Below, in pieces: positions 1 to 38,347 of a DNA stretch of 38,347 nucleotides. The stretch comes from Actinomycetota bacterium (lineage in GTDB: Bacteria; Actinomycetota; UBA4738; HRBIN12). Below the pieces are notes generated by a model. The model did not search any database and had not been told where the DNA came from. It was given only the letters and a program-made list of their open reading frames with translations. How positions within the stretch are numbered: position 1 is the first letter of the stretch; each line of letters begins with the position of its first letter. The stretch spans positions 1-38,347 of the forward strand of contig VAXZ01000009.1 of the NCBI GenBank assembly GCA_005885035.1. The letters run 5' to 3'. The translations under genes and the position numbers were made by a program.

Positions 1-2
1 TG

Positions 3-764
3 CCGGTGAGCCGTGTGGCACGCCTCGAACCGTGGATCCTCGCGCGACGCGGAGGTTCGTTCGACGACCTGGTCGCCGGGGTGGAGAGCGACGCGACGGA
101 AGCAGCCTCCGACCCGAACTGCGTCGCGTTCAAGTCCATCGTCGCCTACCGGACCGGCCTGGACGTCGGCGATCCCTCACCGTTGGAGGCCGCGGAGGCC
201 TTCGACCGGTGGCGCGCCGACGACTGGCGAGAGACGCGGGAGCATGCGAAGCAGGTCAGGGACTTCCTGATCCGACGAACGCTCGCGGTGGCGAGGGCGA
301 ACGACCGAGCGTTCCATTTCCATTGTGGCGGCGGGGATCCCGACATCGACCTGACGCACGCCTCCCCGAAGGGATTGTTCCCGTTGCTGGTCGACGTGCA
401 GCACCAGCCGGTGGTGCTCGTCCACAGCGGGTTCCCGTGGGTCGAGGAGGGAGCCTTCATCGCCTCGGTCCTGCCGAACGTGTACCTCGAGCTCTCCGAG
501 CTGATCCCGTGGGGCTGGGGGCAGGTCGAGCCCGCACTCGACCTCATCGTCGGCTCGGTCCCCGCCGCGAAAGTCATGTACGGATCGGACGAGGCGGGCG
601 AGCCCGAGGGTTTCTGGGTCGCGGCCCTCATGGCCCGAGCGGTGCTCCAACGGGTGCTCGGGCGCCTCGTCGACCGCGACTTCGTCGCGGTCGACGAGGC
701 CGAGCGGCTCGGGAGGCTGATCCTCGCCGATAGCTGCCGAGGTCTCCACGGTCTGAGGACCTGA
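3..764 (+). CDS. FluG-type amidohydrolase family protein, 5' partial
   Basis: The reading frame is open to the left edge, so the N-terminus lies outside the window; the GTG at 6 is probably internal. The visible part is the C-terminal two thirds of an amidohydrolase-2 (TIM-barrel metal hydrolase) domain: a FHFHCGGGDPDIDL stretch with the HxH-like metal site, then VVLVHSGFPW, and a late YGSDE that supplies the conserved Asp. The spacing and wording of these motifs match the N-terminal domain of fungal FluG and its bacterial homologues, which are fused or adjacent to glutamine-synthetase-like ligases; one such ligase lies at 3567-4949. Family knowledge suggests hydrolysis of a gamma-glutamyl amide or similar; the substrate is not visible here. 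It converges with the permease gene at 837 across a strong hairpin. Confidence 0.8.
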   Translation, partial: PVSRVARLEPWILARRGGSFDDLVAGVESDATEAASDPNCVAFKSIVAYRTGLDVGDPSPLEAAEAFDRWRADDWRETREHAKQVRDFLIRRTLAVARANDRAFHFHCGGGDPDIDLTHASPKGLFPLLVDVQHQPVVLVHSGFPWVEEGAFIASVLPNVYLELSELIPWGWGQVEPALDLIVGSVPAAKVMYGSDEAGEPEGFWVAALMARAVLQRVLGRLVDRDFVAVDEAERLGRLILADSCRGLHGLRT

Positions 765-779
765 GGACGTCCGCCGGAC

Positions 780-816
780 GCGATGGGGCCCCGCCCTCCG
801 GGCGGGGCCCCATCGC
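780..816. terminator. Bidirectional hairpin terminator between convergent genes
   Basis: A perfect 17-bp inverted repeat: 780-796 (gcgatggggccccgccc) pairs with 800-816 across a 3-base loop. It sits 15 bases after the amidohydrolase stop and 20 bases before the stop of the minus-strand permease, so it can serve both transcripts. It has no clear T-run, as is common for actinobacterial terminators. Confidence 0.8.
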
Positions 817-836
817 CACCTTCCTGCCGGACCTGC

Positions 837-2384
837 TCACGCCATCGACGTGTCCTCCGCGATCTCCTGGGTCGCTGCGCCCTCACTGAGGAACTCCACG
901 TCGGTCTTCCCGCGACGAGTGCTTTGCGAGATCAGGTAGATCGTGATCCCCGAGATCACGGAGACGGCCGTGAATGCGAGCATCCACTCGTTCCACACCC
1001 TGAGGATGGGGAACCCCGTCGGGTACCAAGAGCCGACGAAGATGAACATCACGGCCAGGATGTTGACCACGAACCCAGCCGCGCCGCAGATGTACAGCCA
1101 TCCCAACGAGATCCGGCGTTCGCGCTCGAAGCGCTCCGGTTCGGCTCGCTTGGCGAAGAAGATGTCGAGGAACAGGAGCGCGGTCGAGATGCACCACACG
1201 ATCGTCACACCGGCGTAGAGGACGTAGAACGCCTTGTATGGGTCAGCGCTTCCGCGTCCCACGATGAAGAAGATGAAGACCGTGAGGATCGTGGAGATCG
1301 CCGTCTGCAGGGTGATCGCGTTGGCCGGCACCTTGTTCCGATTGACCTTGCCGAACTGGTGCGGGAGGCGTTTCTCCATGCCGGACACGAACAGCAGCCG
1401 TCCGAAGGAGTAGTTGTAGACGACCGCCACGGTGAGCACCACCCAGGCCAACACCAGCGAGACCAGCGCGCCCGCCCACTTGCCGATCGCGAGGCCGACG
1501 GTCTCCGCGCCGCCGGTGGTGCCGTTCGCCCCTCCGGCCTGGATCACCACCATGTTGCCCCAGGTCGCCCAGAGGTACGCGGCCATCACGATGATGCTCC
1601 CCCAGAACAGGAACGTCCTGATCGCCTTCTCCCCACCCGTGACCTCGACCCCCATGTTCAAAGGCGTCTCGATCCCGAGGAGGGCGAGGATCGCGAACGA
1701 GAAGAACGTCAGGTTCGCGGGGAGTCCGAGCGCGAGCTTCTCTCCCTGGAAGGGATTCCATCCGGTCGCGAACGAGGTGGAGGACGGGTTCCCTTTCAGG
1801 AGCCAGATGACGCCCGAGAGGCCGATCAGGAAGATCACCGTGACGTACGCCCAGAACTGGACGTTCACGTAGTTCTGCGTGACCCGCATCCGGAGGTACG
1901 ACATCGAGGCACTGAACCAAAGGACCGCGAGGACGACGAGTCCGAGTTGCCAGTTCTCCGTGAGGATCGCGCACGGCTGGCCGTTGCACGTGAAGAAGCT
2001 GGCGAACTGCTGGAGGAAGTTGGCCACGAGGATCCCGATGAAGACCAGCGAGATCGGGCCGGGCCACCAGGCGACGAACCCGGCGAAGAAGCCCCAGAAC
2101 GGGCCCAAGACCTTGTGGGTCCACACGTACAGGGATCCCTCCTCCGGGAACATCCGGCCGAGCTGCGCGGTGACGAACCCACCGGTGATCAGGAAGGTCG
2201 CGAAGGCCAGGATCCAGAAGAGGAAGATCGACGGCCCGGCGGCCTGCACTCCCGCCGCGTTGTTGATGAACAGGACGATCGCGACGAAGATCACGACGAG
2301 GTCGAACGGTCCGAGCGTCCTCGCCACGAGAACGGGCGCGACCTTCTCCGAGATCATCGCCTGTTCGTTGGTCCGACTTGCCAT
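837..2384 (-). CDS. APC-superfamily amino acid/amine permease
   Basis: A 515-residue integral membrane protein, close to the usual APC length, with about twelve hydrophobic segments. After a short cytoplasmic N-terminus comes the first helix region (RTLGPFDLVVIFVAIVLF), followed by long helices with the APC-like GGFVTAQLGRMFPEEGSLYVW stretch near residue 70-90, where helix 2 and the substrate path lie. A soluble loop with two cysteines (CNGQPC) is near residue 135. The ATG at 2384 follows a purine-rich GGGAGGGGG site. It is downstream, in the same direction, of the formamidase, with a gap of about 150 bases. It probably imports an amine, amino acid or amide used by the neighbouring ligase and amidase; the substrate cannot be read from sequence. 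Confidence 0.87.
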   Translation of the reverse strand: MASRTNEQAMISEKVAPVLVARTLGPFDLVVIFVAIVLFINNAAGVQAAGPSIFLFWILAFATFLITGGFVTAQLGRMFPEEGSLYVWTHKVLGPFWGFFAGFVAWWPGPISLVFIGILVANFLQQFASFFTCNGQPCAILTENWQLGLVVLAVLWFSASMSYLRMRVTQNYVNVQFWAYVTVIFLIGLSGVIWLLKGNPSSTSFATGWNPFQGEKLALGLPANLTFFSFAILALLGIETPLNMGVEVTGGEKAIRTFLFWGSIIVMAAYLWATWGNMVVIQAGGANGTTGGAETVGLAIGKWAGALVSLVLAWVVLTVAVVYNYSFGRLLFVSGMEKRLPHQFGKVNRNKVPANAITLQTAISTILTVFIFFIVGRGSADPYKAFYVLYAGVTIVWCISTALLFLDIFFAKRAEPERFERERRISLGWLYICGAAGFVVNILAVMFIFVGSWYPTGFPILRVWNEWMLAFTAVSVISGITIYLISQSTRRGKTDVEFLSEGAATQEIAEDTSMA

Positions 2385-2532
2385 ACGGCACCCCCTCCCA
2401 AGGTGGAGGCACCCGTCGGGCGGGCGTTCCCCACCAGCTGACGCCTCGCGAATCGTTGCACCGGAGGGCGGAGCTGTCTAGCCGCGCTTGGGCGAAATCC
2501 TACGACGTGCCTGGTCAGGATGGGGAAACGGG

Positions 2533-3561
2533 TCAGCTCCCTCGCGCTCGCCGATACTCCGCGGCCATCTCCTCCAGTCGTTCGCGGGTCGACCCGTACA
2601 CCTGGCGCGCTGGGAGGTACTGCTTCCTGGCCTTGGCCACGAACGTGTAGTTCGGGTCACAGACGTTCGCGACCGGACTCTCCGAGATCTGGGTGACCAG
2701 CTGGTACGCGTCGAGCTTGTCCAGGCCGAAGTCTTGAACGAGCCACAGCACCAGGTCGGCGTGGGCGATCCGGAAGGCGTCTTCGAGGGGTCGGGCGGAG
2801 CCCGTCGATATGATGGACGTGTCGTCCTCGAGGCGCGGCCACGGTGTCTGCTGACCCTTGATCAGGTCGACGATCAACGTGGTCTCCATCGCTCCTTCGA
2901 CGGCCACCCCGCACGTCTCGCCCTCCCCCTGGCGGTAGTGGCCGTCTCCGATCGAGAACAGCGCGCCTTCCACGTTCACGCCGAGGTAGCAGGTCGTGCC
3001 CGCTCGCATCTCCGGGGTGTCCATGTTGCCGCCGTGCGCGCCTGGGACCAGCGCCGAGCGCGCCTCGAGGTTGGCGGGCGCGACGCCAACCGTGCCGTGC
3101 ATCGGCTCGAGGGGGAGCTCGACGGTGTGGTCGCCGCGCCGGGCTTCGTAACGGACGGTGCGGCTCGCCGCATCCACTTGGTAGATCCAGACGAGCTCCT
3201 CGAGCGGATCCTGCAGCGTGACGGTGGCGAGGGTCGAGGTGAGCGCGCCGAACAGGGGGAAGGTCGTCGAGACGCCCCAGTCGCGAGCGGGCTCGATCGA
3301 GACGAAGTGCAGCGCCAGGGTGTCGCCCGGCTCCGCGCCCTCGACGAAGAACGGTCCCGTCTGCGGGTTCAGGAACGGGAACGTGATCTTCTCCGACGCG
3401 AGGTCGTCGATCGTGCTGACGAGTCCCGTGAAGCAATCGTCGGTCCAGAGCTCGAGCACATCCCCGGGCTTCACCCTCATCACCGGATCGGCGCCACCGA
3501 ACGTCCATGCGTAGTCGCTCCGCTCGGGTCGATACGAGACGACGTTCAGGTCGGTCGTCAT
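2533..3561 (-). CDS. Acetamidase/formamidase family protein
   Basis: A 342-residue cytoplasmic amidase of the FmdA/AmdA family, which hydrolyses formamide, acetamide or short amides to the acid and ammonia. The family signature regions are visible: VMRVKPGDVLELWTDDCF near residue 30, GPFFVEGAEPGDTLALHF near residue 75, the GAHGGNMDTPEM loop, YLGVNVEGALFSIGDGHYRQGEGE with the conserved Asp-His pair, and a C-terminal DYxLV-like helix (DAYQLVTQISE). I chose the ATG at 3561, just after the ligase stop at 3567 and preceded by GGGGGTGAGG; longer versions of this frame run into the ligase gene and are spurious. Placed directly behind the glutamine-synthetase-like gene, it is almost certainly co-transcribed with it. 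Confidence 0.9.
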   Translation of the reverse strand: MTTDLNVVSYRPERSDYAWTFGGADPVMRVKPGDVLELWTDDCFTGLVSTIDDLASEKITFPFLNPQTGPFFVEGAEPGDTLALHFVSIEPARDWGVSTTFPLFGALTSTLATVTLQDPLEELVWIYQVDAASRTVRYEARRGDHTVELPLEPMHGTVGVAPANLEARSALVPGAHGGNMDTPEMRAGTTCYLGVNVEGALFSIGDGHYRQGEGETCGVAVEGAMETTLIVDLIKGQQTPWPRLEDDTSIISTGSARPLEDAFRIAHADLVLWLVQDFGLDKLDAYQLVTQISESPVANVCDPNYTFVAKARKQYLPARQVYGSTRERLEEMAAEYRRARGS

Positions 3562-3566
3562 GATCC

Positions 3567-4949
3567 TCACCCCCGCTCGAAGTATCGGGCGAGCTCCCAG
3601 TCCGTGACGCACGTGTTGTCGAAGATGATCTGTTCCTGCTCGGCCGTGTTCAGCAGGTGCTCGAACACGAAGTCGCCGAAGGCGTCGCGGGCGACCGTCG
3701 ATCCGCGGAACGTCTCGACCGCCTCGTGGAGCGAGGTCGGGACGCGCGGGACGTCTTTGGCTTCGTACGCGTTGCCGAGGAACATCTCCGGCGGTTCCAC
3801 CTTGTTGCGGATCCCCCACATCCCGCTGGCGATCGTGGCCGCGAACGCGAGGTACGGGTTCGCGTCGGCGCCCGGCAGCCTGCACTCCACGCGGAAGCCG
3901 GTGTGCTCGCCGACCGTACGGAACCCGCATGTGCGGTTGTCGCGGCTCCACACGATCGCGGTCGGTGCCCACGACCCCAGCTGGTAGCGCTTGTAGGAAT
4001 TGACGAACGGCGCGTACATCCACGCCATCTCGCGGGCCGTGGTCATCAGCCCGCCCAGGTACCAGCGGAAGGTGTCGCTCATGTGGGGCGGCGTGTCGCC
4101 GCCCCACATGAGCGACTCGGAACCGTCCACGTCCCACACGCTGGAGTGCAGGTGACACGAGGACCCCGCCTCGGCCATCGTCCATTTCGCCATGAAGGTC
4201 AGCGCCACGCCGTTGAGCGCGGCGATCTCCTTCGCCCCGTGCTTGTAGATCGCGTGGTGATCGGCGTTCGACAACGCATCGGAATACGTGATGTTGATCT
4301 CGTGCTGCCCTTTGCCGAACTCACCCTTCGAGAACTCGACCGGGATCCCGGCACCGCGCATGTGGTTGCGCACCTGACGGATGAACCACTCGTCCTTCGT
4401 CGTCTGCAGCATGTGGTAATCCATGATGTAGGGCGAGCTGGGTCGGGGATCGCGGTATCCGCGCTCGGCCAAGTCGTCGAACGGATCCTTGAAGAGGTAG
4501 AACTCGAGCTCCGAGCCGGTCTTGACCTGATACCCCTGTGCGGCGGCCTTGGCGATCTGATCCTTGAGGATCTGGCGAGGAGCGACGGCGACCGGCTCGC
4601 TCGTCTCCTCGTCGGCGATGTCGCAGAGCACCATCGCGGTCTTGTCGATCCACGGGCACCAGCGGAGGGTCGTGAGATCCGGGATCATCCGGAAGTCCCC
4701 GTAGCCGGTCTCCCAGCTGGCGTACTTGTAGCCCGGGAGCGGCTCCATCTCCATGTCGATCGCCAACAGGTACAGACAGGCGTGGAGCCCCTCGGCGCCC
4801 AGGATCTCCTCGATGAAGAAGTCCGGGAGCACCCGCTTGCCCATGTAGCGCCCCTGGAGGTCCGTGAACATGCAGAGGACGGTGTCGATCCGGTTGTTCC
4901 GGGACAGCTCCTGGAGCTCCTCGATGGTGAGCATCCCCTGCCGCTGCAT
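3567..4949 (-). CDS. Glutamine-synthetase-like gamma-glutamyl-amine ligase
   Basis: A 460-residue member of the GS superfamily of the PuuA/GlnA4/IpuC sort, which joins glutamate to an amine with ATP, rather than the housekeeping GlnA. The N-terminal beta-grasp domain holds TDLQGRYMGKR (29-39). Catalytic parts are visible: GSELEFYLF with E147 and E149, EFGKGQHEINI with E210 and E217, GSSCHLHSS with H266/H268, NSYKR (317-321), the Arg-rich SRDNRTCGFR loop, and ECRLPGADANPYLA (355-368), the glutamate-binding signature. The adenylylation tyrosine loop of GlnA is not evident. It lies between an ethanolamine-permease-like gene and a formamidase, and a FluG-type amidohydrolase is nearby. Context favours gamma-glutamylethanolamide synthesis (as for GlnA4 of Streptomyces coelicolor), but other amines are possible. 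Confidence 0.9.
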   Translation of the reverse strand: MQRQGMLTIEELQELSRNNRIDTVLCMFTDLQGRYMGKRVLPDFFIEEILGAEGLHACLYLLAIDMEMEPLPGYKYASWETGYGDFRMIPDLTTLRWCPWIDKTAMVLCDIADEETSEPVAVAPRQILKDQIAKAAAQGYQVKTGSELEFYLFKDPFDDLAERGYRDPRPSSPYIMDYHMLQTTKDEWFIRQVRNHMRGAGIPVEFSKGEFGKGQHEINITYSDALSNADHHAIYKHGAKEIAALNGVALTFMAKWTMAEAGSSCHLHSSVWDVDGSESLMWGGDTPPHMSDTFRWYLGGLMTTAREMAWMYAPFVNSYKRYQLGSWAPTAIVWSRDNRTCGFRTVGEHTGFRVECRLPGADANPYLAFAATIASGMWGIRNKVEPPEMFLGNAYEAKDVPRVPTSLHEAVETFRGSTVARDAFGDFVFEHLLNTAEQEQIIFDNTCVTDWELARYFERG

Positions 4950-4972
4950 CTCGCCTCCTCGCCGTCACGTGC

Positions 4973-5005
4973 GCGGGGCGGCGGGCGATCCGCCCGCCGC
5001 CCCGC
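4973..5005 (-). terminator. Perfect GC-rich hairpin between permease and ligase genes
   Basis: A perfect 15-bp inverted repeat, 4973-4987 with 4991-5005, separated by the loop ATC, in the gap between the permease stop (5028) and the ligase start (4949). It has no T-run. It could end the permease transcript, reduce read-through into the ligase, or protect mRNA ends. Confidence 0.65.
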
Positions 5006-5027
5006 AACCGCTCGGTTTCCGTTGGGA

Positions 5028-6695
5028 CTACTCCGACGGCGGTGCCATCGGCGGTGACGGCGGCGGCGACATCGGCGGTGGCGCGCCCACTCGACCGCCA
5101 TCGAGGATCGCCTCCTGTTCGGCCGTGGTCGCGACGAATCCCTCCGCGCCCGGGACGCCTTGCTCGCCTTGCGTGAGCGCGAACTCCTCTTCGGGCGAGA
5201 GCACCAAGCGGTGCCGGCCGGCGATCGCGAAGTAGAGGACGCCGAGCACGTAGTACGCCGCGACCCCGTACACGCCGGGCCGGTAGGCGTCGTTCAGGAA
5301 GATCGACACGAGCGCGATGGCCGCGAGGGTCCCCGAGACCACGGCGCCCGGGATCCCCCAGCGGCTCCGATAGGGCCGTTCGATGTTCGGCAGCTTCTGC
5401 CGCAGGATCACGAACGAGGTGGATTGGAGGATGTAGGAGATCACCGCCGCGAACACCGCCATGTTCAGCAGCGCCGCGACGATCTTCGCCCCCAGGTCGT
5501 TCTCCTGCAGGATGAAGACGAACAGGGCCACCGCATAGCCGACGATCGCCCCGGCGATCAGTGCGACCTGCGGCGTCTTCCGCGAGCCGTGCGTCTTCGA
5601 GAGGAACTTGGGGAAGTACCCCGCTCGCGAGAGCGAGTAGGTGTTCCGACCGTAGGCGAAGATGATCGTGAAGAAGCTCGCGATCAGGCCGATCATGAAC
5701 AACAGGCCGAAGAAGTACGCGATCTTCTCTCCCGCGAAGATGGCCTTGAACCCGTCGAGCAGTGGGAACGCCGAACCCCCGAAGAGGAAGGCCCCACCTG
5801 GCAGGCCCGTGTTGATGAAGAGCGTGAGGATCGCCGCGATCAGCAGGGTGTGCATGGCAAGCACGGAGCCCCGGGGAACGTCCCGCCGCGGATCCATCGA
5901 CTCCTCGGCCGCCAGTGGCACCTCTTCGATCGCCAGGTAGAACCAGATCGCGAAGGGGAGCGCCTTGAAGATGCCACCGATCCCGAAGGGGAACCAGCCC
6001 CCTCCACCACCGGCGAGCGCTGTGTCGCCGCCCCCTTTCGGGATGTTCGTCCACGAGCTCGTGTCGAACTTGCCCGACACGAGCGCGGCGATGAAGAAGA
6101 AGGCCAACACGGCCAAGGACAGCACCGTGATCGTGACGGTGAAGCGCATCGTGGCCTCGATCCCGATGATGTTGACGCCCACGAAGATGATGTAGAAGAG
6201 CGCCCACCAGAACGGCAAACTGTTCCACCATGCGATGTTCGTGACGGTTCCATCCGCGGCGAACTTGCCTCCGACGTCGAACAGGCCCACGACGACGGTC
6301 TGCATCAGCAGCCCCATCGCACCGACCACGACCGCGGGCGTGATCACGTACTCCATGTTCTCGGCCAGCCCGGTGAGGAACCCTCCCCACGGGCCCATCG
6401 CCGAGCGCGCGAACGAGTACGCACCGCCAGTGTGGGGGAGGGCGGGCGACATCTCGGCGATCGAATAGACGAGGCCGTAGTACATGACGGCCATGATCGC
6501 GCCGGCGACCAGAAGGCCGCCGAACCCACCGGTACTCAGGCCGAAGTTCCAGCCGTAGTACTCGCCGGAGATGACGGCCCCGACCCCGAGCGCCCACAGC
6601 GACCACATGCCCGCGTGGCGCCGCAGACCGCGCTGCTTGAAGTATTCCTCACCGACCTCCTGGTAGGTGACGGAGCCGACCTTGCGTTCCGACAT
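5028..6695 (-). CDS. Ethanolamine-permease-like APC transporter
   Basis: A 555-residue inner-membrane amine transporter. The N-terminal third is very close to the ethanolamine permease (Eat) pattern: ISGEYYGWNFGLSTGGFGG (42-60), then SIAEMSPALPHTGGAYSFAR and GFLTGLAENMEYVITPA. About twelve membrane segments follow. The last 45 residues are an unusual Pro/Gly-rich cytoplasmic tail (GAPPPMSPPPSPPMAPP) not needed for transport. I chose the ATG at 6695 because GAGGAGGGG precedes it; a start 17 codons upstream lacks a good site. The gene heads the minus-strand block leading to the ligase, with a hairpin between. An operator-like box overlapping a perfect TTGACA lies at 6754-6768 upstream, so the neighbouring GntR protein probably controls it. 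Confidence 0.88.
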   Translation of the reverse strand: MSERKVGSVTYQEVGEEYFKQRGLRRHAGMWSLWALGVGAVISGEYYGWNFGLSTGGFGGLLVAGAIMAVMYYGLVYSIAEMSPALPHTGGAYSFARSAMGPWGGFLTGLAENMEYVITPAVVVGAMGLLMQTVVVGLFDVGGKFAADGTVTNIAWWNSLPFWWALFYIIFVGVNIIGIEATMRFTVTITVLSLAVLAFFFIAALVSGKFDTSSWTNIPKGGGDTALAGGGGGWFPFGIGGIFKALPFAIWFYLAIEEVPLAAEESMDPRRDVPRGSVLAMHTLLIAAILTLFINTGLPGGAFLFGGSAFPLLDGFKAIFAGEKIAYFFGLLFMIGLIASFFTIIFAYGRNTYSLSRAGYFPKFLSKTHGSRKTPQVALIAGAIVGYAVALFVFILQENDLGAKIVAALLNMAVFAAVISYILQSTSFVILRQKLPNIERPYRSRWGIPGAVVSGTLAAIALVSIFLNDAYRPGVYGVAAYYVLGVLYFAIAGRHRLVLSPEEEFALTQGEQGVPGAEGFVATTAEQEAILDGGRVGAPPPMSPPPSPPMAPPSE

Positions 6696-6753
6696 GGGCC
6701 CCTCCTCTCTCGACCACAGCCGGGCTCTCGGCGCGTATGGAGCCACAACGGAG

Positions 6754-6768
6754 GTTTGTCTGTCAAAC
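6754..6768 (-). promoter_or_regulatory. Putative GntR operator overlapping the permease -35 box
   Basis: Read on the minus strand this is GTTTGACAGACAAAC. It contains a perfect TTGACA (-35) and differs at one of 13 core positions from the box in front of the GntR gene (7099-7111). It lies about 60 bases upstream of the permease ATG. No clean -10 is evident at 17-bp spacing. A repressor bound here would cover the -35 region. Confidence 0.65.
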
Positions 6769-7050
6769 GGCGCTGTCCCGGTCCGCCGAACCGCGGCCGC
6801 GCCCGATCCACAGCACGATCGTGAGCACGAGGATGAGCCCCGCCGTGGGCACGATCCCCCACGCGTGGACCATGGTCGGAAGGGCGAGAGCGGTTGCGAG
6901 GACGCCGATGAGGAGGCCTACTCCCCAGGAGACCTGCAGGATCCGCCTGCCGATCCAGAGTGCCACGACCGCGCCGACGAGCGGCCATCCATCCCACCCC
7001 CCGCCGAGCATGTCGAGTCGACCCCCGCCCACGGCGATCGGCACGTTCAC
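6763..7050 (-). CDS. Small hydrophobic membrane protein of unknown function
   Basis: A 95-residue frame with a GTG start preceded by GGTAGAGGC. Three hydrophobic stretches are visible (about residues 22-36, 40-58 and 66-84), separated by short polar turns, and the C-terminus is charged (GRGRGSADRD). I recognise no family. Its 3' end overlaps the operator-like box at 6754-6768. It sits between the divergent GntR gene and the permease and could be the first gene of the permease transcript, or a spurious frame in GC-rich DNA. The hydrophobic pattern and the start site favour a real gene moderately. Confidence 0.5.
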   Translation of the reverse strand: MNVPIAVGGGRLDMLGGGWDGWPLVGAVVALWIGRRILQVSWGVGLLIGVLATALALPTMVHAWGIVPTAGLILVLTIVLWIGRGRGSADRDSAV

Positions 7051-7089
7051 GCCTCTACCTTACGGACGGACTCCCTTCCACGGGCAGGT

Positions 7090-7119
7090 TTGACGGGCTT
7101 TGTCAGACAAAGTTACCCT
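7090..7119 (+). promoter_or_regulatory. Promoter of the GntR operon with operator in the spacer
   Basis: TTGACG (7090-7095) and TACCCT (7114-7119) are separated by 18 bases. The spacer is almost filled by CTTTGTCAGACAAAG (7098-7112), a perfect 7+7 inverted repeat around one central base, with the GTC-N-GAC core typical of GntR-family sites. Binding would block RNA polymerase, which suggests autoregulation. Confidence 0.7.
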
Positions 7120-7141
7120 CCCTGTTCCGCGAGGAGGCACG

Positions 7142-7873
7142 GTGAAGAAGCGACTCTCGTTCAGCGTCCGCGACGAATTGGCCGCTCGGATCGCGTCCGG
7201 GCGGCTGGCGCCGGGCGCCAAGCTCCCTGCCGAGCCCGAGCTGGCCGATGAGCTTGGCGTGTCCAGACCGACGCTCCGCGAGGCGCTCCGGTCGCTGGAG
7301 GAGGACGGGTTCGTGACGAGGACCCGCGGTGCGGGGACCTACGCCACACGTCGGCCGAGGCTCCGAAACAACCTCGATGTGAACTTCGGGGTCACCGAGG
7401 CGATCCGAGCCGCGGGGATGCGTCCCGGCACGATGCAGATCGCCGTGCACACGGACGCAGCTTCGGAACAGGTCGGCCTCGATCTCGATCTCTCGGTCGG
7501 CGATCCGGTCGTCGTCCTCGAGCGGGTTCGCACGGCCGATGGCCGGCCGGTCGTGTTCTCCCGCGACATCGTGTCGACGTCGCGCGTCTCATCGAGCGAG
7601 GTCGCCCGCATGCCGGTCGACGGTTCCCTGTACGACGTGCTCGAGCATCTCGGCTACGCCGTCGCGAACGGCGTCGTCACGATCGAACCCACCGTGACCG
7701 ATCGGACGCTCGCACGGCTGCTGAAGGGGAAGGTCGGTGTTCCTATCCTGTTCCTCCGCCAGGTGGACTTCGATCAGAACGGAGATCCGGTGCTGCTGTC
7801 CGAAGAACACCACCTGGCCGAAGCGTTCGAGTTCACCGTGGTCCGTCGCGGACCCGGGAGGAGGGCATCGTGA
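7142..7873 (+). CDS. GntR-family transcriptional regulator with UTRA domain
   Basis: A 243-residue DNA-binding regulator of the HutC subfamily. Residues about 8-75 form the winged helix: LAPGAKLPAEPELADELGVSRPTLREALRSLEEDGFV is a textbook GntR helix-turn-helix and wing, ending in RGAGTYA. From about residue 90 the C-terminus follows the UTRA pattern (VVVLERVRTADGRPVVFSRDIV), which binds a small ligand. The GTG at 7142 is preceded by GAGGAGG; an upstream TTG would lie inside the promoter. It overlaps the aldolase gene by GTGA, so it is the first gene of the operon. The shared boxes at 6754-6768 and 7098-7112 are its likely targets. The ligand is unknown; an amine or a sugar phosphate intermediate would both fit the neighbours. 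Confidence 0.92.
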   Translation: MKKRLSFSVRDELAARIASGRLAPGAKLPAEPELADELGVSRPTLREALRSLEEDGFVTRTRGAGTYATRRPRLRNNLDVNFGVTEAIRAAGMRPGTMQIAVHTDAASEQVGLDLDLSVGDPVVVLERVRTADGRPVVFSRDIVSTSRVSSSEVARMPVDGSLYDVLEHLGYAVANGVVTIEPTVTDRTLARLLKGKVGVPILFLRQVDFDQNGDPVLLSEEHHLAEAFEFTVVRRGPGRRAS

Positions 7874-9060
7874 CGGCGAACGTCGGCAAGGGGATGCGGC
7901 TCAAGCGGGTCATCGACCCGGACGGCGTCTCCGTGATCTGTGCCCTGGACCACGGTATGACGTCACCGACGTTCCTCGAGCCACTCGCCGACATCGAAGC
8001 GCGTACCCGAGAGGCGGTCGCCGGCGGCGCGAACGTCATCATGATGAGCAAGGGGATGATCCGCGTCGCTCAGGAGGCGTTCGCTCCGACGACGTCGCTC
8101 GCGCTCTTGCTATCCGCGAGCGCGGGACCGGGCGGGGACCGTCCCGAGATCGTGCAGATCGCCGACGTCGAGGAAGCGTTGGTCCTCGGCGCCGATGCGG
8201 TCGTGCTCTTCACCGCGCTCGGGGGAGACACCGAGGCCGGCATGGTGGACATCCTGTCCGCGGTCGGGCGCGAATGCGCCTCGCTCGGCATGCCGTTCAT
8301 CGCGGAGGCCGAGTTCCCGACCACCTACGCGACGGTCGAAGCGCTGAAGCAGCAGTACGGCTTCGAGTACCTGCGCCGGAACGTCCGCCTCTGCGCGGAG
8401 CTCGGCGCGGACATCGTGAAGACCAACTGGCCGGGCGACCAGGAGTCGTTCGCCAGATGCGTGGAAGCCGCGAGCGGTGTTCCTGTCGTCCTCGCGGGCG
8501 GTTCCCGGCTGGAGGATGCCGAGTTGCTCCAGCGGATGGAGCAGGCGATGGAAGCGGGCGCCATCGGGTGCTCCGTCGGGCGGAACATCTTCATGCATCC
8601 GCGGCCCGAGGCGATCACCAGGGCGCTCTCCCGGGTCATCCGAGAGCGCTGGACCGCGGCGAAGGAGCCGTCCTTCGGGTGGAGGCGTGCGGCATCTGTG
8701 GCACGGATGCTCGCACCTTCTTCAACGGCGACCCGAAGGCTCCGCCACCGTGGCAGCTCGGGCACGAACCCGTCGGCGTGCTCGAGAGCGTCGGGCCCGA
8801 TGCGGTCCTGCCGTCGGGCATCTCCGTGGGTGACCGGGTGTTCCTCGGGTCGATCCTCACGTGCGGCACCTGTCGTTGGTGCGTCGAAGGGTTCCAGAAC
8901 CTCTGCGAGCACCACCTCCTGTACGGCTACGACCCGTATCCGGGCGCGTACGCGGAGTTCGCGGCGGTCCCGCCCATCGCGACGAAGAACCTCATCGGGC
9001 TCCCGCCGGAGCTTCCCTCCGACCTCGCGACCGTCGCCGATCCGTTCGCCTGTGCGTTGA
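7870..9060 (+). CDS. Class I aldolase of the DhnA/LsrF family, 3' end lost
   Basis: Residues 1-266 (to about 8668) are a nearly complete TIM-barrel aldolase of the DhnA/LacD/LsrF family, which forms a Schiff base with a phosphorylated sugar. ALDHGM with D27, IVKTNWPGD with the likely Schiff-base K184, and the phosphate loops VVLAGGSR (207-213) and SVGRNIF (235-241) are all present. After WTAAKE the frame continues 130 codons to a stop at 9060, but that part is arginine/serine-rich out-of-frame translation of the alcohol dehydrogenase gene, not aldolase. The normal end and stop are therefore missing. GTG start at 7870, coupled by GTGA to the GntR gene. Next to an FGGY kinase the pairing resembles LsrF/LsrK or another sugar route; the substrate is not determinable. 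Confidence 0.75.
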   Translation: MTANVGKGMRLKRVIDPDGVSVICALDHGMTSPTFLEPLADIEARTREAVAGGANVIMMSKGMIRVAQEAFAPTTSLALLLSASAGPGGDRPEIVQIADVEEALVLGADAVVLFTALGGDTEAGMVDILSAVGRECASLGMPFIAEAEFPTTYATVEALKQQYGFEYLRRNVRLCAELGADIVKTNWPGDQESFARCVEAASGVPVVLAGGSRLEDAELLQRMEQAMEAGAIGCSVGRNIFMHPRPEAITRALSRVIRERWTAAKEPSFGWRRAASVARMLAPSSTATRRLRHRGSSGTNPSACSRASGPMRSCRRASPWVTGCSSGRSSRAAPVVGASKGSRTSASTTSCTATTRIRARTRSSRRSRPSRRRTSSGSRRSFPPTSRPSPIRSPVR

Positions 9061-9641
9061 ACGGGATCGAGCAGCTCGACGTGCGACTCGGTGACGGGGT
9101 CATGATCGTCGGCACAGGGCCGATCGGCTGCTGGCAGGCCGTCATGGCGCGCGACCGGGGTGCCGGGCGCGTCTACATGACGGACGTCTCCTCGGAGCGC
9201 CTGAAGGTGGCCACGGATGCGGTCGGTCATCTGATCGACGATGCCTGGGTCGCCGGCGACGACAACGGGGTCGGCGAGCTGCTGAGCCGGACGGATGGGG
9301 ACGGCGTGGAGCGGGTCAGCGTCGCGGCTCCGGCGAAGGCCGGCCAACAGGCAGCGCTGGAGATGGCGGCGAAGCGGGCCAAGATCGTCTACTTCGCCGG
9401 CCTTCCCAAGCACGACCCGGTCAGCCCGCTCGACATGAACGAGCTGCACTACAAGGAGCTCTCGATCCTCGGCGCGTACGGCGCCACGCATCGCCAGTAC
9501 CGCATCACGATGGACTACCTCGATCGCCGCCAGGATGACCTCGCGCGCGTCGTCACGCACCGTTTCCCGCTGGACAGGATCGCCGAAGCCTTCGAGACGA
9601 TCCGATCGGGCACGGGGTTGAAGATGGTGATCCTCCCGTGA
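8679..9641 (+). CDS. Zinc-dependent alcohol dehydrogenase, N-terminus truncated
   Basis: A medium-chain dehydrogenase that oxidises an alcohol or polyol with NAD(P). The catalytic zinc region (ACGICGTD and GHEPVGV), the structural zinc knuckle CGTCRWCVEGFQNLC (C-x2-C-x2-C-x7-C) and the Rossmann loop IVGTGPIG are intact. The first 30 or so residues of the family are absent: the frame joins aldolase sequence directly before GEGAVLRVEACG, out of phase with the aldolase. The only plausible local start is GTG at 8679, with GAAGGAG 11 bases before it, giving 320 residues against a usual 340-350. Without the first beta-strands the product may be unstable. It overlaps the kinase start by GTGA. Either a deletion in the genome or an assembly fault explains the junction. 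Confidence 0.75.
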   Translation: MEACGICGTDARTFFNGDPKAPPPWQLGHEPVGVLESVGPDAVLPSGISVGDRVFLGSILTCGTCRWCVEGFQNLCEHHLLYGYDPYPGAYAEFAAVPPIATKNLIGLPPELPSDLATVADPFACALNGIEQLDVRLGDGVMIVGTGPIGCWQAVMARDRGAGRVYMTDVSSERLKVATDAVGHLIDDAWVAGDDNGVGELLSRTDGDGVERVSVAAPAKAGQQAALEMAAKRAKIVYFAGLPKHDPVSPLDMNELHYKELSILGAYGATHRQYRITMDYLDRRQDDLARVVTHRFPLDRIAEAFETIRSGTGLKMVILP

Positions 9642-11158
9642 GCGGCCCGTTCGTGATCGGGTGCGATGTGGGCAGCCAGGGCACGAACGGCGCCCTCTAC
9701 GACGCCGACGGTACGCTCGTCGGGTCGGCCTACGAACCGTACGAGCTGTCCTTCCCGCATCCGGGATGGGCGGAGCAGGATCCGGCGGCGTGGTCGAGCG
9801 GGGTCGAGCGTGCGTGCCGGAGGTTGATCGAGCTCTGTCCGGGGGGTGCCGCGGCGATCGCCGGTCTGTCGTTCGGGTCGCAGCTCGATGGGATGGTGGC
9901 CTGTGACGCCGCGGGTCGCCCGGTGCGTCCCGCGATGATCTGGATGGATCGTCGCGCCGAGGATCAGGCGGCGGCGGTCGCCGAGCGCATCAGCCCCGCG
10001 GCGTTCTACGGAGCCGTCGGCGCGAACCTGGACTCGTCCCATGCCGTGTTCAAGGCGCTCTGGATCCGAGATGAGGAGCCCGCATCGTGGGAGGCAACCA
10101 CGCATCTCATGCCGCCCGGTTCGTACGTGCTCCGCCACGTCACCGGGGAGCTTCGCGTCGACTACTCGAACGCATCGTCGCTCGCGTTGCTCGACCCTCG
10201 AACGCGCGCGTGGTCGAAGGAGGTCCTCGACGCGGTCGATATCGATCCGGACATGCTGCCGCCGACCGACGAGGGGACGGCGGCGATCGCCGGGATCACA
10301 CCCGCGTTCGCCGAGGCCACCGGGCTCGCGCCCTCGACCGTGGTCGCGGTCGGGTGCGGCGATGAGATGGCAGCGACCCTCGGGGCGGGCGTCTTCGCTC
10401 CGGGCGAGGTCTGCGACGTGGTGGGAACGGCGGAGCCGGTGTGCGCCGCGAGCGCAGAGCCGCGCGAGGACCCGACGATGCTCGTCGAGTGCCACCCGCA
10501 TGCGGACCCGGATGTCTGGCTGCTCGAGAACCCCGGGTTCGTCTCCGGCGGGAACCTGCGTTGGTGGCGGGATCAATTCGCCCCGATCGAGCGGGACGCT
10601 GAGTCGGTCGGCCTGGGAGATGCGTACGACCTGCTCTCGCGCGAGGCCGGTCACGTGGAGCCGGGCTCGGCAGGCTTGGTCTTCCTCCCGTGCATGCAGG
10701 GCGCGATGGCGCCCGAGTGGAACGGTGCGGCGCGGGGGGTCTTCTACGGGCTCACGCTCGCGCACACGCGCGATCACATGACGCGCGCGATCCTGGAAGG
10801 AAGCGCGTTCGCCCTCCGGGACATCCTGGACGCGATGAAGAACACCGGACTCGACGTTGCGCGGCTCACGATCGTGGGCGGCGGAGCGAAGGGCCCGCTC
10901 TGGCGCCAGATCAAGGCGGACGTCACCGGCCTGCCCGTCCGGGTTCCCAGCTCGATCGAAACGACGGCGACCGGCGCCGCGATCCTCGCGGCCGTCGCGT
11001 CCGGCGTCCGGGGCTCGATCGTGGATGCGGTCGATGCCTTCGTCTCGTACCGGCCGGACGTGCATGAGCCGGACCCCGGCACCAGGGATCGCTACGAGGA
11101 CGCGTATGGCCGTTACCGAAGCGTGTACGACGCGCTCCGGCCCGTCTTCAACGCCTGA
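9638..11158 (+). CDS. FGGY-family carbohydrate kinase (xylulokinase-like)
   Basis: A 506-residue sugar kinase, the usual length for the family, transferring phosphate from ATP to a ketose, polyol or related compound in the cytoplasm. Domain I starts with IGCDVGSQGTNGALYD, the first phosphate-binding loop. The middle contains MIWMDRRAEDQ, and DYSNASSLALLD supplies the catalytic Asp region. Domain II has LVFLPCMQGAMAPEWN, the DHMTRAILEGSAFALRDIL helix and LTIVGGGAKGPLWRQIKADVTG (near 411-432), the ATP-site signature. The GTG start overlaps the dehydrogenase stop, so translation is coupled. With the aldolase and dehydrogenase it forms a catabolic set for an unidentified sugar or polyol. Xylulokinase is only the nearest general label. 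Confidence 0.88.
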   Translation: MSGPFVIGCDVGSQGTNGALYDADGTLVGSAYEPYELSFPHPGWAEQDPAAWSSGVERACRRLIELCPGGAAAIAGLSFGSQLDGMVACDAAGRPVRPAMIWMDRRAEDQAAAVAERISPAAFYGAVGANLDSSHAVFKALWIRDEEPASWEATTHLMPPGSYVLRHVTGELRVDYSNASSLALLDPRTRAWSKEVLDAVDIDPDMLPPTDEGTAAIAGITPAFAEATGLAPSTVVAVGCGDEMAATLGAGVFAPGEVCDVVGTAEPVCAASAEPREDPTMLVECHPHADPDVWLLENPGFVSGGNLRWWRDQFAPIERDAESVGLGDAYDLLSREAGHVEPGSAGLVFLPCMQGAMAPEWNGAARGVFYGLTLAHTRDHMTRAILEGSAFALRDILDAMKNTGLDVARLTIVGGGAKGPLWRQIKADVTGLPVRVPSSIETTATGAAILAAVASGVRGSIVDAVDAFVSYRPDVHEPDPGTRDRYEDAYGRYRSVYDALRPVFNA

Positions 11159-11169
11159 TCGCGCGGCGT

Positions 11170-12243
11170 CTAGGGCTGCAAGAGGTACAGGCGGAACGCG
11201 TCGTGCTCGATGGGCAGCACGTCGAACCTCGTGAAGCCGGCCTCGTCGGCGTAACGGCGCAGCGTCGAGGGCCGCATCACCGTTCCGGTTCCGGCCGAAG
11301 GCTGTTCGTACATCCCGGTCGGCAAGCAATCGAAGACGCTCCAGCCGTAGAAGTACGCCTCGCGGTCGTCGGGGTCGCCGGAGAAGGCGTCCTTCGTCCG
11401 CTCGTCCACGATCAGCATCGCGCCGTCATCCACGATGGCCCCCTTGACCGCGCGCAGCACCTCGACGGGGCGCGCCATGTCGTGGATGCATTCGAACGCC
11501 GTGGCGACGTCGAACGGCCCGTGGCGGACGAGCTGCGCGGCGTCCTCGCGATGGAAACGCACGCGATCCGAGATCCCTGCTTCGTCCGCGTGGTCGCGGG
11601 CCATCTGGATGGAGATCTCATCCGGGTCGAACCCGTCGACCTGGGCCGACGGATACGCGCTCGCGATCGCGATGGAGGACCAACCGGTCCCGCAGCCGAC
11701 GTCGACGACCCGCGCGGGGCCTGCGCTGAGGCGGTCGTGGATCGGCCCGATCGCCGGCAACCACACGTCGGGGAGTGTCCTCAGGAACGTCGGGCGGTTG
11801 CTCGCGCCCTGACCCTCCACGCCCTCTTGACCGTACGCCTCGTACGGGACCCCGCCCCCGGTGCGGAACGCGTCCTCCACCGCGTGGAGCGCGGTCGGGA
11901 GGCTCATCAGCTGGCCGACGCTTGCCCCCAGGAAGGAAAGCGAGTCGCCGTCGAGCAGGACCTCCGCATGCCCACGCGGCAACGTGAAACGGGTGGGGTC
12001 GGCGCCCAGGTCGGCCCGCACGATCGCCCGGGTCGCCTGTTGCTCCAGCCATTCGCGCGCGTAGCGCTCGGCGATCCCGGCTGCGCTCGCGAGCTCATCC
12101 GACGTCATCGCGCCGCCGTCGGCCAGCGCGCGGTACAGACCGAGCCGCAGGCCGAGATGGATCGACAGGATGTCGAAGTAGCCGAGCGACGACGCGAAGA
12201 CCGCTTGGGCGAACCGGTCGCGATCCGATCCCGCGTCACGCAT
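11170..12243 (-). CDS. SAM-dependent methyltransferase with N-terminal winged helix
   Basis: A 357-residue two-domain methyltransferase. Residues 10-100 look like the dimerisation/winged-helix domain of small-molecule methyltransferases (SLGYFDILSIHLGLRLGLYRAL and MTSDELASAAGIAERYAREWL). The class I Rossmann domain begins at about residue 175, with motif I ARVVDVGCGTGWSS (177-190), the acidic residue in VDGFDP, and the post-motif FDVATAFECIHDM. These enzymes methylate small metabolites; the target is unknown. It starts at the ATG at 12243, six bases after the SDR stop, so the two form a minus-strand operon. It converges with the FGGY kinase 11 bases away. Confidence 0.85.
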   Translation of the reverse strand: MRDAGSDRDRFAQAVFASSLGYFDILSIHLGLRLGLYRALADGGAMTSDELASAAGIAERYAREWLEQQATRAIVRADLGADPTRFTLPRGHAEVLLDGDSLSFLGASVGQLMSLPTALHAVEDAFRTGGGVPYEAYGQEGVEGQGASNRPTFLRTLPDVWLPAIGPIHDRLSAGPARVVDVGCGTGWSSIAIASAYPSAQVDGFDPDEISIQMARDHADEAGISDRVRFHREDAAQLVRHGPFDVATAFECIHDMARPVEVLRAVKGAIVDDGAMLIVDERTKDAFSGDPDDREAYFYGWSVFDCLPTGMYEQPSAGTGTVMRPSTLRRYADEAGFTRFDVLPIEHDAFRLYLLQP

Positions 12244-12249
12244 CCTCTG

Positions 12250-13017
12250 TCAGTCCTCCGGAGTGACGTACGCGGCGGTGATGCCCCCGTCGACGATCAA
12301 CGAGGCGCCCGTCATGAAGCTTGCGTCGTCGCTCGCGAGGAACAGAGCGGCCTTGGCCAGTTCTTCGGCTCGACCCAACCGACCCATCGGGATGTGGACG
12401 AACCGGCGTTGCCGCTTCTGATCGTCCGACAGGAGTTGCATCAGGAGCGGTGTCTCGATCGGTCCGGGACACAACGCGTTGCAACGGATGCCCCGGCGGG
12501 CGTACTCCACGGCGATCTCGCGCGTCATGGCGAGCACCGCACCCTTCGACGACGTGTACGCCGTCTGCGACGTGGCCGCGCCCATCCACGCGACGAACGA
12601 CGCGACGTTGATGATGGATCCTCCGCCGGTCTCGAGCATGGCTGGGATCCCGTACTTGCACCCGAACGCGACGCCTTTCACGTTCACCGCCAGCGTCGTA
12701 TCCCAGATCGCCTCGTCGGTGCTGTCGACCGAGCCGTCATCCGGCAGCATCACGCCAGCGTTGTTGTAGAGCACGTCGAGCCTGCCGAAGTGCTCCAGCG
12801 CGTCCGCTACCATCGCGCGCGCATCCGCCTCCCGGGAGACGTCGGCGTGGACGAAGTGCGCTCCGCCGCCGATCGCGGTCGCGGTCGTCTGCCCCGCCTC
12901 GTCGTTCACATCCGTCAGGACCACGCGGGCGCCCTCGCGGGAGAAGAGCTCCGAGGCAACCTTGCCCATGCCGCTGCCACCGCCCGTGATCAGCGCGACC
13001 TTGCCTTCGAGACGCAT
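12250..13017 (-). CDS. Short-chain dehydrogenase/reductase
   Basis: A 255-residue classical SDR, full length, NAD(P)-dependent. TGGGSGMG (11-18) is the dinucleotide loop, LTDVND near 34-39 has an acidic residue that favours NAD, NNAG is at 85-88, and the catalytic residues are N112, S140, Y154 and K158 (YTSSK). The C-terminus GASLIVDGGITAAY is typical of the family. I chose the ATG at 13017, preceded by AGAGGAGAGC; a much longer version of this frame runs under the divergent aldehyde dehydrogenase gene and is not supported. The alcohol or ketone substrate is unknown. It is divergent from the aldehyde dehydrogenase across about 110 bases, so shared regulation is possible. Confidence 0.9.
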   Translation of the reverse strand: MRLEGKVALITGGGSGMGKVASELFSREGARVVLTDVNDEAGQTTATAIGGGAHFVHADVSREADARAMVADALEHFGRLDVLYNNAGVMLPDDGSVDSTDEAIWDTTLAVNVKGVAFGCKYGIPAMLETGGGSIINVASFVAWMGAATSQTAYTSSKGAVLAMTREIAVEYARRGIRCNALCPGPIETPLLMQLLSDDQKRQRRFVHIPMGRLGRAEELAKAALFLASDDASFMTGASLIVDGGITAAYVTPED

Positions 13018-13073
13018 GCGCTCTCCTCTGGTGGCGGTTCCGGACCGGCCCTCGCCAGCGACCGGCGACAGCC

Positions 13074-13079
13074 TACGGT
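13074..13079 (+). promoter_or_regulatory. Possible -10 box of the aldehyde dehydrogenase gene
   Basis: TACGGT, repeated with overlap at 13079-13084, lies about 45 bases before the ATG in the divergent gap. No convincing -35 was found, so this is a weak call. Confidence 0.35.
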
Positions 13080-13126
13080 ACGGTCCCGGAGACCGAGATC
13101 GCGACGAGCAACGGGAGGGACGAACG

Positions 13127-14557
13127 ATGACGGAGCTGCTGATGCTGGGGGGCGAACGCGTGGACGCCGCGGAAGGAACGACCACGAAGGTGGTCGAGCC
13201 GGCGACCGGCGAGCCCGCCTGGGAGGTCGCCGAGGCCGGACCGGAGGATGCCCGTCGTGCTGTCGACGTGGCCGCGCGCGCGTTCGACGAGGGTCCGTGG
13301 TCGCGCATGGCCGCACGCGCGCGCGGCCGTGTCCTGACCCGGGCGTCCTTCCTGATCCGCGAGCGCCAGGAAGAGCTCGCTCGTCTCGAGGCACGGAACG
13401 TCGGCAAACCCATCGGCGCTGCGCGCGCTGAGATCGACCTCGTCGCGAACGTCTACGAGTACTGGGGCGGTGCGGCGAACAAGATCTTCGGCGAAACGAT
13501 CCCGGTCGTTCCCGGCGGCCTGGACATCAGCCTTCGGGAGCCGGTCGGCGTCTGCGTCCTGATCTCCCCGTGGAACTTCCCGACGGTGATCGCCAGCTGG
13601 AAGATCGCTCCGGCGCTCGCCTGTGGGAACACCGCGATCCTGAAACCCGCCTCACAGACGCCGCTGACGATCCTCGCGGTCGCCGACATCCTCACGGAAG
13701 CCGGGCTCCCCGAGGGGACGCTCAGTGTGCTGCCCGGCCCCGGCTCGACGATCGGGAACGCCCTGATCGCCGATCCCCGCGTGTCGAAGATCTCGTTCAC
13801 GGGCTCCACCGAGGTCGGCACGAGGGTGATGCAGGCCGCCGCGGACAACATCACCCGGGTATCGCTCGAGCTCGGCGGCAAGTCCGCGAACGTCGTGTTC
13901 GCCGATGCCGACCTCGACGTGTGCGTCGAGAGCTCCCTGTGGTCGGTCTTCGACAACGCTGGCCAGGACTGCTGCGCCCGGTCGCGTCAGCTGATCCAGC
14001 GACCGGTGTACGACGAGTTCCTCTCCCGGTTCGCGGCGCGGACCGATGCGATCCGGGTCGGTCCGCCGCTGGAGGAAACGACCGAGATGGGTCCGCTCGT
14101 CAGCGACGGGCAGCGGCAGACGTCGCTCGACTACATCGAGATCGGCGTGAAGGAGGGCGCGAAGGTCGTGACGGGTGGTGACGTTCCGCATGGCGCCGGC
14201 TTCTTCCTCCGGCCCTGCGTGCTCGCCGACGTCGACAACTCGTGGCGAGTCGCCCGCGAGGAGATCTTCGGCCCGGTCGTCTCGATGATCCCGTTCGACG
14301 CGGAGGACGAGGCGATCCGCATCGCGAACGATTCCCCTTATGGGCTGTCCGGGTCGATCTGGACGCGCGACCTCGGCCGCGCGATCCGCGTGGCGAAGGC
14401 GATCCGAACCGGCGTGCTGAGCGTGAACTCCTCGAACAGCGTCCACACCGAGGCGCCCTTCGGGGGCTACAAGCAGAGCGGGTTCGGCCGCGAGATGGGG
14501 ATGCACGCAGCAGCCCTGTACACCGAAGTGAAGAACGTCTACTTCAGCGAGGAGTGA
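13127..14557 (+). CDS. NAD(P)-dependent aldehyde dehydrogenase
   Basis: A 476-residue ALDH-superfamily enzyme, full length, converting an aldehyde to its acid. SPWNFP (148-153) and ILKPAS with K173 bind the cofactor, FTGSTEVG (224-231) is the Rossmann turn, E248 in LELGGK is the general base, and C282 in GQDCCA is the catalytic cysteine by alignment with ALDH2. EEIFGPV and APFGGYKQSGFGREMG complete the family signatures. The ATG at 13127 follows GGGAGGGAC. The sequence style is that of betaine-aldehyde, gamma-aminobutyraldehyde or PuuC-like dehydrogenases. In this neighbourhood it could oxidise a gamma-glutamyl aminoaldehyde made by the nearby alcohol dehydrogenase; that link is inference. 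Confidence 0.92.
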   Translation: MTELLMLGGERVDAAEGTTTKVVEPATGEPAWEVAEAGPEDARRAVDVAARAFDEGPWSRMAARARGRVLTRASFLIRERQEELARLEARNVGKPIGAARAEIDLVANVYEYWGGAANKIFGETIPVVPGGLDISLREPVGVCVLISPWNFPTVIASWKIAPALACGNTAILKPASQTPLTILAVADILTEAGLPEGTLSVLPGPGSTIGNALIADPRVSKISFTGSTEVGTRVMQAAADNITRVSLELGGKSANVVFADADLDVCVESSLWSVFDNAGQDCCARSRQLIQRPVYDEFLSRFAARTDAIRVGPPLEETTEMGPLVSDGQRQTSLDYIEIGVKEGAKVVTGGDVPHGAGFFLRPCVLADVDNSWRVAREEIFGPVVSMIPFDAEDEAIRIANDSPYGLSGSIWTRDLGRAIRVAKAIRTGVLSVNSSNSVHTEAPFGGYKQSGFGREMGMHAAALYTEVKNVYFSEE

Positions 14558-14582
14558 CCGCGCTGGACCGTGGCGGAGCTCG

Positions 14583-15551
14583 TTGCGCGGCGACCCGGTC
14601 CCTTGGCTCCTGGAGCCAGAGGATCCGGCGATCCGTCACCTCGCCTCGCGCGAGCTCATGGACGAGCCCGCGGACGCTCCGTCCGTCCGGCGCGCTCGTG
14701 CGGCGGCGATGCGCGTACCGCCGATCTCGCCGATCCTCGATGGACAGGAGACGCCGGGGTACTGGGTGAAGCCGGGGTCGGGGTACGGGCCGAAGTACAC
14801 GGGGACGGTCTGGTCGCTGATGTTCCTCGACCAGATGGGCGCCGACCCTCGTGACCGCCGCATCCGGCGTGCGTGCCGGAACGTCCTGGAGCACGCGCAG
14901 GCTCCGAACGGCGGGTTCGGCTGGAGCAACCGCGACGGCGACGTGGTGCACTGCCTCAACGGCAACCTCCTCCGTGCCCTGATCGACTTCGGGCTCCTGG
15001 ACGACCCCTCGGTCCGCGAGTCCGTCGAGTGGCAGGCCCGCTCGATCACGGGTAAGCACTTCGACGGCTATCACCGCGGGGCCACGGCGGGACCGGGATT
15101 CAGATGCGGCATCAACGGGACCGAGCCGTGCGCGTGGGGTGCGATCAAGGCGCTCCGGGGACTGGCGGCGATCCCGCCGAGGCGACGCACGGGCGTCGTC
15201 CGCGACGCGATCGGTGTCGGGGTCGGCTTCCTGCTCTCCCGTGACCCGGCGACCGCGGACTATCCGACCGACACCGCGGTCAGTGTCAACTGGTTCCGGT
15301 TCGGCTTCCCATCCGGTTACGTCGCCGACGTCCTGCAGAACCTCGAGGTGTTGACGAAGCTCGGGCATGCGAGGGATCCGCGGCTCGGGCACGCGGTCGA
15401 GCTCGTGCTCTCGAAGCAGGACCCGAAAGGTCGATGGCGGAACGAGCACCCCTACCGCGGGAAGCTGTGGGAGGACGTTGATCCCGGCCGAGGTCCGAGC
15501 AAGTGGGTCACCCTTCGCGCGTGCCGAGTGCTCAAGGCGGCGGTCGGCTGA
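14583..15551 (+). CDS. Terpene-cyclase/prenyltransferase-fold protein of unknown function
   Basis: A 322-residue protein with an alpha/alpha-toroid repeat pattern like squalene-cyclase or prenyltransferase beta subunits: YTGTVWSLMFLDQMGADPRD, APNGGFGW, CLNGNLLRALIDFGL, FRCGINGTEPCAWGAIKALRGLA and LSKQDPKGRWRNEHPY. The catalytic DxDD of squalene cyclases is not present, so activity is uncertain. Homologues of this size are common in soil bacteria and often carry unhelpful names. I used a TTG start at 14583 because the N-terminus PVPWLLEPEDPAIRHLASREL is what the family usually begins with and no ATG or GTG is available in frame. It follows the aldehyde dehydrogenase by 25 bases and may share its transcript. 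Confidence 0.7.
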   Translation: MRGDPVPWLLEPEDPAIRHLASRELMDEPADAPSVRRARAAAMRVPPISPILDGQETPGYWVKPGSGYGPKYTGTVWSLMFLDQMGADPRDRRIRRACRNVLEHAQAPNGGFGWSNRDGDVVHCLNGNLLRALIDFGLLDDPSVRESVEWQARSITGKHFDGYHRGATAGPGFRCGINGTEPCAWGAIKALRGLAAIPPRRRTGVVRDAIGVGVGFLLSRDPATADYPTDTAVSVNWFRFGFPSGYVADVLQNLEVLTKLGHARDPRLGHAVELVLSKQDPKGRWRNEHPYRGKLWEDVDPGRGPSKWVTLRACRVLKAAVG

Positions 15552-15573
15552 TCCTGCGCGGCGGCGTCGGGTC

Positions 15574-15579
15574 TACGAT
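15574..15579 (+). promoter_or_regulatory. -10 box of the histidine kinase, leaderless arrangement
   Basis: TACGAT ends 6 bases before the ATG at 15586. There is no Shine-Dalgarno motif before that ATG, so the mRNA would begin at or next to the start codon. The -35 is not recognisable. Confidence 0.5.
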
Positions 15580-15585
15580 GCGTCG

Positions 15586-17709
15586 ATGGACCCCCCGGCG
15601 CCGTTCGCGAGGACTGAGCGACCTCGCACCGGCGAACTCGACGTGGTCTACGAGGCCACGTTCCGCGACCACCCGTCGTCGATCTGCATCCTGCGGCTGC
15701 GGGACCTGACCTTCGTGGCGGCGAACCCCGCGTTCGAACGTGCGAGCGGCCGATCGGTGGCCGATCTCGTCGGGCGCCGGCCCGACGAGATCGGACTGGT
15801 CGACCCGGCGGACGCGGCGACCTTGCATCGGGAGGTCGCTGCGCTCGAGGAGGGCGATCTCTCCGACTTCGTGACGCGGATCCGCTACCGGTTGCCCGAC
15901 GGCCGCGAGGCGTTCGCCCGGATGGCCGTCGGGCTCACGGACCTGCACGGAGAGCGGCACGTCATCGCGTCGTTCACGGACGCCTCGGCGGCGGTCCAAC
16001 AGGAGCTGGCGGTCGGGCGGCGGGATGCGATCCTCCAGACCATCGGCGCGGCGGCGCAGTTGTTCCTCCAAGCCGACCGCTGGGAGGACGCGATCGACGA
16101 GGTCCTCCGGCGGCTCGGGGAGGGTGCCGCCGTCTCGCGGGCGCACGTGTTCGAGAACGTGACCCTTCCCGGGGGCGAGCTCGGATCGACACATCGTTTC
16201 GAGTGGTGCGCGCCCGGCGTGGAGGCCCAGATCGGGAACCCCAACACGATCGATCAGGCCTTCGACCCCTCACAGGGCGAATGGCGCGCCACGCTCAGTC
16301 GGGGCGAGCCGTGGGCCGTGAACGTCGCCGACCTCCCCGCGGCCACGAGGGAAGAGTTCGCCGCGCAGGGCATCGTGTCGCTCCTCGACATGCCGATCTT
16401 CGCCGGGAAGGAGTGGTGGGGCTCCATCGGGTTCGACGATCGCGAGCACGAGCGCGAGTGGACCAGCGCCGAGATCGACGCCCTCCGAGTGGCGGCGGGC
16501 ACGCTCGGCGCCGCGATCCGCCGGCAGCAGACGGAGCGGAGCCTGCGTGAGACCGAGGAGCTCTACCGCACGCTCGTCGAGCAGATCCCGGCCGTCGTCT
16601 ACGTGAACGTGATCGGGGAGGACTACGTCCCGCTGTACACGAGCCCGGGCATCGAGCAGATGCTCGGTATCACCCCCGACGACTTCATGACCCGTCGGAT
16701 GTGGTTCGAGCTCGTGCATCCCGACGATCGAGAGCGTGTGAACGCGGAGGACGAACGCACCGAACGAACGCTGGAGCCGTTCTCGATCGAGTACCGGATG
16801 CTCCGCGCGGACGGTCGGGTCGTGTGGGTCCTCGACCAAGCCGAGGTCGTGCGCGACGAGAACGGCGACCCCCGCTTCTGGTCGGGCGTGATGTTCGACA
16901 TCACGAGCCTGAAGCAGGCGGAGGAGGACCTCGCTCGCGCGCTCGAGATCGAGCGGGAGGCCTCCGCTCGGCTCCGTTCGCTCGACGAGCTGAAGAACAC
17001 CTTCCTCCAGGCCGTCTCGCATGACCTGCGAACGCCGCTCACGTCGTTGCTCGGGAGCGCGCTGACGCTGGAGCGTGAGGACGTCGAGCTCGGCCCGGAG
17101 GTTCAGGCAGACCTCGTGCGCCGGATCGCCGGCAACGCGCGGAAGCTGCTGCGGCTCGTGACCGATCTGCTGGACCTCGACCGGCTCTCGCAGGGGCTCC
17201 TCGAACCGCAGCGCGCGACGGTCGACCTCGCCGAGGTGGTCCGCAACGTTGTCGCCGAATCCGATGCGGTCGCGGACCGGGATGTGTCGGTCGTTGCGAC
17301 CACGACGACGGTCGCGATCGACGTCCCGAAGGTCGAGCGGATCGTCGAGAACCTGTTGGTGAACGCGGCTCGACACACGCCCCCGAACGCCCATATCTGG
17401 ATCCGGGTCCAGCCCGGGAACGGGGGCGCGATCCTGGCGGTGGAGGATGACGGACCGGGACTCCCGCCCGAGGACCGCGAGCGGGTCTTCGGCGCGTTCG
17501 AACGGGGAGTGAACGCCGCCACGCATGCCCCCGGTTCCGGGATCGGACTGACGCTCGTGGCGCGGTTCGCCGAACTCCATGGAGGCAGGGCGTGGGCCGA
17601 GGAGCGGGAGGGGGGCGGCGCATCGTTCCTGGTCTGGCTGCCCTCGGGGGGCGCGGTGCCCCCCGCAGGAGGCACTCTTCTTCGTACCTGGCTAGACGCT
17701 CCTGGCTAG
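15586..17709 (+). CDS. PAS-GAF-PAS sensor histidine kinase
   Basis: A 707-residue cytoplasmic sensor kinase with no membrane segment. Residues 20-135 form a first PAS domain, 145-315 a GAF domain (ILQTIGAAAQLFLQADRWEDA to the WWGSIGFDD stretch), and 325-445 a second PAS with a PAC tail (IEYRMLRADGRVVWVLDQAE). HisKA has the phospho-acceptor H479 in AVSHDLRTPLTSLLG. The ATPase has N589/N593 in VENLLVNAARHTPP, DDGPGLP (621-627) and GSGIGLTL (650-657). I chose the ATG at 15586, just after a TACGAT -10. No response regulator is adjacent, so it is an orphan kinase here. Its last 20 residues are encoded by a hairpin and the next gene's promoter, and are probably not functional protein. Confidence 0.9.
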   Translation: MDPPAPFARTERPRTGELDVVYEATFRDHPSSICILRLRDLTFVAANPAFERASGRSVADLVGRRPDEIGLVDPADAATLHREVAALEEGDLSDFVTRIRYRLPDGREAFARMAVGLTDLHGERHVIASFTDASAAVQQELAVGRRDAILQTIGAAAQLFLQADRWEDAIDEVLRRLGEGAAVSRAHVFENVTLPGGELGSTHRFEWCAPGVEAQIGNPNTIDQAFDPSQGEWRATLSRGEPWAVNVADLPAATREEFAAQGIVSLLDMPIFAGKEWWGSIGFDDREHEREWTSAEIDALRVAAGTLGAAIRRQQTERSLRETEELYRTLVEQIPAVVYVNVIGEDYVPLYTSPGIEQMLGITPDDFMTRRMWFELVHPDDRERVNAEDERTERTLEPFSIEYRMLRADGRVVWVLDQAEVVRDENGDPRFWSGVMFDITSLKQAEEDLARALEIEREASARLRSLDELKNTFLQAVSHDLRTPLTSLLGSALTLEREDVELGPEVQADLVRRIAGNARKLLRLVTDLLDLDRLSQGLLEPQRATVDLAEVVRNVVAESDAVADRDVSVVATTTTVAIDVPKVERIVENLLVNAARHTPPNAHIWIRVQPGNGGAILAVEDDGPGLPPEDRERVFGAFERGVNAATHAPGSGIGLTLVARFAELHGGRAWAEEREGGGASFLVWLPSGGAVPPAGGTLLRTWLDAPG
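17645..17665 (+). terminator. Hairpin at the 3' end of the histidine kinase gene
   Basis: CGGGGGGC (17645-17652) pairs perfectly with GCCCCCCG (17658-17665) around a 5-base loop. It starts right after the last ATPase-domain codons and lies upstream of the GreA promoter. It may be a terminator overlapping the coding tail. Confidence 0.4.
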
Positions 17710-17712
17710 ACT
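17687..17712 (+). promoter_or_regulatory. Leaderless promoter of the GreA-like gene with tandem repeat
   Basis: The unit CCTGGCTAGAC occurs at 17687-17697 and 17701-17711, a 14-base period. The second copy creates TAGACT (17707-17712), which ends 7 bases before the ATG at 17720, a spacing that predicts a leaderless transcript; no Shine-Dalgarno motif is present. The first copy gives a second TAGACG box. Confidence 0.55.
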
Positions 17713-17719
17713 TTGGCGG

Positions 17720-18200
17720 ATGGCCGAACTCCCGGAGGAGCTGCGTAATCGCCCGCCCCGCCCCGCCGGCCAGGAGCCGACGGCGACGCTCACGTTGGAC
17801 GCGTACGGCCGCCTCCGTTCGGAGCTGGAGGAGCTCACCACCTCGGGTCGGGATGCGATCGCGGAACGCATCAAAGCCGCACGGGAGCACGGCGACATCC
17901 GTGAGAACGCCGAATACGACGCCGCGAAGAACGAGCAGGGGCTGATGGAAGCCCGCATCCGCAGCATCCAGGCGATGCTGCGTGACCCCGAGATCGTGGA
18001 GGCGCCCTCCGCGGCCGACGAGGTCGGTCCCGGGATGCTCGTCACCGTGAAGCCGCTCGACCTCGAGGACGAGGACGAGACCTACCTGCTGGCGGAGCAC
18101 GCCGAGGAGAAGGCGCCCGGAGCTCGAACCGTCACGACGTCGTCACCGTTCGGCTCGGCCCTCATGGGTGCAGCTGAAGGCGACGAGGTCTCGTCGCGGG
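17720..18200 (+). pseudogene. greA: GreA-like transcription elongation factor with damaged C-terminus
   Basis: Residues 1-157 are a GreA/GreB factor, which rescues backtracked RNA polymerase. The N-terminal coiled coil carries the acidic-tip motif HGDIRENAEYDAAKNEQG (D59, E62), and the FKBP-like C-terminal domain runs through VGPGMLVTVKPLD to SSPFGSALMGAAEGDEV. At that point (about 18191) homology stops, where 15-20 more residues and a stop are expected. The same frame has no stop until 19162, after crossing the phosphatidyltransferase in the wrong frame and re-entering the Rieske-like gene by coincidence of phase. I give only the recognisable extent. A frameshift or small deletion near 18191-18230 is the likely cause; tip residues are intact, but the lost strands belong to the polymerase-binding domain. 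Confidence 0.65.
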
Positions 18201-18275
18201 CAACAGGTCCGGGAAGCGCCTCGTGTCCGGGACATGCCGGCCCCACGGAAGAACGAGAGCGCGGCCGGAGGCGCG

Positions 18276-18836
18276 ATGCAGCGCGTCTTCGCGTGGCCCT
18301 ACCGAGGGATCCTCGCGTTCCTCATCTGGACAGGTGTTCGGCCGTGGCAGCTCACCTTGCTCTCGCTCGCGTTGAACGTCGTCACGGGTGTGCTGATCGT
18401 GAGCGGTGCGTGGCTCGCGGCCGGAGGCGTCCTAATCCTCGCGGGTGCGTGCGACGTCTTCGACGGCTCCGTTGCCCGGCACCGCGGCGAGGCCAAGCGG
18501 GCCGGCGCCTTCATGGACTCCGTGCTCGACCGCGTGTCCGACATGATCCTGTTCTCATGCCTGTTCTGGCGTCTCGCGGCCGATGGGAGAGGCTTCGAAG
18601 CGGCGCTCGCGTTGGTGACGCTGATCGTGAGCCTCGTGGTCAGCCACATCCGCGCCGAGGCCGAGGCGGCCGGGGTCCTGTTGAGCGACGGATTGTTCCA
18701 GCGGCTCGAACGCGTCCTGGCGCTGATCGTCGGGCTGGTGATCCCCGGTGCGATGCTGCCTGTCCTCGTGCTCCTCGCCGTCCTGGGGACCGTGACGGTC
18801 GTGCAGCGTGTGTACTCGGCGCTGCGAGGCGCCTGA
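18276..18836 (+). CDS. CDP-alcohol phosphatidyltransferase
   Basis: A 186-residue integral membrane enzyme that transfers a phosphatidyl group from CDP-diacylglycerol to an alcohol such as glycerol phosphate or inositol phosphate. The complete family signature D-x2-D-G-x2-A-R-x8-G-x3-D-x3-D is present as D60, D63, G64, A67, R68, G77, D81 and D85 (ACDVFDGSVARHRG then GAFMDSVLD). About five or six hydrophobic helices are visible. I chose the ATG at 18276, preceded by CCGGAGG; an ATG at 18234 would add 14 residues and is possible. It overlaps the Rieske-like gene by one base (TGATG). The alcohol acceptor cannot be told from sequence. Confidence 0.87.
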   Translation: MQRVFAWPYRGILAFLIWTGVRPWQLTLLSLALNVVTGVLIVSGAWLAAGGVLILAGACDVFDGSVARHRGEAKRAGAFMDSVLDRVSDMILFSCLFWRLAADGRGFEAALALVTLIVSLVVSHIRAEAEAAGVLLSDGLFQRLERVLALIVGLVIPGAMLPVLVLLAVLGTVTVVQRVYSALRGA

Positions 18837-19162
18837 TGACCGAGTTCGTCCGGGTGGGCTCGCTCGCCGAGATCCCCGAGGGCGAGCTGCGCGCCTACGA
18901 CATCCCCTCGGGCCGGGTCGTCGTGACGCACGACGAGCGACGGTTGTTCGCGGTCAGCGAGACGTGCACGGGTAACGGGTGCGCGCTCGCCGACGGGACG
19001 TTCGACGATCGATCGGATCGGCTCCTGTGCGCCGCGTGCGAGAGCGTGTTCGACGCCGAGACCGGCGAGCCCCTCGAGGGTCCCGCCCGCGATCCGCTCG
19101 CGGTGTTCACCGCCCGTGAGGTCGACGGGTGGGTCGAGATCTCGGCCGAGCCGGTCGGCTAG
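18836..19162 (+). CDS. Rieske-fold protein with both histidine ligands replaced
   Basis: A 108-residue protein that aligns along its length with small Rieske [2Fe-2S] ferredoxins: [26 protein letters not shown], then [27 protein letters not shown] and DGWVEI. The two cluster motifs, normally C-x-H and C-x2-H, read C44-T-G46 and C65-A-A-C68. Both histidines are gone, and an extra C49 makes a set of four cysteines (C44, C49, C65, C68). A normal Rieske cluster is therefore unlikely; a four-cysteine iron-sulfur or zinc site, or a purely structural role, is possible. Start ATG at 18836 overlaps the preceding stop. No oxygenase or oxidoreductase partner is adjacent. Confidence 0.8.
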
Positions 19163-19192
19163 ATCGGCCTTCCTCGTCGACCGACGGGGCGG

Positions 19193-19198
19193 TAGGCT
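19193..19198 (+). promoter_or_regulatory. Possible -10 box of the trpB2 gene
   Basis: TAGGCT lies about 30 bases before the ATG at 19227, leaving a short leader that carries the site CAGGAGG. The -35 is weak. Confidence 0.4.
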
Positions 19199-19226
19199 CG
19201 GCGCTCGTCCCCACAGGAGGTCGCGC

Positions 19227-20984
19227 ATGATGGAGCCCAACCGGTTCGACCTGTCGCAGGACCGTTTGCCGACCGCGTGGTTCAACATCATGCCGTCGCT
19301 CGTCCGGGCCGGGATCCAGCCCTTGCCGCCGCTGCACCCGGGGACGAAGGAGCCCGTGACGCCGGACCTGCTGGCGCCGCTGTTCCCCGAGGCGCTGATC
19401 ATGCAGGAGGTCGCGACCGACGAGTGGATCGACATCCCGGGCGGCATCCTCGACGTCTACCGGCTCTGGCGACCCTCGCCGTTGCATCGGGCTGTTCGCC
19501 TGGAGCAGGCGCTCCAGACGCCGGCTCGGATCTATTACAAGTACGAAGGGGTCTCGCCGGCCGGGTCGCACAAGCCGAACACCGCGGTCGCCCAGGCCTT
19601 CTACAACAGGGAGGCCGGGACGAAGCGGATCGCGACCGAGACGGGAGCCGGGCAGTGGGGCTCCGCGCTGTCGATGGCGTGCTCGTTCTTCGGGATCGGG
19701 TGCCAGGTCTTCATGGTGAAGGCCTCGTACGAGCAGAAGCCGTACCGCCGGATCTTCATGGAGACCTTCGGGGCCGAGGTGATCCCGTCGCCGTCGCCCA
19801 CGACGCAGGCCGGCAAGACGATCCTCGAGGCGCATCCGGACTCGACCGGGTCGCTCGGTATCGCGATCAGTGAGGCGGTGGAGGTGGCGGCCACGTCGAA
19901 CGGCGCGGTGAAGTACTCGCTCGGCTCGGTGCTGAACCACGTCTTGCTCCACCAGACCGTGATCGGGCTCGAGGCGAAGGAGCAGATGAAGCTCGCCGGT
20001 GAGAGCGATCCGCACGTCGTGATCGGGTGCGTCGGCGGCGGCTCGAGCTACGCCGGCCTCGCGTACCCGTTCATCGCCGACCGTTTGGCCGGTCGAACGC
20101 AGACGAGATTCATCGCGACCGAGCCTGCGGCATGTCCCACCCTGACGAAGGGGCGGTTCGCCTACGACCTCGCCGACGCCGCCGGGATGACGCCGCTGCT
20201 GCCGATGTACACGCTCGGGCACACGTTCGTGCCGGCTCCGGTGCATGCGGGAGGCCTTCGCTACCACGGCGATTCCCCGTCGCTGTCGTTGTTGGTGAAG
20301 CACGGACACATGGAGGCGCGCGCCTACACACAGAACGAGGTGTTCGACGCCGCGGTGCGGTTCGCCGGCGCCGAGGGGATCATCCCCGCGCCCGAGTCCG
20401 CGCACGGGCTCAAGGCCGTGATCGAGGAGGCCGACGCCGCGCGGGAAGCCGACGAGGAGCGCGTGATCCTGGTCAACCTCTCGGGGCACGGCTACTTCGA
20501 CATGCAGGCCTACGACGACTATCTCAACGGCCGGCTGCCGGACTTCGAGTTCGATCCGGCCGCGGAGGACGCCGCGAGAAACGGATCGGGTTGCAGGAGC
20601 GCGGGCTCGCCGTCCAGCTCGTCGCGTGGGCGGGTGAGGAGCCGGCCGGCCGCGCGATGGTGGTGTTCCCGGGTCATCCGGAGTGGTCGCCGTCCGCGTA
20701 TCGCGAGGGCTGCCCCGAGATCCGGGACCTCGGGGTCGGCCCCGCGTGGCGCCGTCGCGGGATCGCGACGGCGCTGGTCGCCGCCGCCGAGCGCGAGACG
20801 CGCTCGGCGGGCTTCCCCCGTTTGGGGCTGGGTGTGGGGCTCGACGACGACTACGCGGCCGCGCGCTCGTTGTACGAGCGCCTCGGGTACGTGTTCGCCC
20901 ACGGACCGTTCGTGCAGGCGGCTCGCCTCGAGATGGACGACGGCACGTCGCTTCCCGTCGCCGGTGTCTGCACCTACCTGGTGA
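19227..20984 (+). CDS. TrpB2-type tryptophan synthase beta chain, 3' end lost
   Basis: Residues 1-450 (to about 20577) form an essentially full-length TrpB2, the PLP enzyme joining indole and serine. The TrpB2-specific N-terminus is present ([17 protein letters not shown] and ALIMQEV), K116 in GSHKPNTA is the PLP lysine, [12 protein letters not shown] binds substrate, [11 protein letters not shown] holds the PLP phosphate and [13 protein letters not shown] follows. Start ATG at 19227 after CAGGAGG (an adjacent ATG at 19230 is also usable). After DPAAEDAAR the frame runs on to 20984 as serine/arginine-rich wrong-frame reading of the GNAT gene, so the natural end and stop are missing. No trpA or other trp gene is near; TrpB2 often stands alone and may serve indole salvage. 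Confidence 0.85.
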
Positions 20985-21025
20985 AGGAGCTCACCGACGG
21001 AGGTTCCGCCGGTCACCCTTCGTAG
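20591..21025 (+). CDS. GNAT-family N-acetyltransferase, N-terminus truncated
   Basis: The frame shows the core of a GNAT fold: strands [19 protein letters not shown], the acetyl-CoA motif A region [25 protein letters not shown] with the RRRGIA pyrophosphate loop, and the C-terminal motif B with [12 protein letters not shown]. The first strand and two helices, some 40-50 residues, are missing because the frame joins the TrpB2 coding end out of phase. TTG at 20591 is the only nearby start and has no good ribosome site; I use it only to give a coordinate. The 3' end overlaps the stop of the minus-strand SGNH gene by 13 bases. Substrate unknown; function doubtful if the truncation is real. Confidence 0.65.
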
Positions 21026-22077
21026 GTGCGGGGGTCCAACTGGAACTGTTGCGTGGCGAACCGGGCGACCAGACGCATCAGGATCGTGTATCCGTCCGCG
21101 TTGAAGTGCACGCCGTCATCCGCACGGACGAGGGTGAGCTGTTTGCCGTCGTGGTAATACGCGGTGTAGCCACCGCCAGGTGCGGCGAACGTGTTCCACG
21201 TGTCGAAGAACGCCACGTTCGTGAGTCCGTCGGCAACGGCCTGGAAGGCACCGTTCTGTCGCTCGATGAACTCCCAGCGCCTCGTATCGCGGGGGTTCGG
21301 GAGCCCGACCCAGATCACGTGTCCCCCCTCGGACGTCGCGACCCGGGCGAACGAGCGCACGCGCTGTTCGTACGCGGGAGGGAAATCCCCCGTGCCGACC
21401 TGGGCAACCAGCTGCCCTTCGGGCGTCACCAACGACTGGGCGTCGTTCTCCCCGAGCATCACGATCGTCAGGTCGGGACGGGATCGATCGACGATGAGCC
21501 GCATCTGTGCCGGCCAGTTGAAGTAGTCGGGGCGAGAGAGTCCCGTCGAGATCCGGCCTTGCTTGATCACGTCCACGAGGGACGGCTTGAACACCCGCTC
21601 GGCGAACGACCCGATCCCTTGGGCAAGCGAATCTCCGACGACCACCACGCGCAACGGCTTCGCGGCGGTGGGCTCGCGGATCTTCGTGTCGCGCTGCGGG
21701 TGACCGCTGAGGTGGCTCGGCGTCGGAACGCTCGGCAACGGGTCGACGTCGCCGGCGCCGCCGACCGCTTCGTTCGGACGGCGACCGAGCGCGCTGCTGG
21801 CGTTGTCGATCAGCCCGGTGAGGCCGAGTCGACCCTCCACCCATACGACCGGTCGGAGGATCGCGAGCGAAACGGTCCTGCGGATGCCGTCGGGTTGGGC
21901 CTCGGATGATCGCTTCAGCTCGGGCGCGTACAGCAGGCCCCACAGGAGTATGCCGACCAGGAGCACCACGAGGACCCGCCCCGCGGGCATGCCCCGCCGG
22001 CCCGGAGGCAGGCCGTCGGCAGGGTCGTTCGGCCGCTCGTGCCCGGCCGTCGTGCGTTCCTGGGTGTCGGTGGTCAT
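21013..22077 (-). CDS. Membrane-anchored SGNH/GDSL hydrolase (DUF459-like)
   Basis: A 354-residue protein with one N-terminal membrane anchor (about 34-50, VLVVLLVGILLWGLLY) and an extracytoplasmic SGNH esterase/acyltransferase domain. The blocks are visible: VVVGDSLAQG with S150, GEND with N211, and DGVHFNADGY with D321 and H324 as catalytic residues. It follows the MBOAT gene by one base in the same operon, a pairing known for alginate and cell-wall O-acetylation (AlgI with AlgX/AlgJ; PatA/PatB), where the MBOAT moves acetyl groups across the membrane and the SGNH protein places them on a sugar. The acceptor here is unknown. It converges with the truncated GNAT gene. Confidence 0.85.
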   Translation of the reverse strand: MTTDTQERTTAGHERPNDPADGLPPGRRGMPAGRVLVVLLVGILLWGLLYAPELKRSSEAQPDGIRRTVSLAILRPVVWVEGRLGLTGLIDNASSALGRRPNEAVGGAGDVDPLPSVPTPSHLSGHPQRDTKIREPTAAKPLRVVVVGDSLAQGIGSFAERVFKPSLVDVIKQGRISTGLSRPDYFNWPAQMRLIVDRSRPDLTIVMLGENDAQSLVTPEGQLVAQVGTGDFPPAYEQRVRSFARVATSEGGHVIWVGLPNPRDTRRWEFIERQNGAFQAVADGLTNVAFFDTWNTFAAPGGGYTAYYHDGKQLTLVRADDGVHFNADGYTILMRLVARFATQQFQLDPRTYEG

Positions 22078-22078
22078 C

Positions 22079-23506
22079 TCAGAATTGGAAGTAGATGAAC
22101 GGCGCGACGCCGCGGGGCCCGAGCGTCGTTATCAGGAAGAGTACGACCGCGACCGTGATGCCCAGCGGGACCGGGCGGAGCCGCGAAAGAGCCGCCTTGA
22201 GCCGTTCCGCGGGCCGATGTGGAAGGAACTGTGTCACGAGCCCGGCGGAGATCGCCAAGAGGACGGGGGTGGTGACGAGGGGTGAGGGGAGCCGCCACGC
22301 GGTCAGGGTCCGCGCGAGCAGGGCGACAGCGGTCGCGACCGAGTCCGCTCGGAACAGCGTCCATGCGATGCAGACGAGCGTGAAGGTGGCGAGCCGCTGC
22401 ATCCAATGGACGAGGAGGGTGTCCGGCGGCTCGGCGAGCTGCCCCGCCTTCCGCTTGCCCTCCTTCCAGTGCCCCACCGCCAGGTAGGCCCCGTGCAGAC
22501 CGCCCCACACGACGAAATGCCATGCCGCGCCGTGCCACAGACCGCCCAGAAGCATCGTGATCATCAGGTTGAGGTAGGTGCGAGCCGACCCCTTGCGGTT
22601 GCCGCCGAGCGGGATGTAGAGGTAGTCGCGCAGCCACCGGGACAGCGTCATGTGCCAGCGACGCCAGAACTCCTGCACGGAGCGCGCGCTGTAGGGACGG
22701 TCGAAGTTCTGCGGGAACCGGAACCCGAGGAGCTTCGCGACCCCGATCGCGATGTCGGTGTACCCGCTGAAGTCGCAGTAGATCTGGACCGCGTAGGCGA
22801 CGATCCCGATGACCACCTCGGGAGAGCTGTGCCGAGCGGGATCGCCGAAGACGGGATCGACGATCGCGCCCGCGAGGTAGTTGGCGATCACCACCTTCTT
22901 GAACAACCCACCGAGGATCAGCCACATCGCCCCCGCGACATCGATCTGGCGGGGGTCGCGTCGCACGACGAGTTGGGGGATGAGCTCGTTCGGACGCACG
23001 ATCGGCCCCGCGACGAGGTGGGGGAAGAAGGATAGGTACAGGAACAGGTCGACCCAGCTCGCGATCTCGAAGTCGCCGCGGTAGATGTCCACGACGTAGG
23101 CGATCGCCATGAACGTGTAGAACGAGACCCCCACCGGCAGCACGACCTGGATCAGGGGCGGGGCGACGTGCAGCCCGAACGAGGTGGCGGCGTTCGTGAC
23201 GTTGACGGTGAAGAAGCCGTAGTACTTGAAGTAGAGGAGAGGGGCGATCGTTGCAGCGACGCCAAGCGCGAGGGCGAGGGTTCGGCGTTTCGCGTGGTGT
23301 TGGCGATCCACGGCGATCGCGGCGACCTGGGTGATCAGCGACACGGCCGCGAGGAGGAAGACGTAACGCCAGTTCCACCAGCCGTAGAACACGTAGCTCG
23401 CCGCGATCATGAATGGCTTCCACACCCGGGGGTTGTGGTTCAGCCACCAGTGGCCCAGGAAGACCAGGCAGAAGAAGATCGCGAAGTCCGTCGTGGGGAA
23501 GAGCAT
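22079..23506 (-). CDS. MBOAT O-acyltransferase (AlgI/DltB-like)
   Basis: A 475-residue polytopic membrane protein of the AlgI/PatA/DltB family, which takes acyl groups from a cytoplasmic donor and passes them to the cell exterior. Signatures seen are YVFYGWWNWRY (39-49), PLLYFKYYGFF, the GVSFYTFMAIAYVVDIYRG stretch (126-144), SFFPHLVAGPI, YCDFSGYTDIAIG, FWRRWHMTLSRWLRDYLYIPLGGN (H285) and MLLGGLWHGAAWHFVVWGGLHG with the conserved H325. It is full length with an ATG at 23506. The downstream SGNH hydrolase begins one base after its stop. No alginate, cellulose or teichoic-acid gene is nearby, so the modified polymer is unknown; the glycosyltransferases at 27.8-30.1 kb are a distant candidate. 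Confidence 0.92.
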   Translation of the reverse strand: MLFPTTDFAIFFCLVFLGHWWLNHNPRVWKPFMIAASYVFYGWWNWRYVFLLAAVSLITQVAAIAVDRQHHAKRRTLALALGVAATIAPLLYFKYYGFFTVNVTNAATSFGLHVAPPLIQVVLPVGVSFYTFMAIAYVVDIYRGDFEIASWVDLFLYLSFFPHLVAGPIVRPNELIPQLVVRRDPRQIDVAGAMWLILGGLFKKVVIANYLAGAIVDPVFGDPARHSSPEVVIGIVAYAVQIYCDFSGYTDIAIGVAKLLGFRFPQNFDRPYSARSVQEFWRRWHMTLSRWLRDYLYIPLGGNRKGSARTYLNLMITMLLGGLWHGAAWHFVVWGGLHGAYLAVGHWKEGKRKAGQLAEPPDTLLVHWMQRLATFTLVCIAWTLFRADSVATAVALLARTLTAWRLPSPLVTTPVLLAISAGLVTQFLPHRPAERLKAALSRLRPVPLGITVAVVLFLITTLGPRGVAPFIYFQF

Positions 23507-23516
23507 CGCGCCCCGG

Positions 23517-23522
23517 ATGCTA
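23517..23522 (-). promoter_or_regulatory. Possible -10 box close to the MBOAT start
   Basis: TAGCAT on the minus strand ends 10 bases before the ATG at 23506, predicting a leader of only a few bases. No Shine-Dalgarno motif is seen there. Low certainty. Confidence 0.35.
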
Positions 23523-23560
23523 CGCCACGTGTCGGACGCGGCCCGGAGCGGAAGTGAAGC

Positions 23561-24781
23561 TCAGGCTCGCTGCAGCGCAGTCAGCCGTCTTTCCAGGAAC
23601 CGGCGTTCGGCGTCGTTCGTCGTCAGGTCCAGCGCTCGCCGGTAGGCCTCGACCGCGTCGTCGGTCCGACCGGCACGCCGGAGCAGGTCGGCCTTCGCGG
23701 AATGGAACAGGTGATAGCGATGGAGGTCCGGCTGGAGCGGCTCGAGCATCCGAAGTCCGCTCTCGGGACCGTCGGCCATCGCGACGGCGGCCGCGCGGTT
23801 GAGCTCCACGACCGGCGAAGGCTGCAGGGCGGCCAGTCGACCGTAGAGGGTGGCGATCTCGGGCCAGTCCGTGTCTTCGGGGCGCGGCGCCCGGGCGTGG
23901 CACGCGGCGATCTCGGCCTGCAGGCGGTACGCGCCCGGGCGCCGCGCCCCCTCGGCCAGGACGGACAGTCCCTCGTCGATCATGACGTGATCCCAACGGG
24001 AGCGGTCCTGTTCCTCGAGCAACACGAGGTCGCCCGCCTCGTCGGTCCGGGCCGCGCGACGCGCGTGCTGGAGCAACATGAGCGCGAGCAGGGCGCGGAC
24101 GTCCTCGTCCCCGGGGAGCAGTCGATCGACGAGTCGCGCCAGCCTGATCGCCTCGTCGCCCAACTCCGCTCTGAGCAGCTCGCCCTCGGTCGCCGCGTAT
24201 CCCTCGTTGAACACCAGGTAGAGCACCGCGAGCACGCCGTCGATACGCTCCGGCAAGAGCTCGCGTGGCGGCACACGGTAGGGGATCGCGGCGTCGCGGA
24301 TCTTGCGCTTCGCCCGGGTGAGGCGCTGCCCCAAGGTGGGCTCCGGAACGAGGAACGCCCTCGCGATCTCGCGGGTCGACAATCCGGCGACCGTCCGCAA
24401 GGTCAGCGCGACCCGGGCGTCCATCGCGAGCGCCGGGTGGCAACAGGTGAAGAGGAGCCGTAGACGATCGTCCGGGATCTCGTGCACGTCGACTCCGATC
24501 GTCTCGAGCTCGGCGATCTGTGCGGCGGCCTCGGTCTTCGCCCGGTCGACACGATCCCGGCGGAGCTTGTCGATCGCGCGGTTGCGAGCCGTGGTGACGA
24601 TCCAGGCCTCGGGGTTGTCCGGCACCCCGCGGCTGGGCCACGTACGGAGCGCGACCTCGAACGCGTCCTGGACCGCCTCTTCGGCCAGGTCGAAGTCGCC
24701 CGTAACGCGGATCAGGGCAGCCACCGCCCGCCCGGAGCCCTGCCGGAACGATCGCTCGAGGGCTCCGAACGCGTCGGTCAT
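23561..24781 (-). CDS. ECF42-type RNA polymerase sigma factor with TPR-like C-terminus
   Basis: A 406-residue sigma factor, twice the size of an ordinary ECF sigma. Region 2 is FDLAEEAVQDAFEVALRTWP followed by PEAWIVTTARNRAIDKLRRD; region 4 is VALTLRTVAGLSTREIARAFLVPEPTLGQRLTRAKRKIRD. The rest holds the ECF42 extension, with PERIDGVLAVLYLVFNEGYAATEGELLRAEL and TPR-like helices near the end (VEAYRRALDL). ECF42 factors are typically encoded beside DGPF/YCII proteins, as here: the start ATG overlaps the stop of the DGPF gene by ATGA. They usually lack an anti-sigma factor, and the C-terminal extension is thought to control activity. The signal and target promoters are unknown. Confidence 0.93.
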   Translation of the reverse strand: MTDAFGALERSFRQGSGRAVAALIRVTGDFDLAEEAVQDAFEVALRTWPSRGVPDNPEAWIVTTARNRAIDKLRRDRVDRAKTEAAAQIAELETIGVDVHEIPDDRLRLLFTCCHPALAMDARVALTLRTVAGLSTREIARAFLVPEPTLGQRLTRAKRKIRDAAIPYRVPPRELLPERIDGVLAVLYLVFNEGYAATEGELLRAELGDEAIRLARLVDRLLPGDEDVRALLALMLLQHARRAARTDEAGDLVLLEEQDRSRWDHVMIDEGLSVLAEGARRPGAYRLQAEIAACHARAPRPEDTDWPEIATLYGRLAALQPSPVVELNRAAAVAMADGPESGLRMLEPLQPDLHRYHLFHSAKADLLRRAGRTDDAVEAYRRALDLTTNDAERRFLERRLTALQRA

Positions 24782-25125
24782 CCCTCGATGATGGGGCGCA
24801 CCTCCACGGAGCCGTGCCGCGCCCCCGGGATCTTGCTCGCGAGCTCGATCGCGGTGTCGAGGTCGTCGACCTCCACCAGGAAGTAGCCCCCGAGCTGCTC
24901 CTTCGTCTCCGCGAACGGGCCATCGGTGACGAGCCGCTGGCCGTCGCGGACGCGCACGGTCGTGGCCGCGGGGCTGTCGGCCAGCTGGTCGCCGCCGCGC
25001 ATGACGCCGCGCTCCTCCAGCTCTTGCGCGAACTTCTCGTACTCCTGATAGATCGCGTGCTGTTGCTCGTGGGGGACCGACTCCCACGCCTTCTCGTCCG
25101 CGTAGATCAGCAACGCGTATCTCAT
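24778..25125 (-). CDS. YCII/DGPF-domain protein, ECF42 partner
   Basis: A 115-residue protein with the YCII-related fold and the signature LVTDGPFAETKEQLGGYFLVEVDDLDTAIELASKIP, including the DGPF motif. It begins MRYALLIYADEKAWE, typical of the group. I chose the ATG at 25125, 5 bases after AGGAGG; an in-frame GTG at 25131 falls inside that ribosome site. Its stop overlaps the sigma factor start. DGPF proteins are the usual genomic partners and regulatory targets of ECF42 sigma factors; their biochemical role is not settled. Confidence 0.93.
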   Translation of the reverse strand: MRYALLIYADEKAWESVPHEQQHAIYQEYEKFAQELEERGVMRGGDQLADSPAATTVRVRDGQRLVTDGPFAETKEQLGGYFLVEVDDLDTAIELASKIPGARHGSVEVRPIIEG

Positions 25126-25143
25126 GCGCACCTCCTGTTCCGA

Positions 25144-25162
25144 GGGCGGCCGTGTGCCGCCC
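25144..25162. repeat. Short inverted repeat in the DGPF leader
   Basis: GGGCGGC (25144-25150) pairs with GCCGCCC (25156-25162) around 5 bases. It lies between the divergent DGPF and small-protein genes, just upstream of the DGPF ribosome site, with a TACGGT box on the minus strand at 25172-25167. It may be a regulatory hairpin or chance in GC-rich DNA. Confidence 0.3.
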
Positions 25163-25223
25163 GTTCACCGTAATCGACGAACGCGCGGACGCGGTTCCGA
25201 CATCAGGATGCAGCGTCTTCGGC

Positions 25224-25229
25224 TAGCCT
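25224..25229 (+). promoter_or_regulatory. -10 box of the 60-residue protein gene
   Basis: TAGCCT is followed about 35 bases later by the ATG at 25265, with AGGAGG at 25251-25256 in the leader. The same TTAGCCT/CTAGCCT wording occurs before the methyltransferase gene at 26778. Confidence 0.45.
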
Positions 25230-25264
25230 GGGTGGTGAGGATCAACCACGAGGAGGCACATCCG

Positions 25265-25447
25265 ATGTCCCGCGAGAGCGACTGGCATGTGTTCGACAAG
25301 GCATGCGACATCACGGCGATGGCTGCCAAGGGCTCGGCGGCGACGGCGACGCCGGCGCAGGTGGCCGACATCTTCCGCGCCGTCCATGCGGCGCTCCAAG
25401 AGGTCGTCACTGCCATGATCAGCTCTGAGTCGCGGGCGGGCTTCTAG
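25265..25447 (+). CDS. Small conserved actinobacterial protein, function unknown
   Basis: A 60-residue soluble protein starting MSRESDWHVFDKACDIT. It is helical in character, with a DWHVFDKACDITAMAA first helix and AQVADIFRAVHAALQEVVTAM as a second amphipathic helix. It has one cysteine, no signal peptide and no membrane segment. A strong ribosome site (AGGAGG, 8 bases before the ATG) and a clear -10 box support a real gene despite its size. It resembles small hypothetical proteins I associate with actinobacteria, but I know no function. It is divergent from the DGPF gene. Confidence 0.75.
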   Translation: MSRESDWHVFDKACDITAMAAKGSAATATPAQVADIFRAVHAALQEVVTAMISSESRAGF

Positions 25448-25470
25448 GAAGGTGGGCGTCGCCGGCCGGA

Positions 25471-25509
25471 GTCATCTGCCGGCGTGATCTGCCGGCGTCA
25501 TCTGATGGT
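25471..25509. repeat. Three tandem 13-bp units between convergent genes
   Basis: GTCATCTGCCGGC (25471-25483), GTGATCTGCCGGC (25484-25496) and a decayed GTCATCTGATGGT (25497-25509), the last entering the 3' end of the CBS gene. GCCGGC is itself palindromic, so copies can pair and may act as a terminator between the convergent genes. Confidence 0.5.
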
Positions 25510-25860
25510 GAGATCGCGCATCGACACGATGCCGACGAGCTGGCCGGACTCGGTCACGGGCACGTGACGGAACCCCTTGGCCAGCATCAGCGCGAGGGTC
25601 TCCTGAGCGGACACGTTCGCATCAAGGGTGACCGGATCCTTGGTCATCCACTCCCGAACGTCATGCGTGGCTGCGTCGTGCTCCGCGGCCAGCGCACGCA
25701 CGATGTCCCGTTCGGTGAAGATGCCGACCAGGTCCCCGCCGTCGACCACCAGGGCTGCCCCGACGTGCTGGAGGCTCATCACTTGGGCGGCCTCGGCGAC
25801 GGTCGCCGTCGGTGGGACCGAGATGAGATCCATGCTCATGAGCTCGCGAAGGGCAGGCAT
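25498..25860 (-). CDS. Tandem CBS-domain protein
   Basis: A 120-residue protein made of two CBS motifs (about 8-57 and 70-120), the adenosine-nucleotide-sensing module. Each shows the usual form: VPPTATVAEAAQVM to DLVGIFTERDIVRAL, and DPVTLDANVSAQETLALM to QLVGIVSMRDLTIR. It has no catalytic domain, so it probably binds a ligand such as AMP, ATP or SAM and acts on a partner. The ATG at 25860 lies in the same CATG as the ATG of the divergent mutY gene; there is no strong Shine-Dalgarno motif, and a TACTCT box 11 bases upstream suggests a very short leader. Confidence 0.88.
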   Translation of the reverse strand: MPALRELMSMDLISVPPTATVAEAAQVMSLQHVGAALVVDGGDLVGIFTERDIVRALAAEHDAATHDVREWMTKDPVTLDANVSAQETLALMLAKGFRHVPVTESGQLVGIVSMRDLTIR

Positions 25861-26728
25861 GACCGCTCTCGAGAGTAGTCCGCTTCGCCGGGCACTGCGC
25901 GCCTGGTACCGACCGCGCCGAGAGGCATACCCGTGGCGGCGGGCGGGGATCGATCCGTACGGGGTCCTCGTCAGCGAGGTGATGTTGCAGCAGACGCAGG
26001 CCGCCCGCGCCGCCTCCGCGTTCGAGGGGTTCCTCCGGCGGTTCCCCGACCTCTCGAGCCTGGCCGCGGCGTCGCGCGGGGACGTGATCCGCGCGTGGGC
26101 CGGACTCGGCTACCACCGGCGGGCGGTTGCGTTGCACGAAGCCGCTCGGACCATCGTCCGCGTGCACGGTGGGATGGTGCCGCGCGAGCCGCGAGCGCTC
26201 CAACGGCTCCCGGGGGTCGGTCCCTATACCGCAGCGGCGGTCGCGGCGATCGCGTTCAACCGACCCGTCGTCGCCATGGATGTCAACGTTCGCCGGGTGA
26301 CGTCGCGCGTCGTGCTCGGGCGCGAGCCGGAAGACGGCAACGATCCGCAGATCGCGGTGGCGGCCGGGCTCCTCCTCGATCCACGCGGCCCGGGTACGTG
26401 GAACCAGGCGATGATGGATCTCGGTCGCGAGGTGTGCCGGCCGGCGCCGCGGTGCGAGGTGTGCCCATTCGAGCGTTTTTGCCGGTTCCGCGGCGCCGGC
26501 CGCCCCGGGAGGGTGACCGCCGCTCGGACGCAGCCGCCGTTCGAAGGATCCAACCGCCAGGTGCGCGGCCGGATCGTGGCCGCACTCCGTGTTCGACCGT
26601 CGGCCGGCATCGCCGGTCTCGTCGTGGCAACCGGGATCGACCTCGGCCGGGTCGAGGTCGCGGCTGCCGGTCTGGTTCGCGACGGGATCGTCGAGCGCCG
26701 TGGCCGCTCGTTCCGGCTCGCGGGGTGA
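25859..26728 (+). CDS. mutY: A/G-specific adenine DNA glycosylase
   Basis: A 289-residue base-excision glycosylase removing adenine opposite 8-oxoguanine. E40 in SEVMLQQTQ, the helix-hairpin-helix LQRLPGVGPYTAAAVA and the catalytic Asp in VVAMDVNVRRV are present. The iron-sulfur loop is C193-x5-C199-x2-C202-x5-C208, one residue shorter in the first gap than the usual C-x6-C. It ends with a winged-helix-like segment and no NUDIX domain, as in many actinobacterial MutY proteins. The ATG overlaps the divergent CBS gene's ATG within one CATG; GAAGGGCAGG before it can serve as a ribosome site. Confidence 0.9.
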   Translation: MTALESSPLRRALRAWYRPRREAYPWRRAGIDPYGVLVSEVMLQQTQAARAASAFEGFLRRFPDLSSLAAASRGDVIRAWAGLGYHRRAVALHEAARTIVRVHGGMVPREPRALQRLPGVGPYTAAAVAAIAFNRPVVAMDVNVRRVTSRVVLGREPEDGNDPQIAVAAGLLLDPRGPGTWNQAMMDLGREVCRPAPRCEVCPFERFCRFRGAGRPGRVTAARTQPPFEGSNRQVRGRIVAALRVRPSAGIAGLVVATGIDLGRVEVAAAGLVRDGIVERRGRSFRLAG

Positions 26729-26777
26729 CGCGCCCCTCCGCGCCGCCCGCAAGAGGTTCCGCGTGGAGCCGTTCGGT

Positions 26778-26783
26778 TAGCCT
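26778..26783 (+). promoter_or_regulatory. -10 box of the glycosylation operon
   Basis: TAGCCT (in GGTTAGCCTG) would start transcription near 26790, which excludes the ATG at 26785 and supports the GTG at 26815 with its GGGAGGA site. Confidence 0.5.
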
Positions 26784-26814
26784 GATGAACCTCGAGCCTC
26801 GCCGGGAGGATGCT

Positions 26815-27762
26815 GTGGAGGATCCGAACGCGCCGCAGGGCGTGCTGACGACTTCGGCTGCGACCGAAGCGCTCGCCCGTGAGCTCTATTGGGCGGCGTC
26901 GCCGATCCCCGAGCACGGGACCGCCCAGCTCGCCGGCGACCCCGCCGATCTCGTGCGCCGGTGGAGCGAGCTCGAGGCGACCCTCCGTCGCGACAGCTCG
27001 GTCCACCTTCCGCAGGATGAGCCCTTCTTCCGGGGAGGGGGGTCGCTGAAGCGGTGGATCAAACGCACGATGTTCCGGGCGCTCCGGCCATTGACCAGGC
27101 GCTACGACCGGATCGATGCCGATCTCGCGCTGCTCGGCATCGAGACGTCGCGGGAGCTCGCCCTCGCACGCCAGGACAACGTCGCGCTGACGATGCAGCT
27201 GCAAGAGATGCGGTCGGTTCTGCAGGAGTTCGGATCGACGCTCGAGGCCCGCGTCTCGCCGCCCTCGTTGATGACGCAGCAGGAGCTCCCGCCGCTCGGG
27301 GACGTCGTCCTGGAGCTCGGCGCTGGCGCCAATCCCCACCCCCGGGCGACGATCCACCACGATCGGATCGTCCACTCGGACCGGATCGATGTCGCTCACG
27401 ACCTCACGTCGTTCCCCTGGCCATGGGCTGACGCCTCGGTCGACGCCGTTATCGCGATCGATGTGTTCGAACACCTGAAGGACGTCGACGTGCAGACGTG
27501 GCTCGACGAGTGCTGGCGCATCCTCGTGCCGGGCGGACTCCTCGTCATGCGGCTCCCGGCGTGGACGAACCCCGTGTCCTACCGAGACCCGACGCATCAC
27601 CGCGTGTTCCACGAGGAATCGTTCTCCTACTGGGATCCCGACCACGACCTCTACGAGCTCTTTGGCCGCTACTACTTCTTGGAGTCCGATCGCTGGTGGA
27701 AGGTTCGGAGGGCGTTCAGGGAGTTCGAAGATCTCCGGTTCGACCTAGAGAAACGCGCCTGA
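26815..27762 (+). CDS. Class I SAM methyltransferase of a glycan cluster
   Basis: A 315-residue protein. The first 150 residues are helical with a basic stretch (KRWIKRTMFRALRPLTRRYDR) and a coiled-coil-like region, as in methyltransferases attached to glycan assembly. The methyltransferase domain starts near residue 160 with VVLELGAGANPHPRATIHHDRI; DLTSFPWPWADASVDAVIAIDVFEHLKDV and CWRILVPGGLLVMRLPAW are the usual later motifs. GTG start at 26815, chosen because GGGAGGA precedes it and the -10 box lies at 26778. Its stop overlaps the next gene by TGATG. It probably methylates a sugar or lipid-linked saccharide; the acceptor is unknown. Confidence 0.82.
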   Translation: MEDPNAPQGVLTTSAATEALARELYWAASPIPEHGTAQLAGDPADLVRRWSELEATLRRDSSVHLPQDEPFFRGGGSLKRWIKRTMFRALRPLTRRYDRIDADLALLGIETSRELALARQDNVALTMQLQEMRSVLQEFGSTLEARVSPPSLMTQQELPPLGDVVLELGAGANPHPRATIHHDRIVHSDRIDVAHDLTSFPWPWADASVDAVIAIDVFEHLKDVDVQTWLDECWRILVPGGLLVMRLPAWTNPVSYRDPTHHRVFHEESFSYWDPDHDLYELFGRYYFLESDRWWKVRRAFREFEDLRFDLEKRA

Positions 27763-28811
27763 TGCGGATCGCGGTGTGCCACCCACAAGCTCCCTTCATG
27801 GCGGGAGGCGCGGAAGCGCACGTGCGCGGGTTGGTCGCCGCGTTGCGCGAAGCCGGTCATGAGGCCGAGACGGTCACGATGCCGTTCAAGTGGTACCCGC
27901 CATCCGAGCTGGTGCATCAGATGGGTGCATGGAGGAGCGTCGATCTCTCGGAGTCGAACGGCGAGCCGATCGACCTCGTCATCGCGCTGAAGTTCCCCGC
28001 GTACCTCGTTCGTCATCCCAACAAGGCCGTATGGCTCATCCACCAGCACAGGACCGCCTACGAGCTGTGGGACAGCCCCGAGCTCGGCGACATCGCCGGG
28101 TATCCGGACGGTGCCGTCGTCCGGAGCCTGATCCACAGCGCGGATCGGCTGGCGTTGGGCGAGGCGTCCCGGCTCTTCACCAACTCCGAGAACGTGCGCG
28201 GCCGGCTGGACAGCTCGATCGGCCTGGACGCCGAGGTCCTCTATCACCGCTCACCGCTCACCGATCGTCTCCTGGCGGAAGATGCGCGGCCCCTGGGGGA
28301 CGCGATCGTGTTCCCGAGCAGGTTCGACCGCCTCAAACGGCAAGGGCTGGCGATCGACGCCATGCGGCAGGTGGGAACCGATGTGCGTTTGATCCTGGTC
28401 GGTTCCGGAGCCGAACGGGATACGATCGCGAAACGCGTCGCCGAAGCCGGCCTCGGTGAACGCGTCGAGATGCGCGAACGCGTCCCCGACGACGAGCTCC
28501 TCGAGTTGTATCTCGGCTCGCTCGGCGTGTACTTCGGTCCCCTCGACGAGGATTACGGGTACGTGACGATCGAGGGGATGGCCGCCGCCCGTCCGGTGGT
28601 CGTCACCTCGGATTCCGGGGGTCCGCTCGAGTTCGTCCGCGATGAAGAGAACGGCTCGATCGTGGACGCAGAACCCGCAGCGATCGCGGCGGCTTTCGAC
28701 CGGCTCTTCACCGACCGGCAGCTGGCGCGACGGCTGGGATCGGCCGGTCGAACGTTCGTCACCGACCACATCCCGCAGTGGCCGGAGGTCGTCCGCCGCT
28801 TGGTCGGGTGA
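27762..28811 (+). CDS. Glycosyltransferase, GT4-like
   Basis: A 349-residue GT-B enzyme. The N-terminal domain opens with MRIAVCHPQAPFMAGGAEAHVRGLVAALREAGHE, the acceptor side of family-4 enzymes. The C-terminal donor domain has AIVFPSRFDRLKRQGLAIDAM, LILVGSGAERD and the acidic DEDYGYVTIEGMAAARPVVVTSDSGGPLEFV segment, whose glutamate contacts the nucleotide sugar. There is no signal peptide, and it acts on the cytoplasmic face. Overlaps (TGATG) join it to the methyltransferase. Donor and acceptor sugars cannot be read. Confidence 0.87.
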   Translation: MRIAVCHPQAPFMAGGAEAHVRGLVAALREAGHEAETVTMPFKWYPPSELVHQMGAWRSVDLSESNGEPIDLVIALKFPAYLVRHPNKAVWLIHQHRTAYELWDSPELGDIAGYPDGAVVRSLIHSADRLALGEASRLFTNSENVRGRLDSSIGLDAEVLYHRSPLTDRLLAEDARPLGDAIVFPSRFDRLKRQGLAIDAMRQVGTDVRLILVGSGAERDTIAKRVAEAGLGERVEMRERVPDDELLELYLGSLGVYFGPLDEDYGYVTIEGMAAARPVVVTSDSGGPLEFVRDEENGSIVDAEPAAIAAAFDRLFTDRQLARRLGSAGRTFVTDHIPQWPEVVRRLVG

Positions 28812-28815
28812 GTCG

Positions 28816-30081
28816 ATGGCGAACGTCGCGTTCTGCTCGCCCTTGCCCCCCGCGCAGACGGGGATCGCGGCGTACGCCACGGCGGTGCTGGGCGGGCTCG
28901 ACGAGATCGGGTTCACCGCCGAACACCACGTCGACGCGATGTGGCCATCGGGACCCGGCGCCGAGGAGCGCGTTCGCGCGTCGGACGTCGGCGTCTTCCA
29001 GTTGGGGAACAACGTCGAGTTCCACGGGGCGATCTACCGGCTCTCGGTGTGGAACCCTGGGGTCGTCGTCCTCCACGATCTGGCGCTCGACGGGCTGATG
29101 TACGGGCTGGGGCTCGCGAACGACCCGCTGACGCAGCCCGCCCGCGCGGAAGCGATGGCGGCCGCCGCTCGCAACGCCGACCTCGAGGATCCGCTCGGGG
29201 TCCCGTGGTGCGCGCAGGCGGTCCGGCGAGCGAGGACCGTGATCGTGCATTCGCGGTTCGCGCGTGACTACCTGCTCCGAGTCGGATGCAGGACCCCCAT
29301 CGTCGTGACGCCGCATCCGTTGGTGGAACGCGACGACGAGATCGATGCGGCGCGCGAGCGACGAGTCAGACTCCGTCACCGGGTTGCCCGGGGGGACGAG
29401 GTGGTCGTGGGGATCGCGGGAGATCTCAACGCGAGCAAGGGCATCGAAGCGCTGCTGGCCGCGCTCCCTCGGGTTCGCTCGAATGTCCGTGGCGTGCTCG
29501 TCGGGCGAACGAGCTCGCATTGGGACGTCCAGGGAGCCGTCCGACGGAGTGGCGTGGAGGACCGGGTCACCGTCGTCACCGACGTCCGGGACGACGAATT
29601 CCTCGAATGGCTGTGCGCATTCGACATCCTGATCAACCTCCGCCACCCGCACCGTGGCGAGACCAGCGGTTCGCTGGTGCGCGCGTTGCATGCGGGCGTC
29701 CCCACGATCGTGAGCGCCGTGGGCACCTACCTCGAGGTGCCGGAGGGCGTGGTGGCCCGGATCGCGTCCGGTCCGCCGGATCCCGTCGAGCTGGCCGCCG
29801 CGATCGATCGCCTCGCGGAAGATCGGGAGGCTCGAGGGTCGATGAGCCGCCACGCGCGGGACTACGCGCGAAGCGCGTTGGCCCCGCGCGTGACGGCGGC
29901 GGGGTACGCGGAGGCCGTGCACCGGGTGCTCGAGCTCAACGCCGACCCCGTCCGGACGTCGATCGCGCGATGGGCGCGCGGGCTGCGTGCTGTGGGCGTC
30001 GGCCCGCAGCACGCAGCCCGCGGCCTCGGGGTCCGGTTCGCCGAGGCGCTGTTCGAGCTCCGGCCGGAGTCACCCGGATGA
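28816..30081 (+). CDS. Glycosyltransferase, GT4-like, second of the pair
   Basis: A 421-residue GT-B-type enzyme starting MANVAFCSPLPPAQTGIAAYATAVLGGL, typical of glycosyltransferases with a PPxxSGIAxY loop. TVIVHSRFARDYLLRVG is the linker region, VVVGIAGDLNASKGIEALLAAL and GVLVGRTSSHW form the start of the donor domain, and GETSGSLVRALHAGVPTIVSAVGTYLEVPEGV is the donor-binding signature. The C-terminal 40 residues are basic and may touch the membrane. It follows the previous glycosyltransferase by four bases and overlaps the Fur gene by ATGA. Likely works with its neighbours on one glycan or glycolipid. Confidence 0.87.
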   Translation: MANVAFCSPLPPAQTGIAAYATAVLGGLDEIGFTAEHHVDAMWPSGPGAEERVRASDVGVFQLGNNVEFHGAIYRLSVWNPGVVVLHDLALDGLMYGLGLANDPLTQPARAEAMAAAARNADLEDPLGVPWCAQAVRRARTVIVHSRFARDYLLRVGCRTPIVVTPHPLVERDDEIDAARERRVRLRHRVARGDEVVVGIAGDLNASKGIEALLAALPRVRSNVRGVLVGRTSSHWDVQGAVRRSGVEDRVTVVTDVRDDEFLEWLCAFDILINLRHPHRGETSGSLVRALHAGVPTIVSAVGTYLEVPEGVVARIASGPPDPVELAAAIDRLAEDREARGSMSRHARDYARSALAPRVTAAGYAEAVHRVLELNADPVRTSIARWARGLRAVGVGPQHAARGLGVRFAEALFELRPESPG

Positions 30082-30542
30082 GCTTCGACCTCGACGCGAC
30101 GGCGACGGCGAGGCTCCGATCGGCCGGACAGCGGTACACGACGCAGCGTCGTCGGCTGATCGAGCTCCTCGCCGATGCGGGCAGCCCCGTGTCGATCCCG
30201 GACATCCTCGCCGGTGGCTCCGGTCTCAAACAGAGCTCGGTCTACCGGAACCTCGCGGCGCTCGAGCAGGCCGGCGTGGTGCGCCGGCTCGTGACCGATG
30301 AGGAGTTCGGTCGCTACGAGCTGGCGGAGGACCTGATCGGCCACCACCATCACCTCGTTTGTTCGCGATGCGGCAAGATGCGTGATGTGGCCGCACCCGA
30401 GGAGCTCGAGCGAACCCTCGAGAGGGCGCTCGACCGGATCGCGAAGCGGGCGGGGTTCGCTCGCGTCTCTCACCGGCTGGAGCTGCTCGGGCTCTGCGCC
30501 GACTGCGCCGCGGAGGTGGGGGCCGATACGACGAGGGCTTGA
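30078..30542 (+). CDS. Fur-family metal-responsive regulator
   Basis: A 154-residue Fur/Zur-type repressor. Residues 10-80 form the winged helix (LRSAGQRYTTQRRRLIELL, SIPDILAGGSGLKQSSVYRNLAALEQAGVVRRL). The regulatory metal site is GHHHHLVCSRCGKMRDV, and the structural zinc site uses the pairs CSRC and CADC. Fur, Zur or PerR cannot be separated by eye. Its position inside a glycosylation/membrane operon, translationally coupled to a glycosyltransferase by ATGA, is unusual for the family. The following lipoprotein and binding protein might belong to a metal response, but no Fur box was recognised. Confidence 0.9.
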   Translation: MSFDLDATATARLRSAGQRYTTQRRRLIELLADAGSPVSIPDILAGGSGLKQSSVYRNLAALEQAGVVRRLVTDEEFGRYELAEDLIGHHHHLVCSRCGKMRDVAAPEELERTLERALDRIAKRAGFARVSHRLELLGLCADCAAEVGADTTRA

Positions 30543-30951
30543 TCGTCGGTCGGTCGCGCGCTGGCTGGTGGTGGGCCTGCTCTGTGGGGCGTGCTCATCG
30601 GCTTCGGGCGGCTCATCCGGACCACCGACCGCACGGCCGAGCAGTCCCGCGAACGTGCAGATCGTCACGCCGACGAACGGCGAGGTGATCCACGGAGCCG
30701 TCGTCCCGGTGCGGGTCCGGCTCGAGAACGCCACGATCGTCGCCGCCACGACGACGAACATCAGGCCGGACCAAGGGCACCTCCATCTCTATCTCGACGA
30801 TCAGATCGAATCGATGAACTTCTCCACCTCCGCGACGCTCCCGGCCGTCAAGCCCGGGCTCCACGTGCTGCGCGTGGAGTTCGTCGCGTCGGATCACCTC
30901 CCCTTCGACCCACGCGTGATCGCCCAGGTCGCGTTCGAGGTGAAGCGGTGA
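30541..30951 (+). CDS. Putative lipoprotein, start codon not resolved
   Basis: The frame encodes a hydrophobic signal (SVARWLVVGLLCGAC) with a lipobox-like cysteine, a Ser/Pro/Gly-rich spacer and a beta-rich domain of about 95 residues: VQIVTPTNGEVIHGAVVPVRV, GHLHLYLDDQIESM and GLHVLRVEFVASDHLPFDPRV. No ATG, GTG or TTG lies in frame where the signal peptide should begin; GTGs at 30568 and 30571 would leave a signal too short. A one-base indel near 30556 would connect it to TTG at 30539 and give a normal signal. I give the first codon after the Fur stop as the 5' limit. It overlaps the protease gene by GTGA. The domain function is unknown. Confidence 0.65.
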   Translation, partial: DRRSVARWLVVGLLCGACSSASGGSSGPPTARPSSPANVQIVTPTNGEVIHGAVVPVRVRLENATIVAATTTNIRPDQGHLHLYLDDQIESMNFSTSATLPAVKPGLHVLRVEFVASDHLPFDPRVIAQVAFEVKR

Positions 30952-31526
30952 CCGAGGGGCTGATCCTCGGTCGCCGGTCGCGAGGTGCCGACGTCGACGT
31001 GGCGATGGCCCTGGCAGTGCTGGCGGGTTGCGCGTTGCTGCTCATCCGCACTTCGTTCACCGGTCTCCCCGCGACGGCCACCGTGTTCGCCGCGTTGTAC
31101 CTCCTGTTGGGGACGGCCTCCCTGGCCGTCCCGGTCGGGGGCGGTGGTGCACGGTGGCTCTCGCCCTTCGGTGTGGCAGCGGCGGGGATCACAGCCATCG
31201 TCCTGGCCGCGTGGCTCGTCGGCCCGGGCTTCCCCGTCCCGCACGGGCCTGAGGTCCTGCTGCTCAACTCGCTCGCCGCGGTCTCCGAGGAGCTGTTCTT
31301 CCGGCGGCTCGTCTACGGTGGGATCGTGCGGTTCGGCCCTGCGCTCGCGATCGGGGGATCCGCGCTGCTGTTCGCGACGCTCCACGTTCCGATCTACGGT
31401 CCCGCCGTGTTCTGGGTCGACCTCGGTGCAGGCCTCCTCCTCTCGTGGCAGCGCTGGGCATCGGGGGGGTGGGGCGCGCCCGCGGCGACGCACGTCGTCG
31501 CGAACCTCGTCGCCGTCCTCCGATGA
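30948..31526 (+). CDS. CPBP-family intramembrane metalloprotease
   Basis: A 192-residue membrane protein with about six hydrophobic segments. The CPBP (CAAX protease and bacteriocin-processing) motifs are in order: SEELFFRRLVYG (EExxxR), LLFATLHVPIYG (FxxxH) and ATHVVANLVAV (HxxxN). GTG start overlaps the lipoprotein stop; the stop overlaps the next ATG by ATGA. Bacterial members cleave or chaperone membrane peptides; the substrate is not known. Neighbouring lipoprotein genes are candidates only by position. Confidence 0.87.
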   Translation: MTEGLILGRRSRGADVDVAMALAVLAGCALLLIRTSFTGLPATATVFAALYLLLGTASLAVPVGGGGARWLSPFGVAAAGITAIVLAAWLVGPGFPVPHGPEVLLLNSLAAVSEELFFRRLVYGGIVRFGPALAIGGSALLFATLHVPIYGPAVFWVDLGAGLLLSWQRWASGGWGAPAATHVVANLVAVLR

Positions 31527-32770
31527 AGCGCACGCTCGCGATGCTGCTGTGCTCGTCGTTGCTCGTGGCCGGCGTTTCCTGTTCGAAGGACGCGCAGCCG
31601 ATCCGGATCGGCGCGATCTACCCACTGACCGGGTCCCAGGGTCCCGGAGGGCGAGACGAGTTCCGCGGCGTGTCGCTCGCGACCGATCTGGTGAACGTCG
31701 ACGGGGGGGTCGGCGGGCGGCCGATCCAGCTCGCGCCCCTGGACGTCGCAGGCGGCGATGCCGCCCCCGGCGCTGTGGACACCCTCGCCGACCAGGGGAT
31801 CCGATTCATCCTCGGGAGCTACGGCAGCACGATCTCACAGCCGGCCGCCGCGGAGGCCGCGCGGCGAGGCGTGCTGTTCTGGGAAACGGGCGCGGTCGGT
31901 TCCTCGTCCCCCTCGAGCGGCGGACGCCTGTTCTTCCGGGTCGCCCCGAGCGGGCAGTTGCTCGGCAGCGATGCGATCTCGTTCGTGGATCGACAGCTCC
32001 TCCCGAAGCTCGGACGATCCCCCCGTTCGCTGCGGTTCGCCGTCGCGAACGTGAACGACGTCTACGGCAGCGCCGTCGCGGACGGCGCGATCGCCAGGAT
32101 CAGGGCGCTGGGGCTGCCGTTCGTCGGGCGTTTCGTCTACGACGCGGCCCACCTGGATGCCCACGCGGTGATCCGGCGGATCGCGGCGGTCCATCCCGAC
32201 GTCCTGTTCGTCTCGGCGTACGTCCGCGACGGGATCGCGCTCCGGCGAGAGATGGTGCGTCAGCGCTTGCGCCTCGTCACGAACATCGGAACGTCGTCGA
32301 GCTACTGCATGCCCGCGTTCGGAGCCGCGCTGGGGCCTGAGGCGGTCGGGCTGTTCTCCTCCGACAAGCTCGACAGCGAGTACGTCGATCCGGCCGGACT
32401 GACCCCCTCGGGGCGTGTGCTCCTCGATCGGGCTCGGACGGCGTACGAAGGCCGCTACGACGAGGAGATGAGCGCGGCGGCGCTCGCGGGGTTCTCGGCG
32501 GCATGGGCCCTGTTCCACATGGTGCTCGCGGCCGCCGATGCGACGACGCCCGAGGCCGCGGCCGCGGCCGCGCTCCAGATGCGGGTGCCGGTCGGAGAGC
32601 TTCCGAACGGGAGCGGTCTCGCGTTCGCGCCGCCGGGAACCGCGGACCCCGGTGCGAACCTCCGGGCGATGAGCGTGATCTGGGAATGGGTGCGCCCGGG
32701 GGTGCGAGCGGTGGTGTGGCCGCAGCGGTTCGCGACCGCGCCGATCGCCGCGATCCGGATCGAACCGTGA
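31523..32770 (+). CDS. Liv-type periplasmic binding lipoprotein (ABC transporter SBP)
   Basis: A 415-residue extracellular binding protein with a signal peptide and a probable lipobox cysteine near residue 20 (LLVAGVSCSKDA). The Peripla_BP_6 fold is clear: IRIGAIYPLTGSQGPGG, VSLATDLVNVDGGVGGRPIQL, FILGSYGSTISQPAAAEAARRGVLFWETGAVG, and FVSAYVRDGIALRREM. These proteins bind branched amino acids, amides or aromatic acids. No LivHMGF permease or ATPase genes are adjacent, so it either serves a distant transporter or acts as a sensor. Overlaps on both sides (ATGA, GTGA) tie it to the operon. Confidence 0.88.
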   Translation: MKRTLAMLLCSSLLVAGVSCSKDAQPIRIGAIYPLTGSQGPGGRDEFRGVSLATDLVNVDGGVGGRPIQLAPLDVAGGDAAPGAVDTLADQGIRFILGSYGSTISQPAAAEAARRGVLFWETGAVGSSSPSSGGRLFFRVAPSGQLLGSDAISFVDRQLLPKLGRSPRSLRFAVANVNDVYGSAVADGAIARIRALGLPFVGRFVYDAAHLDAHAVIRRIAAVHPDVLFVSAYVRDGIALRREMVRQRLRLVTNIGTSSSYCMPAFGAALGPEAVGLFSSDKLDSEYVDPAGLTPSGRVLLDRARTAYEGRYDEEMSAAALAGFSAAWALFHMVLAAADATTPEAAAAAALQMRVPVGELPNGSGLAFAPPGTADPGANLRAMSVIWEWVRPGVRAVVWPQRFATAPIAAIRIEP

Positions 32771-33576
32771 GCCCGCGTCGGCGGGCCGCCGCCGTCGGGG
32801 TCGCGCTGTGTCTCGCCTACCTCGCGGGTGCCGTGGTGAGCGCCTCGCTGGGTCCTTCGTCGCGCCGTCCCATCCTCGACGGACTGGCGCCGCCGCCGTT
32901 GTACCGGTGGGTCGACCCTCCTCCCGCGCTCGCCTCCAGCAACCAGCCTCCGAGCGCCGGTCGATCGCTGATCGCGCTGGACCCCACCAAGGGGTCGGCG
33001 GCGACCGTGTTCTCGACCCGGGACTTCCAGGCGAGCCTCGCCCTTGGGGAGGGCGCGGTCGCGCCCCACGGAGCGGATACGAAGGTGCAGCTGGTCATCA
33101 CCCCGCTCGCCCCGAAGACCGGCGCGATCGTTCCCGCGGGAACGCAGATCGCGGGCAACGTCATCGAGGTGTCGGCGACGTACGAGCCGAGCGGAGCGTC
33201 CGTCGGCGAGCTGCGCACGCGGGGGGAGCTCGGACTCGTCTACCCCTTGCTCTTCCAGGGCGTCGGGTTCACGGATGCGATGCTCCGCTCCCAGGACCAG
33301 CGGTCCTGGTCCGCGATCAAGAGCGACGATGCCATCGCCCAGCAGTCCGTGCACGCGGCGGTGAGCAGGCTGGGCCTCTACGCCGTTGGGCAATCCCCCG
33401 TGGGCCCGACCTCGCCTCCCTCACCCGCTGCCGGCCCCCGGAACGGCTCGATCGTCGTCGCGATCATCGCCGCGGTGGTCCTGATCGGGGCGGTCGCGTT
33501 GCTCCGGCGACGATCGCCCGGACCGCCCCCCCCTCCGCCGCGCCGCAGGCGCAGCGTCGACCCGTGGGAAGACTGA
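32767..33576 (+). CDS. Membrane-anchored extracytoplasmic protein, function unknown
   Basis: A 269-residue protein starting at a GTG that overlaps the previous stop. An N-terminal hydrophobic helix (AAAVGVALCLAYLAGAVVSA) and a C-terminal helix near residue 225-245 (SIVVAIIAAVVLIGAVALL) flank an extracytoplasmic domain of about 190 residues, and a proline/arginine-rich cytoplasmic tail (PPPPPPRRRRSVDPWED) ends it. I recognise no family; the domain is beta-rich, with repeated references to position-specific glycine turns. It follows the binding protein and may interact with it. It ends the overlapping operon; the next gene has its own promoter-like box. Confidence 0.72.
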   Translation: MSPRRRAAAVGVALCLAYLAGAVVSASLGPSSRRPILDGLAPPPLYRWVDPPPALASSNQPPSAGRSLIALDPTKGSAATVFSTRDFQASLALGEGAVAPHGADTKVQLVITPLAPKTGAIVPAGTQIAGNVIEVSATYEPSGASVGELRTRGELGLVYPLLFQGVGFTDAMLRSQDQRSWSAIKSDDAIAQQSVHAAVSRLGLYAVGQSPVGPTSPPSPAAGPRNGSIVVAIIAAVVLIGAVALLRRRSPGPPPPPPRRRRSVDPWED

Positions 33577-33605
33577 GCGGAGGCATGTGGGGAGGGGTCG
33601 GGCGG

Positions 33606-33611
33606 TACACT
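33606..33611 (+). promoter_or_regulatory. -10 box of the large fusion gene
   Basis: TACACT lies about 60 bases before the ATG at 33672, with CCGGAGATCCC as ribosome site. The -35 is not clear. Confidence 0.4.
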
Positions 33612-33671
33612 CGCCCGCGGTCGGCGTCCCGGCCGCCCGCGGCGTTCGCCGAGCCTCTGACCGGAGATCCC

Positions 33672-36600
33672 ATGACATCCACTGACGGACAGGTGAGCCC
33701 GGCCGCAGCGACCGGCGGGCTCCGCCCGCCGGTCGCCGCGGCCCGCCTCGGATCATGGTGGATCCTCGCCGCCGCCACGCTCCTGATGCTCGGGGTGTTG
33801 GGATGGCGGTTCGTCGCCGACCCGTCGCTTGCGGCTCCGACCCGCGATCCCGCCTGGTACACGTGGCGGGCGAACGTCGTGATGGAGGACGACCCGGCCT
33901 CCGTCGTGCAGGGATGGGGCCCCGCCGGTCTGTTCTCGGGCGGCTACCGGGTGACCGTCCCGGTCGAGGGAGCCTTGCTGCAGCGTGTCGTCGGCATCGA
34001 CACGTACTCGATGGCGAAGTTCCTGATGCTCGGCGTTCCCATCCTCACGGGTCTCGCGTTGGGGGCCGGCGCGGTGCGAAGCCGGAAGGATCCCGTCGCT
34101 TTCCTCACGATGCTGCTGGCGACCGTGGCGCTGTTCCTGACGACGCCCTACGTCGGGTACCTCGACAACATCACCGTGCTCTTCCTGTTGAGCCTGATGC
34201 TGGCGTTCCTGAGCGCGGCGCGAACCTCGTGGGGAGCCCGGACCGCGCTCTTCTTGATCGGGATCGCCGCCGCGTTCACCCACCCCACGACCTGCGTGCT
34301 CTTCGGCATGACGCTCTTGGCCGTGTTCGTGTTCCACTTCGTCACGAGCCGGTTCCGGCTCGGCGAGGCCCTGAAGTCCGACGGGCCGATGCTGCTCTCG
34401 GTCGGGCTCGGCATGTCCGCGGGGCTCGCGAGTTGGGTGGTCGGGATCTGGGGGGCGAGCGCCAACCTGAAGGACGCTGCCCTGCCGCCCCCGTACACGA
34501 AGTCGTTCTTCGTCGCCCGGCTGCTCGAGTGGATCGGTTCGATGCAGCCCGTGATCGTGGTGCCGTTCATCGCGCTGGCGATCGGTTCGACGATCCTTCT
34601 CGCTCGACGCCGCCGGGTGCCGGCGGATACCTTCGACGTCACGGCTAGCTGGTGGCTCTTCCCGCTGTTGGGGATCGCGTCGGTCGCGCTCGGCGCCGAC
34701 GCCCAGGTGTCGGGTGATCCGAACTCCCCGGTCGTCCCCTACTACCGGTTCATGAACGCGACCGCCGGGCCGATGGCGCTCGTGGGGCTCGGCGCCTTCG
34801 CGCTGATCTGGTGGGCCCGCACCCAGCGGGACCGGCGGTCGCTCGTCCGGGGGTTCGCCATGATCGTCGGCGTCGTCGCGGCCGCCTGGGCTGTGGACGC
34901 GGTATCGCTGACACATCCGCAGATCCCGTCGAAGGTGTTGGGCGTCGTGGCGGTGGTCGCGATCGCCGGCCTCGCCGCCGTCGCGTCCGCTCGGAGCGAG
35001 GGGACGCGCCGGGTCTTCGCGGTCGCCGCTGCGTCCGCGCTGGTCCTCGGCTCGCTGGGGTTCCTGCTGATCGACGGCGTCGAGCACCGGTGGGTCAGCG
35101 CGACGAACCAGTATCCGAACGTATCGGTTCGCGGTTCGCTCGCCGCGGTCGACGTCGTGGCACGAGCGGCCGGAGCGCGACCGCTCGTCTTGATCGTGAA
35201 CGACGGCGACACCGATGATCCGGCGACCCACACCAACACGGCGTACGGGTGGGCCAAGACCTATACGAACGTCTTCCGCACGGGGCTGCCGGGCACCTCG
35301 GCGAAGTACCAGGCGACGTACCTCGGTTCGTTGGAGAACTTCCTGGCCGGCCGAGCGACCAGCAGCACGTCCGGCAGCATCGGCTACGACCGAGCGGCAG
35401 AGAGCCATTACCAGGAGCTGCAGCTCCGCGAACGGACCTACCCGGTTCCGCCCGCGGTGTTCCTGGTCCGCGAGTACTACGGCGGGCTCTGCAACGGCGT
35501 TCCTGACTGCACCGAAACATCGCGTCAGCAGCGTCTGGAGGCGGCGCTCGCCGAAGGCGTCGCGATCGGCCCGGACGTCGTCGTCATGCAGTGGCCCGGC
35601 TTGTGGTCGCCGCCGGCCGACGTCGTGGGGGAGGCGAACGTCGTCGCGAACGCCACGGTCGAGGCGCTCGAGCATCACCCTGGACCGCTCGCCAACTTTC
35701 CACACACGCTGCTCGTGATCGCGATCCTCGCCCTGCTCCTGCTCGTGCCCGGCGGGCTCGCGCGACGCTGGTTCGGGCTCGACTCGACGATCGACCGGTT
35801 CGCGCTGATCCCGGGGGTTTCGGTCGTGCTCGTCATGCTCGCGGGGGTCGGAACGCTCGCCGTCTGGCGGGGACCGCTCACCATGACCAAAGGGTGGGCC
35901 GTCGTGGTGGTCGCGATCGGCATCGGGGTCGCCCTGCGGTTCGCCGATGCCTGGCTCCGACGGCCGCTCGACGCGTTCGGCAGGTTCTTCGACGACCTCT
36001 TCGCGGTCTTCTCGAACCGCGACTTCTCCGTCCTGATGGGCTACCAGTTCCTTGCACAAGCGGGTCAGGGAGTCGTTCAGGGAGCCATCTTCAAGGCGTT
36101 GGTGTTCGGCGGCGAGAAGGGATTCGACATCTCGGTCGCGCCGTCGGCCGATTACCTGCTCAAGGTCGTCCTGGCCCTGTACATCCCATACACGTTCCTC
36201 TCCCCGTTCGTCGGCGTGTTCATCGACCGGTTCGAACGACGGCGGGTCGCCTGGTGGGCCGACATCCTGAGCGCTGCGATGGTCGCATCGATCGTGATCC
36301 TCGTGGTCTTCCCCTTGGGTTCCGGGTCGCCGGAGCACAGGACCTGGCCGACGGCCGGGTTGATCGTGGGGCTGCTCGTCGCCCAATCGGTCGCACGCAT
36401 CGCGCTCGCGATCAAGTCCGCGGCGCTGCCCGACGTGCTCTCCGGGAGGGACCTCCTGCAGGGCAACGGTCTCTCCCAGGCGGGCGGCGGGCTCGCGCAG
36501 GTCTTCGGGATCGGCGTCGGCACGATCGTCGCCGGGCAGATCGCGCCGTGGGTCGGTGTCCTGTTCGGTGCGGCGGTCCTCCTCGCCGGCGCCATGGTCT

Positions 36601-37346
36601 CGAGGCAGATGCGTCGGGTCGAAGCGCGCCGTCACGACGGGAGCCTCGGTCAGGAGGTCCGTCGGATCCTTCGGACCGTGGTCGCTGGCGTCGAAGAGGT
36701 GGCCGGGCGACCGGCGGCGGCGCTCGGGCTCTCCGCCTTCCAGATGCTGCGCTACCAGTTCTGGGGGTTCGTCCTGATGACGTTCGCCCTGTACGCGAAG
36801 AACCTGGTGCAGGGTGGCAACGCCGACACCCTCTCGCAGATCCTCTCGGGGGTCGGGGGGCTGGTCGGCGGGGCCCTCGGCCTGATCGTGGCGCAGCGGC
36901 TGAAGGACCGTGTGCCGCCGATCAGGCTGCTGCTCGGTTCGATGCTCCTACTCGGCGCGGCGACAGTGGTCTTGGGTGGGATCCTCACCGTCGCCGCGTT
37001 CGCGGCGCTGCTGTTCGTCGGCTTCTTCTCGTTCTTCCTCGGGAAGATCTCGACGGACACGATCACGCAGCAAGCGATGCCCGACGACTTCCGCGGGCGC
37101 GCGTTCGCGCTCTACGACATCGCCTACAACCTGGGGTTCATCGTTCCGGCGGCGATCCTGTCGGTCATCTGGATCGAGGGCAACGCCGCGCGGACGCGCG
37201 AGATCCTCGTGGCGTCGGGAGCGATCTTCCTCATCCTCACCGCGTTCGTCGCCGCGTGGTCGCGACGGATCCGCCCGGATCTGGCCCCGCAGGACGACCT
37301 CGTGGGGGACGAGGCGGCCGAGCTGGCCAGGTCCACCGAATCCTGA
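33672..37346 (+). CDS. Fusion of a GT-C-like membrane protein with an MFS transporter
   Basis: A single 1224-residue frame. Residues 28-465 contain about ten or eleven membrane helices with an extracytoplasmic first loop (PTRDPAWYTWRANVV) in the manner of GT-C or polyprenol-linked glycosyltransferases, and AFTHPTTCVLFGM in helix 5. Residues 475-665 form a soluble outer domain (RGSLAAVDVVARAAGARPLVLIVNDGDTDDP, a cysteine pair CNGVPDC). After three helices (675-765) a major-facilitator domain starts near 775 (NRDFSVLMGYQFLAQAGQG) with VGVFIDRFERRR as the loop 2-3 motif and runs to about 1190. Start ATG at 33672. It follows a glycosyltransferase operon, so export of a lipid or saccharide coupled to modification is conceivable. 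Neither activity is proven. Confidence 0.8.
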   Translation: MTSTDGQVSPAAATGGLRPPVAAARLGSWWILAAATLLMLGVLGWRFVADPSLAAPTRDPAWYTWRANVVMEDDPASVVQGWGPAGLFSGGYRVTVPVEGALLQRVVGIDTYSMAKFLMLGVPILTGLALGAGAVRSRKDPVAFLTMLLATVALFLTTPYVGYLDNITVLFLLSLMLAFLSAARTSWGARTALFLIGIAAAFTHPTTCVLFGMTLLAVFVFHFVTSRFRLGEALKSDGPMLLSVGLGMSAGLASWVVGIWGASANLKDAALPPPYTKSFFVARLLEWIGSMQPVIVVPFIALAIGSTILLARRRRVPADTFDVTASWWLFPLLGIASVALGADAQVSGDPNSPVVPYYRFMNATAGPMALVGLGAFALIWWARTQRDRRSLVRGFAMIVGVVAAAWAVDAVSLTHPQIPSKVLGVVAVVAIAGLAAVASARSEGTRRVFAVAAASALVLGSLGFLLIDGVEHRWVSATNQYPNVSVRGSLAAVDVVARAAGARPLVLIVNDGDTDDPATHTNTAYGWAKTYTNVFRTGLPGTSAKYQATYLGSLENFLAGRATSSTSGSIGYDRAAESHYQELQLRERTYPVPPAVFLVREYYGGLCNGVPDCTETSRQQRLEAALAEGVAIGPDVVVMQWPGLWSPPADVVGEANVVANATVEALEHHPGPLANFPHTLLVIAILALLLLVPGGLARRWFGLDSTIDRFALIPGVSVVLVMLAGVGTLAVWRGPLTMTKGWAVVVVAIGIGVALRFADAWLRRPLDAFGRFFDDLFAVFSNRDFSVLMGYQFLAQAGQGVVQGAIFKALVFGGEKGFDISVAPSADYLLKVVLALYIPYTFLSPFVGVFIDRFERRRVAWWADILSAAMVASIVILVVFPLGSGSPEHRTWPTAGLIVGLLVAQSVARIALAIKSAALPDVLSGRDLLQGNGLSQAGGGLAQVFGIGVGTIVAGQIAPWVGVLFGAAVLLAGAMVSRQMRRVEARRHDGSLGQEVRRILRTVVAGVEEVAGRPAAALGLSAFQMLRYQFWGFVLMTFALYAKNLVQGGNADTLSQILSGVGGLVGGALGLIVAQRLKDRVPPIRLLLGSMLLLGAATVVLGGILTVAAFAALLFVGFFSFFLGKISTDTITQQAMPDDFRGRAFALYDIAYNLGFIVPAAILSVIWIEGNAARTREILVASGAIFLILTAFVAAWSRRIRPDLAPQDDLVGDEAAELARSTES

Positions 37347-37349
37347 GCC

Positions 37350-38138
37350 GTGGCCGAGGTCTTCGCGCACGACGGGACGCGGCTCCACGTCGAGGTCGAT
37401 GGCGCGGGTGATCCCGTGACGGTGCTGGCGCACGGTCTGACCAACTCGTGCAAAGAGCTGTCGGCGTTCACCCCTATGGCGCCGGGCACGAAGGTGCGCT
37501 TCTGCTTCCGAGGTCATGGGCACTCGGGGACGCCCGAGCCCGGGCACTACCGATTCGCGGACTTCGCCGGAGACGTTGACGTGGTCGCGCGCACGTACGG
37601 CGCCACACGGGCGGTCGGGACCTCGCTCGGACAGGGAGCCATCACCCGGCTCCTGGCCGAACAGCCGGATCGGTTCGAACGGCTCGTGTTCATCCTGCCC
37701 GCAGCGTTGGACCTTCCCCTGTCGGGGACCGAGATCGCCGGGTTCGAACGCACGGCCGACCTGCTGGAAACGCTTCCGACCGACCAGGCGATCGACGAGA
37801 TCCTCCGGGGGTCGGGGCGAGCGAGCGAGTACACGGATCGACCTTGGCTCCGGGACGTCGACATGTTGTTGTGGCAGGACCTCCAGCCCCTCGGCGTGGC
37901 TCGAGCGCTTCGCGAGGTGACGCTGGACGTCGCGATCGCCGATCGTGAGCTGCTCCGGCGGGTGAGCGCGCCCACGCTCGTGATCGCCCGCGAGGGCGAT
38001 CCGGTCCACCCCGCGGAGCTCGGCCGTGTCCTCGGTGAACTGATCCCGAACGCGGAGCTCATCCTGCTCGGTTCGGAGGAGGAGCTGTATGCGTCGATCC
38101 CCCAGCTGGTCGAGCGCGTGGCTCGGTTCCTCGGATGA
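37350..38138 (+). CDS. Alpha/beta hydrolase-fold protein, catalytic His not evident
   Basis: A 262-residue soluble protein. The oxyanion region LAHGLTNS, RGHGHSGTPEPGHY, the nucleophile elbow VGTSLGQGA (serine) and the acid-residue strand VIAREGDPVHPAE are in the right order. Where the catalytic histidine normally lies near the C-terminus (GH before the last helix) the sequence reads LLGSEEELYASIPQLVERVARFL, with no histidine. It may use a different residue or be a non-enzymatic or non-esterase member. GTG start at 37350, four bases after the fusion gene, and ATGA overlap with the next gene, so it is probably co-transcribed with both. Confidence 0.8.
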   Translation: MAEVFAHDGTRLHVEVDGAGDPVTVLAHGLTNSCKELSAFTPMAPGTKVRFCFRGHGHSGTPEPGHYRFADFAGDVDVVARTYGATRAVGTSLGQGAITRLLAEQPDRFERLVFILPAALDLPLSGTEIAGFERTADLLETLPTDQAIDEILRGSGRASEYTDRPWLRDVDMLLWQDLQPLGVARALREVTLDVAIADRELLRRVSAPTLVIAREGDPVHPAELGRVLGELIPNAELILLGSEEELYASIPQLVERVARFLG

Positions 38139-38347
38139 GTGGCCGAGCCGCTCATCGCTTCGGTCGGCCGAGGAGCGATCTGGCGGGCTCGGGTCTGGCG
38201 GTCCTGATGGGGGTGCAGTTCTCGCTCGTCGTGATCCTCGGGAAAGGCCTCCTTGGGGGTCAGCCGCCGTTCGCCCTGCTGTTCTTCCGGTTCGCGGTTG
38301 CCGCCGTGGTCCTCGCCGTGGTGACGATCGCGTCCCATCGACCGCTC
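38135..38347 (+). CDS. EamA/DMT-family transporter, 3' partial
   Basis: Seventy-one codons are present before the window ends. After a basic N-terminus (MSGRAAHRFGRPRSDL) the first helix is AGSGLAVLMGVQFSLVVIL, followed by PPFALLFFRFAVAAVVLAVV, the RF(x)A pattern of helix 2 in drug/metabolite transporters. ATG at 38135 overlaps the hydrolase stop by ATGA. Substrate unknown. Confidence 0.8.
   Translation, partial: MSGRAAHRFGRPRSDLAGSGLAVLMGVQFSLVVILGKGLLGGQPPFALLFFRFAVAAVVLAVVTIASHRPL

Follow-up and report, generated by a model that had tools for sequence, protein, structure and literature searches.

Polytopic GT-C glycosyltransferases share a conserved placement of the catalytic acid: in PimE the catalytic Asp58 lies at the JM1 tip and is hydrogen-bonded by Tyr62, and the catalytic Asp of ArnT, ALG6 and PglB is found at the same place (PMC12041525). 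In three-component extracytoplasmic glycosylation systems (GtrA/GtrB/Gtr* and undP-Ribf synthase/MATE flippase/GT136), a flippase supplies lipid-linked donor to a GT-C enzyme; direct evidence of flipping is absent for the Gtr-type and mycobacterial polyprenyl-phosphate-sugar systems (PMC11127046). Polyprenyl-phosphate sugar flippases are a long-standing gap. Among MFS proteins, LtaA is the glycolipid flippase of lipoteichoic acid synthesis (PMC8866510), and the lipid flippase LplT is encoded next to Aas in many bacteria and in one ORF with it in some (PMC11416262). A literature search for a GT-C enzyme fused to an MFS protein or a flippase found none, which is weak evidence of absence as subscription literature was thinly covered.

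The window analysed here is a stretch of 38,347 nucleotides from an actinobacterial genome (contig VAXZ01000009.1). It carries a real and conserved GT-C–MFS domain fusion that is apparently undescribed. The host lineage comprises uncultivated soil and groundwater actinobacteria. Groups are designated as follows: f1, the window's family (17 genomes); f2 and f3, sister families; f5, a second Actinomycetota family.

Gene and module layout

Features of the gene:

33672-37346 (+): GT-C–MFS fusion gene (translation; in-frame homologues in 18 genomes)
33663-33666 (+): GGAG, ribosome-binding-site-like, 5 nt 5′ of the ATG (sequence)
33672-35963 (+): GT-C half, residues 1-764, with membrane helices, soluble domain and three-helix tail (AlphaFold2, Foldseek)
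33837-33869 (+): PTRDPAWYTWR, residues 56-66, in the first outer loop and the beginning of JM1, with the proposed catalytic Asp59 (33846-33848) and Tyr63 (alignment, model)
34281-34292 (+): HPTT motif, residues 204-207; His204, Pro205 and Thr207 invariant (alignment A1)
34737-34757 (+): PYYRFMN motif, residues 356-362; Pro356, Arg359, Phe360 and Asn362 invariant (alignment A1)
34824-34994 (+): insertion of about 57 residues (about 385-441) specific to the window's genus, two extra helices in the model (alignment, model)
35094-35696 (+): soluble outer alpha/beta domain (residues about 475-675) in which Lys529 and Asn533 are invariant (alignment, model)
35697-35960 (+): three-helix tail of the GT-C half, residues 676-763 (model; same tail in stand-alone f5 proteins)
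35961-36017 (+): junction or linker, residues 764-782, a helix in the model (model; codon comparison)
36018-37268 (+): MFS half, residues about 783-1199, 12 transmembrane helices, DHA3/LplT-like (PF07690, PF05977, fold search)
36213-36242 (+): MFS motif A, GVFIDRFERR; Gly848, Asp852, Arg853 and Arg856 invariant (alignment A2)

The ORF is real and runs on the forward strand from its ATG to the stop codon over 1224 residues in a single frame, free of internal stops and frame shifts. The start at 33672 was supported by alignment of the first residues with the starts in L022, L023 and L024; the frame is open upstream as far as a GTG at 32808, yet conservation begins only at 33672. Whole-fusion identity across relatives is 42-93 % within f1 and f2 and falls to 33 % with f3, and codon changes fall mainly at third positions in both modules; the fusion is therefore conserved beyond chance.

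The first-pass annotation had described a 1224-residue in-frame fusion of a GT-C-like first half and an MFS second half, split at residues 770/771, and the present analysis agrees: the frame is unbroken, the modules meet around residues 764-782, near the point named, the first half matches ArnT, PglB, DPY19 and ALG3 in fold and has Asp-xxx-Tyr at JM1, and the second half has the MFS profile, 12 helices and motif A. Its two membrane modules and outer soluble domain are likewise all present, but the domain had been placed between the modules; in the model it sits within the first, after the main membrane region and before the last three helices. These helices were assigned to the GT-C half because stand-alone relatives have the tail too. 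They would return the chain to the cytoplasm, which fits the usual cytoplasmic N-terminus of MFS proteins. The insertion was found only in the window, L022 and L023 among the 18 aligned sequences, and its codons are weakly constrained.

Folds and invariant residues of the two halves

Searches with Pfam and NCBIfam profiles gave nothing above chance for residues 1-793, and a PDB sequence search with the GT-C half gave no usable match; two weak matches were dismissed as both are soluble proteins. The half was modelled with AlphaFold2 from 18 aligned homologues (identities from 91 % down to 30 %), giving a mean pLDDT of 83.9 and a pTM of 0.87; the model of the full-length fusion is less certain (pLDDT 74.8). 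In a Foldseek search against the PDB, ArnT took the first two ranks (5f15, E 3.4e-6; 5ezm, E 9.2e-6; probability 1.00) and PglB the third (6gxc, E 4.1e-3, probability 1.00), with human OST fifth and DPY19 and ALG3 further down, all of them GT-C enzymes; the fourth match was unrelated (probability 0.14). The model thus displays GT-C features on structural comparison, and residues 1-764 very probably adopt a GT-C glycosyltransferase fold. As the ArnT match is modest (TM-score 0.38 by query and 0.49 by target, 14 % identity), the assignment holds at superfamily level, so that donor and acceptor are not readable from ArnT. Judged by the profile families searched, all of which it falls outside, the half appears to be an unnamed GT-C family that has no Pfam entry.

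The catalytic signature is contained in the first outer loop. Asp59 immediately precedes helix 60-72 (JM1) in the model, with Tyr63 at i+4, and Asp59, Tyr63, Trp65 and Arg66 are invariant in 18/18 homologues, down to 30 % identity. From alignment and model, Asp59 and Tyr63 are proposed to correspond to D58 and Y62 of PimE, Asp59 being a putative catalytic acidic residue at the JM1 tip. Further invariant residues of the half are Gly91-Tyr92-Arg93, Tyr163, Asp165, Lys529 and Asn533. Asp59 and Tyr63 bear on the idea that the N-terminal half has a GT-C fold devoid of transferase activity and serves the MFS half as a lipid-binding unit or scaffold, as PIGU does in the GPI transamidase. Non-catalytic GT-C-like folds such as PIGU do exist (PMC12041525), and resemblance to the GT-C structures solved so far is low overall. 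A scaffold would not, however, require Asp59 and Tyr63, which do not vary in the 18 homologues and whose D-xxx-Y pattern four of five remote paralogues retain on reading of their sequences, and this explanation is improbable.

Residues from about 783 to 1199 are an MFS transporter by profile, helix count and motif A. PF07690 spans residues 832-1158 (E 2.3e-21; 76.6 bits against a cut-off of 33.4), PF05977 matches at E 1.8e-5, under its own cut-off, and weak NCBIfam matches were obtained with TIGR00900 and with the MFS part of acyl-ACP--phospholipid O-acyltransferase fusions; the LplT-Aas-type model PRK08633 scored 28.6 bits through its MFS part only, against a cut-off of 1221. A PDB sequence search gave no match at 0.01. 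The modelled half has 12 helices, and its fold matches are general MFS proteins (ferroportin, MdfA, EfpA, Spns1 and Spns2). Since these include drug pumps and ferroportin, the fold does not fix the substrate; the lipid transporters Spns1 and Spns2 and EfpA were counted for the two-module reading given below.

The half might instead export or recycle something that is neither donor nor acceptor, such as a lysolipid, the free product, polyprenyl phosphate or a small solute, the fusion then setting stoichiometry or location rather than supply. MFS folds are versatile, and the nearest sequence families, of DHA3 and LplT type, carry lysophospholipids or drugs. Nothing direct speaks against this possibility, and Gtr-type systems and LtaA give only an analogy in favour of donor or acceptor flipping; we consider export or recycling unlikely, though a serious competitor.

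Fused and separate halves and their neighbourhoods

The two halves are conserved as a pair, either fused or neighbouring, and are fused in many relatives of the window. In f1 the junction lies in one frame across both sides in 16 of the 17 genomes. Both halves are in a single frame in 13 genomes, two of which are cut upstream by a contig end; G015 and G016, although truncated at contig ends, still cover the junction, and in G009 a frame shift interrupts the soluble domain but leaves the junction intact. G011 is the sole f1 genome in which the junction is missing. The only genome sampled from f2 (G017) and the only one from f3 (G018) carry the fusion, whereas in G023 (f4, 73 % complete) the GT-C half stands by itself and an MFS is neither fused to it nor encoded nearby. 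A profile of the N-terminal half, run on 397 Actinomycetota genomes (E ≤ 1e-20), matched only the window's class and f5, and among 84,980 species genomes scanned the search found 29 loci, of which 27 are from genomes titled actinobacterial and two from genomes titled "bacterium" only.

All genomes that were found by title are metagenome-assembled, as would suit an artefact of assembly or annotation. In-frame junctions in 16/17 f1 genomes and two sister families, separately assembled and at 33-93 % identity, argue against one; on this census an assembly artefact was rejected, and its probability is negligible.

The GT-C gene of f5 is unfused in all 16 matching genomes (frames of 551-780 residues). 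Typically a separate MFS gene lies about 1.6-1.9 kb upstream, with one phosphatase-family gene between; the MFS gene directly adjoins the GT-C gene in L056 and L064 and is about 8 kb away in L038. The order is the reverse of that in the fusion, where GT-C comes before MFS. Simple stop loss or read-through between neighbours in the f5 order was ruled out, as the MFS gene comes first and a phosphatase-family gene usually intervenes. Halves that are fused in the window's class and adjacent in opposite order in f5 point to a functional link rather than to simple read-through. The trees of the two halves agree, with f5 as one group, f1 and f2 as another and f3 as a long branch between them (rooting unproven). 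Trees and census are consistent with one fusion event within the window's order, and the unfused f4 gene is either an earlier state or a loss.

Neighbours of the fusion gene in the window:

27798-30081 (+): two GT4-type glycosyltransferases (PF00534/PF13692); counterparts near the fusion in L023 and partly in L035 (f3)
31523-33576 (+): substrate-binding protein (31523-32770) and hypothetical protein (32767-33576), upstream of the fusion; window's genus only
37350-38138 (+): alpha/beta hydrolase (PF00561, E 3e-11), kept beside the fusion in the fused lineage, with orthologues following it at 12 other loci

Genes for an ArsP permease, a DUF1980 protein and alkaline-phosphatase-superfamily proteins (Pfam) lie beside the GT-C/MFS unit in both lineages; therefore the fused and split versions most likely derive from the same ancestral locus. 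The f1 versions are flanked by zinc-uptake-like genes (named from sequence), with the alpha/beta hydrolase downstream. No phosphatase-family genes stand at this locus in the window's genus, where a substrate-binding protein, a hypothetical protein and a CPBP protease are found instead; a phosphatase-family homologue is encoded elsewhere in the window's own genome (C117).

The f5 locus is a polysaccharide assembly locus. Its operon-like order is alkaline-phosphatase-superfamily, MFS, alkaline-phosphatase-superfamily, GT-C, O-antigen ligase/polymerase (Wzy_C, 1.9e-15), Wzx-type flippase (Polysacc_synt, 2.2e-15) and sulfotransferase; sulfotransferase and sulfatase genes are often present, and Phosphodiest/alkaline-phosphatase genes stand beside the pair. 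Polysaccharide-assembly genes flank the f5 version only. Because the split relatives adjoin each other in a surface-polysaccharide locus, an envelope role is indicated for both halves, and an envelope-glycan role of the fusion is probable. Such a role had been read by the first-pass annotation from the window's own neighbours; the role itself gains support from the alkaline-phosphatase-superfamily partners and from the O-antigen ligase/polymerase, Wzx-type flippase and sulfotransferase of f5, but among the loci examined the CPBP protease and the binding protein cited for it occur in the window's genus only.

The same neighbourhoods bear on a device for export or detoxification, in which the GT-C half would attach sugar to a compound on the outside of the membrane while the MFS half worked as an efflux pump. 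TIGR00900/DHA3-like similarity and the presence of EfpA and MdfA among the fold matches would suit it. The neighbours, however, are phosphatase-family enzymes and, in f5, polysaccharide assembly genes, not genes of resistance or secondary metabolism, and the donors of GT-C enzymes are membrane lipids, not nucleotide sugars; such a device is very improbable.

Proposed function and comparison with known systems

The reading slightly favoured on balance has two modules, an extracytoplasmic, polyprenyl-phosphate-sugar-dependent GT-C enzyme and, permanently attached to it, an MFS protein flipping its donor or acceptor lipid; donor type, acceptor, flipping and hand-over are what we infer. On the outside of the cytoplasmic membrane, the GT-C half would use a polyprenyl-phosphate-sugar as donor and glycosylate an envelope glycan or glycolipid; Asp59, at the JM1 tip, would act as the base and be held by Tyr63. 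The MFS half would carry the lipid-linked substrate, which may be the donor or a glycolipid acceptor, to the other side of the membrane and hand the flipped lipid to the fused transferase. By analogy, chances are about even that the MFS half flips a lipid-linked substrate. A bolder version is put forward tentatively: a single polypeptide may both flip a lipid-linked sugar and transfer it to an envelope glycan, with substrate channelled between the halves, an MFS protein in place of an SMR, MATE or ABC flippase, and an undescribed GT-C family.

Counting against the two-module reading are the superfamily-level match to ArnT, the unspecific MFS fold matches, the lower certainty of the full-length model, the solitary GT-C gene of G023, the absence of phosphatase-family genes from the locus in the window's genus and the restriction of assembly genes to f5.

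A lipid-sugar synthase was not found in the fusion locus; none of the eight PF00535 (GT2) matches of the own genome lies on the window's contig, and the glycosyltransferases nearby are GT4-type. The own genome encodes an Lnt-GT2 fusion (C92) that has the layout of mycobacterial Ppm1. By that analogy, the C92 protein is a candidate source of polyprenyl-phosphate sugar.

The fusion indicates an MFS protein as a possible carrier for the flipping step and points to a GT-C family that is missing from Pfam. A natural GT-C–MFS fusion whose partners are separate but adjacent in a second lineage offers a testable flippase candidate tied to its enzyme.

Like GT-C enzymes of the ArnT/PimE/PglB type (GT-CA), the GT-C half has many helices and an acidic residue at the JM1 tip in the first outer loop, and it shares a soluble outer domain with ArnT and PglB; it differs from them in having no detectable sequence family, in TM-scores of just 0.38/0.49 and in its C-terminal MFS module. 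LplT-Aas offers a parallel, an MFS protein adjacent or fused to the enzyme of its substrate, and the MFS half weakly matches the MFS part of PRK08633. Aas, however, is a cytoplasmic-face acyltransferase, whereas the enzyme of the fusion is a polytopic GT-C predicted to act outside and stands N-terminal to the MFS half. LtaA, which flips a glycolipid for an envelope polymer, resembles the MFS half in its proposed role; it is a stand-alone protein, unlike the fused half, and no close sequence relation was shown. Gtr-type systems also have a GT-C transferase, and their loci include the donor synthase, which was not found in that of the fusion. The flippases of the Gtr-type and GT136 systems are separate proteins of SMR or MATE type, whereas here a putative flippase and the transferase would share one chain.

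Insertion and frame shift in the fusion gene
A genus-specific insertion is carried by the GT-C half of the fusion:
window 34824-34994, two predicted helices
The share of amino-acid-changing codon differences was high at residues 401-445 of the insertion region, with 10 of 15 differences changing the amino acid between the window and L022 and 17 of 22 between the window and L023 (both loci from the same genus). The fusion gene of genome G009 (L027:9304-12838) is split by a frame shift within the soluble domain, at about residue 605 and not at the GT-C/MFS junction; either sequencing error or decay may account for it.

Metal-related and phosphatase-family neighbours
Zinc-uptake-like genes (ZnuABC-like, by appearance) adjoin the fusion in many genomes of the window's family, and a Fur-family regulator gene and an ArsP/DUF1980 permease pair share this upstream setting (loci L024-L035 and L046). 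From this set the window retains the Fur-family gene only:
window 30078-30542, Fur-family gene
The phosphatase-family enzymes encoded at the fusion locus may be connected with zinc supply. Divergently transcribed members of this family were found at two loci, adjoining active-looking members:
L059:64-1413 (-), phosphatase-family gene
L024:6086-7405 (-), phosphatase-family gene
Because the Pfam Phosphodiest match of the protein is marginal (E 0.003, L059), the divergent member may be a pseudoenzyme.

Related enzymes elsewhere
Genome G020 may hold a second, independent GT-C/MFS pairing:
L072:6119-8191, distant GT-C paralogue
L072:8358-9650, MFS_3-like MFS gene, directly after the paralogue
In the window's own genome, a methyltransferase is joined to a GT2 domain resembling polyprenyl-phosphate hexose synthases (L083:685-1995); the adjoining membrane protein is GT87-like by eye.

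O-acylation-type pair
The window also contains two adjacent genes:
window 21013-23506, MBOAT O-acyltransferase and DUF459/SGNH hydrolase-like protein
Homologues of both occur upstream of the fusion at L026. Such a pair of MBOAT O-acyltransferase and SGNH hydrolase-like protein is typical for glycan O-acylation.
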